Virus record (IMG/VR): IMGVR_UViG_3300017772_000001
Span: 1-64,000 of that record
Reading direction: 5' to 3' (one strand)
DNA length: 64,000 nucleotides
Source: a virus
How positions within the stretch are numbered: the stretch's first letter is position 1; each line of letters opens with the position of its first letter. The notes below the pieces were generated by a model, which saw only the letters and a program-made list of their open reading frames with translations, made no database searches and was not told where the DNA came from. A program made the position numbers and the translations under genes. Shown here piece after piece: positions 1 through 64,000 of this stretch.

Positions 1-98
1 GATAGATTTTTTCTTACATATCCTGCACATGTACATGCAATTTTTATGTAATCTAGTAAACCATTATTTGTCGCAAAGATTATAATGCCTTTGCTCAT
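1..98 (-). CDS. Truncated gene of unknown function (5' end only)
   Basis: An open frame of 32 complete codons runs off the window edge, beginning MSKGIIIFATNNGLLDY. Its ATG overlaps the TAA of the upstream gene (TAATG), a translational-coupling arrangement used elsewhere in this genome. The start reads like a first beta strand (GIIIFATNNG) of an alpha/beta protein such as a nucleotide-sugar or glycosyltransferase-like fold, but too little is present to assign a family. No independent ribosome binding site is needed given the overlap. Confidence 0.6.
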   Translation of the reverse strand, partial: MSKGIIIFATNNGLLDYIKIACTCAGYVRKNL

Positions 99-481
99 TA
101 GATTTCCAAGACCTTCTCAATCTTACGTGAACTACGTAGTTTCTGATAATCATTATAATATTCATTAATGACTTCGAAATACAAACTAGAAATATCTTCT
201 AAAAATTTCTTAGTATCTTCAATTTTAATTGGAATGTCGTTTTTGTCTAAGAGAATTACTTCATCTTTTCCAGACACAACAATCATATTAATAAAATTAA
301 TCAATTCTTGTGATACTTTAAATGTACCACCAGAACTACTATAGTTCAATAAATTCTGTGTTTTAACTTTTAAGTTGTTTTTATTAAGGTTGAAAGTCTG
401 CATAGTGTTCGAAAACTCTAATGCTCTTTCTAGCCGTTCAAGTTGTTCACTTGAAGGCGTAATAGTTTCTTTATTTGACAT
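98..481 (-). CDS. Small protein of unknown function
   Basis: 127 residues starting MSNKETITPSS. The start at 481 is chosen over an upstream in-frame ATG because AAGGAG lies at the right distance before it. The middle holds a hydrophobic segment (FINMIVVSG) and the C-terminus is charged and probably helical; there is no signal peptide. It lies downstream of the minus-strand tail genes but has its own sigma-70-type promoter at 506..534 and is coupled to the next gene by TAATG. It could be a fibre-assembly factor by position, but the sequence gives no direct support for that. Confidence 0.75.
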   Translation of the reverse strand: MSNKETITPSSEQLERLERALEFSNTMQTFNLNKNNLKVKTQNLLNYSSSGGTFKVSQELINFINMIVVSGKDEVILLDKNDIPIKIEDTKKFLEDISSLYFEVINEYYNDYQKLRSSRKIEKVLEI

Positions 482-505
482 GGTTATACTCCTTGTATTC
501 TTTAT

Positions 506-534
506 ATAATACAAGAAAACAGACTGTTTGTCAA
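506..534 (-). promoter_or_regulatory. Sigma-70-type promoter with palindrome in the spacer
   Basis: On the minus strand TTGACA (534..529) and TATTAT (511..506) are 17 bases apart, upstream of the 98..481 gene. The spacer carries the inverted repeat AAACAG-A-CTGTTT (517-529), placed as an operator would be. Confidence 0.65.
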
Positions 535-537
535 GCC

Positions 538-1488
538 TTAAAGTTCAGAAATGTGTGAAAAAGTCGGAGAGGATAGTTGTACGCCAAGTCCAGATGCATC
601 TTGGTCATCTGCACGTAGCAAATCTACTTGTACTGATAATGTACCGGCGACATAATCAGTCAAATTATATTGACTTGTTGCATATGCATCATAGAATTCT
701 ACTTTAATATCTATTGCATTTGTGCCATTTAATCTAGCATGTACTTCGAATTTGTTATTTGTATAATAACCACTGCTACCATCGCCACCTGATTTTTCAT
801 ATATTTTAGAATATGCTGATGTTAATGATGTAAATCCACCAGCTGGTGTTCCTACACCACCAGAAGATTCTGTAACGTTGTGTGATAGTTTGACATTTCC
901 AATGTTTGTAAACATTGTGGCCCAGTCAGTACTTTGCTTATGGGAAACGTCATAATTTGCTAATGAAGTATCTAGTCTTAAATCTCCGCCTGCGTTGAAG
1001 AAATGTCTTCGGTCATCTGCGTTGGCAAAAATTGCAGATACTTCATAAAATATATTTGAATTCCAAGTGTGGATTGCACCAGCACCTGGAACATCATATG
1101 TCTTAGATGATGAAATTTTATTAGACTCTGCGGTCATTTGTGCGATATCAAAATTTAGTTTATTAGCACGAACATTTGTAATGTCTGATAATAAATCTGG
1201 GATTATTTCAATAATTTTGCCTGCAGTTGGGAAAGCAGGGTCACTAGTATCTTCTGGTGAAGCTATACTAGTTCCCTGATGCCTTCCTGCAAACTTAAGA
1301 GCAGTTAGGAGTAACTGCATGTGAGAAGCGTTAATTTTTGTACCACTAGCTACGTGAGGGATAACGAGTTGATTTTGACCATAACCCGAGTCGACCGCAC
1401 CAATTCCAACAATTTCGTTTATATCATCTGCGAAACCGTTATAATCGGATGCTCGTATCTTTCCTCCTAAGTAGTAACTTTGTGGCAT
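538..1488 (-). CDS. Virion structural / tail fibre-like protein, paralogue of the next gene upstream
   Basis: 316 residues, starting MPQSYYLGGKIRASDYN. The N-terminus looks like an attachment or initiation segment. The central part contains an FFNAGGDLRL motif about 30 residues before an IGNVKLSHN strand, and the C-terminal half is beta-rich with many Ser/Thr/Gly. The same order of motifs recurs in the neighbouring gene (MSAGGEIRIS, then LGTYRISL, then a final LTNPTF or LSSPTF strand), so the two are duplicates. It is last in the minus-strand late tail operon. The ribosome binding site is weak (AGAGATAGG). A fibre or baseplate decoration role is inferred from position and composition. Confidence 0.75.
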   Translation of the reverse strand: MPQSYYLGGKIRASDYNGFADDINEIVGIGAVDSGYGQNQLVIPHVASGTKINASHMQLLLTALKFAGRHQGTSIASPEDTSDPAFPTAGKIIEIIPDLLSDITNVRANKLNFDIAQMTAESNKISSSKTYDVPGAGAIHTWNSNIFYEVSAIFANADDRRHFFNAGGDLRLDTSLANYDVSHKQSTDWATMFTNIGNVKLSHNVTESSGGVGTPAGGFTSLTSAYSKIYEKSGGDGSSGYYTNNKFEVHARLNGTNAIDIKVEFYDAYATSQYNLTDYVAGTLSVQVDLLRADDQDASGLGVQLSSPTFSHISEL

Positions 1489-1523
1489 GCTGTTAACCTA
1501 TCTCTTTTCATCTTGGAAACCTA

Positions 1524-2429
1524 TTATAGGTTGTCCGTAATTGTAAATGTTGGATTTGTTAAATTAACAGAACCTGATGTATTACTTAATTTTAATGATG
1601 TTAATGCGACTGTTGAAGTCCCTACTGCCTGGTCAGCGCCTGACCAAGACCATGGGCCTGCATAACCTGACCCAGAACCAGAACGTGCCACGTGTGCATC
1701 TGCTAAAGTAGTTTTAACATAAATGTCGCCACCTGATTTGTAAGCCTCAATAGAGATATAGTTTGAACTATAGTCGCCATCGTCTGCGTATTCTTTCTTA
1801 ATTTCTGCGTAAGAACCACTTAGGTCAGAATACTTTTTACGTGTAGACGTATCAACGTTAGTTGAATCTGTTGCACGTAATGAAATTCTATATGTTCCTA
1901 ATTCTGCTGTTAGTTGTTCCCACGAAGTACCTTGTTGGTTTGAACTTGTATCGCTATGTGATGCTGAAATTCTAATTTCCCCACCTGCTGACATCCACGC
2001 ATTCATGTTTGCTTCACTACCGAAAGCTACTTTAACGATTTGTGTTCTTGTGCCGTTCCAGTTGCTTACTGATTGTGAAGTCTCTGATGTAACACTCATG
2101 TCCCAACCAGTTGAATAATCCCATGGATTATCAAAACGTGTACTGATTGAACTAGTAAATGATGATGCGTCATTATAAAATTGTGCATCGTCAATTACAT
2201 CACCAGCATCAACTGCCGTAAATGGGTTACTAATATTATAAAAATTTGCTACCTTTGCCGCCGCGGAATAGATTGAATCTTGATATGCATCATCGATTGT
2301 ATCTCCCGCAGAAGGGTTAGCCGCAACTGTGTGACTTTGGTTATAGCCACCGCCGACTCCTGTTCCATTCAAAATTGAATTTAAGGTGTCTCTTAGTGTA
2401 CTTAAGTCACTATTTGATATCACCGCCAT
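1524..2429 (-). CDS. Virion structural / tail fibre-like protein
   Basis: 301 residues, starting MAVISNSDLSTLRDTLNSIL, preceded by AGGAGT at a good distance. The N-terminal quarter is helical and repeats a DTIDDAYQDSIY / DVIDDAQFYND pattern; the rest is Ser/Thr/Gly-rich beta sequence including MSAGGEIRISAS and a TSWEQLTAELG segment. It is a paralogue of the following gene (538..1488), 35 bases downstream. Its role as a surface-exposed tail component is inferred from its place between the large tail gene cluster and the end of the operon; no enzymatic motif is visible. Confidence 0.75.
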   Translation of the reverse strand: MAVISNSDLSTLRDTLNSILNGTGVGGGYNQSHTVAANPSAGDTIDDAYQDSIYSAAAKVANFYNISNPFTAVDAGDVIDDAQFYNDASSFTSSISTRFDNPWDYSTGWDMSVTSETSQSVSNWNGTRTQIVKVAFGSEANMNAWMSAGGEIRISASHSDTSSNQQGTSWEQLTAELGTYRISLRATDSTNVDTSTRKKYSDLSGSYAEIKKEYADDGDYSSNYISIEAYKSGGDIYVKTTLADAHVARSGSGSGYAGPWSWSGADQAVGTSTVALTSLKLSNTSGSVNLTNPTFTITDNL

Positions 2430-2495
2430 GTTTATACTCCTAAATTTGACTAGTCATTAAATTATACTTAACCTCGAGGTATTTCCGGATTCCTC

Positions 2496-3167
2496 TTAGC
2501 TAAGTTGAATAGTTACCGTATAATCTATAACGATAGTTCTATTCGCTGATAATAACACAGGATGAAATGTTACATGTGTTAGCATCAGGGTCTTTTCTTC
2601 TTGTAACTCTCCGGCGTTAGTGACGCCAGACAATAAACCAATTTCATCAAAAGTAAATGCCGCGACACTATTAGCATCTGTCGAACTATCTGTTTCCGGT
2701 GTACTCACAGTAGGATCAGTTAATTGCAACATACTCTCATAGTCATTGTGCGACAATGTTACTTTGAAATTAATCTTAGAAGTGTTTTCTGGAATAAGTG
2801 TTCCATTAACACTCTCGCCAGGATAAAAAACTGTATTAGTTGTTTCCTGTTGATATGTTTTTGCATATAACTTTGAATTACTCGCTGTCATATCCAATGT
2901 ATCATAAGTTGTGAATACTCTTGGAGAACGGTAAGATAGAGTAGTAGTTGAATTACTCCCACCATTACCAAATGCCATCCAATTGATATATGGTGCTGAA
3001 CCAGTCGAATTGATACTTGTTGGCTTACCAGCAAGTCCAGACGCTAGAACATATGCCATATTTCCTGGATGAATAGCATTTTTCTTGTTTACAAGTACTT
3101 GGCCTGTCTCTTTGTCAGAGATTTTTAGTACACCAACTACTTGTGCTTCTATATTATCTTTAAACAT
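2496..3167 (-). CDS. Virion structural protein of unknown function (tail/baseplate operon)
   Basis: 223 residues, starting MFKDNIEAQVVGVLKIS. The body looks like a beta-sandwich, with INWMAFGNGG near residue 62 and a C-terminal strand series ending TIVIDYTVTIQLS. The general plan (short N-terminal strand, GNGG turn, EIGLLSG near residue 175, HVTFHPVL) is typical of small phage tail proteins that assemble near fibres, but I cannot name the family. A late-promoter element lies just upstream at 3192..3200 and an AGAGA binding site precedes the ATG, so it heads a three- to five-gene unit running to the window edge. Confidence 0.7.
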   Translation of the reverse strand: MFKDNIEAQVVGVLKISDKETGQVLVNKKNAIHPGNMAYVLASGLAGKPTSINSTGSAPYINWMAFGNGGSNSTTTLSYRSPRVFTTYDTLDMTASNSKLYAKTYQQETTNTVFYPGESVNGTLIPENTSKINFKVTLSHNDYESMLQLTDPTVSTPETDSSTDANSVAAFTFDEIGLLSGVTNAGELQEEKTLMLTHVTFHPVLLSANRTIVIDYTVTIQLS

Positions 3168-3191
3168 TTTTATCTCTCTTAGTAATCTTAA

Positions 3192-3200
3192 CTATTTATC
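3192..3200 (-). promoter_or_regulatory. T4-like late promoter element
   Basis: GATAAATAG on the minus strand, about 25 bases before the 2496..3167 start codon. It matches the element found before other virion operons here. Confidence 0.6.
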
Positions 3201-3220
3201 AAAATACTCTCTATATGGTT

Positions 3221-6200
3221 TTATATCCATTCTGTCTTAAGTTTTCCGTGAAGAACCATTTCAAGTGGCGTATCTAACGCATATACTTTGCTAGTTGATC
3301 CCGGTGCTGTATGCAATCCTGTATAGAGTCCTCTTTCGTCAATAGTAAGGTTTTGACTTGCTTTCTTATTGTATGTCATAAATTCTATAACACCTGTTGT
3401 TTCGTTTTCAAAAGCAATTAGTTTCTTATTCTTCTTAGATGCAGTCTTAAATGATGCTGGTGTATCTACTACAACTGTTGTACCATCAAATGATGTTGCT
3501 GTAGATTCTGCATCAACTCCAATTCTCCAACCACGTCCGAACATGTCATATACGAACATGTATGTTTTGTCGTGCGTTGTCTTCGTTGCATCTGTATATT
3601 GCTTAACCATCACAGTAGATGAATCTAGTATTGTAGGAAGTACAAGACCAGTATCGAACCCGCCTGCTTCGGCAGTATATTCTTGTCTGGTTCTTAATAG
3701 TCTTCCTTGTTCCCATGTTCCGTCTGCGATATCGACATAATTATCTGCATCGATAATCTGCTCATCGCCGCCGTCAATAGTGTCTGATTCAATATAACGT
3801 GAATGGTTACCAAAGTCAAGTGAGATTTCCATTTTTTCTTCAATATCTACATCTGACTTTATAAGTTCGTCTTTTCCGTATATGCGTGTCTTTGTTCGTA
3901 TCTTTGTATGATACGGTTTTGCCTCAGTTAGATATTCTAAAATATCTTCTTCGCTGTCACGTTGATATATAGCATACTGTCTTAAGTCTCTATGATACAT
4001 TGTGATATCAATATAGCTTGATTTGAATATCCAATCTGGATGTGTTTTCTCAGTATACATATAATTAATCATACCAAATAATAGATTGTTAAGAAGATTT
4101 CTCTTAGGATATGTTATTAACAATCCCATTAGTTCGTGTATTTGAACACCTAATGCATTTTCGTAATATTTTGCAGATGCTTGGTCATTCTCTGGAAATA
4201 CTAAATCATTATAAGATAATCTAAGTGCGTTCTTTGAACTATGAACTAAACGCAAAGCACCGTCATGTTCAGCATAATACTCATCGTGTGTAGGCAATTC
4301 TAACTTGAATGATGTTACGCCTTCTTTGTATAATTTTAGCATGTCAAAGTTGCGTGTCTTTGATAGATATCCGTATCTCTTAATTTCTTTGTATTCGTCT
4401 GCTAAGTACCAGTCACCCAATGATAATGCAAGTTGGTCTGGTTCTATAAAATCTTTATAGAATGGGAAGCTACCTGTTAAGTGTTTGTTAGACAACTCTT
4501 TGTTAAGAATTGATGCAAAGTTTTCTCTAGCAATTTGTAGATTCGTAAACCAATTATTTTCTGTAGGTATCATTCTGTAAACTCTTACTACATCGTCTGG
4601 TAATACTGTTACTGACTTAGCAATTAGCAACTTAGCCAAATTTGGATTTGTTGTAGAAATATCAAACCCAATATCTGATGCATCGATTATTTTAGAGTTG
4701 AGTGTAACAACGGTATCATTGATGGTTGCATCGTCTCTGCCGCCGCCATATAAACCTGAAAGAATTGGGAATGTTATAATTGTGTGATTAGGATCACCCA
4801 ACATAGATTGCTCAACTTTCTTCTGGTCATACTGTTCAAAATGAACATTAGCGATACTATCAATCATTTGCCTTTGTAGTTCGCCATCAACTACACTCGT
4901 ATCATATTTTCCGCCTTCTTTGACGAATTTCCAATCTGTGTGTTTGGCTGATATATCTGATGTTACTCTATATTCGATAGAAACATCAATCGATTCGTTT
5001 TCAAATATGTATGCATTGTTGCTTATAAGTATTTTATTATTTGAAATTGGAATAAACTTATTATTAATATCACCGCTTTCAAGTAGCATTTTTATTTCTG
5101 CAATGCTTAATGTCTTACCAGCGACTGGGCTGTTTCCCACTTCACTCCAATAGTAGTATTCAGTAATAGATTTATTCTTTGTTGTATCAAAGTACACTTT
5201 GGTTGTGAACTTTGTTATTCCTTCTGGTAATTGTTCGCTCTTAGACCATTGTTTAATATTAATCTCTGAACCTGCAACCAACTTGCCCCAATACTTTGAT
5301 GCAAATGATTCGACTATTAATTTGTTTGCGTCTCCATAATCATTATACCTATAGTAACGTGCGAGTGTAGTGTCCCACCAAATCTTTCCTAAGTTCTCAT
5401 CAAGCCATAGTTCATTGTCTGTTGTAGTATCATACCCAGCCGGATCTTCCCATGTAACGTAATCAATATCTCTTGTTGCTGAACCTGGGAATTTTAAGTT
5501 AAGTGGGTCATATAGTTGATAGTTAAAGAAGTTATTACCATCTTTTATTATCACACGCTTCATGTAATCTACTTCAAGTGTGTTTGCTTGTCTGTTTCTT
5601 ATTAAAAGAGAACCAGTGCTATTTCTGTTTAAGACAGCCCAACCTTCACTTATATAATCATCTGCCCAAATCAAAGCCTCTGCATTTAATCCTAAGTCTG
5701 TATAGAACTCGTCAAATGTTTCAAACAAATAATTAGGAGTAAATCTCATTGACTTCCAACGCATTGCTTTAAAGTTTGCGTTACTTGTAACACTTGTATA
5801 GTCTCTATATAATCCTAACTTAGATAACATTGCGTCTGTGGTTCCGCTAAATGTTAAACTAACTGCACTTGTAGTGAATACCATTCTACCATCACTTGTA
5901 ATATTTACAATGATATCACTTGATTGTGAGTTTATATAATCTTTGAATTCTGATGCACTGCTACTTACTGTTGTAGAATTATTATAAGTTCCTACAAGTA
6001 TACCCAAATCGTTTAATGGATTACCAGTTATATTAGAAAGAACTATACTTGACTGTGAACTAACAATCTGTAATTGTCTGCCCGATGCACTCTTAGATAA
6101 TGTTACACCTGTTACACCCTGTAATGCTTGATTTTGAATATCTTCAATAATATTTGTTAGTGCGTCTACTGTTACAGTAGTTGTAGCAAATCCTAGTCTA

Positions 6201-9200
6201 CCCATAGCGCCCGGTGTTGTTTCTGTAATAACTAAATCTGAATTTGAACTAGAAATTGTTATTGCGTTACCTGATGCTGATGCGTCTACAATACCCAACG
6301 CATTGATTTGATTAACAACCGATTGTGCAGTTGGATTACTTGTTGCACTATAATTACCAGCAGTCATGCCTAACACCGACAATGCTGTCCCAGCCAATGT
6401 CATTGTGTTGTTTGTACTTGCAATAGTTAACAATCCGCCCGCTGATACAGTAGATGTTATACCTGATATTGTAGATAGTTCTGTAGCAATATTTTTAAAC
6501 TTACTTTGTTTATATGATGAAGTAGTTGATAAACCCAAGTCAGTTAGTGCGGAACCTGATAGTTCAAGTACACCACTTGTTGTAGTTAATATTAACTCAT
6601 CATTCGCTGTTTTACTTGCAATAACATCAAGACTATTCGTATTAATGTTTAGTATAACTGCATCTATATCATCTGCCGCGGTTAGTGATAGCAATGTTCC
6701 ATTAACCTGTAGTGGTTTGTTTTGAGGTATAGTTGGCGCTGAAACAGTTCCAGTAACAGTTAAGTCTGCAAAAGACTTTGTTGTTCCATCAACGACAATA
6801 GTATCACCTGATGCAACCGCAGTTGTTTCTGTCACAGATGAAGTCTCGCTGATGCTAGAAATTGCACTATATCCAATAGTCAATGGTGTGCCATCAATTT
6901 CAATTATGTCATCTTTGACTGACGCTAACGCCGATGTTGCTGTTGCTGTTGTTCCTCTAAATGTAACAACTGTATTCGAGTTTACAATAGTTCCATTGTT
7001 TCCATATACAACCATTTGCATTTTTTCATTTGCTGATATTACCGGATCAACTGTTGCACCGTCACCACCTATTGCAATTCCACTTGATACTGAACCAGAC
7101 CCTGGTGTGTAAGTATAGCTTATGCCATCAATTACTAATGCATCACCTGATGCAAATACTGGGTTACTTACTGAGCCTATTGCTTCAACTCCTTGTGAGG
7201 ATGAAGTTGGTACAAACAAACTGCTAGATGTTGAACTATCGATTTCTACAATAAGAGGTTCATAATTTAATTCAAATACTAGGTACTCATATATTGTAAT
7301 TCCGCCTACTTCTTTTGTGCCGTTGCTTACTAGATAATAATAATCTGCAATTTCTGGATCAATAGTTTCATTTTTAATTTTTATATATACGCTATCAACG
7401 ATATCAATTTCATTTACTAAACCCAAATATAACTGATTGTCTTCTGTTTCACCAACATAAGAAATTTCTGCTACTTCACTTAAGCGTCTTACGTCCCATT
7501 CACGTATTGGGTCGAACTGCAACCAAGCTGTATCGCCTTCATATAATGTATTGGCATTCAATGATGTTAAATCATATTCTGTTTTTACTGTGTAATTAAC
7601 GTCATTTCCATCCACATATCCTGTAGTTCTAATTGGAAATTCTTTTGTAATATCTCTGTACACAAAAGGCCTAGGAAGCGTATCAAATTCTACAGCATGT
7701 GGGTCACTTAAAATGTCAATAGTGTTGACAGACTTAGTTATATTATATCCGTTGTTTACTTTACCATAGTCATCTACTTTTATTGCCCAAACATCTTGGT
7801 GAGTAATATCTTTGAAGTTACTATTGTTGTTAATAATTCTGTTAATAGAAGACTCAGTTCCTTTATGTGCCAAGAAGCCTTTATAGAATTCTAACGCACT
7901 TTCTCTTTCAATGCCGTGATTGCTTAAGTATGCTCGTTTGTTATATCCTATTTGTGAACCTTTTAGCCCATTTATTGCTTCCAAACTTTGGTCAATAAGT
8001 GTATCTCTGTAATACTTTGACTCTTCTGCCATTGTTTCAAAGTTAGGTATTAGTTCATCGCCGTATGTTAAATAACCGTCAACTGTTAAAGTTCCGTCCC
8101 AATCTGACTGCCTATTACAATCAATTTGCATACGTAAGTTTCTATTGTGCATATGAGGATCATATATTATGTCACCATAACTATCTACTCTGTCTACTAC
8201 AAACGCATGTTCTACGTCTTGTATATCAATCTTCATCCCGTATACCGGAACATTACTTCTAAAGTTTATGGCCTTGCCATCTGTTGTGAATGATATTTCT
8301 GAGTTTGGAATTAATCTTCCAGATGCATCTACAACACGATAGAAGTTTTTATGTGTTTCTTTTCTAACTGATGCGACACCATATGGTGCAGTGAAACTAC
8401 CTGTTAATAATACAGGAGATAGTGTAATAAAGTCTCCTGGTTCATGTGTCTCTGAACTCCATTCTAAGAATTTTAATAAAAGCTGTTTAAAGTCAATGGT
8501 GTTTCCATCTTCATCTATATCCGTAAATCCCCAACCTATCAGTCCTAAATATTCCTGATAGCCTACCATCAAGTGTGCGACATCATCTATCGAAGTTAAA
8601 ATATCACCATAGTTGAATGTTTTTACAGCATCATTTTTAAACTTTTTCCAACCGTATGCTGTAACTACATTAGTAACTGGCCATTCTACTAGCTGTTTCC
8701 AATCCTCAATGTTATCATCTATCAATGTAGTAGATGTATGTGCATTTAGACAAACATAAGGCTGTCCTTGATATTTCATATAAGAATCTTGTCTATAATA
8801 GTTTCCTTGTTGCCAATCAGAAAGATGCATTCTGTCACCTTTAGTACTGAATGCCTTTTCGCCAGATGTTCTATCCCAATCCATTGCAAAGAATGTAGGA
8901 TTGATATCGTCATATCCTTGTATTCTATATCCAAATGATTGTGTCTTTGGTTGAGAGATAAGAGACCATGCTTGATAATCAAATTGAATTATAGGACTTG
9001 ATTGTTGTTCTTTTGCTGTCTGTGACTCTGCTATTCTTCTGTAATATTTGCCGTCAAACTCATTTAAGACAATATCACCTTTTAGATATGTCATAGTATT
9101 TGCTTTTGAATATACCGGATGAGGGCTATCTAATGAAACTTTTTCAATAACAATAGCACTGAAAAATTCACTTCTATTCGGCTCACCAGAATGTATTACT

Positions 9201-12061
9201 AAATCATAATTGTCTTTAGGAATTTCTGTATATTTACTGTTAGTCATAGATGTATTTTCTGCTAACAGCTTGAAGTTATTAACAAATCCACCTAGCTTTG
9301 AGCCAAGTTTAAATTCATAATCTTGTTTTTGTATTATGATATTTGCAGTATTATATCCTTCTCTACTATTGTAAATTGAAATACTCGTATCAATTTCATC
9401 TTTGTATGTGTGGAATATTTTGAAAGGTTTGGTCAGCATCATTAGTATGAATTCTATGAAAGGATATTCACTTGAATTCTTCCATGCCATTTCTACTGGA
9501 GATCCATCACCGAATTCCCAATCTTCTGATAATCTGCCTATATCATTGTTTAAGATTGATCCGCTAAAAAATAAATTATTAATATCAATATAGTTGCCGC
9601 CAGCATCGACTGGAATTGGAACATTTGTGATATTATTAATAGAAAATAAGTTAGACCAAAAACTTGGGTCAGCAAAGTTGGAACCGTATGTAGTTCTAAA
9701 CGTTGTAGGCTCTTGTGAAAGTCCTATTGTTTTCCACGGTTCTTCTATAGGATTATCTGTATTGTATGCATATTTAAATATACCACGCCAGTGTCCCGGA
9801 GAGTCTGCATTTATGTTTCTATAATTCCATGTAGTCCAATCACTAGCATCAAATCCTGTATTCTGTAAATCATCTATATTATTTCTAATTAGCCATTTCT
9901 TAAAGAAAGGATACATCGTGTAGTTCTTTTCAGAATTAGACCATTCGCTTGGTGCAGATTTGTACACCCCATAATTTACAGCATCTAAATTTGTTCTTGC
10001 AAGATTATCATCTAGGTTGTTCCATATAAGAGTTTCAAACATTAACATAATGTCATCTGTCTTGTCGCCCCAAAGTTTCATTCTTGAACCGTCATGTCCT
10101 ATAAGGAATTGTGTTACTCCGGAACTATATCCCATATCATCCATAATCATAGGTCTAAATGCTGGGTATAATTTCAAGTATGTAGCACTTGGTGGGACGA
10201 ATGTTTCTTTGATGCTATCATATCTTCTAAGATAGATAGTACTGTTGCCTGATACCGGAGACCTAAAATTTAAAATATCCTTACCGCCTTGACTGATAAT
10301 GATAGTATAATCTATGTTAAGTCTTTGCAATACACCATCTTTAAATACTGACAGAGTTTCAGGAAACGCTATAGCTCCTAATTCATCAGGTACAAACTGT
10401 TCAGTAGCATCTGCTATAATTTCTGTTATTTCTGCTTCTTGGTAATTAGAGTATAATTCACCATGATTAATCATGTCAAGTTTATCAAATATACTAATGC
10501 TATCTCTCTTTGATAATGCAATTAGATTTATTGCTTCTTCTAAAATCATTAAGTCTGATTTAGATTGGCTTCCTGCATCATTGAGAATATCTCTTACTGT
10601 CGTTACTAATTTGTTTTTGTATCCTTGATACGTTGTTGATAAAAACTCAACTGCTTTTATTGGGTCATAATCATCCCTTGTTATAGAAAAGAATGCATCT
10701 TTAACATCAACAGAGTTTGTAACTAACACACTTCCTTTATTATGAAAAGTGTTAAGATGTCCAACAGTATTTAGGTTTCTAAAGTTATTAAATCCATTTG
10801 CTTCACCGGTAAGACCAGGAGCAGTTTCTAAAATTCTTAAAAAATGTTCATACAATATTGAGTATGATAAATTTATATTATTGTAGCTTTTATTATCTAC
10901 GTTAAATTCTATTGAGTGATGCAATCGTTGAAAGCCGTTGTCGCCATCATTTACTACACCGCTTTTTGTACAGTAATCAATATACACAAACCCATCTGGT
11001 TCATTATCCAATGTCACTGTATTGTTTGTCAAATCAACTGTATAATTAGCAATCTGTTTCATACCCTCAACATAAACATCAACGGCATTAGTTGTCTTTG
11101 GTGTTTGTGATAAGGTTAATACTTTCCCAGATTCTCTTCCATACTCTTGTCTAAAGTTTCTATAATCGAATGTAGTATCAATATAGATACCAGTCATTAC
11201 TCCATCTAAATCATATTGTGCATTATCAGGTATATCAACAATAAATTGAAATTCACTAGCATAATCGCCTGCTTTTAATAATGGAACAAATCCTAATTCT
11301 TGGTCTGCGTTATATAATGCGGAATCACCAATCACATATGAAAAGATTTTTGAATCTACTATATTTCCAGCATTGCCATCTTTGTCATATATTTTAAATG
11401 TAGGAAACTCCCAATCTGTTGAAGCGACTTTATTTAAACTATCATTTCCAAGTTCTATTCTACTATCAAATTCTATGATAGGACGTTTAGCTTGTTCTAT
11501 CTTATCACTATTTGTACTTGTTATAAATGATTTTATATCATCGTAATGATACCATGAGTTTTCATTAGACCACCAGTTATCAACTGCAAAAAGATTTGCA
11601 TCGTCCCTGGCAATCGTAACATAATGTTTTTTATTACTACCAGTTATAGTTAGGTCGAATCCTGGCTTAACCCAGTAATACATTTCGTAGTTTATAAACT
11701 TGTCTAAGTCTACTGGTATATTAATTGTTTTCTTTGTAGTATCGAATAATCTTCTATGGTCATTTGTCAAAGCACCTTTATTAAATAAAGAATTCAACAT
11801 GTCTTCATAAAAGACCTTATCATTCTTACTAGAGTATACTGGTTCTAAACCGTAATTCTCACGACCATATGCATGTGGAGGAAACGAGAGATATATATCT
11901 TCTTCTCTGTTTATTCCTTTTTCTTTTCTACCAACATATGCTCTTGTCTTTTCGACTGAGCCTTTTGAGAATGCTCGTTCAAGTGTGCCTTCAAAGATAG
12001 TTTGTAATTCACTATTCTTTAAATGTCCCGGAAGAAAGTCATAAATTTTATTCTTAGCCAT
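3221..12061 (-). CDS. Giant baseplate/tail structural protein (2946 aa) in the gp7 position
   Basis: It begins MAKNKIYDFLPGHLKNSELQ, continuing into a segment (FEGTLERAF) at about residues 23-31. It directly follows gp6, overlapping it by 8 bases, the position of the wedge protein gp7 in T4-type maps. Residues 1-1600 are a mosaic of beta-rich and DW-rich segments. Residues about 1610-1780 are Ser/Thr/Gly-rich with DGISYTYTPGSG-like units. Residues about 1779-2087 hold five degenerate repeats resembling flagellin 'hook IN' motifs. A C-terminal LTEAKPYHTKIRTKTR segment is typical of very large marine phage tail proteins. T4 gp7 is about 1032 residues, so if homologous this is a threefold expansion. 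The gp7 assignment rests on position; no other gp7, gp8 or gp10 candidate is seen in the window. Confidence 0.7.
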   Translation of the reverse strand: MAKNKIYDFLPGHLKNSELQTIFEGTLERAFSKGSVEKTRAYVGRKEKGINREEDIYLSFPPHAYGRENYGLEPVYSSKNDKVFYEDMLNSLFNKGALTNDHRRLFDTTKKTINIPVDLDKFINYEMYYWVKPGFDLTITGSNKKHYVTIARDDANLFAVDNWWSNENSWYHYDDIKSFITSTNSDKIEQAKRPIIEFDSRIELGNDSLNKVASTDWEFPTFKIYDKDGNAGNIVDSKIFSYVIGDSALYNADQELGFVPLLKAGDYASEFQFIVDIPDNAQYDLDGVMTGIYIDTTFDYRNFRQEYGRESGKVLTLSQTPKTTNAVDVYVEGMKQIANYTVDLTNNTVTLDNEPDGFVYIDYCTKSGVVNDGDNGFQRLHHSIEFNVDNKSYNNINLSYSILYEHFLRILETAPGLTGEANGFNNFRNLNTVGHLNTFHNKGSVLVTNSVDVKDAFFSITRDDYDPIKAVEFLSTTYQGYKNKLVTTVRDILNDAGSQSKSDLMILEEAINLIALSKRDSISIFDKLDMINHGELYSNYQEAEITEIIADATEQFVPDELGAIAFPETLSVFKDGVLQRLNIDYTIIISQGGKDILNFRSPVSGNSTIYLRRYDSIKETFVPPSATYLKLYPAFRPMIMDDMGYSSGVTQFLIGHDGSRMKLWGDKTDDIMLMFETLIWNNLDDNLARTNLDAVNYGVYKSAPSEWSNSEKNYTMYPFFKKWLIRNNIDDLQNTGFDASDWTTWNYRNINADSPGHWRGIFKYAYNTDNPIEEPWKTIGLSQEPTTFRTTYGSNFADPSFWSNLFSINNITNVPIPVDAGGNYIDINNLFFSGSILNNDIGRLSEDWEFGDGSPVEMAWKNSSEYPFIEFILMMLTKPFKIFHTYKDEIDTSISIYNSREGYNTANIIIQKQDYEFKLGSKLGGFVNNFKLLAENTSMTNSKYTEIPKDNYDLVIHSGEPNRSEFFSAIVIEKVSLDSPHPVYSKANTMTYLKGDIVLNEFDGKYYRRIAESQTAKEQQSSPIIQFDYQAWSLISQPKTQSFGYRIQGYDDINPTFFAMDWDRTSGEKAFSTKGDRMHLSDWQQGNYYRQDSYMKYQGQPYVCLNAHTSTTLIDDNIEDWKQLVEWPVTNVVTAYGWKKFKNDAVKTFNYGDILTSIDDVAHLMVGYQEYLGLIGWGFTDIDEDGNTIDFKQLLLKFLEWSSETHEPGDFITLSPVLLTGSFTAPYGVASVRKETHKNFYRVVDASGRLIPNSEISFTTDGKAINFRSNVPVYGMKIDIQDVEHAFVVDRVDSYGDIIYDPHMHNRNLRMQIDCNRQSDWDGTLTVDGYLTYGDELIPNFETMAEESKYYRDTLIDQSLEAINGLKGSQIGYNKRAYLSNHGIERESALEFYKGFLAHKGTESSINRIINNNSNFKDITHQDVWAIKVDDYGKVNNGYNITKSVNTIDILSDPHAVEFDTLPRPFVYRDITKEFPIRTTGYVDGNDVNYTVKTEYDLTSLNANTLYEGDTAWLQFDPIREWDVRRLSEVAEISYVGETEDNQLYLGLVNEIDIVDSVYIKIKNETIDPEIADYYYLVSNGTKEVGGITIYEYLVFELNYEPLIVEIDSSTSSSLFVPTSSSQGVEAIGSVSNPVFASGDALVIDGISYTYTPGSGSVSSGIAIGGDGATVDPVISANEKMQMVVYGNNGTIVNSNTVVTFRGTTATATSALASVKDDIIEIDGTPLTIGYSAISSISETSSVTETTAVASGDTIVVDGTTKSFADLTVTGTVSAPTIPQNKPLQVNGTLLSLTAADDIDAVILNINTNSLDVIASKTANDELILTTTSGVLELSGSALTDLGLSTTSSYKQSKFKNIATELSTISGITSTVSAGGLLTIASTNNTMTLAGTALSVLGMTAGNYSATSNPTAQSVVNQINALGIVDASASGNAITISSSNSDLVITETTPGAMGRLGFATTTVTVDALTNIIEDIQNQALQGVTGVTLSKSASGRQLQIVSSQSSIVLSNITGNPLNDLGILVGTYNNSTTVSSSASEFKDYINSQSSDIIVNITSDGRMVFTTSAVSLTFSGTTDAMLSKLGLYRDYTSVTSNANFKAMRWKSMRFTPNYLFETFDEFYTDLGLNAEALIWADDYISEGWAVLNRNSTGSLLIRNRQANTLEVDYMKRVIIKDGNNFFNYQLYDPLNLKFPGSATRDIDYVTWEDPAGYDTTTDNELWLDENLGKIWWDTTLARYYRYNDYGDANKLIVESFASKYWGKLVAGSEINIKQWSKSEQLPEGITKFTTKVYFDTTKNKSITEYYYWSEVGNSPVAGKTLSIAEIKMLLESGDINNKFIPISNNKILISNNAYIFENESIDVSIEYRVTSDISAKHTDWKFVKEGGKYDTSVVDGELQRQMIDSIANVHFEQYDQKKVEQSMLGDPNHTIITFPILSGLYGGGRDDATINDTVVTLNSKIIDASDIGFDISTTNPNLAKLLIAKSVTVLPDDVVRVYRMIPTENNWFTNLQIARENFASILNKELSNKHLTGSFPFYKDFIEPDQLALSLGDWYLADEYKEIKRYGYLSKTRNFDMLKLYKEGVTSFKLELPTHDEYYAEHDGALRLVHSSKNALRLSYNDLVFPENDQASAKYYENALGVQIHELMGLLITYPKRNLLNNLLFGMINYMYTEKTHPDWIFKSSYIDITMYHRDLRQYAIYQRDSEEDILEYLTEAKPYHTKIRTKTRIYGKDELIKSDVDIEEKMEISLDFGNHSRYIESDTIDGGDEQIIDADNYVDIADGTWEQGRLLRTRQEYTAEAGGFDTGLVLPTILDSSTVMVKQYTDATKTTHDKTYMFVYDMFGRGWRIGVDAESTATSFDGTTVVVDTPASFKTASKKNKKLIAFENETTGVIEFMTYNKKASQNLTIDERGLYTGLHTAPGSTSKVYALDTPLEMVLHGKLKTEWI
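5800..6725 (-). repeat. Five degenerate 'hook IN'-like repeats inside the giant tail protein
   Basis: Residues about 1779-2087 of the giant protein repeat the plan INxL-x(8-12)-SAxGxxLTIxSxNxxMxLxGxAxxxLGM-x(5-8). Examples are LSVLGMTAGNYSA, MGRLGFATTTVTV, LNDLGILVGTYNN and LSKLGLYRDYTS. Units are about 55-70 residues. Confidence 0.6.
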
Positions 12062-15000
12062 TGCTTACTACATCCTCGCCTTGAAGTTCTGATGATGAAA
12101 TTGCTGAAATGATTTTAACATTTTCTGATGTTGTTACACTTAAGAAAATTTCATTTGGTTCACTAGTAATACTTAGCAAGTCTGTAAAACCGCTAGTAGA
12201 ATATTTAGGTGTTGTAACAACACTTGCAATATAATCTCCAAGTTGATTATGTAAGTATGATGCTAATTCTGAGAAGTAGAATGTGTCACCAAACTCCCAG
12301 TTATCTAATTCGAAGTATTCATTTACTTTAGTTGACACTGCGGTCTTGACCTCACTGTCAGTATATGCTGTTCCTGATTTCTTAACAACTTTGAATGTAG
12401 CCTGATTTTCAGGAGATGCGAAGTTGCCGAACAAGTATTTGAACTTGACTGGTATATATGAAATATGGTCTGCAATAGACGATTTGGGTTCAATACCACT
12501 CATCAATGTTGACAATTCGTAATTATTTGGAGATGTAGGTACTGCTGTTTTGAAACCACCTGCTATCCATTGATTTACTTGTCTTACATAGTCACTTGTA
12601 AGAACATACATGTCAACGATATTACTTGTACTAGGATCAATTCTTTTATCTACGTCTGCATAATGATCCCATCTATAACTCATAAATTTGTCTTCAACAA
12701 AACTTTTGCCATCGACTACTGAGTATTGTGTGTCGCCATACCAAATAACTGTAGGAGATTGTTGATAGTACACAAACGATTTTGACCAAGTACCTGCTTG
12801 ATATAAGTACCATTCGCTATCATCTGTGTTAAACCATATTTTATAACTTGGTAAATTGCCTTCTGGTGTTGGGTTACTAACTGTTCCGGCATTTGGTGCC
12901 GCTGTTGCAGATTTTGATGCTCTATGTAAATCTATATTTTCATAGCCTGCATGACTGAATTTGTATGACTCTATAATAAATTTAGATGAAGTCACGTTTC
13001 CTTGGTCATCTTTTAAATTAAATACATTCAATAATCCATATGGATTTCCGTCTGCACTTAATGTCAGTAATTTAACTCTTGTAGGATCAATGTATCCTGA
13101 ACTTATTCTATATTCATCATAAACATATGCACTTGTAGTAACGTAAGATGATGTTTGTACTTCAACTTTCTTAGCTACTTGTACATCGGCCACAACTTTG
13201 ACTCCAAAGTCTGCTAATGTAGTAGTGGCACTACCATCGCCTACAAAAACATCTAATAAACTTGAAGTGCCTGGATCTATTGTCCAGAATATAATTTTAT
13301 ATGAATTGCCAGCACCCGCTACTAATTCACAATGATTCGATGATATAATTTGTCCGTTGTTATCTTTGATAACCATATTAGATTGTGTTATAGTTTCAGA
13401 TGTTGAGAAATTTATTTCACCGTATGCTGTCTGTTTAAATCTAACATCATTTTCTGCGGTATCAGATTGTGTTATACCATCTCCGCCTGTGCCATCTGGT
13501 TGTACATTCCAATTCTTATATGGATATGTAAATTTATACGATGAAGTTCCTGACAAGTATTCTGTAATGAAATCTTTTTGTACACCTGTCATACCAAATG
13601 TTGCAGTCTCTCTTGTTTCTCCAGTTGGTAATGAACTAGTATCAATCCATAAAAAGTTATTTGTTGTCGGTGCAGAACCAAAATATGATAAAGAAGGTTC
13701 GCCCTTAAACCCATGTATATTTTTTAAGTTAGTGGACGATATTGTACTATGTGATGCTACTGCGTTTGCTTGTGCTTCTGCGTTCTGTTCGCCATCAATT
13801 GGCATTCCGTTTGGTGAAATGTGCGTTTCAGACCCTGTCGTTACAACCGAATCGTCTTCTACATTCGTTAGCAATGAAACATATTGAGACAAATCATCAA
13901 CTTCAAGTTCTAATTCAAAATCAGGAGTTGAACCGATGATATTATTTGGTGTTGCAGGTGAAGTTATTGCACTAGTTGGCAAGTCGTATGTAATTCCCGC
14001 AGGCGATACTAATTGATGTTTATAATCAACTGTCGAAATAGTACTGTTATTCTCAACATAGTCGTATGTTACATCTGCACCGGTGTTGCGATATTTTGCC
14101 TTGAATGTTCCACCACCACTGCCGTTTGATGCAAATTCTGACACTGGTGTATAACCTACAGTAATCTCATCTGAAATATTTGAGTCCGAAGAGGTTACTG
14201 TCTTAGCGCCATCATAGTAGTTAATTAATAGTTTGTCTCTTTCAGCAAGATTTGTTTCATTGTCTACAACTACTTCATTGTTGCCATAATAAAATCTAAC
14301 TTGGTCGTAGCTTTCAAACACAACTTTCTTGCCGTTAATTTTGGCAACATACATAGTTTCGTGGGTTCGAATGCCAGGATTATATTCATACTCTACTTTT
14401 ATTTTATCACTGAGGTCTACTACTCCATCCCATATTTTCCATTCCCATTTAGTTGTTTGTCCTTGAGCAACATCATAATATAAAGTAAATGATGTAACAT
14501 TCAAGTCATCAATTTTTTGAGTTTTGATTGCTGTGATTTCTGCTTCTGTAAATTTACTTCTGTAGCCTCTGATTACAGATTTCAATGTTCCCTTTTCTGT
14601 AATGACTCTATCTAAAATAATCTGTCCTGGGTCTGTAGAAACAACTTTTTTAACTCTTGCATAATACTCCGTACTTGACTCTCCTAGTATTTTTACATAG
14701 TCACCTTGTTCTATATTCCAAGGCGCAGTGCCTTCGATTTGTAAATTATTTAATGGGCTTTTTGTATATAATTCATTTACGTCAATATTAATACTAGCCG
14801 CGTCTCGGTATAAATGATAAAACTTATTAAACAATGACGGATGTCCGATTGCTCTTGAAAGTTCATTTCTAATAAAATCATCGCTGTTGCCACTAGTCCT
14901 ATTAAAGTACAATGACATGTTTAGGCTTTCGTCTTCAACAAACACAGAACCATCTGTTCCTGTAATGCTTAAGTTTGAGTGATGTCCGGTAACGTCATCC

Positions 15001-16400
15001 ATTTCAAAGTAACGAGAATTGCCTGCAAAACTTGTGTTTACTGATTTCAGCTTTCTTACAATGTTGTTACCTAATGTTAATGGGTATACATTGTAGTCCT
15101 GTGCGTTGACCATTCTGTCTTGGGCGTAATATGATTTCTGTGCAATTCTTCTTACGCTTGTGAATGTTTCACCCGCAAAGTTTTCACCAAAGTCTTTAGT
15201 GCTTGCCATTGTAATTGTAAGTCTGTATGACTTATCATCTGCACCAGTATATGGGATAGATATTGTAACGTTTGAAATATCGCCTGAATTTACAGAAAAG
15301 TTTTCGTTTGTACAAGTTCTAAACCATGCTCTATAATCACCGAATGCCGCATTGCCGAATATACCGTCTGGATATCTAAGTTCGATTGTATTGTTAATAC
15401 CAGTTGAGATATTTACAAGGTCGCCATTTCCAGTTCTAAGTGAATTGTAGATTGCAGTTTCACGTGTATCATTGTCAACTTTAGTAACATCTGATTTATA
15501 ATTTAAGTTACTATCTAATTTGTGCAACCAAACATCAGTATTAGAAACGTTTGCATCTGTTAATGTTTCTACTCTATTAGATGCCTTTATTCCATATCTA
15601 AAGTTCTCAAATTGCAGTTGTCCTGCTTTAGCAAGAACGAAGAAACCTGTTCTGTCTGATGCAGGTCCCAAGTTATCATTTCTATTAATGATTGTGAAAT
15701 TTTTATCATTGAGCGGAGCACCTTCTATAATCTTATTATTTTCGATACTTGCTCTTACAGCCTCAAACCGTCTATTGGCACCTGCTACATTCGATGTGAA
15801 TGCGTATGCAATAGATTTAGAATTCTTGTTCTCATTTACTTCATATAAGTAATTTTCAACATTGCCGATATTCAAACTTGCACTAGGATCTTGAATTTTT
15901 GTATTTTTATTGAATGAAGAATTTAAAACAGTAATGAATTTTTCATACCAGTCAACATCATTTGAGTCATTCCAGTTAACAACGTTGCCGGCGAGAGAGT
16001 TACCTTCGTTGTCTGCTACATCTTCTGTAGTTGTGACGCTTGTGATTTTCATCATACCACTTGCATTGATTGGTCGTGTCTTTGTATAACCAAGTGTTCT
16101 AGCCATACGTAAAATACTTTCACGGCGTTCAGCCGTATCCATAAAGTTTTCACGTGTATTCATATCACTTCTGAATGCTAGTGAATGTCCTAAGTATGCT
16201 ACAAGGTCTAAAATCGCAATGAATTCAGAACTTGCTATAAAATCATTAAATTTTTCTGGGTATGTCTTATTGATGTACGCAAGTAAACTTTCACGTATTG
16301 TATCGAAATCATAAGACTTCAAACTCACGTTACTGAAAGCAGTGTATACACTGGTCCAGCTTTCACTTGCAAATAAGTTATCTATTCTTTCTTGACTCAT
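12054..16400 (-). CDS. 6: Baseplate wedge protein gp6, enlarged (1448 aa)
   Basis: The N-terminus, starting MSQERIDNLFASESWTSVY with FIASSEFIAILDLVAYLGHS near residue 55 and an RRESILRMARTLGYTKTRP segment near residue 90, is the conserved start of T4-family gp6. This protein dimerises and forms the inner ring of baseplate wedges. T4 gp6 is about 660 residues; here the protein is more than twice as long, with a Ser/Thr-rich beta insertion in the middle and a typical C-terminus (FYFSELASYLHNQLGDYIAS). It sits 4 bases after gp25 and overlaps the giant downstream gene, giving the order 25-6-giant, which matches T4 25-6-7. AGAGAG precedes the ATG. Confidence 0.92.
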   Translation of the reverse strand: MSQERIDNLFASESWTSVYTAFSNVSLKSYDFDTIRESLLAYINKTYPEKFNDFIASSEFIAILDLVAYLGHSLAFRSDMNTRENFMDTAERRESILRMARTLGYTKTRPINASGMMKITSVTTTEDVADNEGNSLAGNVVNWNDSNDVDWYEKFITVLNSSFNKNTKIQDPSASLNIGNVENYLYEVNENKNSKSIAYAFTSNVAGANRRFEAVRASIENNKIIEGAPLNDKNFTIINRNDNLGPASDRTGFFVLAKAGQLQFENFRYGIKASNRVETLTDANVSNTDVWLHKLDSNLNYKSDVTKVDNDTRETAIYNSLRTGNGDLVNISTGINNTIELRYPDGIFGNAAFGDYRAWFRTCTNENFSVNSGDISNVTISIPYTGADDKSYRLTITMASTKDFGENFAGETFTSVRRIAQKSYYAQDRMVNAQDYNVYPLTLGNNIVRKLKSVNTSFAGNSRYFEMDDVTGHHSNLSITGTDGSVFVEDESLNMSLYFNRTSGNSDDFIRNELSRAIGHPSLFNKFYHLYRDAASINIDVNELYTKSPLNNLQIEGTAPWNIEQGDYVKILGESSTEYYARVKKVVSTDPGQIILDRVITEKGTLKSVIRGYRSKFTEAEITAIKTQKIDDLNVTSFTLYYDVAQGQTTKWEWKIWDGVVDLSDKIKVEYEYNPGIRTHETMYVAKINGKKVVFESYDQVRFYYGNNEVVVDNETNLAERDKLLINYYDGAKTVTSSDSNISDEITVGYTPVSEFASNGSGGGTFKAKYRNTGADVTYDYVENNSTISTVDYKHQLVSPAGITYDLPTSAITSPATPNNIIGSTPDFELELEVDDLSQYVSLLTNVEDDSVVTTGSETHISPNGMPIDGEQNAEAQANAVASHSTISSTNLKNIHGFKGEPSLSYFGSAPTTNNFLWIDTSSLPTGETRETATFGMTGVQKDFITEYLSGTSSYKFTYPYKNWNVQPDGTGGDGITQSDTAENDVRFKQTAYGEINFSTSETITQSNMVIKDNNGQIISSNHCELVAGAGNSYKIIFWTIDPGTSSLLDVFVGDGSATTTLADFGVKVVADVQVAKKVEVQTSSYVTTSAYVYDEYRISSGYIDPTRVKLLTLSADGNPYGLLNVFNLKDDQGNVTSSKFIIESYKFSHAGYENIDLHRASKSATAAPNAGTVSNPTPEGNLPSYKIWFNTDDSEWYLYQAGTWSKSFVYYQQSPTVIWYGDTQYSVVDGKSFVEDKFMSYRWDHYADVDKRIDPSTSNIVDMYVLTSDYVRQVNQWIAGGFKTAVPTSPNNYELSTLMSGIEPKSSIADHISYIPVKFKYLFGNFASPENQATFKVVKKSGTAYTDSEVKTAVSTKVNEYFELDNWEFGDTFYFSELASYLHNQLGDYIASVVTTPKYSTSGFTDLLSITSEPNEIFLSVTTSENVKIISAISSSELQGEDVVSNG

Positions 16401-16404
16401 TTTT

Positions 16405-16761
16405 TTATTCTCTCTTTAAATCTATTGTTAGTGTTACAGGCTCATTATCTGGTAATATAGCGACACTAATAGATGCTGTGACTGTATGCTCACCTTCAGT
16501 TAAGTTAATGGACTCTAAATTCACTCTAGGTTCATCGCTGATGATGTTCGTTAAATCTTCTTCAATAAGTGTTCTTATGTTAGAGGTCAACGGCTCAAAG
16601 ATAAGGTCATGTATAATCGACCCATAAGTAGGCATCATAATTCTTTCGCCTTTGCGAGTCATGATATTATTCAATAAATCTTCTACTACTAACTCTTTTC
16701 CAGTTAGAGTATGATTGATTGCACTTTTGTTTTTAGTACTGAAACCTATAAATCTTGCCAT
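16405..16761 (-). CDS. 25: Baseplate wedge protein gp25 (GPW/gp25 lysozyme-like family)
   Basis: 118 residues beginning [19 protein letters not shown], with the family signature of a small wedge-sheath connector: [15 protein letters not shown] near residue 35 followed by [19 protein letters not shown]. gp25 joins gp6 and gp53 and starts sheath polymerisation. The start at 16761 is preferred to an upstream ATG at 16800 because AGAGAG precedes it and the family begins here. A late-promoter element at 16787..16795 makes it the first gene of the gp25-gp6-giant operon. Length agrees with T4 gp25 (about 132). Confidence 0.93.
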
Positions 16762-16786
16762 AATGTTCTCTCTATACTTATTAAGA

Positions 16787-16795
16787 GTATTTATC
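16787..16795 (-). promoter_or_regulatory. T4-like late promoter element for the gp25-gp6 operon
   Basis: GATAAATAC on the minus strand, 25 bases before the gp25 start codon, back to back with the clpP promoter on the other strand. Confidence 0.75.
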
Positions 16796-16821
16796 AACAT
16801 ATAAACTTCGTACTTTTTGTA

Positions 16822-16850
16822 TTGACTTTTGTTGTAATTTCTGTTATTAT
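16822..16850 (+). promoter_or_regulatory. Sigma-70-type promoter of clpP
   Basis: TTGACT (16822-16827) and TATTAT (16845-16850) separated by 17 bases, about 37 bases before the clpP start codon. Confidence 0.7.
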
Positions 16851-16887
16851 TAATTTAATCAAATACAAATGGAGAATAAATAAAAGT

Positions 16888-17490
16888 ATGCCAAACTTAG
16901 TACCAATGGTCGTAGACCAAACTGCAAACGGAGAACGTAGCTTTGATATATTCTCACGTTTGTTAAAAGAAAGAGTTATATTCTTAACAGGTGAAGTCAA
17001 TGACTATCAGTCTGACTTACTTTGTGCCCAATTTCTGTTCCTAGAAGCAGAAAACCCAACAAAAGATATACATTTTTATATCAATTCACCAGGCGGAGCA
17101 GTAACAGCCGGAATGGCAATCTATGATACTATGCAATTCATTCAACCAGATGTTTCAACAATGGTTTTAGGTCAAGCGTGTAGCATGGGTTCATTATTGG
17201 CAACTGCGGGAGCTCCCGGCAAACGATTTATGTTACCTCATGCAAGACACATGATACATCAACCAAGTGGCGGCGCCGGTGGACAGGCAACTGACATGGA
17301 AATTCAAGTCAAAGAAATCTTAAAAGTTAAAGAAAGTTTGACTAGTATCTATGTAAAACATAACTCTAAAGGCAAAACTTATGAAGATTTCTATAGTGAT
17401 ATGGAACGTGATAAGTTCATGGGCCCAGAAGAGGCACTAGAATACGGGTTAATTGATAAAATTATCAATGAAAGACCTGAAAATCAGTAA
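16888..17490 (+). CDS. clpP: ClpP-family ATP-dependent serine protease subunit
   Basis: 200 residues starting [20 protein letters not shown], the usual bacterial ClpP N-terminus after the propeptide. The catalytic triad is intact: Ser99 in GQACSMGS, His124 in HMIHQPSGG and Asp175 in [11 protein letters not shown]. The oligomerisation helix and the YGLIDKII C-terminus are present, and length equals cellular ClpP. No Clp ATPase gene is visible in the window, so the phage subunit would need a host ClpX or ClpA, or could form mixed rings. It has its own sigma-70 promoter, GGAGAA upstream of the start and a strong terminator after it, making it a single-gene unit. Host-derived acquisition is likely. 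Confidence 0.95.
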
Positions 17491-17504
17491 GTAGTCTAAT
17501 ACTT

Positions 17505-17547
17505 AACGGGTTAAAATGTAATTAAATGCAATTTAACCCGTTTTTTT
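17505..17547 (+). terminator. Rho-independent terminator after clpP
   Basis: 11-bp stem AACGGGTTAAA / TTTAACCCGTT with a 16-base loop, followed by a run of seven T. Confidence 0.85.
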
Positions 17548-17559
17548 ATGGCTAAAAAC

Positions 17560-17587
17560 TTGACAGATTAGCGAATCGTAGTATAAT
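17560..17587 (+). promoter_or_regulatory. Sigma-70-type promoter (copy 1 of a duplicated promoter)
   Basis: TTGACA (17560-17565) and TATAAT (17582-17587) with a 16-base spacer containing TAGCGAATCGT. The same spacer sequence recurs at 17977..18004. Confidence 0.8.
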
Positions 17588-17619
17588 AATAGTATATTCA
17601 ATAAAGAGAGGGTTTAAAT

Positions 17620-17973
17620 ATGACTACAATGACAGTAAAAGAACTAAGTGTGTTAGCAGAATCAAAAGCAAATCAGGCTTCTTTAGATTATTTCAATTCA
17701 AAACTAGGTGGTAAGGACAATTATCCCTGTGGTTTTGCATGGGTTACTGTTCGTCCTGAAAATAAGGGCAATACTAAGCTAGGTAAAGAAGAACGTAGAG
17801 TGTTAGAATCTATGGGATTTTCAAAAGATTGGACTGGCAAAGCGTGGCAAATCTGGAATCCAGGTAAAGTTAACGTACAAAATGTTGATGTTAAAGAAGC
17901 AGGTGCTCAGGCATATGCAGATGTAATGTCTTCTGCTGGGTTTAATGCTTCTTGTGGTTCACGTTTAGACTAA
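17620..17973 (+). CDS. Small conserved phage protein of unknown function
   Basis: 117 residues starting MTTMTVKELSVLAESKANQA. A central segment pairs WVTVRPENKGNTKLG with a helix (ERRVLESMGFSKDW) and a WQIWNPG motif. The C-terminus (AGAQAYADVMSSAGFNASCG) looks like a second helix-strand unit. This compact cytosolic plan resembles small phage proteins found in several marine and enteric phages, but I know no function. It has its own promoter, an AGAGAGGG binding site and no cotranscribed neighbour other than possibly the next gene, so it is probably expressed early. Confidence 0.8.
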   Translation: MTTMTVKELSVLAESKANQASLDYFNSKLGGKDNYPCGFAWVTVRPENKGNTKLGKEERRVLESMGFSKDWTGKAWQIWNPGKVNVQNVDVKEAGAQAYADVMSSAGFNASCGSRLD

Positions 17974-17976
17974 AAC

Positions 17977-18004
17977 TTGACAAACTAGCGAATCGTGTTA
18001 TATT
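17977..18004 (+). promoter_or_regulatory. Sigma-70-type promoter (copy 2 of a duplicated promoter)
   Basis: TTGACA (17977-17982) and TATATT (17999-18004), 16-base spacer. AAAACTTGACA and TAGCGAATCGT are shared with the 17560 promoter. It begins right at the stop codon of the preceding gene. Confidence 0.75.
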
Positions 18005-18034
18005 AATTACATAATCAACAGAGAGGTTACTAAT

Positions 18035-18382
18035 ATGAAATACAAGTTATATCAAATTCATCTTACAGATGCAGAAATTGATTTAATCAATGAAGAAGGA
18101 CATGATGCTGTTCATAAGCAATCATTGAAATTAGATATGAATTTTTCAAAGAATGACACAGGTATGGTTGCCCGGGATGCATTCAATCGTGGATACTACA
18201 CGCATGTTAGTAACATCACTGCTGATAGTTTAGAGGGCGTGTTTCATGTAGGGAACATGGGCCCAGAAGAAGACATTGAGCGTTTGTCTCGTATGTACAG
18301 TGTTAGTGTTGGTGACATTGTGGAAGATGAAGATGGCAAGCAATCAGTAGTTGCTAATTTTGGTTTTAAAGAGGTAGCCTAA
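18035..18382 (+). CDS. Small protein, possibly YodL-like domain
   Basis: 115 residues, MKYKLYQIHLTDAEIDLINE. The C-terminal half, ITADSLEGVFHVGNMG then RMYSVSVGDIVEDEDGK, resembles the 'SxSVGDV' layout of YodL-like and related plasmid/phage accessory domains; this is a weak resemblance. It has its own promoter and an AGAGAGGTT leader. Its stop codon overlaps the stop of the convergent lysozyme-like gene by 4 bases. Function unknown; early expression is inferred from the promoter type. Confidence 0.75.
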   Translation: MKYKLYQIHLTDAEIDLINEEGHDAVHKQSLKLDMNFSKNDTGMVARDAFNRGYYTHVSNITADSLEGVFHVGNMGPEEDIERLSRMYSVSVGDIVEDEDGKQSVVANFGFKEVA

Positions 18383-19017
18383 CTAAAGCCAGGAACAAAA
18401 CTCCACATCTTAGAAGTTTTAATTTTCATAGCGGCTAGTTTTTCATTAATCTGGCCGTTATTCTTTTTAATATTAGTCTGAATTTCATCTGTAATATTAT
18501 ACCATTTTTCATTATTAATCAATGCAATGATAGGATGTCCTTCAATTTTATCAACGCCTTCATTGAAGAAATAATATAACAATGCATCAAATTGTGGTTG
18601 AGATAATTCTTTCTTAACAAACTTTTCTAAAACATTTCCTATATTACGTAATTGCTTTTCTAATATAAAGTTTGCCATTGGTTTTGTAATTTTGCCTGTA
18701 CCTATGTCTATTCTCTGTGAGGCAACGGTTATATATCCATAACGCTTTTCTGTATTTGTTATTTTATAACCAAACCCAACAGTATCATCTGTTATCTCTA
18801 ACATAGGTTTGTTTGTATCAATGATTGCATTCTTACTCATTTCACTGAATATTAAATCTGTTATTGGAAAGCATGTCAATCTAACGTGTGATAATATATA
18901 AGTAGGCTCACCGGTTTCTTTGTAGCCCGTACCTAAATAAGTGCCATTAGGAGTTACAACATTCAACGGAAGTTGAATATAATTTAGCAATGACCCTTTT
19001 CTTTTATCAAATAACAT
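18379..19017 (-). CDS. Lysozyme-like (GH24-type fold) protein, catalytic residues uncertain
   Basis: 212 residues. The C-terminal 120 follow the phage GH24 lysozyme plan: DDTVGFGYKI corresponds to the conserved TIGYGH turn, then GKITKPMANFILEKQL, then QPQFDALLYYFFNEGVD, then ALINNEKWYN. In T4 lysozyme Glu11 lies 15 residues and Asp20 six residues before the Thr of TIGxGH. Here those places are Ala and Leu, with only a Glu five residues before the Thr, so activity is doubtful. The N-terminal ~75 residues are beta-rich and may attach it to the hub. It is coupled to gp5 by a TAATG overlap, suggesting the lysozyme module found inside T4 gp5 is here a separate, possibly structural, subunit. Confidence 0.6.
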   Translation of the reverse strand: MLFDKRKGSLLNYIQLPLNVVTPNGTYLGTGYKETGEPTYILSHVRLTCFPITDLIFSEMSKNAIIDTNKPMLEITDDTVGFGYKITNTEKRYGYITVASQRIDIGTGKITKPMANFILEKQLRNIGNVLEKFVKKELSQPQFDALLYYFFNEGVDKIEGHPIIALINNEKWYNITDEIQTNIKKNNGQINEKLAAMKIKTSKMWSFVPGFS

Positions 19018-20873
19018 TATGCTAACCTCACTGCGGTTGTTCCTGTAACAGAAGAACTATCTGCTACACTGTATGAACGAGTTAATCGGTATGCGCCTCT
19101 TTCTGCACTTGCGGCTGAGAAATGCATTGGATCCCATGGAGCACTCCAGTTTCCGCCCCAACCTAAACCGTGCCTTGCGGCTATCTCACCGATGTTAAGT
19201 GGGAAGTCACAGCCTTGGTCTGCGCCTCTAGTCACGCCTGGATTCCAACCAGCTGGTCTTGTTCGTGCATATCCGTTTGGTGCATATGCATTAATATCTA
19301 TTGCGGCTCCCATTGCATGGAAGCTAGGTCTTGAACCACCTCTTTGATTTCTATTACAGTAACCGCCCAATGTTTTAATAACGTATCCGGTTGCTTCTAA
19401 ATCATCAATTAATCCTTGGAAGTTAGATTGGAATATTGCCGCAACCTGACAGCCTACTCCATTACTTGCACGTATAGATGCCAAGCCTTCTCCGGGAGGA
19501 AGCCCAGGAACATCTTCGTTTGATGTTTCATTTGAATCTTGATTTGCGGCATCCATTTGTCCAGATGCACTATTTGGATCACTTGCTATTTCATTACCAG
19601 CGTTTTGTGTTTCGTTGTTATTCTCGCCAGGCGTAGACCCATCTGCGGCTTTTTGTACTGTTTCTGTACCACGCAAGAAAGGTTCATGTGTTGGGAATTT
19701 AGGTATAATACTTTTTTCAATTACTGTGTTTTCTAAATTCTGAATATCTGGTTGTGTTTCTAATGGTATATCATAAGCGATAGAAGCCATAGGACCATTA
19801 AGATGTAGCTTGCCATTAACTGTAGAAACATACATACTTGTTTCAACTTTCTGATGTAGTGACCCACCACTTTCATAAAACTGCGAACCAATAGTCTTAG
19901 TATGCATTTGATTATCTACGTTAATATTATAATTGTTTATAGCATGTAGATTAATATTTTCACCAGCTTCAAGGTTTATATTTTTATCTGCACGTAGATT
20001 GAAATCTTTTTCTGTACGCATCGACAATGATCCTTCAGCATAAACCATCACTTCACCATCTGCTCCAATTTCAACCCAACCGGAACCTGAACTATTGATT
20101 GCATATACAAAATCATTTGTGCCATCAACAATAACTTGTGCGCCTGAACCTGTCGAAATTCTAATTTGATTAGGGTGTATTGTGCCATCGTCTCCGACAG
20201 ACCCATCATCCATTGTAATTCCATTACCACCTGGTGTAGTCCAGCCATAAACTTTTGAGTGTTGCGTTGTTTCATAGTTTGCATCACGTAATGGACTTGC
20301 AGTAGATTGTCCTCGTTTATTATCAGCAAATATACCTTGACTTGCTGAGTTTACATTTCTGTTAGAATTTCCTTGGTCTGCTTCATCTGTATTTTGTAAT
20401 TCTGCTAATGTGTTAGGTGTAGACTTTGCAACTTTAACATCTTTGGCAATTCCTTCACCCATTCCACTGCCGTCAGGATTGGCAGTACCTGCCGCACCAC
20501 CTGGTACAGTGCCGGGAACTTCTTGTGCAACTGCGAACCAATAACCTTCGTTTAGATTTCCGTTATCTGCAAAGAAAACTAATATAGTAACTCCGCCATC
20601 TGGTGGGACAGAGAACATACCATATGAACCTTGAGAGTTTGAGCCTCCGAAAGAACTTGCATACATAAAATACATTGGCTCATCTGGATCTCCGCCCAAT
20701 TTAGGAACATAAGCCGCTATACGTCCTCGTCCTTCTGGATCTGGTTTTCCTCCAACAGTTATGGCTTTATATATGCCACTTTTAATATTCTGTAAAATAG
20801 GATTTTCTTGCGACTTTCGATTGCTCAAAAGAGATTTTGCAAGACTGTTTCCTATAGTAGATTGATTAGCCAT
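19017..20873 (-). CDS. 5: Baseplate hub / spike protein gp5 with C-terminal M15 peptidase domain
   Basis: 618 residues. An OB-fold (about 30-120: KAITVGGKPDPEGRGRIAAYVPKLG, GMFSVPPDGGVTILVFF) is followed by a Gly/Asn-rich linker. Then comes a spike-type beta region (about 230-370) with LRADKNINLEAGENINLH repeats of gp5/VgrG spikes. After a Pro/Asn/Glu-rich linker the C-terminal 150 residues form an M15C-type D-Ala-D-Ala peptidase: SFHAMGAAIDIN gives His519 and Asp526, WDPMHF gives Asp581 and His584. The T4 lysozyme domain is absent at its usual place. gp5 would puncture the envelope and cut peptide crosslinks. It overlaps the SGNH gene upstream by 8 bases and the lysozyme-like gene downstream by TAATG. 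Confidence 0.88.
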   Translation of the reverse strand: MANQSTIGNSLAKSLLSNRKSQENPILQNIKSGIYKAITVGGKPDPEGRGRIAAYVPKLGGDPDEPMYFMYASSFGGSNSQGSYGMFSVPPDGGVTILVFFADNGNLNEGYWFAVAQEVPGTVPGGAAGTANPDGSGMGEGIAKDVKVAKSTPNTLAELQNTDEADQGNSNRNVNSASQGIFADNKRGQSTASPLRDANYETTQHSKVYGWTTPGGNGITMDDGSVGDDGTIHPNQIRISTGSGAQVIVDGTNDFVYAINSSGSGWVEIGADGEVMVYAEGSLSMRTEKDFNLRADKNINLEAGENINLHAINNYNINVDNQMHTKTIGSQFYESGGSLHQKVETSMYVSTVNGKLHLNGPMASIAYDIPLETQPDIQNLENTVIEKSIIPKFPTHEPFLRGTETVQKAADGSTPGENNNETQNAGNEIASDPNSASGQMDAANQDSNETSNEDVPGLPPGEGLASIRASNGVGCQVAAIFQSNFQGLIDDLEATGYVIKTLGGYCNRNQRGGSRPSFHAMGAAIDINAYAPNGYARTRPAGWNPGVTRGADQGCDFPLNIGEIAARHGLGWGGNWSAPWDPMHFSAASAERGAYRLTRSYSVADSSSVTGTTAVRLA

Positions 20874-21852
20874 TGTTTATTTTCCTATACGCTTGATGTA
20901 TGTTTTCAGCTAAATCTTTATTTGCAATTTCATCAAAATGCCCACAACTTAGCCTACTATAATCAAGTGGTGTATTGATAATTTCTACTTTTCTGTCTAA
21001 AGTATTCATATCGTTTATGTATTTATTTGCCAATTCCATTGCATCTGGTAAAATATTATACTGTTCCCAAAATCCTATATTAACAAATATAATATTCCAT
21101 TTGTTTGCAAGAGTTAACCAATGCAATCGTCTTAATATTATCTCAACATTTTTAATAAAAGAATTTGCATTAGTATTAATATGTAGCATATGCGCCGCCC
21201 AAGATTCGTCTAATGCTTTTTGGGCTTTTGCACTACGTTTGTTAAAATTTGTATGAAACTCTTGCGATGCTTCTGGTAGTTCCCATAGAATTTCTGGATC
21301 AACTATCGGCATTTTTCTTATTCCTAAATTTGGATTAATATTTGCATTTGTATCCCAAGCTCTTAGTAGCTCATTGTATATTGGCTTAGTTGGTTTGTCT
21401 ATACCAGGTGACAAAATGTTCATATACCATGCATGTCTCATCATCGAGGACATACTATACACAATAGTTTTTGTCTGTTTAGACTTTGGTTCATTTGTCC
21501 ATTGTTCTAATCTTCGCATTATTGTTTCGTTTCCAGAACCAGGTTTTGCTAAATTTATCCAAAACTTATTTTTATCTTTTTTATTCAATAACGCACTCAA
21601 GCACCATTTCTCTGGTAACCCATCGCCAAACATAAAACTATCACCGAATATAGGAATTATTTCTTCTTCGAAATCTTCAAAATTTGTTAAGTCTGTTCTT
21701 GTAGGCCAAGCATTAGGCCATACTTCTTTTTGTTCACCAAATTTAGGGTCAATGGTATACGGAGTATAATATGTTTTATCCATATCATGTCTTCCATCAT
21801 CAAACAACTTACTGAAAGTTGAATACTCATTATTAAATTCGTTAGTCTTCAT
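20866..21852 (-). CDS. SGNH/GDSL-type hydrolase-like protein
   Basis: 328 residues. IPIFGDSFMFGDGL carries the block I Gly-Asp-Ser (Ser72), and NLAKPGSGNETI carries the block III Gly-x-Asn (Asn108). A C-terminal CGHFDEIANKDLAENI supplies the probable catalytic His305, although the usual Asp three residues before the His is replaced by Ser. SGNH enzymes cleave esters, for example acetyl groups on surface polysaccharides. It lies between the 1621-residue tail protein and gp5, overlapping gp5, so it is expressed as a late gene and may be virion-associated. There is no signal peptide. Substrate unknown. Confidence 0.75.
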   Translation of the reverse strand: MKTNEFNNEYSTFSKLFDDGRHDMDKTYYTPYTIDPKFGEQKEVWPNAWPTRTDLTNFEDFEEEIIPIFGDSFMFGDGLPEKWCLSALLNKKDKNKFWINLAKPGSGNETIMRRLEQWTNEPKSKQTKTIVYSMSSMMRHAWYMNILSPGIDKPTKPIYNELLRAWDTNANINPNLGIRKMPIVDPEILWELPEASQEFHTNFNKRSAKAQKALDESWAAHMLHINTNANSFIKNVEIILRRLHWLTLANKWNIIFVNIGFWEQYNILPDAMELANKYINDMNTLDRKVEIINTPLDYSRLSCGHFDEIANKDLAENIHQAYRKINNG

Positions 21853-21860
21853 TCTATTTC

Positions 21861-24800
21861 CTACGGCGTTGGTGGGTTAACTATCACAAAATCAGCGGCA
21901 TTAAATCGAACGCCTATTTGCAATGCACCAGTTTCTGGGTTTCTACTATCTTCATTTGCAACTCCCGATGCAGTTGTTACCGCAATATCTGGGTACTCAT
22001 TGGCTATTGTATTTTTTAAATTCATTGGGTTTAGTCCAGGTTTATAATATTCAAATGATCCAACAGGCGCAGTTGAATCGACTAATCCAAAATGTGTTAC
22101 TGGGTCTGTTATCGTTTGTATTGTTCCTGAAGAGTCTCTATATGTTATAGGACCAATTGCACTGTAATCTAATACTTGCGAGGTGTAAGTTTCTCCATCA
22201 AAAGTTTCTGTTAATGTTGTTCTTGGTGCCGCTTCAACTTTGGTTAATATATCATTGTACACATCTTTTGCATTAGTATATTGTGCAACTTGTGAAGCAG
22301 ACACTTCTCCGTCTGATATTGCATCAACTATATTACTGTTAGAAATTGATGTGCCAGTCCTATCACCAAGTGTTTCAACTACTATTATAGGTGCAGTAGC
22401 ATTTGGTTCTTTGATTGGTACTGCAACATTTTCATATTTAATTTCGCCATTTTCTTCAACTGGTATTATACCAGTAGTTACACCATCGGTTGAACTTAAA
22501 TCACTTCTTATATCATTTACTTCGGTTTGTAATTTAGATGCAAGTTCTTCGTCACTTTCTCTTCCTGCTTCTGTCCAATACCAACTCTCTAATCTTTCTT
22601 CTGTGTCTTTTAGTTCTGCTTCTTTTTCATTTAGCAACTCTAATTTCTTTTGTTTCTTCAATGCATCTATTGCCTCTCCTCTAGTTCCTGAGGTTGCGTT
22701 TGTTGTAATTGTATCAATAGTGCTTTCTATTGCTTTGACTTCCGAATATTCTTGGTCTGTTAAATCATGTAAACTTCTGCCATCGATAATATTAATGGCT
22801 TTTTGGTTCAATGCTGAAACTTTGTCTGCTTCGTTTACTGTAAGAGTATTAAGCCCAACATCAACTGAATAATTTCTTGTGCCAAGTCCTGTTCGGTAAC
22901 TTTCTACGTTTACCTGATGTCCGTGATTTTCTATTGGAACAGTACCGTCAAGAATTGACGCGGCACCATTGATACTTGCCGCCTTTTCTGCATTGGTTGT
23001 GTTAGGGTCGTTCACATCTATCGTTTCTAAATCAGACATTATTGATTGTGGATCTTTTATAATATCATCCTCGCCTTTAAGGTATCGTTCTGATTCTATT
23101 CGATTTGCTTCGTTTACCTTAGTTAGTGCTTCTTGGTCTAATCCTGTTACAGTTGTTCCCACGGTTGCATTTTCAGTTGCCTCAAGTGCGTGGTCTATCT
23201 CTGCCATAGTTTGTGCTGTTACAGTATAACCTTCGTCTATGGCTTCATTGTAAGCATTTCGAGTTGCATCCGATACTGACTCATTTCCTGTTTGATAATC
23301 GTCTGCTAATCTTTTTGCAATCTTTTGTGCAGATTGTTGTACCGCAATACAAGATTGTTCATGACCTAATGCACATAGTCCCTCGGCCTGTTGTCTAGCA
23401 AGTGCTAATTGTTTTGCAACTGATTCATTTGGAACTGCGTAATCGTTTTGGTTTGAAGGTTCAAGAAAGTTATTTGTTGCAGTTTGTAATGCCATGACCG
23501 CATGCGGTCCCGCACCATCTATATCAACTACATACACATCGCCCTCTGGTGTTATTCCAGTACCTGCGCCCTGTGGTGCAACTATATCATCTGCAAATTC
23601 TTTTGCTTCCGCGTCTTCTTTTGCATTTGGATTCACAACAGCATCGCCTCCATCATTGAGTCCTAATCTATCTTGTACTGGTAATTGAAAATAACCGTCT
23701 GACATTAATTCTGGATTAGGAGCTCCTAGTACTGCATCTACTGTTTGAAATTCTTCCGCCGCTGGTATCTTTACCATTTGTAATGTTTGTGTAAATAATC
23801 CACCACTGAATGAACTAATAACTGAGTTAACAGAATATACACTAGTCATTAGTCGTGTCTTTTTTATTCCATCATAATTTTCTGCATCTAGTCCTACTCT
23901 CTCTGGGTTATTTAAATAAACGCCTTCTGCTTTATCTGTAACTAAGATAAGATAATTTACTCCATTAATATTCGTAGAATGCATTTTATATTCATCAAGT
24001 GCATTTGCATTGCCGTATTTTGCTTTTATCATAGAAGGAGAATACACGCTATCTACCCAATATGGGTCTCCTTTGATAGTCATTTGTGCATTCATCATAC
24101 TTAAATTATTATTTCTTCCTTCATAATATTTTGCTTGTGCAAGTTCAATATCTTCTTGGTCAGCCGATTTAATAACATTCAAGTTAGTAGGATTTTCTAA
24201 TAATGATTTAGTAATACGTGAAAAGTTAACTGGGTTTTCTACAAGTGCTTTTAATAAACTATCAAATTGGTCAAGACTTAATTTACTAATCATTTCTTTA
24301 TCTAAATTTTCAGTAAGTATAAGTTCCTGTCCTTCACTGCCAGGGAATAATCCCAAGTCATTCCAATTGTCTCCGATGGTTGAAGTGCTTTCAATAATTT
24401 TAGTTGAGTATAGTTGTCCCAATGCCTCACGCATTAAGTCATTTTGTGCAATTTCATTTTCTTTTTCTTCTCTTAGTAAATCATTTTGACTTTGGTTTGA
24501 ATCTTGTATTTGATTAAATAGCTTGTTACGATTTTCACGAACTTCTCCCTTCATAATATCTTGAAGAATTTCATACTCTTGTGAATCTTCATCAAACATA
24601 CTCATCATTTGATTTGCATCAGCATTTTTAATTTGTTCATATATTTTTTGTGCTTCGGCGGCCTCTCCTGGTCCACCAACACGACTCATAAGTCTGTCTC
24701 TGAATTCGTTTCGTACTTCTGCACTAAGGTCTGCAAATTGTCCTTCAAGTGTTCGAGCGTTTGCTCTATGCATTCTAAGTGTTTCACCCAATGTTCCAGA

Positions 24801-26726
24801 CTCTTCTTCCAGTTCTGTTAGCTTCTGTTGGGCTCTTTCATCGATTTGTGTACGCCAATCTCCAACTGCTTCTAAGAAACCATTTGCCATGTAGGTATCG
24901 CTAGGTTTTACGTATGCTTTTTGAAGTTGATTATCCAGTGATATAGTTAAATCTAATATGTGTTCATTCCTACCAGTATATTGATAGTAATATCTTTTAT
25001 TACAATGTCCTTCTAAGAATATACTTCTTAAAACTTTTGCAGTATCTTCTGTTAGCTTTGCGTTGTGTGATTGATTTTGTACTATTAAACTTTTTTGCAC
25101 AGTTAAAAAATAATTTACTTCATAAGTTTGTTTACTTGTCAATACATTATAGCCACCTAACTTAGGTGTTGCATGTGGTAGAACTCTAAACAAGTTTGAT
25201 AGTTGAGGAGAATCATCAGTTAGTGCTTCTCTAATTAAACTTGAGTTTAAACAAATACTTTCTATTGCATTATATATAGATGAACCAGGCGTTATAACAC
25301 CAGTTTGCTGTCCTATTTTAACACTAGCTGTTTCAGATGTTTCATTATTTCCAGATGAAGTATTGGGAACATCCGGAGAAGTCATTTGGCCTTGACCAAA
25401 CATTTGTTTAAAATCGTCAGACATTTCGAAATTATATTCATTAATAAAATCTGAGTTTGACGTTACTGCTTTTTCTTCTATCTTTGCATTTAGTTTTTTA
25501 AAGAAGTTGTCTAGTGTTTCTTCTAAGGTAGCCGCAACATCAAATTCAAAGTTATAATCCATTTGAGACAGTTCAGTATCAGCTACTACTTTATCATTTA
25601 CGATTGTACCATCTAATATTAAGTTTGTACCTTTACTTTCTGTTTGAGATTGTAGTTCATTATATTTTGTAATAACAAATGGGAATATTTTTGTAGCGGG
25701 TAAGTTTCTAACTTGGTTACCACTTTCATCATAACCCTTAAAGCGTACTTTCATAAAGAATATTGCATTCTGTAAGTCAGGATATCCGCACAATAAAATA
25801 CTGTTTTGTAACATATCAGGCAAAGAAGTTCCGCCAACTTGGCTGATAGTAAATTGTAAATTAGTGGCAGTACCTGCCATTTTTGATGCTGAACCAGTTC
25901 CGTTACCGACACTAGTGATAGTTAAATCTGTAATGTTTAATTCTGTGGTGACGCCTGTTCTTGCTATCGTAATCACATTCATGTTGTTAGTAGGCCAAGC
26001 ATCGTTTACCACATCGTCTATAAGTTGTGGAGTCTGTTCATAGGCAAGAAACTTATTTGCTTCTTGTTGGTTAACAACAAACAAATCTAAATTGTAAGTA
26101 TAATGTTCAAACGCATCTAATTCATTTTCCCAAAATAAATTATTCGATTCCATATTTTTTAATAAACTGGACAAACTTCCTGAACCAGATATCGCATTAC
26201 TTTTTAGGCTTCTCGTATCGTCAATTCCTTGAGTTGGGGGTTCACTAAGCTGTTCGCCATTTGAAAATAAATCACGCTGAGTATCATCATCAATAACAGG
26301 AGAACTATCAGGTATATTACCATATGCCATGTCCAACCCAGTACCGATACTGTCTGCGAAATAGGCAGATGCTTCATTTCCGCCTTCTTTTTGAATCATT
26401 GCACTTACCATTTTTTCTGCTAGTTCTGGATTAGCAGATAAATCAATAGGAGTATTTTTATCTATTCCCATTTTATTTGCTACAAAATCTACATATCCAG
26501 ATGTATCATTTTCATTAGGAGGAGCCCAACGTTGAATCATTCCCTCTACATCAGTTAGTCCGTGCCTATCTTGGTAAGTTTCTAGCGTTTTGCCTAAAGC
26601 CCTTACTCCATGCTCAGGCGTAGCAAATGAAACAAATGAACCATCGCCACCTGTTGCACCTTGCCATGCTGTTGCATTGCTTCTGATGTTACCTGGGTTA
26701 TTATTTCTTACGCTTCTGACTGCCAT
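21861..26726 (-). CDS. Large tail/baseplate hub protein with N-terminal muralytic domain
   Basis: 1621 residues. Residues 1-100, with RNNNPGNIR, FATPEHGVRA, LETYQDRHG and RWAPPNENDTSGY, match the 'NNPGNIR' peptidoglycan-hydrolase domain of virion-associated muralytic proteins. Residues about 190-620 are beta-rich and include KRYYYQYTGRNEHILDLTIS, a pattern of phage hub/tail proteins. Residues about 620-800 are strongly helical with heptad-like charge patterns (coiled coil). The rest is Asp/Glu/Thr-rich. Lying between gp53 and gp5, and with no separate gp27 seen, it may supply the gp27-type hub function; this is inference. It would be the tip-associated enzyme acting with the M15 domain of gp5. 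Confidence 0.75.
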   Translation of the reverse strand: MAVRSVRNNNPGNIRSNATAWQGATGGDGSFVSFATPEHGVRALGKTLETYQDRHGLTDVEGMIQRWAPPNENDTSGYVDFVANKMGIDKNTPIDLSANPELAEKMVSAMIQKEGGNEASAYFADSIGTGLDMAYGNIPDSSPVIDDDTQRDLFSNGEQLSEPPTQGIDDTRSLKSNAISGSGSLSSLLKNMESNNLFWENELDAFEHYTYNLDLFVVNQQEANKFLAYEQTPQLIDDVVNDAWPTNNMNVITIARTGVTTELNITDLTITSVGNGTGSASKMAGTATNLQFTISQVGGTSLPDMLQNSILLCGYPDLQNAIFFMKVRFKGYDESGNQVRNLPATKIFPFVITKYNELQSQTESKGTNLILDGTIVNDKVVADTELSQMDYNFEFDVAATLEETLDNFFKKLNAKIEEKAVTSNSDFINEYNFEMSDDFKQMFGQGQMTSPDVPNTSSGNNETSETASVKIGQQTGVITPGSSIYNAIESICLNSSLIREALTDDSPQLSNLFRVLPHATPKLGGYNVLTSKQTYEVNYFLTVQKSLIVQNQSHNAKLTEDTAKVLRSIFLEGHCNKRYYYQYTGRNEHILDLTISLDNQLQKAYVKPSDTYMANGFLEAVGDWRTQIDERAQQKLTELEEESGTLGETLRMHRANARTLEGQFADLSAEVRNEFRDRLMSRVGGPGEAAEAQKIYEQIKNADANQMMSMFDEDSQEYEILQDIMKGEVRENRNKLFNQIQDSNQSQNDLLREEKENEIAQNDLMREALGQLYSTKIIESTSTIGDNWNDLGLFPGSEGQELILTENLDKEMISKLSLDQFDSLLKALVENPVNFSRITKSLLENPTNLNVIKSADQEDIELAQAKYYEGRNNNLSMMNAQMTIKGDPYWVDSVYSPSMIKAKYGNANALDEYKMHSTNINGVNYLILVTDKAEGVYLNNPERVGLDAENYDGIKKTRLMTSVYSVNSVISSFSGGLFTQTLQMVKIPAAEEFQTVDAVLGAPNPELMSDGYFQLPVQDRLGLNDGGDAVVNPNAKEDAEAKEFADDIVAPQGAGTGITPEGDVYVVDIDGAGPHAVMALQTATNNFLEPSNQNDYAVPNESVAKQLALARQQAEGLCALGHEQSCIAVQQSAQKIAKRLADDYQTGNESVSDATRNAYNEAIDEGYTVTAQTMAEIDHALEATENATVGTTVTGLDQEALTKVNEANRIESERYLKGEDDIIKDPQSIMSDLETIDVNDPNTTNAEKAASINGAASILDGTVPIENHGHQVNVESYRTGLGTRNYSVDVGLNTLTVNEADKVSALNQKAINIIDGRSLHDLTDQEYSEVKAIESTIDTITTNATSGTRGEAIDALKKQKKLELLNEKEAELKDTEERLESWYWTEAGRESDEELASKLQTEVNDIRSDLSSTDGVTTGIIPVEENGEIKYENVAVPIKEPNATAPIIVVETLGDRTGTSISNSNIVDAISDGEVSASQVAQYTNAKDVYNDILTKVEAAPRTTLTETFDGETYTSQVLDYSAIGPITYRDSSGTIQTITDPVTHFGLVDSTAPVGSFEYYKPGLNPMNLKNTIANEYPDIAVTTASGVANEDSRNPETGALQIGVRFNAADFVIVNPPTP

Positions 26727-26732
26727 TGTACA

Positions 26733-27026
26733 CTACTTCATTTCGTCTAATTGATTTTTGCTAGGTATTTTAATTTTAGTACCCGCTGTGAAATCGTTTA
26801 TCGGGTCCTGAATAGTATCAGGATTTCTTTTAGCAAAAACCCACCAGTATTTGGAAGTACCATATAGGTCATAACTACACAAATCAGGTCTAAGATTGTA
26901 GTTCTGTGGTATAGTATACGTTTCGTCTAACGCACTTTTTTGTAAGTAGACAGGATTTTGTATGTCTAGTACTTTATTTTTTATTACCGCAGTTTTCTTC
27001 CACGGTGAAGTTGGATCATATGCCAT
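26733..27026 (-). CDS. 53: Baseplate wedge protein gp53 (LysM-like)
   Basis: 97 residues, MAYDPTSPWKKTAVIKNKVL. The family core is clear: NYNLRPDLCSYDLYGTSKYW, then WVFAKRNPD, a DPINDF turn and a closing GTKIKIPS. gp53 is a LysM-like wedge subunit that with gp6 and gp25 builds the inner baseplate. T4 gp53 is about 196 residues, so this is a short form containing mainly the LysM-like part. It is coupled to the upstream gp48/54-like gene by TAATG and followed 6 bases later by the large hub gene. Confidence 0.85.
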   Translation of the reverse strand: MAYDPTSPWKKTAVIKNKVLDIQNPVYLQKSALDETYTIPQNYNLRPDLCSYDLYGTSKYWWVFAKRNPDTIQDPINDFTAGTKIKIPSKNQLDEMK

Positions 27027-27595
27027 TATACATACCCCTTACTAGCTAAACGCCCATTCAAATAATCATTCATAGTAAAGTTTTCTCTAACGTTCTTTGG
27101 AGAATATGTTGTAGTCAATGACATAACAAACATATTTTGTACTGGAACTCTTGCGCCGCTTCTTGTATTAATATAGTCAATATCAGAGTCTAAGTTCCAC
27201 GTAAAGTCTCTTATTAGCACGGGAACATTTGTGTAAATACCATGTGCATCTAACCTTAATATCGGTGGGGGTAATCCAGCATTTGCTGACTGCATACCGA
27301 AATCCATCTTTAATGCACCCCTCATAAAGTTGGCCATCTGTAATACTGTGTCTGCTTCTTGTTCACTGCGAACAATAATAGGAGCTGTCATGTTAAATTC
27401 TGTATTTGAAGACATATCAAACGCTCTTTGTTGAAAGTTTGTATGCGATAGGTCATATGAACTATACCCAGTACTTGTCAACACTGTTATCGTTGGTGTA
27501 TACGGAAATTGTATTGCACCAAGACCAGACGCACCTAAACGACCACTAGGGTCACGTATAGTTACGGGCTGTTGTTCTTTGTAGATATTATCCAT
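27026..27595 (-). CDS. Baseplate tube cap / initiator-like protein (gp48/gp54 family)
   Basis: 189 residues starting MDNIYKEQQPVTIRDPSGRL. After a Gly-rich N-terminus come FPYTPTITVLTSTGY, AFDMSSNTEFNMTAPI, GLPPPILRLDAHG, and a C-terminal NVRENFTMNDYLNG. This is the layout of tail-tube-like caps that join the baseplate hub to the tube. T4 gp48 and gp54 are longer (364 and 320), so which one it replaces is unclear. It is first in the minus-strand hub operon, with AAGGAG before the start and a late-promoter element at 27615..27623. Confidence 0.6.
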   Translation of the reverse strand: MDNIYKEQQPVTIRDPSGRLGASGLGAIQFPYTPTITVLTSTGYSSYDLSHTNFQQRAFDMSSNTEFNMTAPIIVRSEQEADTVLQMANFMRGALKMDFGMQSANAGLPPPILRLDAHGIYTNVPVLIRDFTWNLDSDIDYINTRSGARVPVQNMFVMSLTTTYSPKNVRENFTMNDYLNGRLASKGYV

Positions 27596-27614
27596 GTTAT
27601 ACTCCTTGTTTCTT

Positions 27615-27623
27615 GTATTTATC
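27615..27623 (-). promoter_or_regulatory. T4-like late promoter element for the hub operon
   Basis: GATAAATAC on the minus strand, 19 bases before the start codon of the gp48/54-like gene; divergent from the gp55 promoter. Confidence 0.75.
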
Positions 27624-27665
27624 GTTACTTAAACTTCGAAGTTTAAGAATATATACAATTAGCAC

Positions 27666-27694
27666 TTGACATTGGTTTTCATATGTATTATAAT
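27666..27694 (+). promoter_or_regulatory. Consensus sigma-70 promoter of the gp55-gp47-SDR-gp46 operon
   Basis: Perfect TTGACA (27666-27671) and TATAAT (27689-27694) with a 17-base spacer, 25 bases before the gp55 start codon. The late sigma factor is thus under host-type control. Confidence 0.85.
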
Positions 27695-27719
27695 TAATAA
27701 TATTAATAGGAGCAAAACC

Positions 27720-28592
27720 ATGGCACGTAGAGGTCAAAATTATTTAAACAACAAAGATATGCTGAAAGAAATTCATATCTCTAAAGCCAACTTTAGTTGG
27801 TTTGAAAACAGAGATTTGCATCATCAACATGATATCATCTTAGATGATGTAAGTGAAATTCATCAAGCAGAAGAACAAGCAAGAACCAATCGGGCAAACA
27901 GATTACAAAAGGCCGCTTGGGACTTAAATGAAGATAAAAAGAAAAGACAAGTAGACTTTGCAGTAGATCCAGCATCTTTCGAAAAAGAATCGTTGGTTTT
28001 CAGAGTTATGACTTTCGACCATATTCCAGATGAACCTGGCCGTAAAGCAAACCCAAAGACTATTGCAGACCATAAAGTGAAATTGCATTTCCCACCATTC
28101 AAGCATTATGTAATTGAAGGGAAAGGTGTAAGAGAAGTAGCATATTCACATCATAACAAAGACAAAGAGTTTGATTTACGTGGCGGTAAGATTACGGCAA
28201 CGTTAGCCAACATGTATATCAAATTAGTCGAGCGTTATTCTCAAAGAAGTAACTGGAGAGGCTATACGTATATTGACGAAATGCGTGGACAGGCATTATT
28301 ACAACTTGCACAGATTGGATTACAGTTCAATGAAGCAAAGAGTGATAACCCATTCGCATATTATACAGCGGCTGTAAACAATTCATTTACACGTGTTCTA
28401 AACACTGAAAAGAAAAATCAAGGCATTCGTGACGACCTATTAGAGAAATCAGGTCAGATGCCAAGTTGGACTAGACAATTAGAACATGAAATGAAGTCTC
28501 AGGAAAGATGGCAAAAAGTAATTAAAACAAGAATTACTGATGAACAAATCCCAACAGAAACTATCAAAGAGATTTACGCTGACAATGACTAA
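27720..28592 (+). CDS. 55: RNA polymerase sigma factor for late transcription, gp55
   Basis: 290 residues starting MARRGQNYLNNKDMLKEIHI, with AGGAG seven bases before the ATG. The hallmark central segment is YIDEMRGQALLQLAQIG, then NPFAYYTAAVNNSFTRVLN and EKKNQGIRDDLL, matching the region 2-like core of T4 gp55. It binds host RNA polymerase and directs it to late promoters with the sliding clamp and gp33. T4 gp55 is 185 residues; the extra length here is mostly an N-terminal extension with a basic/acidic helix (about residues 50-80). Its likely targets are the GATAAATAC elements in this window. It overlaps gp47 by 8 bases. Confidence 0.9.
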   Translation: MARRGQNYLNNKDMLKEIHISKANFSWFENRDLHHQHDIILDDVSEIHQAEEQARTNRANRLQKAAWDLNEDKKKRQVDFAVDPASFEKESLVFRVMTFDHIPDEPGRKANPKTIADHKVKLHFPPFKHYVIEGKGVREVAYSHHNKDKEFDLRGGKITATLANMYIKLVERYSQRSNWRGYTYIDEMRGQALLQLAQIGLQFNEAKSDNPFAYYTAAVNNSFTRVLNTEKKNQGIRDDLLEKSGQMPSWTRQLEHEMKSQERWQKVIKTRITDEQIPTETIKEIYADND

Positions 28593-29601
28593 TCTTTTCA
28601 ACAAAGCCGCTTGGTTCACTGATATTCACTATGGCATGCGTAACAATGCACGCCTACACAATCAAGATTGTGACGAATTCATTGATTGGGTCATAGGAGA
28701 AGCTAAATCAAAAGGGTGCGAAACCTGTATATTTGGCGGAGATTGGCATCATAACAGAGCCAGTCTGAATATTTCAACTATGAAGTACAGTCTTGCAGGC
28801 TTAAGAAAACTCAACGATGCTTTTGAAAAAGTTTACTTTATCTTAGGCAACCATGATTTATTCTATCGTGAAACACGTGACGTTAACTCAGTTGAGTTTG
28901 CAAAAGAATTACCTAATATAGTACTAATCAATGAACAATTTGTACAAGATGATGTAGCTATTGTTCCGTGGTTAGTTGGTGATGAATGGAAAAAAATTCC
29001 GAAAATTAAAACAAAGTATATGTTTGGTCACTTTGAACTACCTACGTTTAAGTTAAACGCAATGGTAGAAATGCCAGACCATGGTGGTCTGAAAAGTGAA
29101 ATGTTTGAACACCAAGACTTTGTTTTTAGTGGACATTTTCATCATCGTCAAGTAAAAGGTAATGTGATATACACAGGTAATGCATTCCCACATAACTTCT
29201 CTGACGCAGGAGACGATGACCGTGGTTGGATGTTCTTAGAATGGGACAAAGAACCAGAATTCTTTGCATGGCCTGATGCTCCTAAATATAAAAACATCAC
29301 ATTATCTAACTTACTTGAAAATCCATCTGCGTACTTGTTACCTAAAACAAGTGCAAGAATTTCACTTGATATTGATATATCATACGAAGAAGCAACATTC
29401 ATCAAAGATACATTCATTGAGGCATATGACTTACGAGACATAACACTTCAACCTATGAAAAACACTGAACACGAAGATGACACTGGTGCTGAAATTCATT
29501 TTGAAACTATTGACGAAATTGTGATATCACAATTAAACTCAATAGATGATAATGGTAGCTTTAATAAAAAAGTTCTCGTAGAACTATATCAAAATCTATA
29601 G
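28585..29601 (+). CDS. 47: Recombination endonuclease subunit gp47 (Mre11/SbcD-like)
   Basis: 338 residues (T4 gp47 is 339). The start at 28585 overlaps the gp55 stop and gives the family N-terminus NLFNKAAWFTDIHYGM. Metallophosphoesterase motifs are in order: Asp13-x-His15 (FTDIHYG), Asp53 in GGDWHHNR, Asn89-His90-Asp91 in LGNHDLF, and GHFHHR near residue 190. With gp46 it forms the nuclease that processes DNA ends for recombination-dependent replication and degrades host DNA. Confidence 0.94.
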   Translation: MTNLFNKAAWFTDIHYGMRNNARLHNQDCDEFIDWVIGEAKSKGCETCIFGGDWHHNRASLNISTMKYSLAGLRKLNDAFEKVYFILGNHDLFYRETRDVNSVEFAKELPNIVLINEQFVQDDVAIVPWLVGDEWKKIPKIKTKYMFGHFELPTFKLNAMVEMPDHGGLKSEMFEHQDFVFSGHFHHRQVKGNVIYTGNAFPHNFSDAGDDDRGWMFLEWDKEPEFFAWPDAPKYKNITLSNLLENPSAYLLPKTSARISLDIDISYEEATFIKDTFIEAYDLRDITLQPMKNTEHEDDTGAEIHFETIDEIVISQLNSIDDNGSFNKKVLVELYQNL

Positions 29602-29603
29602 AC

Positions 29604-30200
29604 ATGAAAAACGTTTTAATAACAGGAAACAGAGACTATGGGCTTTGCAAGAGTATTTGCAATCTGTTTGATACTGTGGATGATATTAACTATACTACTG
29701 TCAGTCGGAGCAATGGTTGGAATTTGGACGTAGGCCCAGAACAAAAACGACTAGCAGATTATTTTGTAGATAATAAATTTGATATCTTTATTAACAATTC
29801 CGCAATATGGAAGTTTCATCAAATTATGATTGCTGAACAAGTTTATGCAAAATGCGTTGAAGAAAAACATTCTGCATATTTGATACATATGGGTTCTACA
29901 GCCGATACAGGTGTAAAAGGAAGAACGTGGAGATACCCAACTGAAAAGAAAGCATTAAGAGATTACAATCGTGACCTAACATACATGACAATGGGTGGGT
30001 CTAATATAAAGACTACATGTTTGTCACCGGGCAGTTTGACTACACCAAGTGTGATGAAAAAACACCCTGATAGAAAGTTTTTAGATACAGAGTATGTAGC
30101 CGATTTAATTTTATGGTTGATTAATCAACCAGATTATGTTAATATTAACGAAATTTCTGTAGACCCAATACAAGCAGGAATATACGCAAGAGAGAGGTAA
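29604..30200 (+). CDS. Short-chain dehydrogenase/reductase-like protein between gp47 and gp46
   Basis: 198 residues. SDR features are present in order: an N-terminal strand ending VLITGNRDYGL (a degenerate TGxxxGxG loop), INNSA (Asn64-Asn65) in place of NNAG, then Ser98 in HMGSTADTG, Tyr111 and Lys115 in YPTEKKAL with the exact Ser-13-Tyr-4-Lys spacing, and LSPGSLTTP in place of the PG motif. It is shorter than typical SDRs (about 250). The full catalytic set argues for an active NAD(P)-dependent enzyme, substrate unknown. It lies 2 bases after gp47 and 4 bases before gp46, so all three are cotranslated from the gp55 promoter. An unusual insertion into a conserved recombination operon. Confidence 0.8.
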   Translation: MKNVLITGNRDYGLCKSICNLFDTVDDINYTTVSRSNGWNLDVGPEQKRLADYFVDNKFDIFINNSAIWKFHQIMIAEQVYAKCVEEKHSAYLIHMGSTADTGVKGRTWRYPTEKKALRDYNRDLTYMTMGGSNIKTTCLSPGSLTTPSVMKKHPDRKFLDTEYVADLILWLINQPDYVNINEISVDPIQAGIYARER

Positions 30201-30204
30201 ACGT

Positions 30205-32013
30205 TTGCTAAAGATTAAGAATATAACAGTTAAAAACTTCATGAGTGTAGGTAACGTCACGCAGTCTGTAATACTGGACCGTGATGCATTAACACTCGTT
30301 TTAGGTAATAACTTAGACTTGGGAGGCGATGGTTCTCGTAACGGTACAGGAAAGACCACACTTATTAATGCACTTTCATATGGTATATATGGCAATGCAC
30401 TTACTAATATTAGAAAAGACAATCTAATTAATAAGACAAATGGTAAGAACATGATTGTCACCATTGATTTTGAATTCAATGGAAGTCAGTACAGGATTGA
30501 ACGTGGACGTAGACCTAATATATTCAGATTCATTAGAGACGGTATAGATTTAAATTCAGCCGATGATGTAGCACAAGGCGAAATGAGACAAACACAAGTA
30601 GAAGTTGATTCTATTATTGGTATTTCTCATTCAATGTTTAAGCACATTGTTGCACTCAATACCTATACTGAACCTTTCTTAAGTATGAGAGCAAACGACC
30701 AAAGAGAGTTGATTGAAGAACTTTTAGGTATTACAGAATTATCTCGCAAAGCTGATGCACTCAAGGAAGTAGTTAAAGAAACAAAAGACCAAATCAAAGA
30801 TGAAGAATATAGTCTTAAGGCAAAAGAAGATGCAAATTCTCGTATTCTAAAGAGTATTACAGACATAGAACGTAGGCAACGTATATGGAATGATAAACAT
30901 GATACAGAATTAACTGAATTAGAATCTGCCCTAGACGCATTATCTCATGTAGATATCAAACAAGAGATTGCTAATCATCAATTATTAAATGCATACAATG
31001 ATAAGAAAACAAAGTTAGATGAAGCGAACCGTTGGGTTACAAGTATTACTGCCGACAATAAAAAGTTTTCTGATTTAGAAGTAAGAGTAGTCGGTGATAT
31101 AGAATCTATCAAAGACCATAAATGCTTTGCATGTGGGCAAGAAGTACACGATAGCAAACAAGAAGAAATTCTAAAAGATAAAGAAGAACTATTAGCAGAT
31201 ACACGCAGTCATTTATCAGAAAATAATGTAAAACTAGAGGAACACACTACCACAATAAATAACGTAGGTGAACTCGGTAGCAAGCCTTCGGTGTTTTATG
31301 AAGACTTAAATGATGCATACGAACATCAAAACTCAGTTAGTATGCTAAAGGAACAAATTGAAAGTAAGAAAACACAAGAAGACCCGTACACTGAACAGAT
31401 TAAAGAAATGCGTGAAAGTAGTTTAGAAGAATTAAACTATAATACAATGAACGCACTTATTTCTTATCGTGAACATCAGGACTTCTTAATGAAACTATTA
31501 ACAAACAAAGATAGTTTTATTCGTAAAAAGATTATTGACCAAAACTTATCATACTTAAATACACGGTTAGAAAAGTATCTTGATAAACTAGGTCTACCAC
31601 ATGAAGTCAAATTCTTAAGTGATTTGACAGTAGAAATTACAGAGTTAGGTCGTGAACTTGACTTTGACAACTTAAGCAGAGGTGAACGTAACAGACTTAT
31701 TCTAGGACTATCATGGGCATTCCGTGATATCTATGAATCACTTTATAGTACTATCAATGTTCTATTTGTTGATGAACTTATTGATAGTGGTATGGATACT
31801 AATGGTGTTGAGTCGTCATTAGCAACACTTAAAAAGATGCAACGTGATAGAAATCGTTCTATCTTTTTAGTGTCACACAGGGACGAGTTATACGGTCGTG
31901 TAACAAACGTGCTTAACGTAATTAAAGAAAACGGATTTACTACATTTTCTCACGATGATGCAGTAGAATTAACTGATACAAATAAACCAGTAGAAGGAGT
32001 ACCTAATGTCTGA
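30205..32013 (+). CDS. 46: Recombination endonuclease subunit gp46 (Rad50/SbcC-like)
   Basis: 602 residues (T4 gp46 is 560). Translation starts at TTG (30205), chosen because GAGAGAGG lies 7 bases upstream and the encoded MLKIKNITVKNFMSVG matches the family start. Walker A is NGTGKTT with Lys50; long coiled-coil arms flank a zinc hook (Cys307 and Cys310 in CFACGQ). The ABC signature LSRGERNRL is at about 490 and Walker B (NVLFVDELID) at about 518. It pairs with gp47 as the ATP-driven end-processing complex. The loop before Walker A is longer than usual (GNNLDLGGDGSRNGTGK). Confidence 0.94.
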   Translation: MLKIKNITVKNFMSVGNVTQSVILDRDALTLVLGNNLDLGGDGSRNGTGKTTLINALSYGIYGNALTNIRKDNLINKTNGKNMIVTIDFEFNGSQYRIERGRRPNIFRFIRDGIDLNSADDVAQGEMRQTQVEVDSIIGISHSMFKHIVALNTYTEPFLSMRANDQRELIEELLGITELSRKADALKEVVKETKDQIKDEEYSLKAKEDANSRILKSITDIERRQRIWNDKHDTELTELESALDALSHVDIKQEIANHQLLNAYNDKKTKLDEANRWVTSITADNKKFSDLEVRVVGDIESIKDHKCFACGQEVHDSKQEEILKDKEELLADTRSHLSENNVKLEEHTTTINNVGELGSKPSVFYEDLNDAYEHQNSVSMLKEQIESKKTQEDPYTEQIKEMRESSLEELNYNTMNALISYREHQDFLMKLLTNKDSFIRKKIIDQNLSYLNTRLEKYLDKLGLPHEVKFLSDLTVEITELGRELDFDNLSRGERNRLILGLSWAFRDIYESLYSTINVLFVDELIDSGMDTNGVESSLATLKKMQRDRNRSIFLVSHRDELYGRVTNVLNVIKENGFTTFSHDDAVELTDTNKPVEGVPNV

Positions 32014-32266
32014 TTTTAAAATAGTTCATAAACCACATAAAATGTTAGATTGGCTAGAAGGCGAAGTTACTGATTGGGCGCATAATATTATCAAAGAACA
32101 TTTTAGTATAGAAGATACTGATGAACTTTCCAAAGAGCAAATAGAAGAAGTTATTGCTGAATGGGAAAAACTAACAGAAGCCGAAATGGGTTACGATTGG
32201 TTAGCAATCGGTTTCAGAAACATAATCGGTTCATGGGAAAATGAACATGATGATTATTTAATTTAA
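32006..32266 (+). CDS. Small acidic protein of unknown function
   Basis: 86 residues, MSDFKIVHKPHKMLDWLEGE, overlapping the gp46 stop by 8 bases and hence translationally coupled. It is rich in Glu/Asp and Trp with predicted helices (SKEQIEEVIAEWEKLTEAEM) and ends NEHDDYLI. No motif is recognised. Position in the late-sigma/recombination operon would suit a transcription or replication accessory protein such as a gp33-type factor, but the sequence does not show this. Confidence 0.8.
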   Translation: MSDFKIVHKPHKMLDWLEGEVTDWAHNIIKEHFSIEDTDELSKEQIEEVIAEWEKLTEAEMGYDWLAIGFRNIIGSWENEHDDYLI

Positions 32267-32278
32267 AAGGAGTATACA

Positions 32279-32455
32279 ATGAATACACATGAAAAAATCG
32301 TAGAACAATATGAAAACTATTTAACTGAACATGCGGCATGGGAAGAAAAAGGTGTTAAAGCCGCGGCCGCAAGAGCAAGAAAGGCTCTTGGTGAAATTGG
32401 TAAAATGACCAAAGAACGCCGTAAAGAAATTCAGGAAAAAAAGAATAATATGTAA
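32279..32455 (+). CDS. 58-residue basic helical protein, histone H1/Hc1-like
   Basis: Begins MNTHEKIVEQYENYL, with AAGGAG at a good distance from the ATG at 32279. The second half is Ala/Lys/Arg-rich: GVKAAAARARKALGEIGKMT followed by KERRKEIQEKK. This pattern (KGxKAAAxRxRKALxEIxKxxKxRRxEIQ) resembles chlamydial Hc1-type histone-like proteins, suggesting DNA or RNA binding. Last gene of the gp55 operon. The resemblance is by eye; the compact size means function cannot be stated firmly. Confidence 0.75.
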   Translation: MNTHEKIVEQYENYLTEHAAWEEKGVKAAAARARKALGEIGKMTKERRKEIQEKKNNM

Positions 32456-32463
32456 AAAAAGTG

Positions 32464-32492
32464 TTGACAACACTTACTTTTTTTGCTATTAT
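32464..32492 (+). promoter_or_regulatory. Sigma-70 promoter with extended -10, upstream of the candidate small RNA
   Basis: TTGACA (32464-32469), 17-base spacer, TATTAT (32487-32492) directly preceded by TGC as in extended -10 promoters. It drives the 32499..32610 unit. Confidence 0.8.
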
Positions 32493-32498
32493 AGTAAG

Positions 32499-32610
32499 TA
32501 TATTAAAGATGTGAAGTGTCTCCTCTCAACCTCTCTCATCTAACTGAGCATCTTTATTATTCTCACACAGAGAGCAACATCAAGCCCGGCACAGTGTGTC
32601 GGGCTTTTTT
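32499..32610 (+). ncRNA. Candidate small RNA with CU-rich anti-Shine-Dalgarno loop
   Basis: The stretch between a strong promoter and a strong terminator has no start codon with a ribosome binding site. The RNA would be about 112 nt. An 8-bp stem TAAAGATG (32504-32511) / CATCTTTA (32549-32556) presents a 37-base, CU-rich loop including CTCCTCTCAACCTCTCTC (32522..32537 region). A nested 4-bp CTCA/TGAG hairpin lies at its 3' side. CCTCTCTC is complementary to the GAGAGAGG-type ribosome binding sites used by this phage. A second single-stranded segment (TTCTCACACAGAGAG) precedes the terminator. Alternative reading: a leader of the downstream small genes. Confidence 0.6.
32582..32610 (+). terminator. 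Rho-independent terminator of the candidate small RNA
   Basis: 11-bp stem AAGCCCGGCAC / GTGTCGGGCTT (one G-U pair), 3-base loop, then a run of T. Confidence 0.85.
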
Positions 32611-32626
32611 ATAGAAAGATTATGTT

Positions 32627-32818
32627 ATGCAACAACCGATTGATAGAAACAAAATTAAACAAATAGAAAAAGAAAAACTAGATAAGCAAGTTAAAAAATA
32701 TTTGAAAAAAGGCGGAACTGTTTCAGTATACCCCGAAGGCGCAATCACAGATGAAGGCCAAATGAATTATAAATTTAGACGTGGTATGAAGAAGAAAACT
32801 AATAATGAAAAGCCGTAA
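32627..32818 (+). CDS. Small basic protein of unknown function
   Basis: 63 residues, MQQPIDRNKIKQIEKEKLDK, lysine-rich with a central GGTVSVYPEGAITDE turn and a basic C-terminus (RRGMKKKTNNEKP). The binding site is modest (AGAAAG). It is the first of three overlapping small genes (14- and 17-base overlaps) read in the same direction. The overlapping chain, the conserved codon style and lack of competing frames support it as a real gene; function unknown. Confidence 0.6.
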   Translation: MQQPIDRNKIKQIEKEKLDKQVKKYLKKGGTVSVYPEGAITDEGQMNYKFRRGMKKKTNNEKP

Positions 32819-32993
32819 ACTATTAGATGGGAAAAAAGTTAAAGAATTAGAACGTGCAATAACTTTAAAAGTTTATACCAAGTGTCCAAATAAATATAAA
32901 CTCATAGATATGGAAACAGGAGACATATACATAGGTATAGATAATCCTAATTCCAATTGGCAGAAAGTATTAGACAATGAAACCAAAGATTAA
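32805..32993 (+). CDS. Small protein of unknown function
   Basis: 62 residues, MKSRKLLDGKKVKELERAIT, overlapping both neighbours. A beta-hairpin-like KYKLIDMETGDIYIGIDNPN follows a basic helix, which would suit a small nucleic acid-binding or regulatory protein, but no family is recognised. Translation is probably coupled to the preceding small gene. Confidence 0.6.
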   Translation: MKSRKLLDGKKVKELERAITLKVYTKCPNKYKLIDMETGDIYIGIDNPNSNWQKVLDNETKD

Positions 32994-33204
32994 AGGTTGG
33001 GAATTTGATGTAGACGATATACATTGGATTGAACATGCACTTGCATACAGATTGGGCAGACTTATAAAACGTCAAGGCATTGTAGAAAAAGATTCTAGCA
33101 AAGATGTTATAATAGCAGAGATTAAAGTCATAACCGCCCTTCAAGGCAAAATACACAATCAGAAAAATTGGTATCGTCCTAGGGGATTTGTACCAGGCGG
33201 TTAA
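32977..33204 (+). CDS. Small protein of unknown function
   Basis: 75 residues, MKPKIKGWEFDVDDIHWIEH, overlapping the previous gene by 17 bases. It contains one long helix (HWIEHALAYRLGRLIKRQG) then AEIKVITALQGKIHNQ and a C-terminal WYRPRGFVPGG. No motif is recognised. Third member of the small-gene cluster. Confidence 0.6.
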   Translation: MKPKIKGWEFDVDDIHWIEHALAYRLGRLIKRQGIVEKDSSKDVIIAEIKVITALQGKIHNQKNWYRPRGFVPGG

Positions 33205-33251
33205 ACATAACAACGTTGTTAAGTTGTACAGCTATTTCCATAAATACATAT

Positions 33252-33479
33252 ATGAAAGTGTTTATGATTATCATCTTTATGGTATCCTCCGGAGAACAAA
33301 TAGTTCCACCCGGAATGGAACCTAGAGAATTCAACACAATAGAAGAATGTGAATTGAAGCTAGCCGCCGCGGTAGAGTTTATCGAATACGGTATTAGAAC
33401 CGAACAGTTGCCTAGATATTATATTGGGTATAAAGCGGAATGCGTTCAATCAGAAGACGTAGCGCCTTCGATGCAGTGA
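33252..33479 (+). CDS. Small possibly exported protein
   Basis: 75 residues from MKVFMIIIFMVSSGEQIVPP. A short hydrophobic N-terminus (FMIIIFMV) looks like a signal peptide or membrane anchor, followed by a two-cysteine domain (EECELKLAAAVEF and YKAECVQ), a plan common in small phage envelope-directed proteins. A start at 33264 is also possible because CATAAATAC (33239-33247), resembling the late element, lies only a few bases before 33252. The 3' end overlaps the 3' end of the convergent nuclease gene by 34 bases. Confidence 0.5.
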   Translation: MKVFMIIIFMVSSGEQIVPPGMEPREFNTIEECELKLAAAVEFIEYGIRTEQLPRYYIGYKAECVQSEDVAPSMQ

Positions 33480-33985
33480 TTCTCAAATGCATTTGAATTA
33501 TACTTCCAAAATTCTTCTGCACTTGTAATAATCCAACAACCATTCTTCTCAGACTTGTAAGTTGTACTAATCGGTGAACGCCATCCGATTCCATTCATAT
33601 GTTCTTGATATGCAACATAAGTTCCTATACGATTAAATTTCATAAAGATAATGTTAACGTCACTATCTTCTGCAATCTCCATAGTTTGTACAATCCAGTC
33701 CTCTAAAAGAGGAATTTTTTTATCGTACAATAAATGGTGCCAAGGGAATTCTTTATAAAACTTACACTCACAGTTAAAGTACTTCCAGTTATCAGGAGGT
33801 ATAATATCTCCTTTAAAACCTCGTACTTGTCCTTCGCTTAAGTTAGTTGCTCTATGGAAATTACTTCCACCTATAAATGCTCCAGAATTAGGGACACGTA
33901 CAAAACTACCATTATATTTCTCACTTAGGAATTTTGCTTGTTCTCTTTCATATCCAGAACCTTTAGATTTGCTTTTACTTGGCAT
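33446..33985 (-). CDS. PD-(D/E)XK-type nuclease, possibly Holliday junction resolvase-like
   Basis: 179 residues. A basic N-terminus leads into SGYEREQAKFLSEKY (Glu13), VRVPNSGAFIG and then GFKGDIIPPDNW and FNCECKFYKEF. These give the Asp60 - Glu73-x-Lys75 catalytic arrangement of restriction-like and archaeal resolvase-like nucleases. In T4 the resolvase is an unrelated gp49, so this may be a functional replacement; alternatively it could be a homing-type nuclease linked to the adjacent structured RNA. It has two candidate sigma-70 promoters upstream and AGAGATT before the ATG. Confidence 0.7.
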   Translation of the reverse strand: MPSKSKSKGSGYEREQAKFLSEKYNGSFVRVPNSGAFIGGSNFHRATNLSEGQVRGFKGDIIPPDNWKYFNCECKFYKEFPWHHLLYDKKIPLLEDWIVQTMEIAEDSDVNIIFMKFNRIGTYVAYQEHMNGIGWRSPISTTYKSEKNGCWIITSAEEFWKYNSNAFENHCIEGATSSD

Positions 33986-34002
33986 ATGTTTAATCTCTTT
34001 TC

Positions 34003-34032
34003 ATTATAAAAGGTCTAAAGACCTAATCCCAA
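34003..34032 (-). promoter_or_regulatory. Putative promoter with inverted repeat in its spacer
   Basis: Minus strand TTGGGA (34032..34027), 18-base spacer, TATAAT (34008..34003). The spacer contains AGGTCT-AA-AGACCT (34011-34024), an operator-like inverted repeat just before the nuclease gene. Confidence 0.5.
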
Positions 34033-34085
34033 TTAATATTCATTCGTTAGCACTCATTCATATTAATCGGTATTTCTATTTCTTT

Positions 34086-34114
34086 ATTATATAACATTAA
34101 TTGGTATAAGTCAA
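34086..34114 (-). promoter_or_regulatory. Sigma-70-type promoter toward the nuclease gene
   Basis: Minus strand TTGACT (34114..34109) and TATAAT (34091..34086) with a 17-base spacer. The leader between here and the nuclease contains ATTAATAT / ATATTAAT inverted repeats flanking two TTCATTC copies. Confidence 0.65.
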
Positions 34115-34129
34115 ATGATATTATATTAT

Positions 34130-34575
34130 GAGTCTCTGTCCCGTGAAGAAGCCATAATTGCCCTGTTGCCAGGACAATTAAAAAATGGCTGTACAGAAAA
34201 TCTTGTCTTATCTGTCCCTTGCTCATCGCCTCTATGTCTAAGTTAGTCGCTAGTTACGACGGAGTCGGTTGACGATCCCTCCTTAACTTAGTATTGCGCC
34301 TTTCGGCTCAACGGCACCTTTTATAATCCACATAGATAGAAACTATAAAAAGCCGATAGTGTTATAAAAACCTATCATCGGTAATATTATACTAGTCAAC
34401 CATGTTCTTTAGGAACCATGGCTGTTTTATGATTATGAATACTCTTTTGTGGTTTACGAGAAGAATGTCAGAATTCATCCTGACTAGTCTGACGGCAAAC
34501 ACTACATTTGCAATCTCAATCCCGAATCGGCAACCCGATTAACAGTTCCACTATGTATGCTGAGGTATTAGTCAT
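34130..34575 (-). ncRNA. Candidate large structured RNA, class unknown
   Basis: No convincing gene lies between 33985 and 34634. Several strong hairpins occur, and on the minus strand two are capped by GNRA tetraloops: an 11-bp stem at 34155-34165/34070+100-110 (that is 34170-34180) with loop GCAA, flanked by GCCAT/ATGGC; and GCC-GAAA-GGC at 34298-34307. A three-way junction spans 34238-34291: an 8-bp outer stem (34238-34245/34284-34291) enclosing GTCG/CGAC and GGAG-TCG/CGA-CTCC hairpins. Further stems: 34400-34421 (CCATG and TTC paired, one bulge), 34467-34484 (GTCAG/CTGAC) and 34525-34540 (AATCGG/CCGATT). Not a tRNA. A 19-codon frame (34516..34575) lies at its 5' side. Confidence 0.5.
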
Positions 34576-34631
34576 TATCTTTTCCCTTTGCAAATTATAT
34601 TAGTTATGTAAATGTATTAGTTGTTATTAGT
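34566..34631. repeat. Four TATTAGT direct repeats
   Basis: TATTAGT occurs at 34566, 34598, 34615 and 34625 in the A+T-rich gap immediately after the gp26 frameshift-extension stop codon. Spacing is irregular. Could be protein-binding sites or low-complexity drift. Confidence 0.5.
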
Positions 34632-34633
34632 CT

Positions 34634-35694
34634 TTATAATATCGGTGTGCCTGCTTTTTTGCTCATTTCAAAGTTCTGGTCGATAATCTCATTCAGATGT
34701 TTGATATGGCCCACTGGCATTTCATGAAGTTCAGAGATTGAAACCCCTCCTCTCATGTACCAAGATAATTGTAACAGATTCTTATGTACTTTGTCAAGCT
34801 CTTTTTGAAAGTTTTTTTGTTTTTCTACAATTTCTTCACCGCTGGCGGTTGCTAGCCAGCTTAGGAAAAATTTGCAGGGTTTATTTCAATGTTTACTTTT
34901 TCTGTAGATTGACACTCTGGGCATGTGAATTCGAATGTATTCAATGATTCTGGCTTCTTAGCAATAGTTTTAACTCTATTGTCCATGCTAGTAACTACTT
35001 TAGTTGGAACGTTAGCAAGAAACTCAATAATTTGTTTCTTGTCTGATACGTTACCATCTGGTGTTTCTATATGGTCTATAGTTTCAGATATTAAGTCCAC
35101 ATTATACTCTGCTACACGTTTGAAACTTTTGTAAAATCTTTTAGCAAGTTCCAACTCATCCTTTTCATCTTCCATAGTGTGCTTTACATTATCGATGATT
35201 CGCTTTTCTTCAAGCTGGATAAGAGCAACCCGTGTAACACTTTCTAGTGTTGGTGGTCTTAAATGTATTGTTAAGTCTTCATATATTACAGGCTCTACCT
35301 CATTAATTTCTGGGAACTTGTTTAATACAAAGTCAATATCTATATTGAATTCATTTTGGTTTTCACACTCTTTACATTTGTGCGTATATGTAACGTCTTT
35401 TCCATTTGTTGCATATTGTATTGCCAAATAAAGAGCCTCAGCATCAATGTTACACAACTTTCTTGCATCTTTGATACTAGGAACACAGCTTTCTATTAAA
35501 GATATTAACGCCTCACCATTAAGAAGTGCATCTGGATTACGCATTGTAATCTCATCGATTGCAGTCATAGGCATAACACCCACTTCTTCAATAATGGTTT
35601 GGTCAATTTCTGGATTAAATTTGCCTTTAGTTGGCAAACTAACATATAGTGCTGGCTTTCTAAAGTATTTGTTCAGCGGGTTGTCGGTCATCAT
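34634..35694 (-). CDS. gp26-gp51-like fusion made by -1 frameshifting
   Basis: If ribosomes slip -1 at A-AAT-TTT (34873..34867), gp26 continues for 77 residues instead of stopping at 34861, giving a 353-residue product. The extension starts FLSWLATASGEEIVEKQ and contains LLQLSWYMRGGVSISELHEM then HIKHLNEIIDQNF. This is a coherent helical protein with the Trp-Tyr-x-Arg-Gly-Gly pattern of the downstream half of tail chaperones. A perfect 6-bp GC-rich hairpin (34860..34855 with 34846..34841) sits 6 bases after the slippery heptamer. The arrangement mirrors lambda gpG/gpGT. The next gene across the intergenic gap on the other strand is the tape measure, as expected for a tail chaperone. Confidence 0.75.
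34841..34873 (-). promoter_or_regulatory. Programmed -1 ribosomal frameshift signal
   Basis: Slippery AAATTTT in the correct phase (codons AAT TTT), then TCC and stop TAA as a 6-base spacer, then hairpin GCTGGC-loop of 8-GCCAGC. All three canonical parts are present. Confidence 0.75.
34861..35694 (-). CDS. 26: Baseplate hub assembly / tail chaperone gp26-like protein
   Basis: 277 residues, starting with two Met codons (MMTDNPLNKYFRKPALYVSL) after AAGGAA. The family opening FRKPALYVSLPTKGKF, then MPMTAIDEITMRNPDALLNG, then LIESCVPSIKDARKL are typical of the T4-like gp26 group. Two CxxC knuckles, Cys107/Cys110 (CKEC) and Cys258/Cys261 (CPEC), probably bind zinc. It acts in tail assembly near the tape measure rather than as a stable tail part, by analogy with lambda gpG. 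The last codons form the frameshift site. T4 gp26 is 208 residues. Confidence 0.85.
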   Translation of the reverse strand: MMTDNPLNKYFRKPALYVSLPTKGKFNPEIDQTIIEEVGVMPMTAIDEITMRNPDALLNGEALISLIESCVPSIKDARKLCNIDAEALYLAIQYATNGKDVTYTHKCKECENQNEFNIDIDFVLNKFPEINEVEPVIYEDLTIHLRPPTLESVTRVALIQLEEKRIIDNVKHTMEDEKDELELAKRFYKSFKRVAEYNVDLISETIDHIETPDGNVSDKKQIIEFLANVPTKVVTSMDNRVKTIAKKPESLNTFEFTCPECQSTEKVNIEINPANFS

Positions 35695-35708
35695 TAATTC
35701 CTTGGATT

Positions 35709-35717
35709 GATAAATAC
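35709..35717 (+). promoter_or_regulatory. T4-like late promoter element for the tape measure gene
   Basis: GATAAATAC, 85 bases before the tape measure start codon; lies between the divergent gp26 and tape measure genes. Confidence 0.65.
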
Positions 35718-35802
35718 ACTTATAATAAAACTTAAAGTGTTATATACGTATATTTAGACATATTATAAACTACGTAGTTTAACTTGTCAAGAGGTATTTT
35801 GA

Positions 35803-38076
35803 ATGGCTGAAGGAAATGTTTACATTGAAGGTATTGATCCTTCCATCCCGGGATGGGCAACTGAGACTACTATGGCTCAGATACGTCAAATATTGGCAAC
35901 AATATCTGGTAACTCGGCTGAGACAAGCACAGCATTAGATAAAATTTATACAAGCGAGAGCGGAGACGCTCAAAAACAGTATAAGATATTGCATGATACG
36001 TTAGGTGCAGTTAGGACACAATCACAAGAGACTGCAAAAGCCACACAAAAAGAACAGCAAGAAAGTGCAAAAAATACAATTCATCAAAACAAAATAGCTG
36101 GATTTTTTGAAACACTTATAAGACAAAACGAAACACAAGCAAATATTTTAAAAACTACCGCAGAAAGACAGCGTGAATTAGCAATTAACAAAAATATCAC
36201 TGCACAAGGCGGCGATATGACTGATGCTACGACCAGAGAACTGGCAGGCATGAAATACGATGAAGAAGCATTAGCAGAAAGATTTAAAGAAGCAGGCAAA
36301 GTCGTATCAAGAGCGGCAGTAGGAATTTTAGCAACGACTAAAGCTATTAACAGCTTTATGGGACAACAAACAGAAGACAGATTTAACATGGCACAAGAAA
36401 TTAGACAATCGGGTCTAATGGCAGGCCTTTCAGATGTAGAGTCTGGTCTTACAAGTATGTCTAAAATGATACACGAAAACAATTTCACATTAGGTGAAGC
36501 GGCAGAATTTACAAAACAGTTTTCAAGGTCTGTTGGTATTGTAGGAGTTAAATCATCTTTGGAATTCGCAAGTTCTTTGCAGAAAGCACGTAGTGAAGGC
36601 GGACTTGCTATGACAGCCGAATTCGGACTTGAGTTTGGAGAAATAACTTCATTGGCAGGTGAGTACTTAGACTCATTAAGAAATATGGGTGTACTTGACA
36701 GAATGAGTCAACAGCAATTACGTGATGGTATGGACGATTTCATGTCAGGCGTTTCGTCAACTGCAAATGTTTTAAAAATAAACTTAGAAGATGCGGCTAA
36801 GATGATTTCGCAAACTCTACAACGTGACGATGTAACATCAAGATTGGTTACGATGGATCCTAATAGAGCAAACGCTATTAGAGAAACTATTGGCTCAGCG
36901 GGAATGTTAGAAGGTACATTGGGACAGGCAGTTATTGAAAGAATGGCGGCAGGAAGCCAAGGTGCATTTGTACGTGAGCAATCATTCCAACAGTTAAGTG
37001 GTACAGGTATTGGTAAAGAATTACTTCCAATTGTAGAGCGTCTTGCGATGGCAGGCGAACAAGGACCAGAGGCATTTCAAACTGCTATTGCTGATTTGTC
37101 TCCCGATATTCAAGGCATTATTGCAAGTGCAAGTCAAGAAGGCAATCGTGCAGTTTTACAGACAGACCAATTTTTGCAGTCAATGATTGCAGATTTGTCT
37201 CGTCTTAGAGCAACGGTTGAAGATGCAGATAAAGGACCAACTGGCCCATCAGAAGCAGACAAGGCTGTGCTAGAAGGAATTGATACAAGAAGACAGGCGG
37301 TAGTTGCCCTTGAACAAGTACTTGACGAACAGGTTAAAGGTTTTACATCTATATTAGGCGAACAAAATACTGCAAATAAAGCCTTATTGGCAGAAGCAGT
37401 AGAATTTGCAAACACATTTAGTCCACTAGCATCAACAGTAACACTACTAACTGGTAAATTTGATGTTGCGGTAACTGACCTACAAACAAGTTTGTTAAGT
37501 GCTGGCACAAGTATTGTCGATTGGGCAAACAAAATAGTGGGCGCTGAGGTTTCTGAAAGCCAGACAGATAGTAGTAATGAAACAAGAGACATACAAACGG
37601 CAACAGATTCTACGTTAGAAACAGGCAGAGAAGTTCTAAATCAAAATGATTTAACCAAGGACGACCGAAACATTATTAAAAGAGTATTTACTGATACCGA
37701 TGCTGAAAATATGTTTGATAAAATCAATAGTATACTGCTAACTGAAGGACCAAATAAAAGCGAAGATATCGCAGATGATTTAAAAGATTTGACTAAACTA
37801 CTTGGTTTGTTTAAGCCAGGTGAAGAATACGGCGAAACTCAGGCGGCACAATTACGAGCAGTTATGGAAGCAATCGGAACTACAGATGCGTCAAAGACTG
37901 AGGAAGGCCAAGAAAATATGAGATTAATGATACAAGCATTAGAAAACCTAGAAACCAAGTATACAAGCATTAATCCTGGGTCTTATTTTGGAAGAGACAA
38001 CGTTGAAAATGCGGCAGAGAAAGATGCAGTATTAATTGAATTACGTAATCTAGTGAATGCGTTAAATAATAATTAA
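35803..38076 (+). CDS. 29: Tail tape measure protein (gp29-type)
   Basis: 757 residues, almost entirely helical: long Gln/Ala/Glu-rich heptad regions (about 50-180) followed by a hydrophobic segment AVGILATTKAINSFMG near 175, a middle domain and a further coiled stretch. T4 gp29 is 590 residues and sets tail length. Assignment rests on helical composition, late-promoter control and adjacency to the gp26-type frameshifted chaperone; there is no other tape measure candidate in the window. The reverse orientation relative to the chaperone gene is unusual. It ends 58 bases before the portal gene. Confidence 0.75.
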   Translation: MAEGNVYIEGIDPSIPGWATETTMAQIRQILATISGNSAETSTALDKIYTSESGDAQKQYKILHDTLGAVRTQSQETAKATQKEQQESAKNTIHQNKIAGFFETLIRQNETQANILKTTAERQRELAINKNITAQGGDMTDATTRELAGMKYDEEALAERFKEAGKVVSRAAVGILATTKAINSFMGQQTEDRFNMAQEIRQSGLMAGLSDVESGLTSMSKMIHENNFTLGEAAEFTKQFSRSVGIVGVKSSLEFASSLQKARSEGGLAMTAEFGLEFGEITSLAGEYLDSLRNMGVLDRMSQQQLRDGMDDFMSGVSSTANVLKINLEDAAKMISQTLQRDDVTSRLVTMDPNRANAIRETIGSAGMLEGTLGQAVIERMAAGSQGAFVREQSFQQLSGTGIGKELLPIVERLAMAGEQGPEAFQTAIADLSPDIQGIIASASQEGNRAVLQTDQFLQSMIADLSRLRATVEDADKGPTGPSEADKAVLEGIDTRRQAVVALEQVLDEQVKGFTSILGEQNTANKALLAEAVEFANTFSPLASTVTLLTGKFDVAVTDLQTSLLSAGTSIVDWANKIVGAEVSESQTDSSNETRDIQTATDSTLETGREVLNQNDLTKDDRNIIKRVFTDTDAENMFDKINSILLTEGPNKSEDIADDLKDLTKLLGLFKPGEEYGETQAAQLRAVMEAIGTTDASKTEEGQENMRLMIQALENLETKYTSINPGSYFGRDNVENAAEKDAVLIELRNLVNALNNN

Positions 38077-38086
38077 AGGAAGAGTA

Positions 38087-38115
38087 TTGACAAACATATC
38101 AAATTATGATAGTAT
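38087..38115 (+). promoter_or_regulatory. Sigma-70-type promoter upstream of the portal gene
   Basis: TTGACA (38087-38092), 17-base spacer, TAGTAT (38110-38115), about 20 bases before the portal ATG. Confidence 0.5.
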
Positions 38116-38134
38116 TAACTCTAAGGAATAAAAA

Positions 38135-39832
38135 ATGAGCTGGAAAAAATATTTTAAAACATACGACGGAATGCCCGAAAAGATGCCACGTTCATCTGGT
38201 GGGGGATATGCCGGCGATGCAGATACCAAACGATATAGTAGTTGGTTACCTGAGGTTTATCAGGGACAACCTAATCGTGTACAAAGATATGGTCAATATG
38301 ACCAAATGGATTTAGATAGTGAAGTGAATACTGCATTAGATACTATTGCAGAATTTTCTACATTGAAAAACGAATATAGTAAACTTCCTTTTCATGTTGA
38401 ATATAATCAAGATTCAAGCGAAACAGAAAATGATATTATTCAAAAATCACTAAGACAATGGTGTTCTCTTAATAAAATTAATAAGAGAATGTTCCGTATC
38501 TTTAGAAACACAGTCAAATTCGGAGACCAAATATTTGTTCGTGACCCGGAAACATATAAACTTTTTTGGGTAGATCCAGCTAAAATCGAAAAAGTTATTG
38601 TTAACGAAGGCAAAGGCAAAAAAATTGAAGCATACTATATTAAAGATTTAGATATTAATCTACAGAGCCTTAATATTACTGCCGATACAACTAAACTATT
38701 ACAAACACAAACAGGTCTTACAGGAGCACCTAATATTAATGCGAACACTACACAAGGCTATACAGCCGGCGGCGCTGGTGGTAGTAGATTTGTGTCAGAC
38801 CAAACATCAACGCCAGTTGATGCAAAGCATATTGTTCATATTTCATTAAGTGAAGGTATCGATGGCTTCTGGCCTTTTGGCAACTCAATACTTGAACCAG
38901 TGTTCAAAGTTTATAAACAAAAAGAATTATTAGAAGATGCTATTCTGATTTATCGTGTTCAAAGAGCACCAGAACGTAGAGTATTCTATATCGATGTTGG
39001 TAACATGCCAACACACAAAGCAAGAGCCCACTTAGAACGTATCAAAAGTGAAATTCATCAAAGACGTATTCCAAGTAAAACAGGTGGCGGTCAGAATATC
39101 ACAGATAGTGCATACAATCCACTATCTATTATGGAAGATTACTTCTTTGCTCAGACGGCTGAAGGTCGTGGTTCTAAAGTTGAGACACTACCTGGTGGTG
39201 AAAACTTAGGACAGATTGATGATTTGAAATACTTCAATGATAAGATGATGCGTGGACTTAGAGTTCCACCAAGCTATCTAGGTAGCTTAGACAGTGACGG
39301 TAACGGCTACAATGATGGTCGTGTAGGTACTGCATTCATTCAAGAATTTAGATTTACTAAGTTCTGTGAACGTTTACAAGCATTAGTATGTGAAGACTTG
39401 GACAGAGAGTTTAAGATGTTCATGAAGCACAGAGGTGTGGTTATTGAAAGTTCTTTGTTTGACTTGAAATTTAATCCTCCACAAAACTTTGGTAAGTATC
39501 GTCAAGCAGAAGTAGACCAAGTTATGATGAATGTATTTACTGCAATCGAAGGCGCAGAGTATGTAAGTAAGCGTTTTGCAATGAAACGTTTCTTGGGATT
39601 ATCTGATGAAGAAATCATGGAAAACGAAAAGTTATGGCATGAAGAAAAAGGCACTGGCGACCCACAAGAAGCAGACGGACTTAAATCAGTAGGGGCAAGT
39701 GTTCCCGGCGGTGAGTTTGAAGGCGGCGATCCAGAGTTTGATGAAACGGATGCAGAGACAGATGAAGAAGGTTCACCAATAAGTGGCGCGGAAAATTCCG
39801 AAGAAACAGACGAAATCGATCCAAACGTATAA
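38135..39832 (+). CDS. 20: Portal vertex protein gp20
   Basis: 565 residues (T4 gp20 is 524). Conserved portal stretches include YDQMDLDSEVNTALDTIAEF, an RNTVKFGDQIFVRDPET segment, VQRAPERRVFYIDVGNMP, then LPGGENLGQIDDLKYFNDKM and RVPPSYLGSLDSDGNG. The dodecamer sits at the capsid vertex, is the assembly starting point and the DNA channel. The C-terminal 60 residues are Asp/Glu/Gly/Ser-rich. First of the head gene run 20-small-core-21-22-23, which keeps T4 order. Confidence 0.96.
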   Translation: MSWKKYFKTYDGMPEKMPRSSGGGYAGDADTKRYSSWLPEVYQGQPNRVQRYGQYDQMDLDSEVNTALDTIAEFSTLKNEYSKLPFHVEYNQDSSETENDIIQKSLRQWCSLNKINKRMFRIFRNTVKFGDQIFVRDPETYKLFWVDPAKIEKVIVNEGKGKKIEAYYIKDLDINLQSLNITADTTKLLQTQTGLTGAPNINANTTQGYTAGGAGGSRFVSDQTSTPVDAKHIVHISLSEGIDGFWPFGNSILEPVFKVYKQKELLEDAILIYRVQRAPERRVFYIDVGNMPTHKARAHLERIKSEIHQRRIPSKTGGGQNITDSAYNPLSIMEDYFFAQTAEGRGSKVETLPGGENLGQIDDLKYFNDKMMRGLRVPPSYLGSLDSDGNGYNDGRVGTAFIQEFRFTKFCERLQALVCEDLDREFKMFMKHRGVVIESSLFDLKFNPPQNFGKYRQAEVDQVMMNVFTAIEGAEYVSKRFAMKRFLGLSDEEIMENEKLWHEEKGTGDPQEADGLKSVGASVPGGEFEGGDPEFDETDAETDEEGSPISGAENSEETDEIDPNV

Positions 39833-39835
39833 ATA
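39828..39835 (+). promoter_or_regulatory. T4 late promoter element (exact TATAAATA)
   Basis: TATAAATA overlapping the end of the portal gene, 23 bases before the next start codon. Confidence 0.7.
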
Positions 39836-39858
39836 GATATAGTCAACGGAGTTTTTAA

Positions 39859-40077
39859 ATGAAGTATAGTGATATCAATGAAAATTATTCACCTGATAGG
39901 GATGAACATAATAGCATAGAATTAGATGATACAAGAAAAAATCGTCTAACACTTACTCACCTTAATGACCTACGTAAGATGCGTGAATATAGAAAAGTAC
40001 AGAATTCAGAAGCAAAAGAACGACTAAGCACTCAATATGGTGGTAGTTCTGATGCATCTGCTGAGCCTGAACTATAA
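39859..40077 (+). CDS. Small basic head-region protein
   Basis: 72 residues, MKYSDINENYSPDRDEHNSI. A basic helical middle reads NRLTLTHLNDLRKMREYRKV, then SEAKERLSTQYGGSS. Its place between portal and protease corresponds to T4 gp67/gp68 head-core genes, and the RKxRLTLxHLNxLRKxREYRK pattern is familiar from marine T4-like phages. A role as a minor prohead component is inferred from position. GGAG precedes the ATG. Confidence 0.75.
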   Translation: MKYSDINENYSPDRDEHNSIELDDTRKNRLTLTHLNDLRKMREYRKVQNSEAKERLSTQYGGSSDASAEPEL

Positions 40078-40130
40078 TATTTAAGTGTCAATAAATGTCT
40101 GAAAAGACAGTTAAATGAGTACATAAGTGA

Positions 40131-40159
40131 TTGACATACTTTGTTAAATAACTTATATC
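40131..40159 (+). promoter_or_regulatory. Possible sigma-70-type promoter
   Basis: TTGACA (40131-40136), 17-base spacer, TATATC (40154-40159). Transcription would start at the following hairpin. Confidence 0.4.
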
Positions 40160-40160
40160 A

Positions 40161-40189
40161 CAAAATGGCTTGAAAAAATAGCCGTTTTG
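40161..40189. terminator. Strong hairpin in the intergenic gap before the acidic core gene
   Basis: 10-bp stem CAAAATGGCT / AGCCGTTTTG with a 9-base loop. The T-run lies within the 3' arm, so it may be a weak terminator or an RNA-stability element. A smaller TGTCT-GAAA-AGACA hairpin lies at 40096-40109. Confidence 0.5.
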
Positions 40190-40220
40190 TTGCATTTCCT
40201 TAATAAACCCTCAAAACCTC

Positions 40221-40228
40221 TATAAATA
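40221..40228 (+). promoter_or_regulatory. T4 late promoter element (exact TATAAATA)
   Basis: TATAAATA 91 bases upstream of the acidic core protein gene in an otherwise non-coding gap. Confidence 0.7.
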
Positions 40229-40319
40229 CATTTGAAACAATAGAAGTGTTTCTACAACCTTGCCACATCAAGCGACTTTGCAAACGTGGCGATTATAGAA
40301 GATAAGGAGATATAATATT

Positions 40320-41204
40320 ATGTCAGACAAAAGTACATTAGAGAACGTACTAGAACTTCTAATCAACGAGGAAAAAGACGCCGCAGAAAACATGTTGCAT
40401 GACTTTATTGTAGCAGAGGCTCGTAGGATCCATGAAGAACTTCTTAACGATAGTGACGAAGTTGTAGAAGAAGACCTTGAGGATATAGACGAATCTGAGG
40501 CCGAGACTGACCAAGTTGAGGAAAACGAAGAACTAGAGGAAGTATCATTGGAAGATGGCGAAGCTATCGAAGATGACGCATCCGAAATAGAAAATGAAGA
40601 ATTCTATGATGCAGACGAATCATCAGAAGATGAAGCAGAAGAAGACCTAGAAATGGGTGATGAAGAGGCTCCAGCTGAGGATATGGAAGCACGTGTAGAT
40701 GACCTAGAGTCAAATCTAGCGGATCTTGAAGCGGAATTCGAAAAAATTATGTCAGGTGAAGGCGATGACATGGAAGATGAAGCAGACGAAGAAATGGATG
40801 TGGAAGATGACATGGAAGAAGCAACTGAAATTGAAGCTGTTGAAGAAGAAGCAGTAGATGAATCAGATGAACTAGAACTTGATTTAGAAGAATCAGAAGA
40901 CGAAGCAGAAGCAGATGAAGACAAGTTGGACGAGTATGTTACTCCGGCAACAGCGTCAACAGGCGACAATGGTGACAACACAGCATCAACAGTCAATGCA
41001 AATGCAAAGCGTCCTGGTGACGATTCAAATGCAAAACCAGTAGGCCAAAACGATGGTAACACATCAGGCGGCAAAGGTGATGCACCAAAAGATATGTCAA
41101 CAGGTAACGTAAACGTATCTGGAAACAGTAAAGCACCTGCAATGAGCCCGAAATCGGCTTCTGAAGGTGATAACGGCGCTAACACTAAATCAGTTAGTAG
41201 CTAA
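40320..41204 (+). CDS. Highly acidic prohead core protein
   Basis: 294 residues. After a helical N-terminus (LENVLELLINEEKDAAENML), residues 45-205 are dominated by Glu and Asp with scattered Ala/Met. The last 80 residues switch to a Gly/Asn/Ser/Ala-rich tail (TPATASTGDNGDNTAS). Between portal and protease this fits a core protein such as T4 gp67, which is acidic and cut into internal peptides by gp21. Several L/I-x-E sites suit the protease. GATAAGGAGATA precedes the ATG. The naming is by position and composition, not sequence similarity. Confidence 0.75.
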   Translation: MSDKSTLENVLELLINEEKDAAENMLHDFIVAEARRIHEELLNDSDEVVEEDLEDIDESEAETDQVEENEELEEVSLEDGEAIEDDASEIENEEFYDADESSEDEAEEDLEMGDEEAPAEDMEARVDDLESNLADLEAEFEKIMSGEGDDMEDEADEEMDVEDDMEEATEIEAVEEEAVDESDELELDLEESEDEAEADEDKLDEYVTPATASTGDNGDNTASTVNANAKRPGDDSNAKPVGQNDGNTSGGKGDAPKDMSTGNVNVSGNSKAPAMSPKSASEGDNGANTKSVSS

Positions 41205-41221
41205 AACTTTGGAGATAACCA

Positions 41222-41851
41222 ATGACCGTTCTTATTGAAAGACTATCCCACAAACAAGCGAATGTGAAATCACGTATCGTGGAAGGTGAGGACGGCGGAA
41301 AAAACATGTTCATGGAAGGCATTTTCGTTCAAGGTAACGTTAAGAATGCTAACCAAAGGGTATATCCTGTAGCTGAAATTACTAGGGCAGTTGAATCTGT
41401 ACAATCTAAAATCAGCGAAGGTTTCCCAGTATTAGGTGAATGTGACCATCCGCCAGAATTAACTGTCAATGTAGACAGAGTATCACATATTATTGAGAAT
41501 ATGTGGATGGATGGGCCGAACGGATATGGTAAACTTAAAATTGTTCCTACACCCATGGGTAACATTATCAGAACATTAATCGAATCAGGTGCCACGCTAG
41601 GTGTCTCATCTCGTGGTTCAGGTGAAGTTGGTCACGATGGGAATGTGAAGAATTTTGAGATTGTCACTGTAGACATCGTAGCACAACCAAGTGCTCCAGA
41701 TGCCTACCCGAAGGCAATCTACGAAGGTTTAATGAACATGCGTGGTGGTTACCAAACTTGGCAACTAGCACAGAATGTACAAACAGACAAGGTCGCTCAA
41801 AAATACTTGTCAGAACAAATCGTTAAGTTCATTAATGAACTTAAACTATAA
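41222..41851 (+). CDS. 21: Prohead core protease gp21
   Basis: 209 residues (T4 gp21 is 212). GKNMFMEGIFVQGNVKNANQ is the typical N-terminal strand pair; LGECDHPPEL gives the catalytic His76, LGVSSRGSGEVG the nucleophile (Ser129/Ser130), and FEIVTVDIVAQPSAPDAYP closes the herpesvirus-like protease fold. It digests scaffold and trims capsid and core proteins after assembly. It lies 17 bases after the acidic core gene and 14 bases before gp22. Confidence 0.95.
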   Translation: MTVLIERLSHKQANVKSRIVEGEDGGKNMFMEGIFVQGNVKNANQRVYPVAEITRAVESVQSKISEGFPVLGECDHPPELTVNVDRVSHIIENMWMDGPNGYGKLKIVPTPMGNIIRTLIESGATLGVSSRGSGEVGHDGNVKNFEIVTVDIVAQPSAPDAYPKAIYEGLMNMRGGYQTWQLAQNVQTDKVAQKYLSEQIVKFINELKL

Positions 41852-41865
41852 CAGGAGAAGCAACA

Positions 41866-42981
41866 ATGGCAACAGAAATCCTTGCTAATCTTTTAGAGTC
41901 AGGTGCCCTATCCGAAGAGGCTGGCGCACAAATTAAAGAGGCTCTTGAGACAAAACTAAATGAAGCAAGAGAGGAGATTACAGCCGAGTTGCGTGAGGAG
42001 TTCGCACAAAAGTTTGAACACGACAAATCAGTGATTGTAGAAGCTATGGATAACATGCTTAATACATCAATTAAAGCTGAAATGGCAGAGTTTAAAACAG
42101 ACCGTGAACAACTTATCGCAGAACGAGTTGCATATAAGAAAGCAATTTCTGAACATGCAAAACTCCTTGAAAAATTCATTACTTCTCGTTTAGCGACCGA
42201 AGTTAAAGAACTACAGGCAGACAGGGCTAAAGTTAACGAAAATCTACAGGAAACTAAGAAATTCGTTGTTAAACAACTAAGCCGTGAACTATCTGAGTTC
42301 CATAATGATAAACGTGAATTAGTTAACACTAAAGTACGTTTGGTAGCAGAAGGCAAAAATATTCTTAACAAGACTAAAGAATCGTTTATTAAACGTTCAG
42401 CGGAACTTGTTGAAAATACAATTAAGAATTCTTTACGTTCAGAAATGAAAGCGTTAAAAGAAGATATCGTACAAGCTAAAGAAAATGAGTTTGGACGTAA
42501 GGTCTTTGAAGCGTTCTCAGGCGAATTTATGGCTTCACAATTAAATGAAGGCACAGAAGTAGCTAAAGTGAACAAGAAACTTAACGAATCTGCTAACAAG
42601 GTTGCAGAACTTGAAAAAGTGATAGCTGATAAAGATGCGGACATTGAAGGCGCTAAGAAAACTCAACGTATACTAGAAGACAAGATGAACAGAAAAGAAG
42701 TTCTATCTGGTTTACTAGCACCGTTAGGTAAAGAAAAAGCAACAGTAATGTCTGATTTATTAGAGTCAGTAAAAACTTCAAATCTACAAACAGCATTTAA
42801 AAAATATCTACCAGCTGTTTTGGATGAGAAAAACGTTTCTACAAAAGAAACAAAAACATTAACAGAAGGCAAAGTGACTGAAAGAACTGGTGACCGTGGG
42901 GTAGCAACACACGTAGAACCACAGTCGTCAGGAAGCGATGCCGAAATAATTCAGCTTAAGAAATTGGCTGGATTGAATTAA
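41866..42981 (+). CDS. 22: Prohead scaffold protein gp22
   Basis: 371 residues, almost all charged helix with long coiled-coil runs (MATEILANLLESGALSEEAG, later RLVAEGKNILNKTKESF), ending AEIIQLKKLAGLN as is usual for gp22 (the C-terminus contacts the capsid). T4 gp22 is 269 residues. Position between gp21 and gp23 and AGGAG before the start support the call. It forms the prohead core and is degraded by gp21 at L/I-x-E sites. Confidence 0.93.
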   Translation: MATEILANLLESGALSEEAGAQIKEALETKLNEAREEITAELREEFAQKFEHDKSVIVEAMDNMLNTSIKAEMAEFKTDREQLIAERVAYKKAISEHAKLLEKFITSRLATEVKELQADRAKVNENLQETKKFVVKQLSRELSEFHNDKRELVNTKVRLVAEGKNILNKTKESFIKRSAELVENTIKNSLRSEMKALKEDIVQAKENEFGRKVFEAFSGEFMASQLNEGTEVAKVNKKLNESANKVAELEKVIADKDADIEGAKKTQRILEDKMNRKEVLSGLLAPLGKEKATVMSDLLESVKTSNLQTAFKKYLPAVLDEKNVSTKETKTLTEGKVTERTGDRGVATHVEPQSSGSDAEIIQLKKLAGLN

Positions 42982-43007
42982 CCAGGATAATATCAGGAGA
43001 ATAAAAG

Positions 43008-44162
43008 ATGGAAAATCTTTTTGAAGGAAATAACTGGGACGGTACACGTGATGCACTACTAGAAGGTCTAGAAGGCACAAAACGTGATACAATGTCCGCA
43101 GTTTTAGAAAACACTAAAGTAGCACTTAATGAAAGTGCAACTGCTGGTGCAACACAGGCTGGTAACATCGCTACTCTTAACAAAGTGATCCTACCAGTTA
43201 TCCGTCGTGTAATGCCAACAGTAATTGCAAACGAAATCATCGGCGTACAGCCAATGACAGGCCCAGTAGGCCAAATTCACACTCTAAGAGTACGTTACGC
43301 AGAAGCAAAAGCTGGCGTGGCGGCAGGTGATGAAGCACTAAGCCCATTTGATATTGCTAACGCATATTCAGGTGACGCGGCAGGGGCTCCGGCTTCTACA
43401 GCATCACTAGAAGGTGAAGCAGGATCAAAAATGTCAATTCAAGTTCTAAAGCAAACAGTTGAAGCGAAAACTCGTAAACTGTCTGCACGTTGGACTTTCG
43501 AAGCGGCACAAGACGCTAACTCAATGCACGGTTTAGATATCGAAGCTGAAATCATGGCGGCATTAGCAATGGAAATCACTGCTGAAATCGACCAAGAAAT
43601 CTTAGGTTCACTATCTAACTTAGCATCTACTGGCGCTACATATGACATGTCAGCATCATTCACAGGTACACCAACGTTTATCGGTGACAGACATGCCGTA
43701 CTTGCGACATTAATCAACCAACAAGCTAACCTAGTAGCACAGCGTACAAGACGTGGCGCGGCTAACTGGGCAGTTATCTCACCATCAGCACTAACAGTTC
43801 TACAATCTGCAACTACATCAGCATTTGCACGTACAACTGAAGGTACTTTTGAAGCACCAACTAATACTAAGTTCGTAGGTACTCTAAACAGTACTATGAG
43901 AGTATATGTAAACACATATGCATCAAACGATGACGTATTACTAGGCTACAAAGGTCAAGGCGAAATCGATGCGGCGGCGTTCTATTGCCCATACGTACCG
44001 TTAATGTCATCAGGCGTTGTGGTAGATCCAAGTTCATTCGAACCAGTAGTGTCATTTATGACTCGTTACGGTTATGTTGAACTAACAAACACTGCATCAT
44101 CTCTAGGTAATGCGGCAGACTACGTTTCTAAAATCGCAGTCTCAAATCTAGCATTCGTATAA
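43008..44162 (+). CDS. 23: Major capsid protein gp23
   Basis: 384 residues, shorter than T4 gp23 (521) as in marine relatives. Core family segments: NKVILPVIRRVMPTVIANEI, IGVQPMTGPVGQIHTLRVRY, AKTRKLSARWTFEAAQD-type helix near 155 and an NWAVISPSALTVLQS strand. The N-terminal 42 residues are a likely propeptide: ALNE at 39-42 fits the gp21 L-x-E consensus, giving a mature protein starting at Ser43 (inference). Codon use is cleaner and more G+C-rich than neighbours, as for a highly expressed gene. Followed by a strong terminator. Confidence 0.96.
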   Translation: MENLFEGNNWDGTRDALLEGLEGTKRDTMSAVLENTKVALNESATAGATQAGNIATLNKVILPVIRRVMPTVIANEIIGVQPMTGPVGQIHTLRVRYAEAKAGVAAGDEALSPFDIANAYSGDAAGAPASTASLEGEAGSKMSIQVLKQTVEAKTRKLSARWTFEAAQDANSMHGLDIEAEIMAALAMEITAEIDQEILGSLSNLASTGATYDMSASFTGTPTFIGDRHAVLATLINQQANLVAQRTRRGAANWAVISPSALTVLQSATTSAFARTTEGTFEAPTNTKFVGTLNSTMRVYVNTYASNDDVLLGYKGQGEIDAAAFYCPYVPLMSSGVVVDPSSFEPVVSFMTRYGYVELTNTASSLGNAADYVSKIAVSNLAFV

Positions 44163-44187
44163 TTTTTTATACAAATTAGATTACAAG

Positions 44188-44217
44188 AAAGCCGGGATTT
44201 ATTCCCGGCTTTTTTTA
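44188..44217 (+). terminator. Rho-independent terminator after gp23
   Basis: 10-bp stem AAAGCCGGGA / TCCCGGCTTT, 5-base loop, then a T run. Confidence 0.9.
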
Positions 44218-44239
44218 TGGCTAAAAAACCATGAATTCT

Positions 44240-44248
44240 GATAAATAC
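44240..44248 (+). promoter_or_regulatory. T4-like late promoter element
   Basis: GATAAATAC 40 bases before the fibre-like gene at 44288. Confidence 0.75.
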
Positions 44249-44287
44249 AATTAGATAAGAAACCTAATCGTTTGAGAGAGAATTCAT

Positions 44288-46024
44288 ATGGCAGAGCAAA
44301 TTAAATTCGGTGACAGATTATTTCTAAAAGGTGAAAAACTGATTTTAGATTCTGTTGCAAACGCAGTAATTAAACCTAAAAATGGTGTACTAGAAATTGA
44401 TGGTGATTTACGTGTATTAGGAGCCACAACTACAGTAGATTCAGAAACAGTAAGTGTTGCTGATCCATTTATGCTATTGAATGGAGACTTAACAGGTTCT
44501 GCTACCGAAGATGTTGGTATTGAGATTAATAGAGGAACAGATGACAACAAGAAGTTTGGTTGGGACGAAACCTCTGGTAAATTTTCAACGTTCAGTGATG
44601 ATTTTAAAACAGGCGCTATTGAAGGAACTGATATTGCACTTACGGGTGCATTAGTAGGTGATATAAATTCAGAAAACGGTGATGTAATAATTGATGTAAC
44701 TGGAAACGGCACAGTAGATATTAACTCGGGTAATATTGATGGCACTGTTATTGGTGCAACTGCACCAGCACAAGCAACATTCACTACTATAACTGGTGAT
44801 GGTACTGCGATTACAAATGTTCTAACAAATTATGATACAGATGATTTGACTGAAGGTACAAATCTTTATTATACAGATGCAAGAGCAAGAGCGGCTATCA
44901 GTATGAATGCTGGTAGTGAATTGACGTATGATCCAGCAACTGGTGTAATATCTTTTTCAGGAAATTATTACCAAGATTCAGATGCTAGACAGGCAATCAG
45001 TGTAACAGGTAATGAAATAGGTTATGACAATACAACTGGTGTTATTAGTTATGATGCTCCTACAGACTTTGGTCTATTGACAGACACAACTGTTATTTCA
45101 GGAAGCACTGGAGGCTCAACAGGCACTAGTCTACCGACTAATGTTGGTTCTTTTTACAATGATGCAGGGTATGTCACACAGAGTTATCAAGGCTTTGCCG
45201 CAGATTGGCAAGCAGATGATGTTACAAATTTGAATGCGGCAAATACGTATACAGAAGGCCGTATAAATGATGTGGTAGATGTTGCACCAAATCAATTAAA
45301 CACATTAAAAAAGATAGCGGCATCAATAAACAATGATGATGATTACAACGGAACACTGCAAACACAGATAAGCACGTTAGCAGTAGCAAGTAATTTGGCA
45401 ACAGTGGCTACATCGGGTAGTTATAATAATTTAATAGATAAACCGAATGTCCCTACAGCTATAAGTGATTTACCAAATGATAGCGGTTATTTGACTTCCG
45501 GAGATTTACCAACGAACCATATGGTAAATGATGCCAATAATACAGTAGCAGGCTCTATAACACCATTAACTGATGCAACATATAGTTTGGGCAGTCCATC
45601 AAAAAGATGGGAATTTGTTCACGGCGAAACGATTGAAGCCACTTATGCCGACCTTGCAGAACGTTACGAAGCTGATGCTATTTACGAACCAGGAACTGTC
45701 CTTATATTTGGCGGAGATAAAGAAGTCACTAAGACCGATGTGCCCGCAGATTACAGAGTGGCAGGCGTTGTAAGTACTAATCCAGCTTATAGAATGAATG
45801 CAGAAGCAGGCACAGATGATACACACCCTTACATTGCATTGCGTGGTAGAGTACCATGTCAAGTAATTGGACCAGTTAAAAAAGGTGATTTAATGGTAAC
45901 GTCTAGTGTCAAAGGTCATGCAAAAAGTGTTGCTGGTGTTGATATGGGACGTGCAGTTTTTGCCAAATCCTTAACGACGGAGTCCTCTGAAGGCTCTAAA
46001 ATTATTGAAGTAGTAATACTTTAA
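44288..46024 (+). CDS. Fibre-like structural protein with C-terminal peptidase G2/autoprocessing-like domain
   Basis: 578 residues. The N-terminal 190 form beta repeats (GDLRVLGATTTVDSETVSV, then a PFMLLNGDLTG turn). One DTDDLTEGTNLYYTDARARA repeat occurs near 190. The middle is Thr/Ser/Asp-rich. The C-terminus from about 452 (TYADLAERYEADAIYEPGTV, later RGRVPCQVIGPVKKGDLMV) matches the domain at the end of many marine phage fibres and is shared with the 48595 gene. That domain resembles intramolecular-chaperone/peptidase G2 folds. GAGAGAG precedes the ATG. Likely a whisker, collar or fibre component; exact place on the virion unknown. Confidence 0.75.
   Translation: MAEQIKFGDRLFLKGEKLILDSVANAVIKPKNGVLEIDGDLRVLGATTTVDSETVSVADPFMLLNGDLTGSATEDVGIEINRGTDDNKKFGWDETSGKFSTFSDDFKTGAIEGTDIALTGALVGDINSENGDVIIDVTGNGTVDINSGNIDGTVIGATAPAQATFTTITGDGTAITNVLTNYDTDDLTEGTNLYYTDARARAAISMNAGSELTYDPATGVISFSGNYYQDSDARQAISVTGNEIGYDNTTGVISYDAPTDFGLLTDTTVISGSTGGSTGTSLPTNVGSFYNDAGYVTQSYQGFAADWQADDVTNLNAANTYTEGRINDVVDVAPNQLNTLKKIAASINNDDDYNGTLQTQISTLAVASNLATVATSGSYNNLIDKPNVPTAISDLPNDSGYLTSGDLPTNHMVNDANNTVAGSITPLTDATYSLGSPSKRWEFVHGETIEATYADLAERYEADAIYEPGTVLIFGGDKEVTKTDVPADYRVAGVVSTNPAYRMNAEAGTDDTHPYIALRGRVPCQVIGPVKKGDLMVTSSVKGHAKSVAGVDMGRAVFAKSLTTESSEGSKIIEVVIL
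45644..45666 (+). repeat. 23-base exact repeat shared with 49396-49418
   Basis: The bases encoding YADLAER in the two fibre genes are identical over 23 positions, and nearly so beyond, pointing to recent duplication or recombination between their C-terminal domains. Confidence 0.7.
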
Positions 46025-46060
46025 TAATTAAATACATACAGTCAAATATCCACTATCTTA

Positions 46061-46069
46061 GATAAATAA
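46061..46069 (+). promoter_or_regulatory. T4-like late promoter element
   Basis: GATAAATAA about 73 bases before the repeat-rich fibre gene at 46142; a weaker variant of the motif. Confidence 0.5.
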
Positions 46070-46141
46070 GAGTAGATTACACTTAACCCAATTCAGTGTA
46101 GTTTATAATAAATCGATTTTTTATAGACGGGAGAATATAAT

Positions 46142-48508
46142 ATGGCGGCATATGCAATACAGTTCCGTCGTGGTACAACGACACAACACTCATCATTTAC
46201 TGGCCTAGTAGGTGAAGTTACGGTCGATACAGACAAGAAAACTCTTGTAGTACACGATGGCGCAACAACTGGCGGTTACCCACTTATGAGAGAAGGCGGA
46301 ACGTCTTCTTCTACTACTGGTGCATTTACAAGTAATGTAACAGTTGGCGGTACACTAGCAGTAACAAATACAGCTACATTCTCAGCAGGCGTAAATGTCA
46401 CAGGTAATTCAGAATACACCGGTGATATCCTACCTGGTACGGATGATACATACGACTTAGGCTCAACAACAAAAAGATGGCGTGACCTTTACTTAGGGCC
46501 AGGATCACTATACATCAACAACAAAAAGATTCTAGAAGACGATAGTGGCACTATCACAGTTAAAACGGACGCTAACGAAACGTTGAAACTGATGACTACT
46601 GGTACTGGTACTTTGCAAATTGAATCAAGCAACGGAATTCAGTTTACAGGTGAACTTAAGACTTCATCTGGTGATATTCAAGTGGGTGACCACATTGACA
46701 TGAATTCAAATGTTATCAAAGAAGTTGGAACTCCAACAACTGGAAGTGACGCGGCGAACAAGACTTATGTTGATAATGCAATAAGCACAGGCATTGGTTC
46801 AGGTTCAAACGCTGTTTCAGGTACAACTGGTACTTTCTCAAGCAACGTAACAGTTACAGGTAACTTAACAGTTAATGGTACAACAACTACAATCAATACA
46901 TCACAAATTGACTTAGCAGATAATATTCTACTATTAAATTCAGATGCAACTGGTACAGCATCAATTTCAGGCGGTATCGAAATTGAACGTGGTGATGACC
47001 TAAACGTACAACTATTATGGGACGAAACTAACGACCGTTGGTCAATCGGCGCAGAAGATTTTTATTCTTCTGGTGACGTAACAGCGGCAACATTTATTGG
47101 TGACGTAACAGGTGACGTAACAGGTGATGTAACAGGTACAGTATCTAGCATTTCAAATCACTCAACAACTAACTTGTCTGAAGGTTCAAATCAGTATTTC
47201 ACTGATGCAAGAGCAAGAGCGGCAATTTCAGTTTCAGGTGACTTGACATATAATTCATCAACTGGTGTTATCTCAACACAAGGTTTAGCATCAAGCGACA
47301 CAGATGATTTAGCAGAAGGTACAACTAACCTTTATTATACTAACGCACGTTTTGATACAAGATTAGGCACTAAAGATACAGACGATGTATCTGAAGGTTC
47401 AACTAATCTTTATTACACAGACGCACGTTGGGATACAAGATTATCAACTAAGAATACTGATAATTTAGCAGAAGGTTCAACTAATCTGTACTTTACAGAT
47501 GCGAGAGCAGATGCAAGAGTTGCCGCGGCAACTGGTGCTAACTTAAACTTATCCGCTTCTGATACAGATGATTTGACTGAAGGTACAAATAACAAATACC
47601 ATACAGATGCTAGAGTGAACACACTATTTGATACAAGACTAGCTATTAAAGATACAGATAGCCTTTCTGAAGGTTCAAATAATCTTTATCATACAGATGC
47701 TAGAGTGAACGCACTATTTGATACAAGACTTGGTAATAAATCAACAACTGACGTATCTGAAGGTACAAACTTGTACTATACAGATGCAAGAGTTGATGCT
47801 TATATCAATGCAAGTATGGACAGTGATGATGTATCTGAAGGTTCAACTAATCTTTATTACACAGATGCACGTGTAAGTTCTTATCTAACAACTAACTCAT
47901 ACGCAACACAGGCTTACGTAACAGCGGCAGTTCAAGGTGTTGATAACTCAGACGAAATTACTGAGGGATCATCAAACTTGTTCTTCACTGATGAAAGAGC
48001 CCAAGATGCGGTAATGGCTAATGTTTCAGCAGGAACAGGTATTGGCATATCATATGATGATGCGGCAGGTACTTTAACTGTTACTAACACACAAACAGAA
48101 GTCAATGACTATGTAGATGGTGCTTCATTCTCAAGTGGTACACTAACTTTATCAGTTGGTACACAGTCAGATGTTACAGTATCACTAGATGGTCGTTATG
48201 TACAGTTAGGTAACACTTCTAAAAAACACACACATGCTTATGAGACAACTGCACAAGACGAAACAGATAACACTGGTTCATCGCACTCAATCACATGGGC
48301 AAATTTAACTTCTGGTAAAATTTCTTTAGGCTCAAACGCCGTAGATTTTGCATCAGAAATAAATGATTCACCATATGCTGTTGTTTATATCAACAGAATT
48401 ATGGCGAGACCAAATGAAGTAACAATTACTTCAAGTGGACTAACTTTTGCCTCAGACGTTCTTGCAGAAGACGATGAAGTAGAAGTAGTTTACATGGACG
48501 AGCAATAA
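46142..48508 (+). CDS. Repeat-rich tail fibre-like protein
   Basis: 788 residues. The N-terminus (IQFRRGTTTQHSSFTGLVGE, then VDTDKKTLVVHDGAT) matches the N-terminal domain of phage tropism determinants and related fibres, which anchors to the virion. Residues about 70-330 are beta-repeat, including an LADNILLLNSDATG segment also present in the 44288 protein. Residues about 385-580 hold at least eight copies of the unit D-x-x-x-EGSTNLYYTDAR-x(4)-L. The C-terminal 150 residues end in an Ig-like module (VTITSSGLTFASDVLAEDDE). Probably a host-recognition fibre. GGGAGAA precedes the ATG. Confidence 0.8.
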   Translation: MAAYAIQFRRGTTTQHSSFTGLVGEVTVDTDKKTLVVHDGATTGGYPLMREGGTSSSTTGAFTSNVTVGGTLAVTNTATFSAGVNVTGNSEYTGDILPGTDDTYDLGSTTKRWRDLYLGPGSLYINNKKILEDDSGTITVKTDANETLKLMTTGTGTLQIESSNGIQFTGELKTSSGDIQVGDHIDMNSNVIKEVGTPTTGSDAANKTYVDNAISTGIGSGSNAVSGTTGTFSSNVTVTGNLTVNGTTTTINTSQIDLADNILLLNSDATGTASISGGIEIERGDDLNVQLLWDETNDRWSIGAEDFYSSGDVTAATFIGDVTGDVTGDVTGTVSSISNHSTTNLSEGSNQYFTDARARAAISVSGDLTYNSSTGVISTQGLASSDTDDLAEGTTNLYYTNARFDTRLGTKDTDDVSEGSTNLYYTDARWDTRLSTKNTDNLAEGSTNLYFTDARADARVAAATGANLNLSASDTDDLTEGTNNKYHTDARVNTLFDTRLAIKDTDSLSEGSNNLYHTDARVNALFDTRLGNKSTTDVSEGTNLYYTDARVDAYINASMDSDDVSEGSTNLYYTDARVSSYLTTNSYATQAYVTAAVQGVDNSDEITEGSSNLFFTDERAQDAVMANVSAGTGIGISYDDAAGTLTVTNTQTEVNDYVDGASFSSGTLTLSVGTQSDVTVSLDGRYVQLGNTSKKHTHAYETTAQDETDNTGSSHSITWANLTSGKISLGSNAVDFASEINDSPYAVVYINRIMARPNEVTITSSGLTFASDVLAEDDEVEVVYMDEQ
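47099..47134 (+). repeat. Three tandem 12-base repeats within the fibre gene
   Basis: GGTGACGTAACA twice and GGTGATGTAACA once in direct succession, encoding repeated GDVT. A likely slippage or length-variation site. Confidence 0.7.
47290..47882 (+). repeat. Array of EGSTNLYYTDAR-type repeats in the fibre gene
   Basis: At least eight units of 20-40 codons with conserved Glu-Gly, Asn-Leu-Tyr and Thr-Asp-Ala-Arg positions. Third-base differences show they are not freshly copied except for two adjacent HTDARVN units that share a long run of bases. Confidence 0.75.
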
Positions 48509-48519
48509 AACTTAACAAC

Positions 48520-48577
48520 GTAGGGGAGTTTATCTCCCCTACAGTTCAATTATGAACATGAGGTCATCTAAAGACCT
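48520..48577 (+). promoter_or_regulatory. Three tandem hairpins in the leader of the next fibre gene
   Basis: GTAGGGGAG/CTCCCCTAC (48520-48542, 9 bp), GTTC/GAAC (48544-48557) and AGGTC/GACCT (48561-48577) follow one another, with the binding site 12 bases later. No T-run follows the first, so it is not a classical terminator. Confidence 0.55.
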
Positions 48578-48594
48578 TTCGATTTAAGGAGACA

Positions 48595-49785
48595 ATGATG
48601 GGAAGAAAATTTAGACACAACGGTTCCACGAATACAAAAATTCAACGTGGTAAGCGTTATAAGTATGACAGTACTGGTAACATTGCAGAGATTACAGGCA
48701 CAGTCGATATGACCACTGATGATATTATCTTCACTGGTACAAAATCAAATTTAAGACGTATTTCAGACCTAGAACGTAACGTATCTATTCTTGCATCGCA
48801 AGATAAAGGTGATGGTGGTGCAACAATCGCCAAAACTATGAGTGGTAAAATCAAATTCAAAAATCAAATTGAAGTTGATGGAACTGCTAATTTAGACGGC
48901 GGCGCCGATGTTGCAGGTACACTAGATGTACAAGCAGGTCTAACTCTTGGTGCAACTGCACAAGAAGTTGTTCAAGACTTAATCGGTGGTATGGCTAACA
49001 CAGGTCTATCATACGATGATGCGAACAATCAAATCAATGTTGATACGTCAACAATAGCGACAAAATCTTATGCAGACACGGCGGCAACAGATGCCGCGAA
49101 TGCAGTAGTGAATGCGGCACCTGGTTCATTAGATACACTAAACGAACTAGCGGCGGCTCTTGGTGATGATGCGAACTTTAGCACAACAATCACTGACTCA
49201 ATCGCAACAAAAGCCGCACACGCAAGAACTATTACTGCGGGTAACGGTCTTTCAGGCGGTGGTGACTTAAGTGCAGACAGAACAATCGCAATGGACGGTT
49301 CATATACTGGTAACTTTACAGTATCGGGTGATATCACTGCTAATGGTGGTGACGTGACAGCAACACGTTTCAACGGTGAAGCAACAACGGCAAAATATGC
49401 CGACCTTGCAGAACGTTATGAAGCAGATGCAGAATACGAAGAAGGCACAGTAATGATGTTTGGTGGCGAAAAAGAAGTAACAGCGGCAGAAGGTCACGGT
49501 TGTGACAGACTAGCAGGTGTTGTTTCAATGAAACCAGCTTATCTAATGAATGGCGAAGCAGGTGATGATGCGTCACACCCAGCTATCGCACTACAAGGTC
49601 GTGTTCCAGTTAAAACTATGGGGTCAGTCAAAAAAGGCGACATCATGGTAGCGGCTGATAACAAAGGTCATGCTACAGCATGGAAAGAAGACCACGATCC
49701 TAAAATGACTGCATATATCGGTATCGCTATCAAGGATAAACTTGAAGAAGGCGAAGGTATGGTAGAAGTTAAAGTAGGTAAGTAA
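48595..49785 (+). CDS. Fibre-like structural protein sharing the 44288 C-terminal domain
   Basis: 396 residues, starting MMGRKFRHNGSTNTKIQRGK; AAGGAG leaves the second ATG (48598) as an equally likely start. The N-terminal third is short repeats, residues 140-220 include NTGLSYDDANNQINVDTSTI and TITAGNGLSGGGDLSADRTI, both common in phage fibres. The C-terminus from about 267 (KYADLAERYEADAEYEEGTV to RVPVKTMGSVKKGDIMVAAD) is closely related to that of the 44288 protein. It may be an accessory fibre using the same trimerisation domain. Followed by a strong terminator. Confidence 0.78.
   Translation: MMGRKFRHNGSTNTKIQRGKRYKYDSTGNIAEITGTVDMTTDDIIFTGTKSNLRRISDLERNVSILASQDKGDGGATIAKTMSGKIKFKNQIEVDGTANLDGGADVAGTLDVQAGLTLGATAQEVVQDLIGGMANTGLSYDDANNQINVDTSTIATKSYADTAATDAANAVVNAAPGSLDTLNELAAALGDDANFSTTITDSIATKAAHARTITAGNGLSGGGDLSADRTIAMDGSYTGNFTVSGDITANGGDVTATRFNGEATTAKYADLAERYEADAEYEEGTVMMFGGEKEVTAAEGHGCDRLAGVVSMKPAYLMNGEAGDDASHPAIALQGRVPVKTMGSVKKGDIMVAADNKGHATAWKEDHDPKMTAYIGIAIKDKLEEGEGMVEVKVGK
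49396..49418 (+). repeat. Second copy of the 23-base repeat at 45644
   Basis: Exact match to 45644-45666, encoding the start of the shared C-terminal domain. Confidence 0.7.
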
Positions 49786-49811
49786 GTAACTTAATAATTT
49801 TACAATATAGG

Positions 49812-49845
49812 GAAGGTCGGCATCATAGTCGGCCTTCTTTTTTTT
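49812..49845 (+). terminator. Rho-independent terminator after the fibre gene
   Basis: 10-bp stem GAAGGTCGGC / GTCGGCCTTC (two wobble pairs), 6-base loop and eight T. Read-through would express the tiny gene just after it. Confidence 0.85.
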
Positions 49846-49860
49846 AAGGAGGAGAAAGTT

Positions 49861-49965
49861 ATGAAGAAACTAATGAAGAATAAAAAAGTATGGATTGCAG
49901 TAGCAGTTGTAGTAATTGTTGCTTGGTACATGTTTGGCGGTCACGTACCTGCTAATGCAGTATAG
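49861..49965 (+). CDS. Tiny single-pass membrane protein (34 aa)
   Basis: MKKLMKNKKVWIAVAVVVIV then AWYMFGGHVPANAV. AAGGAGGAG, the strongest binding site in the window, lies a few bases before the ATG. A basic N-terminus is followed by one hydrophobic helix (about residues 10-26). It sits between two terminator hairpins, and its coding is clean. Possible roles are host membrane modification, lysis-related or holin-like activity; none can be shown. Confidence 0.75.
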   Translation: MKKLMKNKKVWIAVAVVVIVAWYMFGGHVPANAV

Positions 49966-49990
49966 CAATTTAATAATATAAAGATACATG

Positions 49991-50010
49991 AAGGGCGCTA
50001 CGGCGCCCTT
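49991..50010. terminator. Bidirectional terminator between convergent operons
   Basis: Perfect 8-bp stem AAGGGCGC / GCGCCCTT with TACG loop, located at the meeting point of the plus-strand fibre operon and the minus-strand unknown gene. Confidence 0.7.
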
Positions 50011-50711
50011 TATTCTTCTCCGCAGAAGAAATTTTTAAGTGTTTGATATAATCCGCCACCCTGAGCATTAGAATGCTCATCCACCCAAACGGGAAACGTT
50101 TCGAATAGTCTTTTCCATTGTAGCATTTCATTATACAAGTCTATTATTTTCTTGTAATATTCGCTCTTATTTGCAAATCCAAGTTCTTCTCTTATTTGTA
50201 TAATTCTTTCTCTACATTCTTGTAAATCTAGCAAATCTTTATCAACTGCTACGATGATATCATTAAATGATTCTTTGTTAGAGAATTTTTCTATTAAAAA
50301 CTTGTGGTGTTTATTTTTAGGTTTGCCGTCATAAAGAAACATAATCTCTTGTAAATCATAATATAATGCTTTTACTGGATTTATAGTTTCTCTATATCTT
50401 TCTGTGACTTCTTTAATTTCAAATCTTACATCATCGGTCGCTAATCTTTCTAATGTTGCTAATGCAATTATATTAATTTTTTGACGATTAGATGTTATTT
50501 TCTTTTGTGATGATGTTCTAATCTTTTTTATTACAGCGTCTATTACTATAATAGTATCGTATTCTATATCTTTTTTAATATATTCTATATATTCTGGTGT
50601 GGCACTATTAATGATGGCTCGGAGTTCAACCTCAGCATTCCCGGTCTTTAGGTACTCAATACAGTCCCTAATGAACTTTTGTTTTTTAAAATCTATTATG
50701 CCTGTTTCCAC
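50010..50711 (-). CDS. Helical protein of unknown function
   Basis: 233 residues with a GTG start (50711), chosen because GGGAG lies about 7 bases upstream and no ATG fits. It is mostly alpha helix with even charge distribution (ETGIIDFKKQKFIRDCIEYL, later QECRERIIQIREELG) and a C-terminal VDEHSNAQGGGLYQTLKNFF. No catalytic motif is recognised. It follows the Nudix gene in the minus-strand neck operon, and could be a head or neck completion factor, but sequence does not show which. Confidence 0.75.
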   Translation of the reverse strand: METGIIDFKKQKFIRDCIEYLKTGNAEVELRAIINSATPEYIEYIKKDIEYDTIIVIDAVIKKIRTSSQKKITSNRQKINIIALATLERLATDDVRFEIKEVTERYRETINPVKALYYDLQEIMFLYDGKPKNKHHKFLIEKFSNKESFNDIIVAVDKDLLDLQECRERIIQIREELGFANKSEYYKKIIDLYNEMLQWKRLFETFPVWVDEHSNAQGGGLYQTLKNFFCGEE

Positions 50712-50750
50712 TCACTTCTCCCATACAGTATTTAATAGAATCTACAAATA

Positions 50751-51176
50751 TTATAGTGACGATATAATGTCTCTAATCACTCTTAATTTATGTTTTTTAA
50801 ATAATGTTCTACGTGTACCAGGGTGTAGTGGTTTTGGGAAATAATCATGCTCTATCCAAGCATATCCTCCACTCTCATGGTTGAGTGTTGGTATAAATTC
50901 TTTCTCTACAATTATCACAAACGAATAATAACTGAAATCTTTGTTTCTTGAATGATATTGGTCTAGAGGATAAATTTTGTTTATATCATCTTTGATATCA
51001 AGTCCAAGTTCTTCACATACTTCTCTTAGTAACGCTTGTGCAATATTTTCGTTTTCTTCAACTTTGCCACCCCAAAATCCCCAATTTCGTGGATGTGAAC
51101 CTGATTTGTCTCTTTGTTGAAGAATAATTCTTTTTGTGTCTTTAGCAATTATACATGCGCCCGCGGCTTTTAACAT
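50751..51176 (-). CDS. Nudix hydrolase
   Basis: 141 residues. A complete Nudix box is present: Gly37-x5-Glu43-x7-Arg51-Glu52-Val-x-Glu55-Glu56-x-Gly58 (GKVEENENIAQALLREVCEE followed by LGL). Nudix enzymes hydrolyse nucleoside diphosphates linked to another moiety, such as oxidised dNTPs, NAD-type compounds or RNA caps; the substrate here is unknown. T4 has NudE, but this gene sits in the structural gp14-gp15 operon, only 14 bases after gp15. AGGAAAG precedes the ATG. Confidence 0.92.
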   Translation of the reverse strand: MLKAAGACIIAKDTKRIILQQRDKSGSHPRNWGFWGGKVEENENIAQALLREVCEELGLDIKDDINKIYPLDQYHSRNKDFSYYSFVIIVEKEFIPTLNHESGGYAWIEHDYFPKPLHPGTRRTLFKKHKLRVIRDIISSL

Positions 51177-51190
51177 TTTTTACAACTTTC

Positions 51191-52570
51191 CTATTGTAGT
51201 AACTCTAGTCGCCAATATCCACCATCATAAATTCCTTGGAATGTGTCATTCCATGTTCCATCTTCAAACTTAAACTGTTGTCCAGTTTTTGCATTTGTTA
51301 CATATGCACGTAAAGTATATGTTTTGGAATCAAAAGATTTAATCCAGCCACTGCCGTTATACTCAATTATATCATTTTCATTTATATCTATTCCCCATAT
51401 GCTTTGAGAATTAGCATCAGTCAATGAAAGATACCTTTGACCTAGTGCAGGATTTGGAAAGTTATTAAATCCAGGCTTAACATTGCCTGCATCTATGACC
51501 CTATCTACTGCGCCAATTGTATTAGTTGGCAATGTTGCAGTATCTACAGCGAATTCAATTATTTCAGGATTTGGTGTTGAAGATATTGTACCGATAATAT
51601 CAGACCCATCATCTTCAAGATTTCCATGAAATTTAAGTCTTAATCTTGATATCCCATCATCTAAATTTCCATAATTTTTGAAAACATCTTCCCACTTTAT
51701 GCCATCGGCATAATTGCCGTTTGCCAGAGGCTGTGCGACATACTGACCATTATTTTCAGTAATTTGTAATGCATAATTTTCGGGTGTTACTACCACACTT
51801 GCTTCTTTTTGTAAATCTCTAAAGAATTCAAATGCATCAGGATCATAATCTAATGTATCTAAATCTGAGTATGTGTATAAGTTGTGTATAATGTTTCTTA
51901 TAACATTTTGTCTTGTTACTTGTGCTGGAGGATTAATCCAAATAGGTATTTGAAAGAACATAGTAGCAATATCGATTTGGTCTTCAATGCCTGCAGGAAT
52001 ACCTCTACTTGACCACTGAATATCAGTTAGTTCTACAGTAGTAATTGTAGTCCAATCAACAGGGTTGTCATTGTGTTGTATCTCTAACGCTGGATTGAAT
52101 AACACTAATATTTGTTCCATTAGTTGTAATTTTTGGTCTGTATTACTAGTCCAAACATCAACTTGCATGTTTAGTAGATAAGGAACTGGCATAAGTCTTT
52201 TAACATTATACCTATTGCCTTCTGCATTTGTGTACTTTTGTGTGTTCTCATCAAACTTACGTTCTGTGACTGCTACAGCATCATTGAAGAATGGTTCTTG
52301 TACTCTTGACCTATCTGGTTGTAAACTTTGTATCCAACAACTAATAAATGGAGCCGAATTGATAATATTTTCACTATTACCTTTCATAATAGTAGCCGCC
52401 ATTCGAGATACGTCACCATATCTTGCTGGTGTTCTTATATAATAATCAGTTACACCGTCGTTCATTTTCTTACCAGTTTTTACTGTGAACCCACTGAATA
52501 TCCTAATAAACTGTAGAATATATCGTCTTATTTGTTCATCGTAAAAATGTGTTTGCTTTACTGTCGCCAT
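51191..52570 (-). CDS. 15: Tail sheath stabiliser / completion protein gp15
   Basis: 459 residues, longer than T4 gp15 (272). Family segments: EQIRRYILQFIRIFSGFTVK, then VPYLLNMQVDVWTSNTDQKL, LFNPALEIQHNDNPVDWTTI, and RGIPAGIEDQIDIATMFFQI. The extra C-terminal 170 residues include a DGTWNDTFQGIYDGGYWRLE segment like the 'W-x-G' domains of neck-decorating proteins. It caps the tail for joining to the head and is encoded 1 base after gp14. Confidence 0.88.
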   Translation of the reverse strand: MATVKQTHFYDEQIRRYILQFIRIFSGFTVKTGKKMNDGVTDYYIRTPARYGDVSRMAATIMKGNSENIINSAPFISCWIQSLQPDRSRVQEPFFNDAVAVTERKFDENTQKYTNAEGNRYNVKRLMPVPYLLNMQVDVWTSNTDQKLQLMEQILVLFNPALEIQHNDNPVDWTTITTVELTDIQWSSRGIPAGIEDQIDIATMFFQIPIWINPPAQVTRQNVIRNIIHNLYTYSDLDTLDYDPDAFEFFRDLQKEASVVVTPENYALQITENNGQYVAQPLANGNYADGIKWEDVFKNYGNLDDGISRLRLKFHGNLEDDGSDIIGTISSTPNPEIIEFAVDTATLPTNTIGAVDRVIDAGNVKPGFNNFPNPALGQRYLSLTDANSQSIWGIDINENDIIEYNGSGWIKSFDSKTYTLRAYVTNAKTGQQFKFEDGTWNDTFQGIYDGGYWRLELLQ

Positions 52571-52571
52571 A

Positions 52572-53567
52572 TTAATCTACCTTTGGTTTAACTGCTTTTG
52601 ACAAATTAACCTTTCCTGCAACAACTGTGCCGTCTTCTAGTTTGACTACGCCATCGTTATTGATAAATTTATGATGCAAGTGATTACCAACTTCCCAACC
52701 ACCGTCACTGTCTTCTATCTTGTACCATTTATTAACACGGTATTGAAACAGTCTATTTGGAGAATAATCAGTTCTTAAGAAATAAGTATTCTCTGCTGGT
52801 TCATTTGGAAAACTCTTACCATTTGCAACAGTTGCCATATCTAAATCTTCTGGATGTTCGCCACCCTTTACATACTGTAAACTGTTTGTTCTATAATCCC
52901 AATACTTTCCTGGAACATTTTCTTGGGCTTCTTCTACAATGGCATCATTGACTTGTAATTCTTTATTGTATGTAGACAGAAGATTTTTCAAATCATCTGC
53001 TTCTTCGCCTGTTCCAAGTATATCTGAGTATTCTTGTGTATCTTGTAATTGTTTACAACGGAAACGCCATATGTGAGGCCACCAACCTGGATCAAATCCT
53101 TCTGCGGCTTTTGATGCATCTTGTACGACCCAATATTGATTTACTGCCGAAGCCTCTTCATCAAGTAATAGGTCTTCTCTCATATGTGGAAGTTCAATGA
53201 CATCTCCTGTCATTATTTTTCTTCCTAATTTTTCTACCATATCATTTATATGACAAGTAAAGATAATCTGGTCATTGCCTAGGAACATACCAAACTGAGA
53301 TAAGTCCATATCTTGGTCTGTAACTGTATATACGCCACGTAGGTCATAGATGTTATCATCATATTTTCTGTCACGGTTCTCCATGAATAGCAAATCTTGT
53401 ATTGCTGGTTTGGTAGGGTCATAGTCAGGATCAGTTGTGTCTTGTGAACCTAAATATTTGTGAACAAGTAGTGAGGTACCGCCGTGGTCGAAGTGCCCCT
53501 TCACCATCTTATCGATGAATTTGTAATCATTTCCCTTACGAGGATTCCATAAACTTAATCTTGGCAT
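52572..53567 (-). CDS. 14: Neck protein gp14
   Basis: 331 residues (T4 gp14 is 256). MPRLSLWNPRKGNDYKFIDK, HLGSQ-type HKYLGSQD near 38, QDLLFMENRDRKYDDNIYDL near 58, and PGWWPHIWRFRCKQLQDTQE near 160 are the recognised gp14 pattern. With gp13 it closes the filled head. The C-terminal 90 residues are extended relative to T4. A late-promoter element at 53592..53600 makes it the first gene of the 14-15-Nudix-unknown operon. Confidence 0.9.
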   Translation of the reverse strand: MPRLSLWNPRKGNDYKFIDKMVKGHFDHGGTSLLVHKYLGSQDTTDPDYDPTKPAIQDLLFMENRDRKYDDNIYDLRGVYTVTDQDMDLSQFGMFLGNDQIIFTCHINDMVEKLGRKIMTGDVIELPHMREDLLLDEEASAVNQYWVVQDASKAAEGFDPGWWPHIWRFRCKQLQDTQEYSDILGTGEEADDLKNLLSTYNKELQVNDAIVEEAQENVPGKYWDYRTNSLQYVKGGEHPEDLDMATVANGKSFPNEPAENTYFLRTDYSPNRLFQYRVNKWYKIEDSDGGWEVGNHLHHKFINNDGVVKLEDGTVVAGKVNLSKAVKPKVD

Positions 53568-53578
53568 ATTTTTTTTCC

Positions 53579-53607
53579 TTGACTTCTATACGTATTTATC
53601 ATATAAT
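53579..53607 (+). promoter_or_regulatory. Sigma-70-type promoter of the dioxygenase gene
   Basis: TTGACT (53579-53584), 17-base spacer, TATAAT (53602-53607). The spacer contains the divergent late element of the gp14 operon. Confidence 0.7.
53592..53600 (-). promoter_or_regulatory. T4-like late promoter element of the gp14 operon
   Basis: GATAAATAC on the minus strand, 24 bases before the gp14 start, nested inside the opposing sigma-70 promoter. Confidence 0.75.
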
Positions 53608-53633
53608 AAGGAATATATGTAGGAGCATAACAC

Positions 53634-54332
53634 ATGGATGACCGATTAACTAGTGCAGGATATATTATTGCACGTGATTATTTACCTAGAATTGCAATAG
53701 AACAATTTAGATTATGGGCAATGAACCCTGATAATGCACACAGAGGCAATGGATCAGACGGTATTTACTATAATGAACATGACGGAAAACGTACATATGA
53801 TGTTTGGTGGACAAAAGCACCTCCTAGAGAAATGTGGTTACCAGTTGTTGTACCATTAAACAAGTATATTGATACGTTATTTGGATCCAAGGAGTGGAAT
53901 ATACATGCGGTTGACTGTATTACCACTGCACCTAAATCAAGTAAAATTTATGCACACATAGATACGCCTTATCGATTTGAAAAATATGCCAAAGTAGATG
54001 CTACATTGGGTGTACAAATAATTATACCTCTTAATGATTTCACTTTAGAGAATGGCGGCACTGCGTATCTTCCTGGTTCGCATTTGGAAAAGATATATTA
54101 TAAAGATATTCAGGACAACCAAGAGCATTACAATGATAGATTAGTTAATGAAGGTCACCAATTTTTAGCAAAAGCAGGCGATGTGCTAATGTATGATGGT
54201 AGAACATTGCATAGTACAATGCCTAATAAATCTAATTTATATAGAAGTGCATTGCTTATAAACGCACTACGCAATGATGTACTTGAGGATGCTAATTTGT
54301 TAGATAATAACACGGATAGACTTAAAACTTGA
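53634..54332 (+). CDS. Phytanoyl-CoA dioxygenase-family (2-oxoglutarate/Fe(II)) oxygenase
   Basis: 232 residues with the iron triad His108-x-Asp110 (YAHIDTPYRF) and His193 (RTLHSTMPN) plus Arg204 for 2-oxoglutarate (LYRSALLI). GGTAYLPGSH (about 141-150) is typical of the PhyH family. Substrate unknown; homologues are frequent in marine T4-like phages. AGGAG precedes the ATG. Monocistronic promoter of host type, with a possible second promoter at its 3' end for the next gene. Confidence 0.9.
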   Translation: MDDRLTSAGYIIARDYLPRIAIEQFRLWAMNPDNAHRGNGSDGIYYNEHDGKRTYDVWWTKAPPREMWLPVVVPLNKYIDTLFGSKEWNIHAVDCITTAPKSSKIYAHIDTPYRFEKYAKVDATLGVQIIIPLNDFTLENGGTAYLPGSHLEKIYYKDIQDNQEHYNDRLVNEGHQFLAKAGDVLMYDGRTLHSTMPNKSNLYRSALLINALRNDVLEDANLLDNNTDRLKT

Positions 54333-54357
54333 CAAAAAACACTATTTGTAGTTAAAT
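54329..54357 (+). promoter_or_regulatory. Possible sigma-70-type promoter
   Basis: TTGACA (54329-54334) overlapping the dioxygenase stop codon, 17-base spacer, TTAAAT as a weak -10 (54352-54357), upstream of the 54404 gene. Confidence 0.4.
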
Positions 54358-54403
54358 AGAAACTGAGATTAAATGATTCGAATTATCACGGAGCGAAAAT
54401 TAA

Positions 54404-55678
54404 ATGGCATTGGCGAAAAAGAAAAAAGCAATAAAGAGAGCCCCATCCAAACGAGGAGCAAAACTAGAATCACCGAAATGGGATGGTTGGGAAACTTTGT
54501 CCGGAGCAGAATATCATCGTAAGAAAGAACATGCCCGTAGTTTCTACTATGAAAATTATCAACCAAAAGATTTATATGCATACATATTTTCATGGATGGG
54601 AAAGAACGGATATACAAACGAAGAAATAAAGTTAGCAAAGATCCCACCAGAATCGTCATTGAGTGTAACATGTGCAATATGTTCAAGGTTACTACTGGAT
54701 GGTATGCCTGACTTTAATCAAAAGGAAGATGATTACTGGCAAACTCTTCCGGGCACTGGCGGACACATAACTCCAATTAGTGAATTTATTCGCAAACAAG
54801 TTACTACTGCAATCGCACGTGGAAAAGAAATGCGTGAGGCAAAAGAAGAAGTAGAAAAAGAAGAACAAAAGAAAAATAAATATCGTCCTTCTATACAAGA
54901 ACTTCTACGTTTAAAAGCATTGTCTATGACAGATGAATTAGAAGACTTTATTGATGAATTTGATATGGATACAAACTCATTGAAAAATTTCAAGCCTATT
55001 AATATTTTGCGTAAGCAGGAAGCAAAAGCCAATCACGCTAAAGTTATTAGGGAGTTGTACGTTGCAAATTTTAATGAGTATGATGAACTAATTAATCCTC
55101 CTAAGACAAAAGGAATGTCTGAAAAGGAACTTGATTGGCACGAACAACTTATTGAAGGCTATTCTCATTTAGAAAAGTCTGAAATTAAAGCAATGTACGA
55201 AATGTATAAGAGTATTGTACAGGCTTGTGATATGGTAATTGCTAATGCAAAATTTGACCGAAAGCCTCGTAAAAAGAAACCTGTTAGTTCTGAAAAACTT
55301 GTATCTAAAATGAAGTTTATGAAAGAACATGTTGATACTGGATTAGTTAGTATTAATCCTATTGAGATAGTTGGGAGTAATATACTAGTTCTTTATAATA
55401 CAAAATCACGTAAGCTAGGTATATATCATACGAGTAATGTAGATCCAATGAACCAAAAACGTGAAGGAAGCGGCCTTAGTGTTAAAGGTACTACCATGAT
55501 ACGATTTAACGAGGAAACTAGTGTACAGAAGACCCTACGTAAGCCTCAAGAGCAATTAAAGATATTTAAAGATATCAATAAACGTTCTCTTAACAAGCAA
55601 TTTGAAGCAATTAAGAGTGTCCCTACAAAGATGAATGGCAGAATTAATGAACATACCCTGCTTCTCAAGGTATTTTGA
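54404..55678 (+). CDS. Conserved T4-like marine phage protein of unknown function
   Basis: 424 residues, very basic at the N-terminus (ALAKKKKAIKRAPSKRGAKL) and helical through the middle with a long charged coiled stretch (about 140-180). The C-terminal third (IEIVGSNILVLYNTKSRKLG, GLSVKGTTMIRFNEETSVQK, RINEHTLLLKVF) is a beta domain characteristic of a family seen near gp13/gp14 in marine myoviruses. Cys88 and Cys91 (CAIC) form a possible half zinc site. Nucleic acid binding is likely from composition; no enzyme motif is seen. The start follows a weak purine-rich leader. Confidence 0.72.
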   Translation: MALAKKKKAIKRAPSKRGAKLESPKWDGWETLSGAEYHRKKEHARSFYYENYQPKDLYAYIFSWMGKNGYTNEEIKLAKIPPESSLSVTCAICSRLLLDGMPDFNQKEDDYWQTLPGTGGHITPISEFIRKQVTTAIARGKEMREAKEEVEKEEQKKNKYRPSIQELLRLKALSMTDELEDFIDEFDMDTNSLKNFKPINILRKQEAKANHAKVIRELYVANFNEYDELINPPKTKGMSEKELDWHEQLIEGYSHLEKSEIKAMYEMYKSIVQACDMVIANAKFDRKPRKKKPVSSEKLVSKMKFMKEHVDTGLVSINPIEIVGSNILVLYNTKSRKLGIYHTSNVDPMNQKREGSGLSVKGTTMIRFNEETSVQKTLRKPQEQLKIFKDINKRSLNKQFEAIKSVPTKMNGRINEHTLLLKVF

Positions 55679-55685
55679 TAAATAG
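55677..55685 (+). promoter_or_regulatory. T4-like late promoter element
   Basis: GATAAATAG overlapping the stop of the 54404 gene, about 63 bases before the 55749 start codon. Confidence 0.65.
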
Positions 55686-55748
55686 TATGTAGATGCTGAC
55701 GAGCATACTAAATTAACATTACTAATTTATATCCCGGGAGAGATAGAT

Positions 55749-56237
55749 ATGGCAAACAACAAAAAACGATATTACTTCGCGGAAGTAACTGTACCCGATG
55801 CGGTTATTACTGCTCAAGGTGGCGCAGAAGTAGATGGTGGCAAAATGATTAAGAACTTACTTGATGAATATATTGCCGCAGATGGTACAAAATATGCCAA
55901 AGCATTAAGAGATTTTATTTTTGAAAATACTAGATTATATGGTTGGCACCCAGAAGACGCTAATAAATTTGCATACGGTCTGACATTTATTAATTCAAGA
56001 CACTACGATAACTATCAGGCGTATACAACTCCTTTTAGACAATGGATGGAAGATACACATAATGTATCATATACATATGAAGTTAAAACTGATGTACCTT
56101 ATGAAATTGCAGATTCAGGAGTTTCAGGTGCAGGTGAACCAGTTAAGGATGAAGACGGGTTCAATCATACATATGCAGAAGCTACAAGGAATGAAATATT
56201 AGAAAATATCCCAACAGACCGAGGTTATTCTACATAA
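55749..56237 (+). CDS. Virion-operon protein of unknown function (neck region)
   Basis: 162 residues, MANNKKRYYFAEVTVPDAVI. An N-terminal strand pair, then KMIKNLLDEYIAADGTKYAK and a YGWHPEDANKFAYGLTF segment. The C-terminus is acidic. It has a late promoter and terminator of its own and sits before gp13, where tail-completion proteins such as gp3 can be found, but I see no clear gp3 match. GGGAGAGATAG precedes the ATG. Confidence 0.75.
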   Translation: MANNKKRYYFAEVTVPDAVITAQGGAEVDGGKMIKNLLDEYIAADGTKYAKALRDFIFENTRLYGWHPEDANKFAYGLTFINSRHYDNYQAYTTPFRQWMEDTHNVSYTYEVKTDVPYEIADSGVSGAGEPVKDEDGFNHTYAEATRNEILENIPTDRGYST

Positions 56238-56261
56238 TATTATACAAATTGTAAATAAAAG

Positions 56262-56287
56262 AGCCCATTCGTTAATGGGCTTTTTTT
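56262..56287 (+). terminator. Rho-independent terminator
   Basis: 8-bp stem AGCCCATT / AATGGGCT, loop CGTT, followed by seven T. Confidence 0.9.
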
Positions 56288-56302
56288 ATATCTCCAGTAA
56301 AT

Positions 56303-56311
56303 GATAAATAC
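56303..56311 (+). promoter_or_regulatory. T4-like late promoter element of the gp13 operon
   Basis: GATAAATAC 23 bases before the gp13 start codon and immediately after a terminator. Confidence 0.75.
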
Positions 56312-56334
56312 TGTATATAGTTGGAGTATAGTCA

Positions 56335-57084
56335 ATGGCTAAGAACACAAAAGTTAGAAACGATGTAATTAAGGAAGTACGATTATTGCTAGGTGACGGC
56401 ATGGTCGATATCGAACTTGATCCTGACCACTATGATTTAGCAGTAGATGTTGCTTTATCAAAAATAAGACAACGTTCTGAAAATGCAGTAGAAGAAGATT
56501 TCTATGCTATGGAATTGAAAAAAGATGTAGACGAATACACGTTGCCGGCAGAAATTGTTGAAGTTAAGAAGATACATCATCGTTCATTTGGTCACGGTAT
56601 ATCGGGCGGTGTAGATATGGATCCGTTTGAACTAGCATATGCCAACTCTTATTTTTTCTTAAACAATCATATAGGTGGGCTTGCTACGTTTGAAGCATTT
56701 GCTCAATATCGTGAATCTTTAAATAGAGTTGCCGCAACTGATATTCAATATATTTGGAATCCAACAACTAATAAAATAAAACTATTACGTAGAATGAGAG
56801 CCGACGAAATGGTTCTTATGCATGTCCATTTAGAAAGACCAGAAGAACAACTTCTAGTAGACCCATATCTTAAATCTTGGATGAGAGATTATACATTAGC
56901 ATATTGTAAAAAAATGTTAGGCGAAGCACGAAGTAAATTTTCTTCATTACCTGGCGCCCAAGGTGGAGTATCACTTAATGGTGCAGAAATGAAAAATGAG
57001 GCAGATGTTTTAATTGACAAGTTGGAACAAGACCTATCAACTTACATAGATGGTTCTTCTCCACTTGGATTTGTAATTGGATAA
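56335..57084 (+). CDS. 13: Neck protein gp13
   Basis: 249 residues (T4 gp13 is 309). DHYDLAVDVALSKIRQRSEN, LKKDVDEYTLPAEIVEVKKI, FELAYANSYFFLNNHIGG, TDIQYIWNPTTNKIKLLRRM and LKSWMRDYTLAYCKKMLGEA are the recognised series of this head-completion protein. It joins gp14 to seal the packaged head. The stop region overlaps the start of the radical SAM gene by 8 bases. Confidence 0.92.
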   Translation: MAKNTKVRNDVIKEVRLLLGDGMVDIELDPDHYDLAVDVALSKIRQRSENAVEEDFYAMELKKDVDEYTLPAEIVEVKKIHHRSFGHGISGGVDMDPFELAYANSYFFLNNHIGGLATFEAFAQYRESLNRVAATDIQYIWNPTTNKIKLLRRMRADEMVLMHVHLERPEEQLLVDPYLKSWMRDYTLAYCKKMLGEARSKFSSLPGAQGGVSLNGAEMKNEADVLIDKLEQDLSTYIDGSSPLGFVIG

Positions 57085-58201
57085 TATACCCAAAACTGCT
57101 TGTTCCTTACTGTGGTCTCATGCGAGATTAAAGGTAGATGGTACTGTATTGCCTTGTTGCTTTGTAGAAGAAAGCAATATCCCAAACATAGACGAAGCCC
57201 CAAAATTAAAAGATGGGTTGCATAACGCATTTAATTCTAAATTCTTCAATGATATAAGAAGTAAAATGTTGAAAGGTGAAAAACTTTCAATGTGCGACAA
57301 GTGTTGGCGTGCAGAAGATAATAATACACAATCATTCAGGCAACAATTTAATCAGTACGATAAATTCATAGGACAAGAGCCAAAGATAAGATATATAGAG
57401 ACTGCGTTATCGACACATTGTAATTTATCTTGTAGAATGTGCAATGATACTTTTAGTAGTAAATGGAAATTAATAAAAAATCCAGGTATGTCGGTTGATG
57501 TATCTGTAGATTCATTTGATTTAGAACATTATAATACTGACTTGTCTAAACTAGATTTTGTTAAATTTATTGGCGGCGAACCATTATTGGATAAGAAGCA
57601 TTCAAACTTTTTAAATCAAATCATAAACAAATCAGATGCTCCTAGTAACGTAAGATTGTTTTATAATACTAATGGTACAATAATACCAAAGCAGGAAATA
57701 TTTGATGCTTGGTCTAAAATAAAAGAAGTAGAAGTAGTCTTTAGCATTGATGCAATAGGTGAAGCAAACGAAGTGCTTAGACCACCGCACACCTGGGATA
57801 CTATTCAGAGCGCCATAAATCACTTTACAGAGCATAAATCAGATAATATGACGTTAGGTATGCATACTGTGATAAACGTCTTTAACATACACCTATTAAA
57901 GGATATAGTAGAGTTTTCATACAGTCATTTTGGAAAGATGCCTGATGTTGATATGTTGGACTACCCGGATCATATGTCATTAAAAAATTTAGAAAGTAGT
58001 TTAAAGATTAAACTATCTAATGTACTTAAACATGCATTTGATGGACAAGAAGAATTACAATTATTAATAGAATTTATAAATCAACCAACTACACATTCAT
58101 ACACTCTCGACCAAATTATAGATAAAGAAAAAGAAAATGATATCTTAGTAAATACTAAGATAGATAAGATAGGATTAAGAGAAGTATGGAATTCATTTTA
58201 A
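57077..58201 (+). CDS. Radical SAM protein with N-terminal SPASM/twitch-like cysteines
   Basis: 374 residues from a TTG start overlapping gp13; no in-frame ATG precedes the conserved N-terminus. The radical SAM cluster motif is Cys115-x3-Cys119-x2-Cys122 (THCNLSCRMCND), followed by FIGGEPLL and a FSIDAIGE strand. Upstream lie Cys9, Cys27-Cys28 (LPCC) and Cys73/Cys76 (CDKC), a half-SPASM (twitch) arrangement placed before the radical SAM core. Such enzymes modify peptides or cofactors; the substrate is unknown. It lies in the late neck operon with a membrane protein and gp1. Confidence 0.88.
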   Translation: MDNIPKTACSLLWSHARLKVDGTVLPCCFVEESNIPNIDEAPKLKDGLHNAFNSKFFNDIRSKMLKGEKLSMCDKCWRAEDNNTQSFRQQFNQYDKFIGQEPKIRYIETALSTHCNLSCRMCNDTFSSKWKLIKNPGMSVDVSVDSFDLEHYNTDLSKLDFVKFIGGEPLLDKKHSNFLNQIINKSDAPSNVRLFYNTNGTIIPKQEIFDAWSKIKEVEVVFSIDAIGEANEVLRPPHTWDTIQSAINHFTEHKSDNMTLGMHTVINVFNIHLLKDIVEFSYSHFGKMPDVDMLDYPDHMSLKNLESSLKIKLSNVLKHAFDGQEELQLLIEFINQPTTHSYTLDQIIDKEKENDILVNTKIDKIGLREVWNSF

Positions 58202-58509
58202 AAGCTATAATATCTGGTATAATTGTTGCATCAGTAAGTATGATGGCTAATCGTAGCGTTACTATGGCGGCTTTATTGATGGGCATACCATTCACTGCAT
58301 TTCTGGCAATGATTTTTATGTGGTTCGGAGGCGTTGATACTGCAACGTTTTCAAAATTTTCTATACAAACTATATATTTTGTCTTGACAAGTCTCTCGTT
58401 TTTTGTTATATTTGGGTTACTGGTTCAAACTTATGGCTTTTGGTTTTCAGCATCAATAGGCGCAATAGTTACCATAATACTGTATAACATAATACTGAGG
58501 ATTATATGA
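58186..58509 (+). CDS. Four-helix membrane protein (DUF3147-like)
   Basis: 107 residues with four predicted membrane segments (about 5-20, 28-47, 61-81 and 86-104). The SVSMMANRSVTMAALLMGIP motif following the first helix resembles the DUF3147 group of small membrane proteins. It overlaps the radical SAM gene by 16 bases and gp1 by ATGA, so the three are translated together. Function unknown; transport or membrane remodelling are possible. Confidence 0.8.
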   Translation: MEFILKAIISGIIVASVSMMANRSVTMAALLMGIPFTAFLAMIFMWFGGVDTATFSKFSIQTIYFVLTSLSFFVIFGLLVQTYGFWFSASIGAIVTIILYNIILRII

Positions 58510-59123
58510 AGAAAATAATAGGCATTTGTGGGTTAATAGGACATGGAAAAGATACAGTAGCAGGTAATTTAATTGAACAAGGGTTTCAACGTATTAGTTT
58601 TGCAGGTGTGCTAAAAGATGCATGTGCAAATATATTTGGTTGGGATAGAATTCTATTAGAAGGCAATACACCAGAGAGTAGAGTATTCAGAGAACAAGTA
58701 GATGAATGGTGGGCAAAAAGATTAGGTATTCCTAACTTTACACCTAGATGGGCTTTACAACATGTAGGCACTGATGTATTCAGAACACATTTTCACCCAG
58801 ATATTTGGGTAGCGGCTTGTGAAAGACAAGTAGAATTGACAGATAAAAATGTAGTCATTTCTGATTGCAGATTTTATAATGAGTTAGATGTAATTAAACG
58901 TTTAGGCGGTAAAACTACAGTAGTATGGCGTAAAGAAAAACCCCAATGGTGGGATTACGCTGTTAGGTCTAACACAAAAAATCAAATAGATTTAATGACT
59001 AGATATCCAGATGTACATAAAAGTGAGTATAGTTGGGCAGGCTGGGACTTTGACATAGAGTTTGACAACTCAAAAGACTTGGAACATCTATATAGCCAAG
59101 TTTCAGATGTATTGTCTACGTAG
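58506..59123 (+). CDS. 1: Deoxynucleoside monophosphate kinase gp1
   Basis: 205 residues (T4 gp1 is 241). P-loop GLIGHGKDT (Lys15), then RISFAGVLKDACANIFGWDR, RWALQHVGTDVFRTHFHPDI, and VISDCRFYNELDVIKRLGG match the T4 gp1 dNMP kinase family, which phosphorylates dTMP, dGMP and (in T4) hydroxymethyl-dCMP. It supplies triphosphate precursors for phage DNA. Last gene of the gp13-radical SAM-membrane-gp1 unit. Confidence 0.92.
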   Translation: MKKIIGICGLIGHGKDTVAGNLIEQGFQRISFAGVLKDACANIFGWDRILLEGNTPESRVFREQVDEWWAKRLGIPNFTPRWALQHVGTDVFRTHFHPDIWVAACERQVELTDKNVVISDCRFYNELDVIKRLGGKTTVVWRKEKPQWWDYAVRSNTKNQIDLMTRYPDVHKSEYSWAGWDFDIEFDNSKDLEHLYSQVSDVLST

Positions 59124-59157
59124 TTAATTCAAAAACACCCACTTTTTTGCATTTTTC

Positions 59158-59166
59158 GATAAATAC
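59158..59166 (+). promoter_or_regulatory. T4-like late promoter element of the sheath gene
   Basis: GATAAATAC 67 bases before the gp18 start codon. Confidence 0.75.
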
Positions 59167-59233
59167 TTGTAGCAATAAAAGAATTTTGCTATAAAGCAAT
59201 TTATATAATTAAGTATAATTAAGGAGAAACAGA

Positions 59234-61915
59234 ATGCCTACATTAGTATCACCGGGCGTGTCAGTTGTTGTTAGTGATGAGTCGCAATATGCGGCCGCTA
59301 CACAAGGTACACTTCCACTACTAGTCGTTGCTACGGCAACAAACAAAACAGACGCATCTGGTTCAGCAATCGCATCTGGAACACTACAGGCTAACGCCGG
59401 TGTTGCATATCTGGTTTCTTCACAACGAGAATTAGTTGAAACTTTCGGCGAACCAGTGTTCTACGAAGTTGGTGGTTCAGTTGTGCAAGGATCAGAGACA
59501 AGTGAATATGGCCTATTAGCGGCGTATCAATACTTAGGAGTTTCAAATAACGCCTATGTAATACGTGCGGACGTAGACATGTCACAACTAGAAGCGACTT
59601 CAACAGAACCAGCTGGCGCAATAACAAACGGAACATATTGGCATGACACAGCATCATCTGATTTCGGTATTTTTCAATACGACGGTACAACATGGAATTC
59701 AGTTGCACCAAAAATATTGACAGATGCACCTGGAACAGGTAATGTTGAGGCTATCAATGCAGACGGTTTTGCGGCACCATCAAATACTTTTGGTTCAGCA
59801 GGCGACATCGCAGTAGTTACGTCAACAGTTAAAATTACAATTTGGGAAAAAGTCGGCGTATCTTGGGTAGTTGCAGGCGATGTAGGCGGATCAGATTTTC
59901 AATGGTCCCTATTTGCTCCAACACACCAGTCAGATAACGTAACGCCAGTTGCAAATGGTAATATTTATATTAGAAAAACAAAACAAGGCGGAGGTATGGA
60001 TTTATCTGCGGCTGTTTACAGTTCAACATCTGGTCTATGGACTACAGTTCAAGCACCATTATATACATCAGATGATATAGCAGGCACAACATTAATTGAT
60101 GCAGGCGATATATATGCACGACATAACGATACAAAAGGTTTTGTCGAGTTACGTAGAAATACAGGTAAAACTGCGACAACAATTACATCTGGAGCAATTC
60201 CAGATACAGCATCAATCACTGCAAACTTCACAGTAGAAGGAACGCAATTCAATGAAACAGCAACAACATTAGACGCACTTGTAATTAAAATGCAAAATAG
60301 TGCGGCTTTGAATACAGCTAATGTTTCAGTTGAAAAAGTAGGTGCAGACAAAGTTAGATGGACCAAATCAGACGGATTAGAATTAAATATTGTATTCACT
60401 TCTGGCTTCGGTGCTATGGGCTTTACAGAATCAACTTTAGTAGATTCAGCTTGGTCTGATTTATCATACGAAGCATCAAACTCAACACCAAAAGGCGCAG
60501 TAGCAGAAGGCACTTTATGGTTTGACGCAGACCTAAAAATAGAGATTCTTAAAAACGCATATGTCGGTGGTGTTCAGAAATGGCAACAACATGCATGGTC
60601 CGAAGACACTAACGGTGTTATGGGCAATGAATTACAACTACGTTCAGGCATGCCAACAAAACGTAAAGATGGTACAACAAATCTTTACACTGGTGATGTA
60701 TGGGTTGATAGTGATGCTATGCCTTATCCACATATCTATCGTTGGAGTGGATCAGAATGGGTCAAGCTAGACAATGCTGACCAATCATCTAGCAATGGTG
60801 TGATATTCTCACATTATTCAGACCTCCCTCCACGTGATGAAGACGGCAACGTAATGTCTCGTACAGTACATGCTAAGACTACTAATCCAGAATTAGCACC
60901 AGAAGGTATGTACATGGTAAACATGGATTACTCTACTTACAATGTTAAAAGATATACTAACGGTAAGTGGGAATGGGCATCAGGTATTAACCTAGATGGT
61001 TCAGGCAAATTCGGTAAACCAGCACAACGTCATATGGTTGTAGAAGCTATGCAGGCGGCAGTTGCAGGTAACGATGGTATTCGTTCAGAAGGCGTTTACT
61101 TTAACTTGATTGCATCTCCTGGATACCCAGAGTTAATGGACGAAATGATTGCTCTAAACAAAGATAAGAAAGAAGTTGCTTTCGTTATTGGTGATACACC
61201 AATGGACTTGAAATCAGATTCTACATCTTTGAAAACATGGGCAACAGACAATGTTCCAGCAGAATCGTATGCGGCAGTTTATTACCCACATGGTCTTTCA
61301 ACAGACTTATCAGGTAATGATGTTGTTATTCCATCATCAGCAATCGCATTGCGTACTATTGCATTCTCAGACCAAGTATCATTCCCATGGTTTGCTCCAG
61401 CGGGCTTGACACGTGGTGTTGTAACGAATGCAAGTAAAGTAGGTTATGTAAACGATGAAAACGAATTTGCACAAGTTCGTTTAAGCAATGGGCAACGTGA
61501 CGTACTATACACTTCACGTGTTAATCCAATCGCAGACCTTCCAAACCAAGGTCTAGTAGTTTATGGGCAGAAAACAACACAGGCATTTGCATCAGCACTT
61601 GACCGTGTTAACGTTGCAAGACTTATTAACTACATGCGTTTTCAATTGGATCAACTTTCACGTGGTTTCTTATTCGAACAGAATGATAAAATCACACGTG
61701 ATAACATGCGTGATGCAGTAGAACGTTTCTGTGGTGAATTAGTTACTAATAGAGGTTTATATGACTTCTTAGTAGTATGTGATGAATCAAACAATACACC
61801 GGCTCGTATCGATAAGAATGAGTTATGGGTAGATGTTGCAATTCAACCAGTGAAAGCTGTAGAATTCATCTATATCCCACTACGTATCAGAAATACAGGC
61901 GAATCTCTAGCATAA
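59234..61915 (+). CDS. 18: Tail sheath protein gp18
   Basis: 893 residues, longer than T4 gp18 (659). The N-terminus MPTLVSPGVSVVVSDESQYA and the C-terminal core (RNTGESLA end, VNVARLINYMRFQLDQLSRG, then FLFEQNDKITRDNMRDAVER) are the canonical contractile-sheath parts. The insertion of about 250 residues in the middle (about 130-480) repeats the pattern ATSTEPAGAITNGTYWHDTA and GAVAEGTLWFDADLKIEIL, probably extra surface domains. AAGGAG precedes the ATG. Followed by a terminator and gp19. Confidence 0.96.
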   Translation: MPTLVSPGVSVVVSDESQYAAATQGTLPLLVVATATNKTDASGSAIASGTLQANAGVAYLVSSQRELVETFGEPVFYEVGGSVVQGSETSEYGLLAAYQYLGVSNNAYVIRADVDMSQLEATSTEPAGAITNGTYWHDTASSDFGIFQYDGTTWNSVAPKILTDAPGTGNVEAINADGFAAPSNTFGSAGDIAVVTSTVKITIWEKVGVSWVVAGDVGGSDFQWSLFAPTHQSDNVTPVANGNIYIRKTKQGGGMDLSAAVYSSTSGLWTTVQAPLYTSDDIAGTTLIDAGDIYARHNDTKGFVELRRNTGKTATTITSGAIPDTASITANFTVEGTQFNETATTLDALVIKMQNSAALNTANVSVEKVGADKVRWTKSDGLELNIVFTSGFGAMGFTESTLVDSAWSDLSYEASNSTPKGAVAEGTLWFDADLKIEILKNAYVGGVQKWQQHAWSEDTNGVMGNELQLRSGMPTKRKDGTTNLYTGDVWVDSDAMPYPHIYRWSGSEWVKLDNADQSSSNGVIFSHYSDLPPRDEDGNVMSRTVHAKTTNPELAPEGMYMVNMDYSTYNVKRYTNGKWEWASGINLDGSGKFGKPAQRHMVVEAMQAAVAGNDGIRSEGVYFNLIASPGYPELMDEMIALNKDKKEVAFVIGDTPMDLKSDSTSLKTWATDNVPAESYAAVYYPHGLSTDLSGNDVVIPSSAIALRTIAFSDQVSFPWFAPAGLTRGVVTNASKVGYVNDENEFAQVRLSNGQRDVLYTSRVNPIADLPNQGLVVYGQKTTQAFASALDRVNVARLINYMRFQLDQLSRGFLFEQNDKITRDNMRDAVERFCGELVTNRGLYDFLVVCDESNNTPARIDKNELWVDVAIQPVKAVEFIYIPLRIRNTGESLA

Positions 61916-61942
61916 GCTGAGATAAACCAATAAAAATCATGA

Positions 61943-61968
61943 AAACCCGGCAGTTATGTCGGGTTTTT
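61943..61968 (+). terminator. Rho-independent terminator after gp18
   Basis: 9-bp stem AAACCCGGC / GTCGGGTTT with a 6-base loop, followed by TT and an A; T run partly inside the stem. Confidence 0.75.
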
Positions 61969-61999
61969 ATTAACTACAACTTTAATTATATTCATATTA

Positions 62000-62008
62000 G
62001 ATAAATAC
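62000..62008 (+). promoter_or_regulatory. T4-like late promoter element of the tail tube gene
   Basis: GATAAATAC 44 bases before the gp19 start codon. Confidence 0.75.
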
Positions 62009-62052
62009 TCTTATATAAAGTAAAGTTTCGAAACTTTTTAGGAGACAAAAAC

Positions 62053-62652
62053 ATGGCAAGAACATTAAATACTTTCGGTGTACCTACAGACAGTGGCGAT
62101 GGCGTAACTGGCTCAGGTATTCTACAGCCTAAATTAAACTATCGTTTCCGTGTTCAAGTAGCAGGCTTCGGTGGTGTAACTACGAATACAACCGAATTCA
62201 CAAGACAGGTTATGAACGTAACTCGTCCAAAGATTACACACGAATCAATTCCTGTAGATTCATATAACTCTCGTATGTACATGATGGGTAAACACACATG
62301 GGAACCTATCACAATTACTCTACGTGATGATATTGCAAACAATTTAACTAAACTAGTAGGTAGACAAGTACAGTCACAGTTGAACCACAGAAATCAATCT
62401 GGTCCAGCGGCAGGTACTAACTACAAGTTTTCTACATTAATTGAAATACTTGACGGTAACTCAGGCAATCCAAACGAACAATGGCAACTAGAAGGTTGTT
62501 TTGTTCAGAATGCAGATTATTCTCAGTCAGATTACTCAGTTTCAGATCCAGTAACTATCGCACTTACATTACAGTACGATAATGCTGTGTTCACTGATAC
62601 TGAAATTATGCCTGATACGACATTTACAAATAATTCAAGCATTCTTGGTTAA
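62053..62652 (+). CDS. 19: Tail tube protein gp19
   Basis: 199 residues (T4 gp19 is 163). MARTLNTFGVPTDSGDGVTG, then LNYRFRVQVAGFGG, RPKITHESIPVDSYNSRMYM, GKHTWEPITITLRDDIANN and the closing VSDPVTIALTLQYDNAVF are the standard tube fold. It forms the inner tube around the tape measure inside the sheath. AGGAG precedes the ATG, and the order 18-19 is as in T4. Confidence 0.96.
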   Translation: MARTLNTFGVPTDSGDGVTGSGILQPKLNYRFRVQVAGFGGVTTNTTEFTRQVMNVTRPKITHESIPVDSYNSRMYMMGKHTWEPITITLRDDIANNLTKLVGRQVQSQLNHRNQSGPAAGTNYKFSTLIEILDGNSGNPNEQWQLEGCFVQNADYSQSDYSVSDPVTIALTLQYDNAVFTDTEIMPDTTFTNNSSILG

Positions 62653-62669
62653 TCTTGAGGTAGGCTATT

Positions 62670-64000
62670 ATGGCTACAGATAGACAAGGCGGTAAAAATA
62701 AACCAGGCAATATTGTAGTCCAGGATAGCAGTAACGCCAGAAAAAGATTTGGGTTCGACGGTGTCGGACCCATTACATCCGCTCCAAAATTGGGAGACAT
62801 GTGGTATGTTGAATTCCACCAAGTCAACCGAGGAGTAGGACAGACACTTCCAAACAACAAATTCGTAAAATCAGTAGGTGGGATTAACATTTCTACTTCT
62901 ACTGTACCAATAGATAGGTACGGTAAAAGAGTACATATTCCCACACGTGTAGATTTTGGTGAAGTGGCAATTAGCATGTATGATACTATCAATGGTGATG
63001 GTTTTCATTTAATGAATAATATCTATAATAGATTTTTTAAGAATGGCGCTATACCAACTGATAGTGCAAATATAGAAAATAGTATTAAAGATATTAATCA
63101 AGGTAGAAAATTTCCAGATAGTGGAAAAGCATATCATCAGAACTTTGAAAAAGTTGTTATATTTCATTTTTTCGGAAACCTAGACAGAGAGACTGGCGGA
63201 ACTGGTAAAATACAAAAGATTACGTTAGTCAATCCAATTGTAACATCTATTAATTTTTCAGCAAGTGACTATGCAGATAGTAACTTAAAAATGATTGATT
63301 TTAATTTGCAACCAGAAAATATCACATTCGAAACAGTTGCAGATGAGATAACATTCCCTACATGGATGACAGACGGTCAGCCATATATATTAGAGTCTTT
63401 ATTTTCTCAATCAGGCACAAGTGATATTTTACAACATGACCAATGGAATGATAAACTTAATGATTTATTAACACAAATGAAAAAAGATCCAAGTGATGTA
63501 AATAGTGCAACAAACCCAGCACCTGATGACACACCTTGGAAGATTAATACAAATCAACTTGCTAATCAAACAGCAGAACAAGCCGCACTAATTAATAAAC
63601 AAAAATTAGACGAATTAACAAGATTAAATAATGCAGTAGAGCAATCTAAGTCTGTTAACATGAATGAATTCAATGGTCAGGATATTGATCCAGTACAATT
63701 TTCAAATGTTCTACAAGCACAGAATGATATTGCACAAGCAAAATTCGAAGAAGCAAAATCAAGACACCAGTTTGTTGAAGCAGTTTCAACAGAAGCTAGA
63801 TTTAGCGACCCATTTACTCCAGAAACAAAATATCCACAAGTAGCAGATTTTGCCAATATTGGCAATACATATGATGGTGGTACCGGATCATACGGCTCAA
63901 GCAATTTCGGTGGCGCAATAAAAAATGAATTAGTAAATGCGTTTTTTAACGGAAGAAGTATTAATTGGGGCAATATTAAAAACTCAGCGGCTCAAGGAAT
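62670..64000 (+). CDS. Tail tube-like virion protein, truncated at the window end
   Basis: 443 complete codons, open to the last base, starting MATDRQGGKNKPGNIVVQDS. The N-terminal 200 residues follow the tube plan: KLGDMWYVEFHQVNRGVG, GGINISTSTVPIDRYGKRVH and DFGEVAISMYDTINGDGFHL. From about 290 the sequence becomes helical and Gln/Asn-rich (ANQTAEQAALINKQKLDELT). A tube-like domain with a helical extension suits a baseplate tube initiator (gp54-like) or tube-terminator role. It lies 17 bases after gp19. Confidence 0.65.
   Translation, partial: MATDRQGGKNKPGNIVVQDSSNARKRFGFDGVGPITSAPKLGDMWYVEFHQVNRGVGQTLPNNKFVKSVGGINISTSTVPIDRYGKRVHIPTRVDFGEVAISMYDTINGDGFHLMNNIYNRFFKNGAIPTDSANIENSIKDINQGRKFPDSGKAYHQNFEKVVIFHFFGNLDRETGGTGKIQKITLVNPIVTSINFSASDYADSNLKMIDFNLQPENITFETVADEITFPTWMTDGQPYILESLFSQSGTSDILQHDQWNDKLNDLLTQMKKDPSDVNSATNPAPDDTPWKINTNQLANQTAEQAALINKQKLDELTRLNNAVEQSKSVNMNEFNGQDIDPVQFSNVLQAQNDIAQAKFEEAKSRHQFVEAVSTEARFSDPFTPETKYPQVADFANIGNTYDGGTGSYGSSNFGGAIKNELVNAFFNGRSINWGNIKNSAAQG

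Follow-up and report, generated by a model that had tools for sequence, protein, structure and literature searches.

A phage small-RNA gene was identified in the window, the whole stretch of 64,000 nucleotides analysed here out of a phage record that spans 81,343 bases. It probably encodes a trans-acting RNA with two anti-Shine-Dalgarno seeds, which would lower the translation of mRNAs with purine-rich ribosome-binding sites. The gene and its parts are as follows:

32464-32492, plus strand: sigma70-type promoter (TTGACA, 17 nt, TG-C-TATTAT); TTGAC-containing promoters also lie 5' of the RNA in relatives
32499-32612, plus strand: gene for the small RNA of about 113 nt, its start placed from the -10 box
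32500-32560, plus strand: main hairpin, arms 32500-32517 and 32543-32560, with compensatory changes in relatives
32516-32538, plus strand: invariant loop segment GUGUCUCCUCUCAACCUCUCUCA, with weak pairing of its two leading bases in the fold
32517-32527, plus strand: box 1, UGUCUCCUCUC, complementary to ribosome-binding sites of the AGGAGACA type
32528-32537, plus strand: box 2, AACCUCUCUC, complementary to ribosome-binding sites of the GAGAGAGGU type
32561-32573, plus strand: small second hairpin, UCUC-ACACA-GAGA, predicted in many relatives too
32582-32612, plus strand: intrinsic terminator, stem 32582-32606 of 11 pairs, then TTTTTT

The gene lies in a gap, free of protein genes, that runs from the stop codon at 32455 to the ATG at 32627. 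The promoter matches the consensus at 11 of 12 positions (TTGACA at 32464-32469, TATTAT at 32487-32492, TG one base 5' of the latter). The promoter with extended -10, the strong terminator and the roughly 112 gene-free bases between them, all described in a first-pass annotation of this DNA, were thus borne out, the last as about 113 nt with neither a gene nor a conserved reading frame. Having its own promoter and terminator and no conserved coding frame, which are marks of trans-acting anti-Shine-Dalgarno sRNAs, the segment 32464-32612 is well supported as a stand-alone small-RNA gene that is presumably transcribed. Folded alone, the RNA reaches -34 kcal/mol (z -3.9 relative to dinucleotide shuffles). 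Immediately 5' of the gene lies a 58-aa histone H1-like Hc1 protein (32279-32455), and directly 3' of the terminator a 63-aa protein (32627-32818) whose match to the SutA RNA-polymerase-binding domain stays below threshold. Elsewhere in the window, a homologue of Clp protease is encoded at 16711-17487, and a perfect promoter, TTGACA-17-TATAAT, is present on the minus strand at 35762-35790.

In the predicted fold, the main hairpin consists of helices of 3, 9 and 3 pairs enclosing a 25-nt unpaired loop; the CU-rich loop of the first-pass annotation is therefore retained, but its 8-bp stem becomes nine pairs with two 3-pair extensions. The loop contains two anti-Shine-Dalgarno seeds, UGUCUCCU and ACCUCUCUC, and occurs once in the window, where shuffles predict 0 occurrences. 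The CU core has a mean unpaired probability of 0.99 within the invariant segment, and it is likewise unpaired in all 23 copies of alignment A2 when these are folded singly (mean probability 0.89-0.99, with MFE z scores of -4 to -7). That the loop of the RNA is accessible is well supported by these predictions.

Dozens of related contigs of marine phages, falling into two clades, carry the RNA gene 3' of gp46, at 1.9-4.9 kb from the gp46 start in the copies whose locus reaches gp46. Both clades have the loop UGUCUCCUCU-(1-4 nt)-ACCUCUC. The first loop pattern was found in 38 viral contigs, flanked by promoter, hairpin and terminator. Relaxed patterns revealed clade 2, in which the loop is nearly unchanged (UGUCUCCUCUAAACCUCUCUCAUCG) while the stems and the reading frame are different, as well as loop variants in which the junction is shorter (L245) or the second box is truncated (L270). 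After filtering, at most 47 distinct copies were counted, an upper figure because at least one match among them, with the junction TGCT and a broken box 2 (L474), is probably unrelated to the RNA. A covariance model detected one copy in each tested genome carrying the RNA (sRNA+), together with weak minus-strand echoes at the same site (E 0.03-0.1), and no copy in relatives without it (sRNA-). The loop pattern also gave 18 matches in bacterial and archaeal genomes, which were rejected, promoter and hairpin being absent from all of them. The RNA gene was not found in a nucleotide search of cultured phages, no Rfam family matches the RNA at the gathering score, and open-licence papers yielded no earlier description of such a phage RNA.

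Two further elements were observed at related loci. At the equivalent place beside gp46, contig L019 carries a hairpin (8022-8138) with another CU-containing loop (ACCATTCTCTCTAAC), which is possibly a diverged copy; it was not accepted as a member, as its loop letters differ and the covariance model gives it no score, and none of the 53 contigs found in a scan for its loop passed the hairpin-and-terminator filter. Clade-2 loci possess a second strongly conserved segment, GGGTTAGACCTTAACGTACCA, 3' of the CU hairpin (for example L449:1224-1244 and L465:1716-1736); 26 viral contigs contain it, and with few exceptions these are the same clade-2 loci.

The conservation pattern separates the loop clearly from the stem. 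The first-pass annotation had named a loop less conserved than its stems as the pattern that would speak against its reading; we found the opposite, with the 23 loop columns of 12 distinct clade-1 hairpins being 100% identical and the arms about 81% identical. On the plain MAFFT alignment A2, RNAalifold returned no structure because long-stem copies misalign, and single folds together with alignment A4 were used in its place. In A4, 91% of cells are paired and both sides have changed in 7 of 16 pairs in at least one sequence; the covariation score was reached by none of 500 shuffles and exceeds that of every slid register. The proposal of an exposed CU-rich loop kept against a varying stem thus agrees with an invariant clade-1 loop on stems that change with compensation.

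The same comparison bears on what kind of element this is. A 10-codon GTG frame runs across the loop in the window, but a short coding sequence is contradicted by the relatives, in which the start codon is not kept, the loop length changes by 1-2 nt and clade 2 has another frame; we consider this explanation almost certainly wrong. Control of the downstream gene in cis, with the RNA as its leader or attenuator, is also very unlikely. About 15 nt separate the terminator from the ATG of that gene, for which no promoter of its own was seen, but the gene itself differs between the clades, encoding a SutA-like protein in the window and a membrane-like protein of 84 aa in clade 2, while the loop and hairpin are kept. 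For the trans-acting RNA that we favour, the candidate targets and the neighbouring gp46 gene are:

30190-30198, plus strand: GAGAGAGGT in the gp46 leader, the best conserved candidate target, exact 9-nt complement
30205-32013, plus strand: gp46, a DNA-repair gene for an SbcC-like nuclease subunit, the RNA gene's upstream neighbour wherever the locus reaches gp46
18020-18028, plus strand: AGAGAGGTT before the gene at 18035, candidate target, exact 9-nt complement
62040-62047, plus strand: AGGAGACA in the tail-tube leader (gene at 62053), candidate target by sequence complementarity

Both complementarities proposed earlier proved exact, the one before the gene at 18035 as described, whereas the one before gp46 covers 9 nt rather than 8. 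Among 119 ortholog groups having at least 3 members, the gp46 leader ranks first. It contains AAGAGAGAGGT, AAGAGAGGT or a near variant (AAGAGGGGT, GGGAGAGG, AGAGAGAGA) in almost every sRNA+ phage, and no complementary site in sRNA- relatives; an exception is the L245/L304 loop variant, whose gp46 leader lacks the motif (AAGATAAAGGTGA). The conservation of GAGAGAGGU before gp46 may have other causes, since this sequence includes a normal Shine-Dalgarno core and shares bases with the end of the preceding gene. In five sRNA+ genomes AGGAGACA stands before the tail-tube gene; the sRNA- orthologs lack it there. On the basis of these leader sequences, gp46 and the tail-tube gene are the best candidate targets.

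With the Shine-Dalgarno core held fixed, three motifs, AGGAGACA, GAGAGG and GAGAGA, are overrepresented in sRNA+ phages. Given AGGAG, AGGAGACA is present in 15 of 163 leaders in sRNA+ versus 4 of 172 in sRNA- phages (p 0.008), and GAGAGG, given GAGG, in 17 of 152 versus 4 of 139 (p 0.006), an enrichment that weakens with one leader per ortholog group (AGGAGACA p 0.036, GAGAGG p 0.0097); these p values serve as guides, given a simple gene-start caller that favours Shine-Dalgarno sites, a small sRNA- set and the relatedness of the genomes. The overall leader signal is weak when set against shuffled loops of matched composition: the paired difference was equalled in 19 of 200 shuffles, a fraction of 0.03-0.45 of shuffled loops attains the observed mean signal per genome, and in a deep member (G004) the signal is not above that of shuffled loops. 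Purine-rich Shine-Dalgarno sites as such account for part of the enrichment of box-complementary motifs in sRNA+ phages, and the warning that some leader complementarity would arise by chance was justified, the total signal being only modestly above shuffled loops. Pairing of the loop with the predicted target leaders is accordingly likely rather than established, because a large part of the signal also arises with shuffled loops of the same composition.

This weak enrichment could also be read as a sign that the loop is bait for a protein or another small RNA, a sponge instead of an mRNA-pairing element, the more so as a loop of 23 nt that is invariant in clade 1 and nearly unchanged in clade 2 exceeds what one seed needs. 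We regard this as improbable: the loop length is explicable by two seeds, and complementary sites are present in the gp46 and tail-tube leaders of sRNA+ phages and absent from sRNA- orthologs.

Two relatives, G001 and G003, encode a permuted tmRNA of alphaproteobacterial type (L145:19593-19952, L169:1184-1530; tags ANANYQPEMAMAA and ANDNYQPEMAMAA) along with several tRNAs, and the tmRNA type suggests an alphaproteobacterial host. A host search via this tmRNA returned short matches only and named no host. The closest relatives of the gp46 protein in cultured phages are those of large phages of Pseudomonas and rhizobia. Host mRNAs as the main targets, with the phage matches incidental, would fit the invariance of the loop across diverging phages, which is consistent with a constraint outside the phage, and the tmRNA type points to an alphaproteobacterial host. 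Nevertheless, 385 genomes of one class (presumed Alphaproteobacteria) yielded a single near-complete loop complement, at 3 mismatches, as many as the reversed control (1), in a search for long matches and not for 7-10 nt seeds; we hold a predominantly host-directed role to be rather unlikely.

Several known RNAs resemble the one described here. The rhizobial AbcR1/2 and NfeR1 RNAs are short and repress many mRNAs at the ribosome-binding site; they have two or three anti-Shine-Dalgarno motifs in unpaired regions, one of which lies in a hairpin loop in AbcR (PMC8844928). The phage RNA likewise has two unpaired anti-Shine-Dalgarno segments, as in AbcR1/2 (alpha-r15), and its host class is possibly that of AbcR1/2 and NfeR1; however, these are bacterial genes, the phage RNA has no corresponding Rfam match, and the AbcR1/2 motifs CUCCUCCC and UUCCCCUC are absent from 32499-32612. 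RNAs of RF02278 (Betaproteobacteria toxic sRNA; bdhR1/ncS27, S17) have CU-rich unpaired regions with predicted or shown action at ribosome-binding sites, and overexpression of ncS27 slows growth (PMC5688073, PMC11722255). The 5' UGUCUCCU of the RF02278 consensus equals box 1 and its 3' terminator is similar, but in the phage RNA this seed is part of a hairpin loop, and the RF02278 RNAs have a short double-hairpin architecture and are encoded by bacteria. The phage RNA scores 27.9 bits against RF02278 (E 0.00049), below the gathering score of 50, and a clade-2 copy does not match, so that RF02278 is an analogue of the phage RNA and not its family.

The first-pass annotation pointed to cyanobacterial Yfr1, an analogy that is fair as to mechanism, although AbcR1/2, NfeR1 and RF02278 are closer. 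Yfr1/Yfr10 have a conserved single-stranded pyrimidine motif with a UCCU core needed for pairing (PMC6778093), which in Yfr10 sits on a hairpin loop as in the phage RNA; the motif and the host group are different, and there is no Rfam match to the phage RNA. Among phages, sar of P22 and c4 of P1/P7 block translation of an mRNA, and the phage small RNAs reviewed mostly serve a single lysogeny gene or host circuit (PMC12197685); sar and c4 differ from the present RNA in having one dedicated target, ant mRNA, and in belonging to temperate phages. By analogy, the phage RNA would work like the AbcR1/2, NfeR1 and RF02278 RNAs while belonging to none of these groups.

The sequence itself shows the parts of the gene, its conserved loop and covarying stem, and the complementarities to the gp46 and tail-tube leaders; synthesis of the RNA, its pairing, repression through blocked ribosome-binding sites and the timing of its action in infection are inferred. 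Host RNA polymerase would transcribe the RNA from the sigma70-type promoter to the intrinsic terminator; the hairpin would keep a CU-rich loop of 22-25 nt open with both seeds, UGUCUCCU for AGGAGACA-type and ACCUCUCUC for GAGAGAGGU-type purine-rich ribosome-binding sites; and pairing would lower translation, probably of several phage genes including the neighbouring gp46 and the tail-tube gene, and possibly of host genes. More tentatively, the two-seed RNA might be a translational timer of the large phage family's own program, made early from the host-type promoter and delaying mRNAs with AGGAGACA/GAGAGAGG sites (tail and recombination genes), a proposal that we consider possible though doubtful.

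The analysis yields specific targets and sites that can be tested, and a covariance model capable of finding more members. A phage RNA built on the seed UGUCUCCU shares this element with bacterial RNAs that block ribosome-binding sites, and a loop kept nearly letter for letter on changing stems in two clades suggests a many-target phage RNA regulator. If it does act as a timer, phage ribosome-binding sites would have evolved into or out of its regulon.

Follow-up and report, generated by a model that had tools for sequence, protein, structure and literature searches.

Frameshifted tail assembly chaperones of the lambda gpG/gpGT type were reportedly described by Xu, Hendrix and Duda in 2004. 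In that system, slippage by -1 close to the 3' end of the chaperone gene yields a minor long form, and a review gives a ratio of 30:1 for lambda (PMC5009743). A -1 shift at a T-rich site is also used by the tail chaperone genes of Vandenendeviridae and Andersonviridae, where the extension is usually annotated separately (PMC12846349). In phage T4, gp26 and gp51 are listed among the hub assembly chaperones, and gp51 is required yet is not present in the particle (PMC3004832). The record of one Acinetobacter T4-like phage names gp26 and gp51 as tape measure protein assembly chaperones.

Two papers cite a 2022 study of T4-like phages by Vladimirov, Gautam and Davidson (Virology 566:9). The PRFect paper (PMC10885494) cites it for phages that, instead of frameshifting, have a short gene and, separately, a long fused one, and PMC12846349 cites it for slippery sites rich in T in the chaperone genes of T4-like phages. 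As far as these citations convey the study, the principle is already known for T4-like chaperones, and the gene described here is a further member. What is new is the wide occurrence of the arrangement beyond Straboviridae, a fixed codon at which different heptamers replace one another, the differing stem designs, and a group of phages whose extension lacks a start codon.

The gene lies in a 64-kb stretch of DNA (the window) that is part of an 81,343-bp IMG/VR virus fragment, and it is read from the minus strand. Judging from its sequence, it very probably codes for a tail assembly chaperone in a giant marine phage of the T4 superfamily, made as a short form and as a -1 frameshifted long form (Table 1). 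The codons at the junction read GCA AAT TTT TCC TAA on the minus strand. The spacer between heptamer and stem occupies positions 34866-34861, and the hairpin arms pair 34860-34855 with 34846-34841. The fusion would carry 276 + 77 = 353 residues. Every component named in the initial annotation, including the heptamer and its phase, the stop codon, the 6-base spacer, the 6-bp hairpin, the 77 open codons in the -1 frame and a fusion of about 353 residues, was confirmed. A stop at 34888, six codons upstream of the extension, closes the -1 frame, and thus the extension has no far upstream start. In addition, the 91-nt junction region has a more stable fold than all 200 of 200 dinucleotide shuffles (z -2.8). 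A short alternative pairing (ACC/GGT) near the hairpin was judged weaker and was set aside.

Table 1. Coordinates of the predicted frameshift gene, its signal elements and the neighboring gene in the window.
Feature	Position	Strand	Evidence or remark
Short isoform, gp26-like gene, 277 aa	34861..35694	-	PF12322 T4_baseplate 7.6e-18; PHROG 150 baseplate hub 3.7e-23
Slippery heptamer A_AAT_TTT	34867..34873	-	Read directly; right phase; canonical in 48/48 distinct relatives
0-frame stop TAA	34861..34863	-	One codon (TCC) between heptamer and TAA
Putative stimulatory hairpin, stem GCTGGC/GCCAGC of 6 bp, loop of 8 nt	34841..34860	-	6 nt past heptamer
-1 extension, gp51-like, 77 codons	34637..34867	-	Stop TAA 34636-34634; conservation, dN/dS, cyanophage gp51 alignment
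gp26-51 fusion, predicted long isoform, 353 aa	34634..35694	-	Sequence reading and homology
757-aa low-proline virion protein, candidate tape measure	35803-38076	+	Divergent neighbor of chaperone gene; adjoins portal

A slippery heptamer in a single genome is weak evidence and suggestive only, because comparable heptamers near gene ends are expected by chance. In-phase heptamers occur in the window at a rate of 0.0032 per codon (59 in 18,574), which predicts about 1.8 within 15 codons of the ends of its 38 ORFs; one was observed, the gp26 site. Comparative data therefore decide. Four aligned fusions used as a query returned 80 loci, and with two more loci from a further search these represent 48 distinct junctions. 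All 48 carry a canonical in-phase heptamer at one fixed place, on the codons of a conserved N-F or F-F. The heptamer is A_AAT_TTT, T_TTT_TTC, both of these overlapping (AAATTTTTTC), or, in one relative (L101), part of a T run. Named jumbo phages with T_TTT_TTC include Atu_ph07, Phosso, 121Q, PA5oct, SCTP-2 and Vibrio 2.275.O, and XacN1 has T_TTT_TTT. The extension is 75-79 codons long throughout. The 0-frame stop lies anywhere from 0 to 13 codons past the slip site and shifts independently; thus the extension is in register with the slip site and not with the 0-frame stop. All close IMG/VR relatives likewise retain heptamer and extension. A nucleotide-level search of a phage collection gave no match.

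The pairwise dN/dS values of the extension range from 0.08 to 0.27 and are mostly near 0.1, and comparable constraint was not seen in its other two frames. Judged by these ratios, the extension is under purifying selection. Among 83 control ORFs from the same loci as the relatives, nine show a heptamer close to the stop codon, and one has a -1 extension of at least 60 codons. Although such a heptamer is not rare in one genome, the notion that heptamer and open frame coincide by chance and yield no product is contradicted by the uniform conservation of the signal and by purifying selection on the extension, which leave it a negligible probability.

Several relatives carry an ATG at or near the gp26 stop (ATGA in Phosso, TAATG in 121Q, and an ATG 2 nt past the stop in S-PM2 and P-SSM2), and these ATG-led extensions carry gene annotations. 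This raises the possibility that the extension is a separate gene, like the 'gp51' of cyanophages, whose translation begins at a start codon of its own or through stop-start re-initiation. However, the first ATG of the window's extension is codon 38, which falls within the conserved WYMRGG motif and has no ribosome binding site. For 28 of the 48 relatives, including those of the window's type, there is no ATG, GTG or TTG between the opening of the -1 frame and extension codon 25. Just one candidate extension start among the 48 is preceded by a Shine-Dalgarno-like motif, and the extension of HTVC008M is also without a nearby start codon. As far as start codons reveal, the start-less group excludes independent translation of the extension. 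Re-initiation also leaves the constant retention of a slippery heptamer unexplained, and we consider a separate gene very improbable. The initial annotation had called for an alignment of heptamer and extension across related phages, and had named loss of the heptamer, stops in the extension and an independent start as findings that would count against frameshifting. In the alignment both elements are kept in every distinct relative, no stop interrupts any of the 48 extensions, and the window offers no usable start. Thus, its central proposal, a -1 frameshift fusing gp26 to a gp51-like extension, is strongly supported.

At least three stem designs are found downstream of the slip site among the relatives, and compensatory changes occur in the stems of three groups, one with a short hairpin and two with long-range stems. 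In the window's group, the short hairpin begins 6 nt past the heptamer, and 96.3% of cells are paired (18 sequences) versus 12-56% in slid controls. Its outer pair changes from G-C to A-U in three of the 18 sequences. Covariation support for this hairpin on its own is modest because its arms encode the conserved WL..AS. The group of Atu_ph07 and Phosso has an 8-bp stem with arms about 60 nt apart. Pairing in this stem is 100% across nine sequences, and two of its pairs are altered on both sides. A third group has a similar long-range stem with arms about 70 nt apart that is 91% paired. No clear stem was identified in the group of L062-L075 and L099. In the window's group, identical codons are used more often in the first ~35 codons of the extension than in most of the remainder. 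This is compatible with a constraint on the RNA, and A-rich codon usage may contribute.

The slip sites are T-rich, with T5 in the window and T6 to T8 in relatives, so RNA polymerase slipping on the T run, and not the ribosome, might be the source of the -1 product. However, T5 is a short run for slippage by bacterial RNA polymerase. Moreover, each of the two heptamer types is an exact fit for tandem tRNA slippage and is always in phase, and the stems begin at ribosomal spacing. Polymerase slippage is very unlikely to be the source of the long form, and ribosomal -1 frameshifting is the reading we adopt.

The gap 3' of the extension spans about 600 nt and holds a candidate large structured RNA of about 500 nt (window positions 34572-34016, minus strand; core 34341-34225) that lies directly downstream of the extension. 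This strongly covarying RNA has no match in Rfam and is apparently undescribed. Its sequence identity is about 94.5% where the gp26 protein is 86% identical, and 89% where gp26 is about 66% identical. RNAalifold gives a value of -79.8 for 16 relatives versus -3.6 (sd 2.0) for column shuffles, and 46 of 81 pairs are changed on both sides with few broken cells. A possible pseudoknot (CCGUUGR/YCAACCG) also seems to covary by eye. A covariance model of the core matches a sister group at the same locus (L092, L077 and L094; E 1e-5 to 5e-4), on the opposite strand. In L061 and L081, the gap after the chaperone gene contains a Polynucleobacter-1 RNA (Rfam RF01718; 3338-3471, minus strand; 90-94 bits), and in L081 the new RNA model has a weak match near this RNA. 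The frameshift gene and the downstream RNA might be conceived as one functional module, for example with the RNA taking part in tail assembly or tuning the ratio of short to long form. However, the related domain on the opposite strand in the sister group is a point against a role in cis, and we regard a shared module as a long shot.

Homology searches place the gene in the T4 superfamily. The short form matches PF12322 with 65.4 bits (cut-off 24.5), and T4 gp26 and T4 gp51 each match this same family. T4 gp51 covers the full PHROG 150 profile, whereas T4 gp26 stops at position 235 of 282. In S-PM2, P-SSM2, HTVC008M, Cr30 and phiM12, the final part of the profile is found in an overlapping frame directly after gp26. 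A profile of 53 jumbo-phage fusions aligns over its full length with a profile of the cyanophage, T4, RB49 and CfP1 proteins (probability 98.6%, P 1e-15); the two FF pairs coincide, and the extension falls on the gp51 tail. Compared by itself with the gp51 tail, the extension shows only moderate similarity (hhalign 66%, P 5.5e-5). The relationship becomes visible only when the profiles of both partners are deeper, as seven fusions compared by hhalign with single T4 gp51 or gp26 gave no match (13.6% and 4.7%). The extension alone has no Pfam match and no significant PHROG match. Its AlphaFold2 model is compact and all-helical (mean pLDDT 89). No significant match was found for this model among viral models, or for gp26 among solved structures in the PDB. 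By homology, then, the window gene is a member of the T4-superfamily tail assembly chaperone family, with gp26 as the predicted short form and gp26-51 as the predicted long form.

Among the homologous proteins of T4 and cyanophages, the short form likewise ends near a conserved FF, and the long form adds a C-terminal helical part. The -1 layout of the window recurs in S-PM2 and P-SSM2, but with T_TTT_TTC in place of the window's A_AAT_TTT and its adjacent hairpin. The gp51 tail of cyanophages and T4 is about 60 aa, whereas the window's extension is 77 aa, includes WYMRGG and has no start codon. The annotated gp51 'baseplate hub assembly catalyst' of S-PM2 (NC_006820, 151190-151363) and of P-SSM2 (NC_006883, 7217-7390) coincides with the -1 extension, and these 'gp51' genes are probably -1 frameshift tails of gp26 and not independent genes. 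In T4 itself, gp26 and gp51 are indeed encoded by separate, divergently oriented full-length genes, in contrast to the single frameshift gene of the window, and the end of T4 gene 26 carries no heptamer.

A frameshifted form in a T4-like phage had been considered notable, but this view does not hold. Besides the jumbo phages, six of the seven non-Straboviridae genomes examined have the -1 signal: S-PM2, P-SSM2, HTVC008M, Cr30, phiM12 and phiW-14 all pair a -1 extension with T_TTT_TTC or T_TTT_TTT at FF codons. Among the genomes examined, 26 and 51 occur as two separate, full-length genes only in Straboviridae. On these sequence comparisons, frameshifting appears to be the usual arrangement in the wider T4 kin, with the two separate genes of T4 as the exception. 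We infer from this distribution, rather than from a rooted tree, that Straboviridae split an ancestral frameshift gene. The Rhodothermus phage RM378 (L122) is an exception of another kind. Its gp26-like ORF ends at 2043, and from a T7 run onward a gp51-like ISISELRVIAYMYTQQLEEQ segment continues in the +1 frame. RM378 may use +1 shifting or polymerase slippage in place of -1.

Other described chaperones differ from the window gene. No sequence relation to lambda gpG/gpGT was found for the window gene, whose neighboring gene is divergent. The Vandenendeviridae and Andersonviridae genes, which were compared by description, use a GTTTTT motif and belong to other phage lineages. The initial annotation had likened the locus to the lambda device next to the tape measure. 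The frameshift device bears this out, whereas a recognized tape measure does not adjoin it, and the 757-aa neighbor is a candidate only. This protein has no similarity to the T4 tape measure gp29. Its position next to portal is conserved: the equivalent site in 121Q, PA5oct, Phosso and SCTP-2 is taken by proteins of 734-947 aa, and the PA5oct record marks its counterpart as detected by mass spectrometry.

We infer the frameshift itself, the ratio of the two forms and their binding partners as follows. The majority of ribosomes would terminate at TAA to give the short gp26, and a minority would slip by -1 with tRNA-Asn and tRNA-Phe on A_AAU_UUU to give the fusion, with the downstream hairpin presumably promoting slippage. 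The helical tail of the fusion would be the counterpart of gp51. By analogy with lambda gpG/gpGT, both forms might cover the tape measure protein at a constant ratio, the extension might recruit tail-tube or hub subunits, and the short and long forms might depart before the tail is completed.

Our findings indicate that much of the T4 superfamily, giant marine phages and cyanophages among them, produces its short and long tail chaperones by -1 frameshifting. The separate genes of T4 look like a derived split of a single frameshift gene, and the annotation of gp26 and gp51 is corrected in many genomes. The relatives studied combine two interchangeable heptamers with three stem designs at a fixed codon and constitute a natural experiment on frameshift signals.
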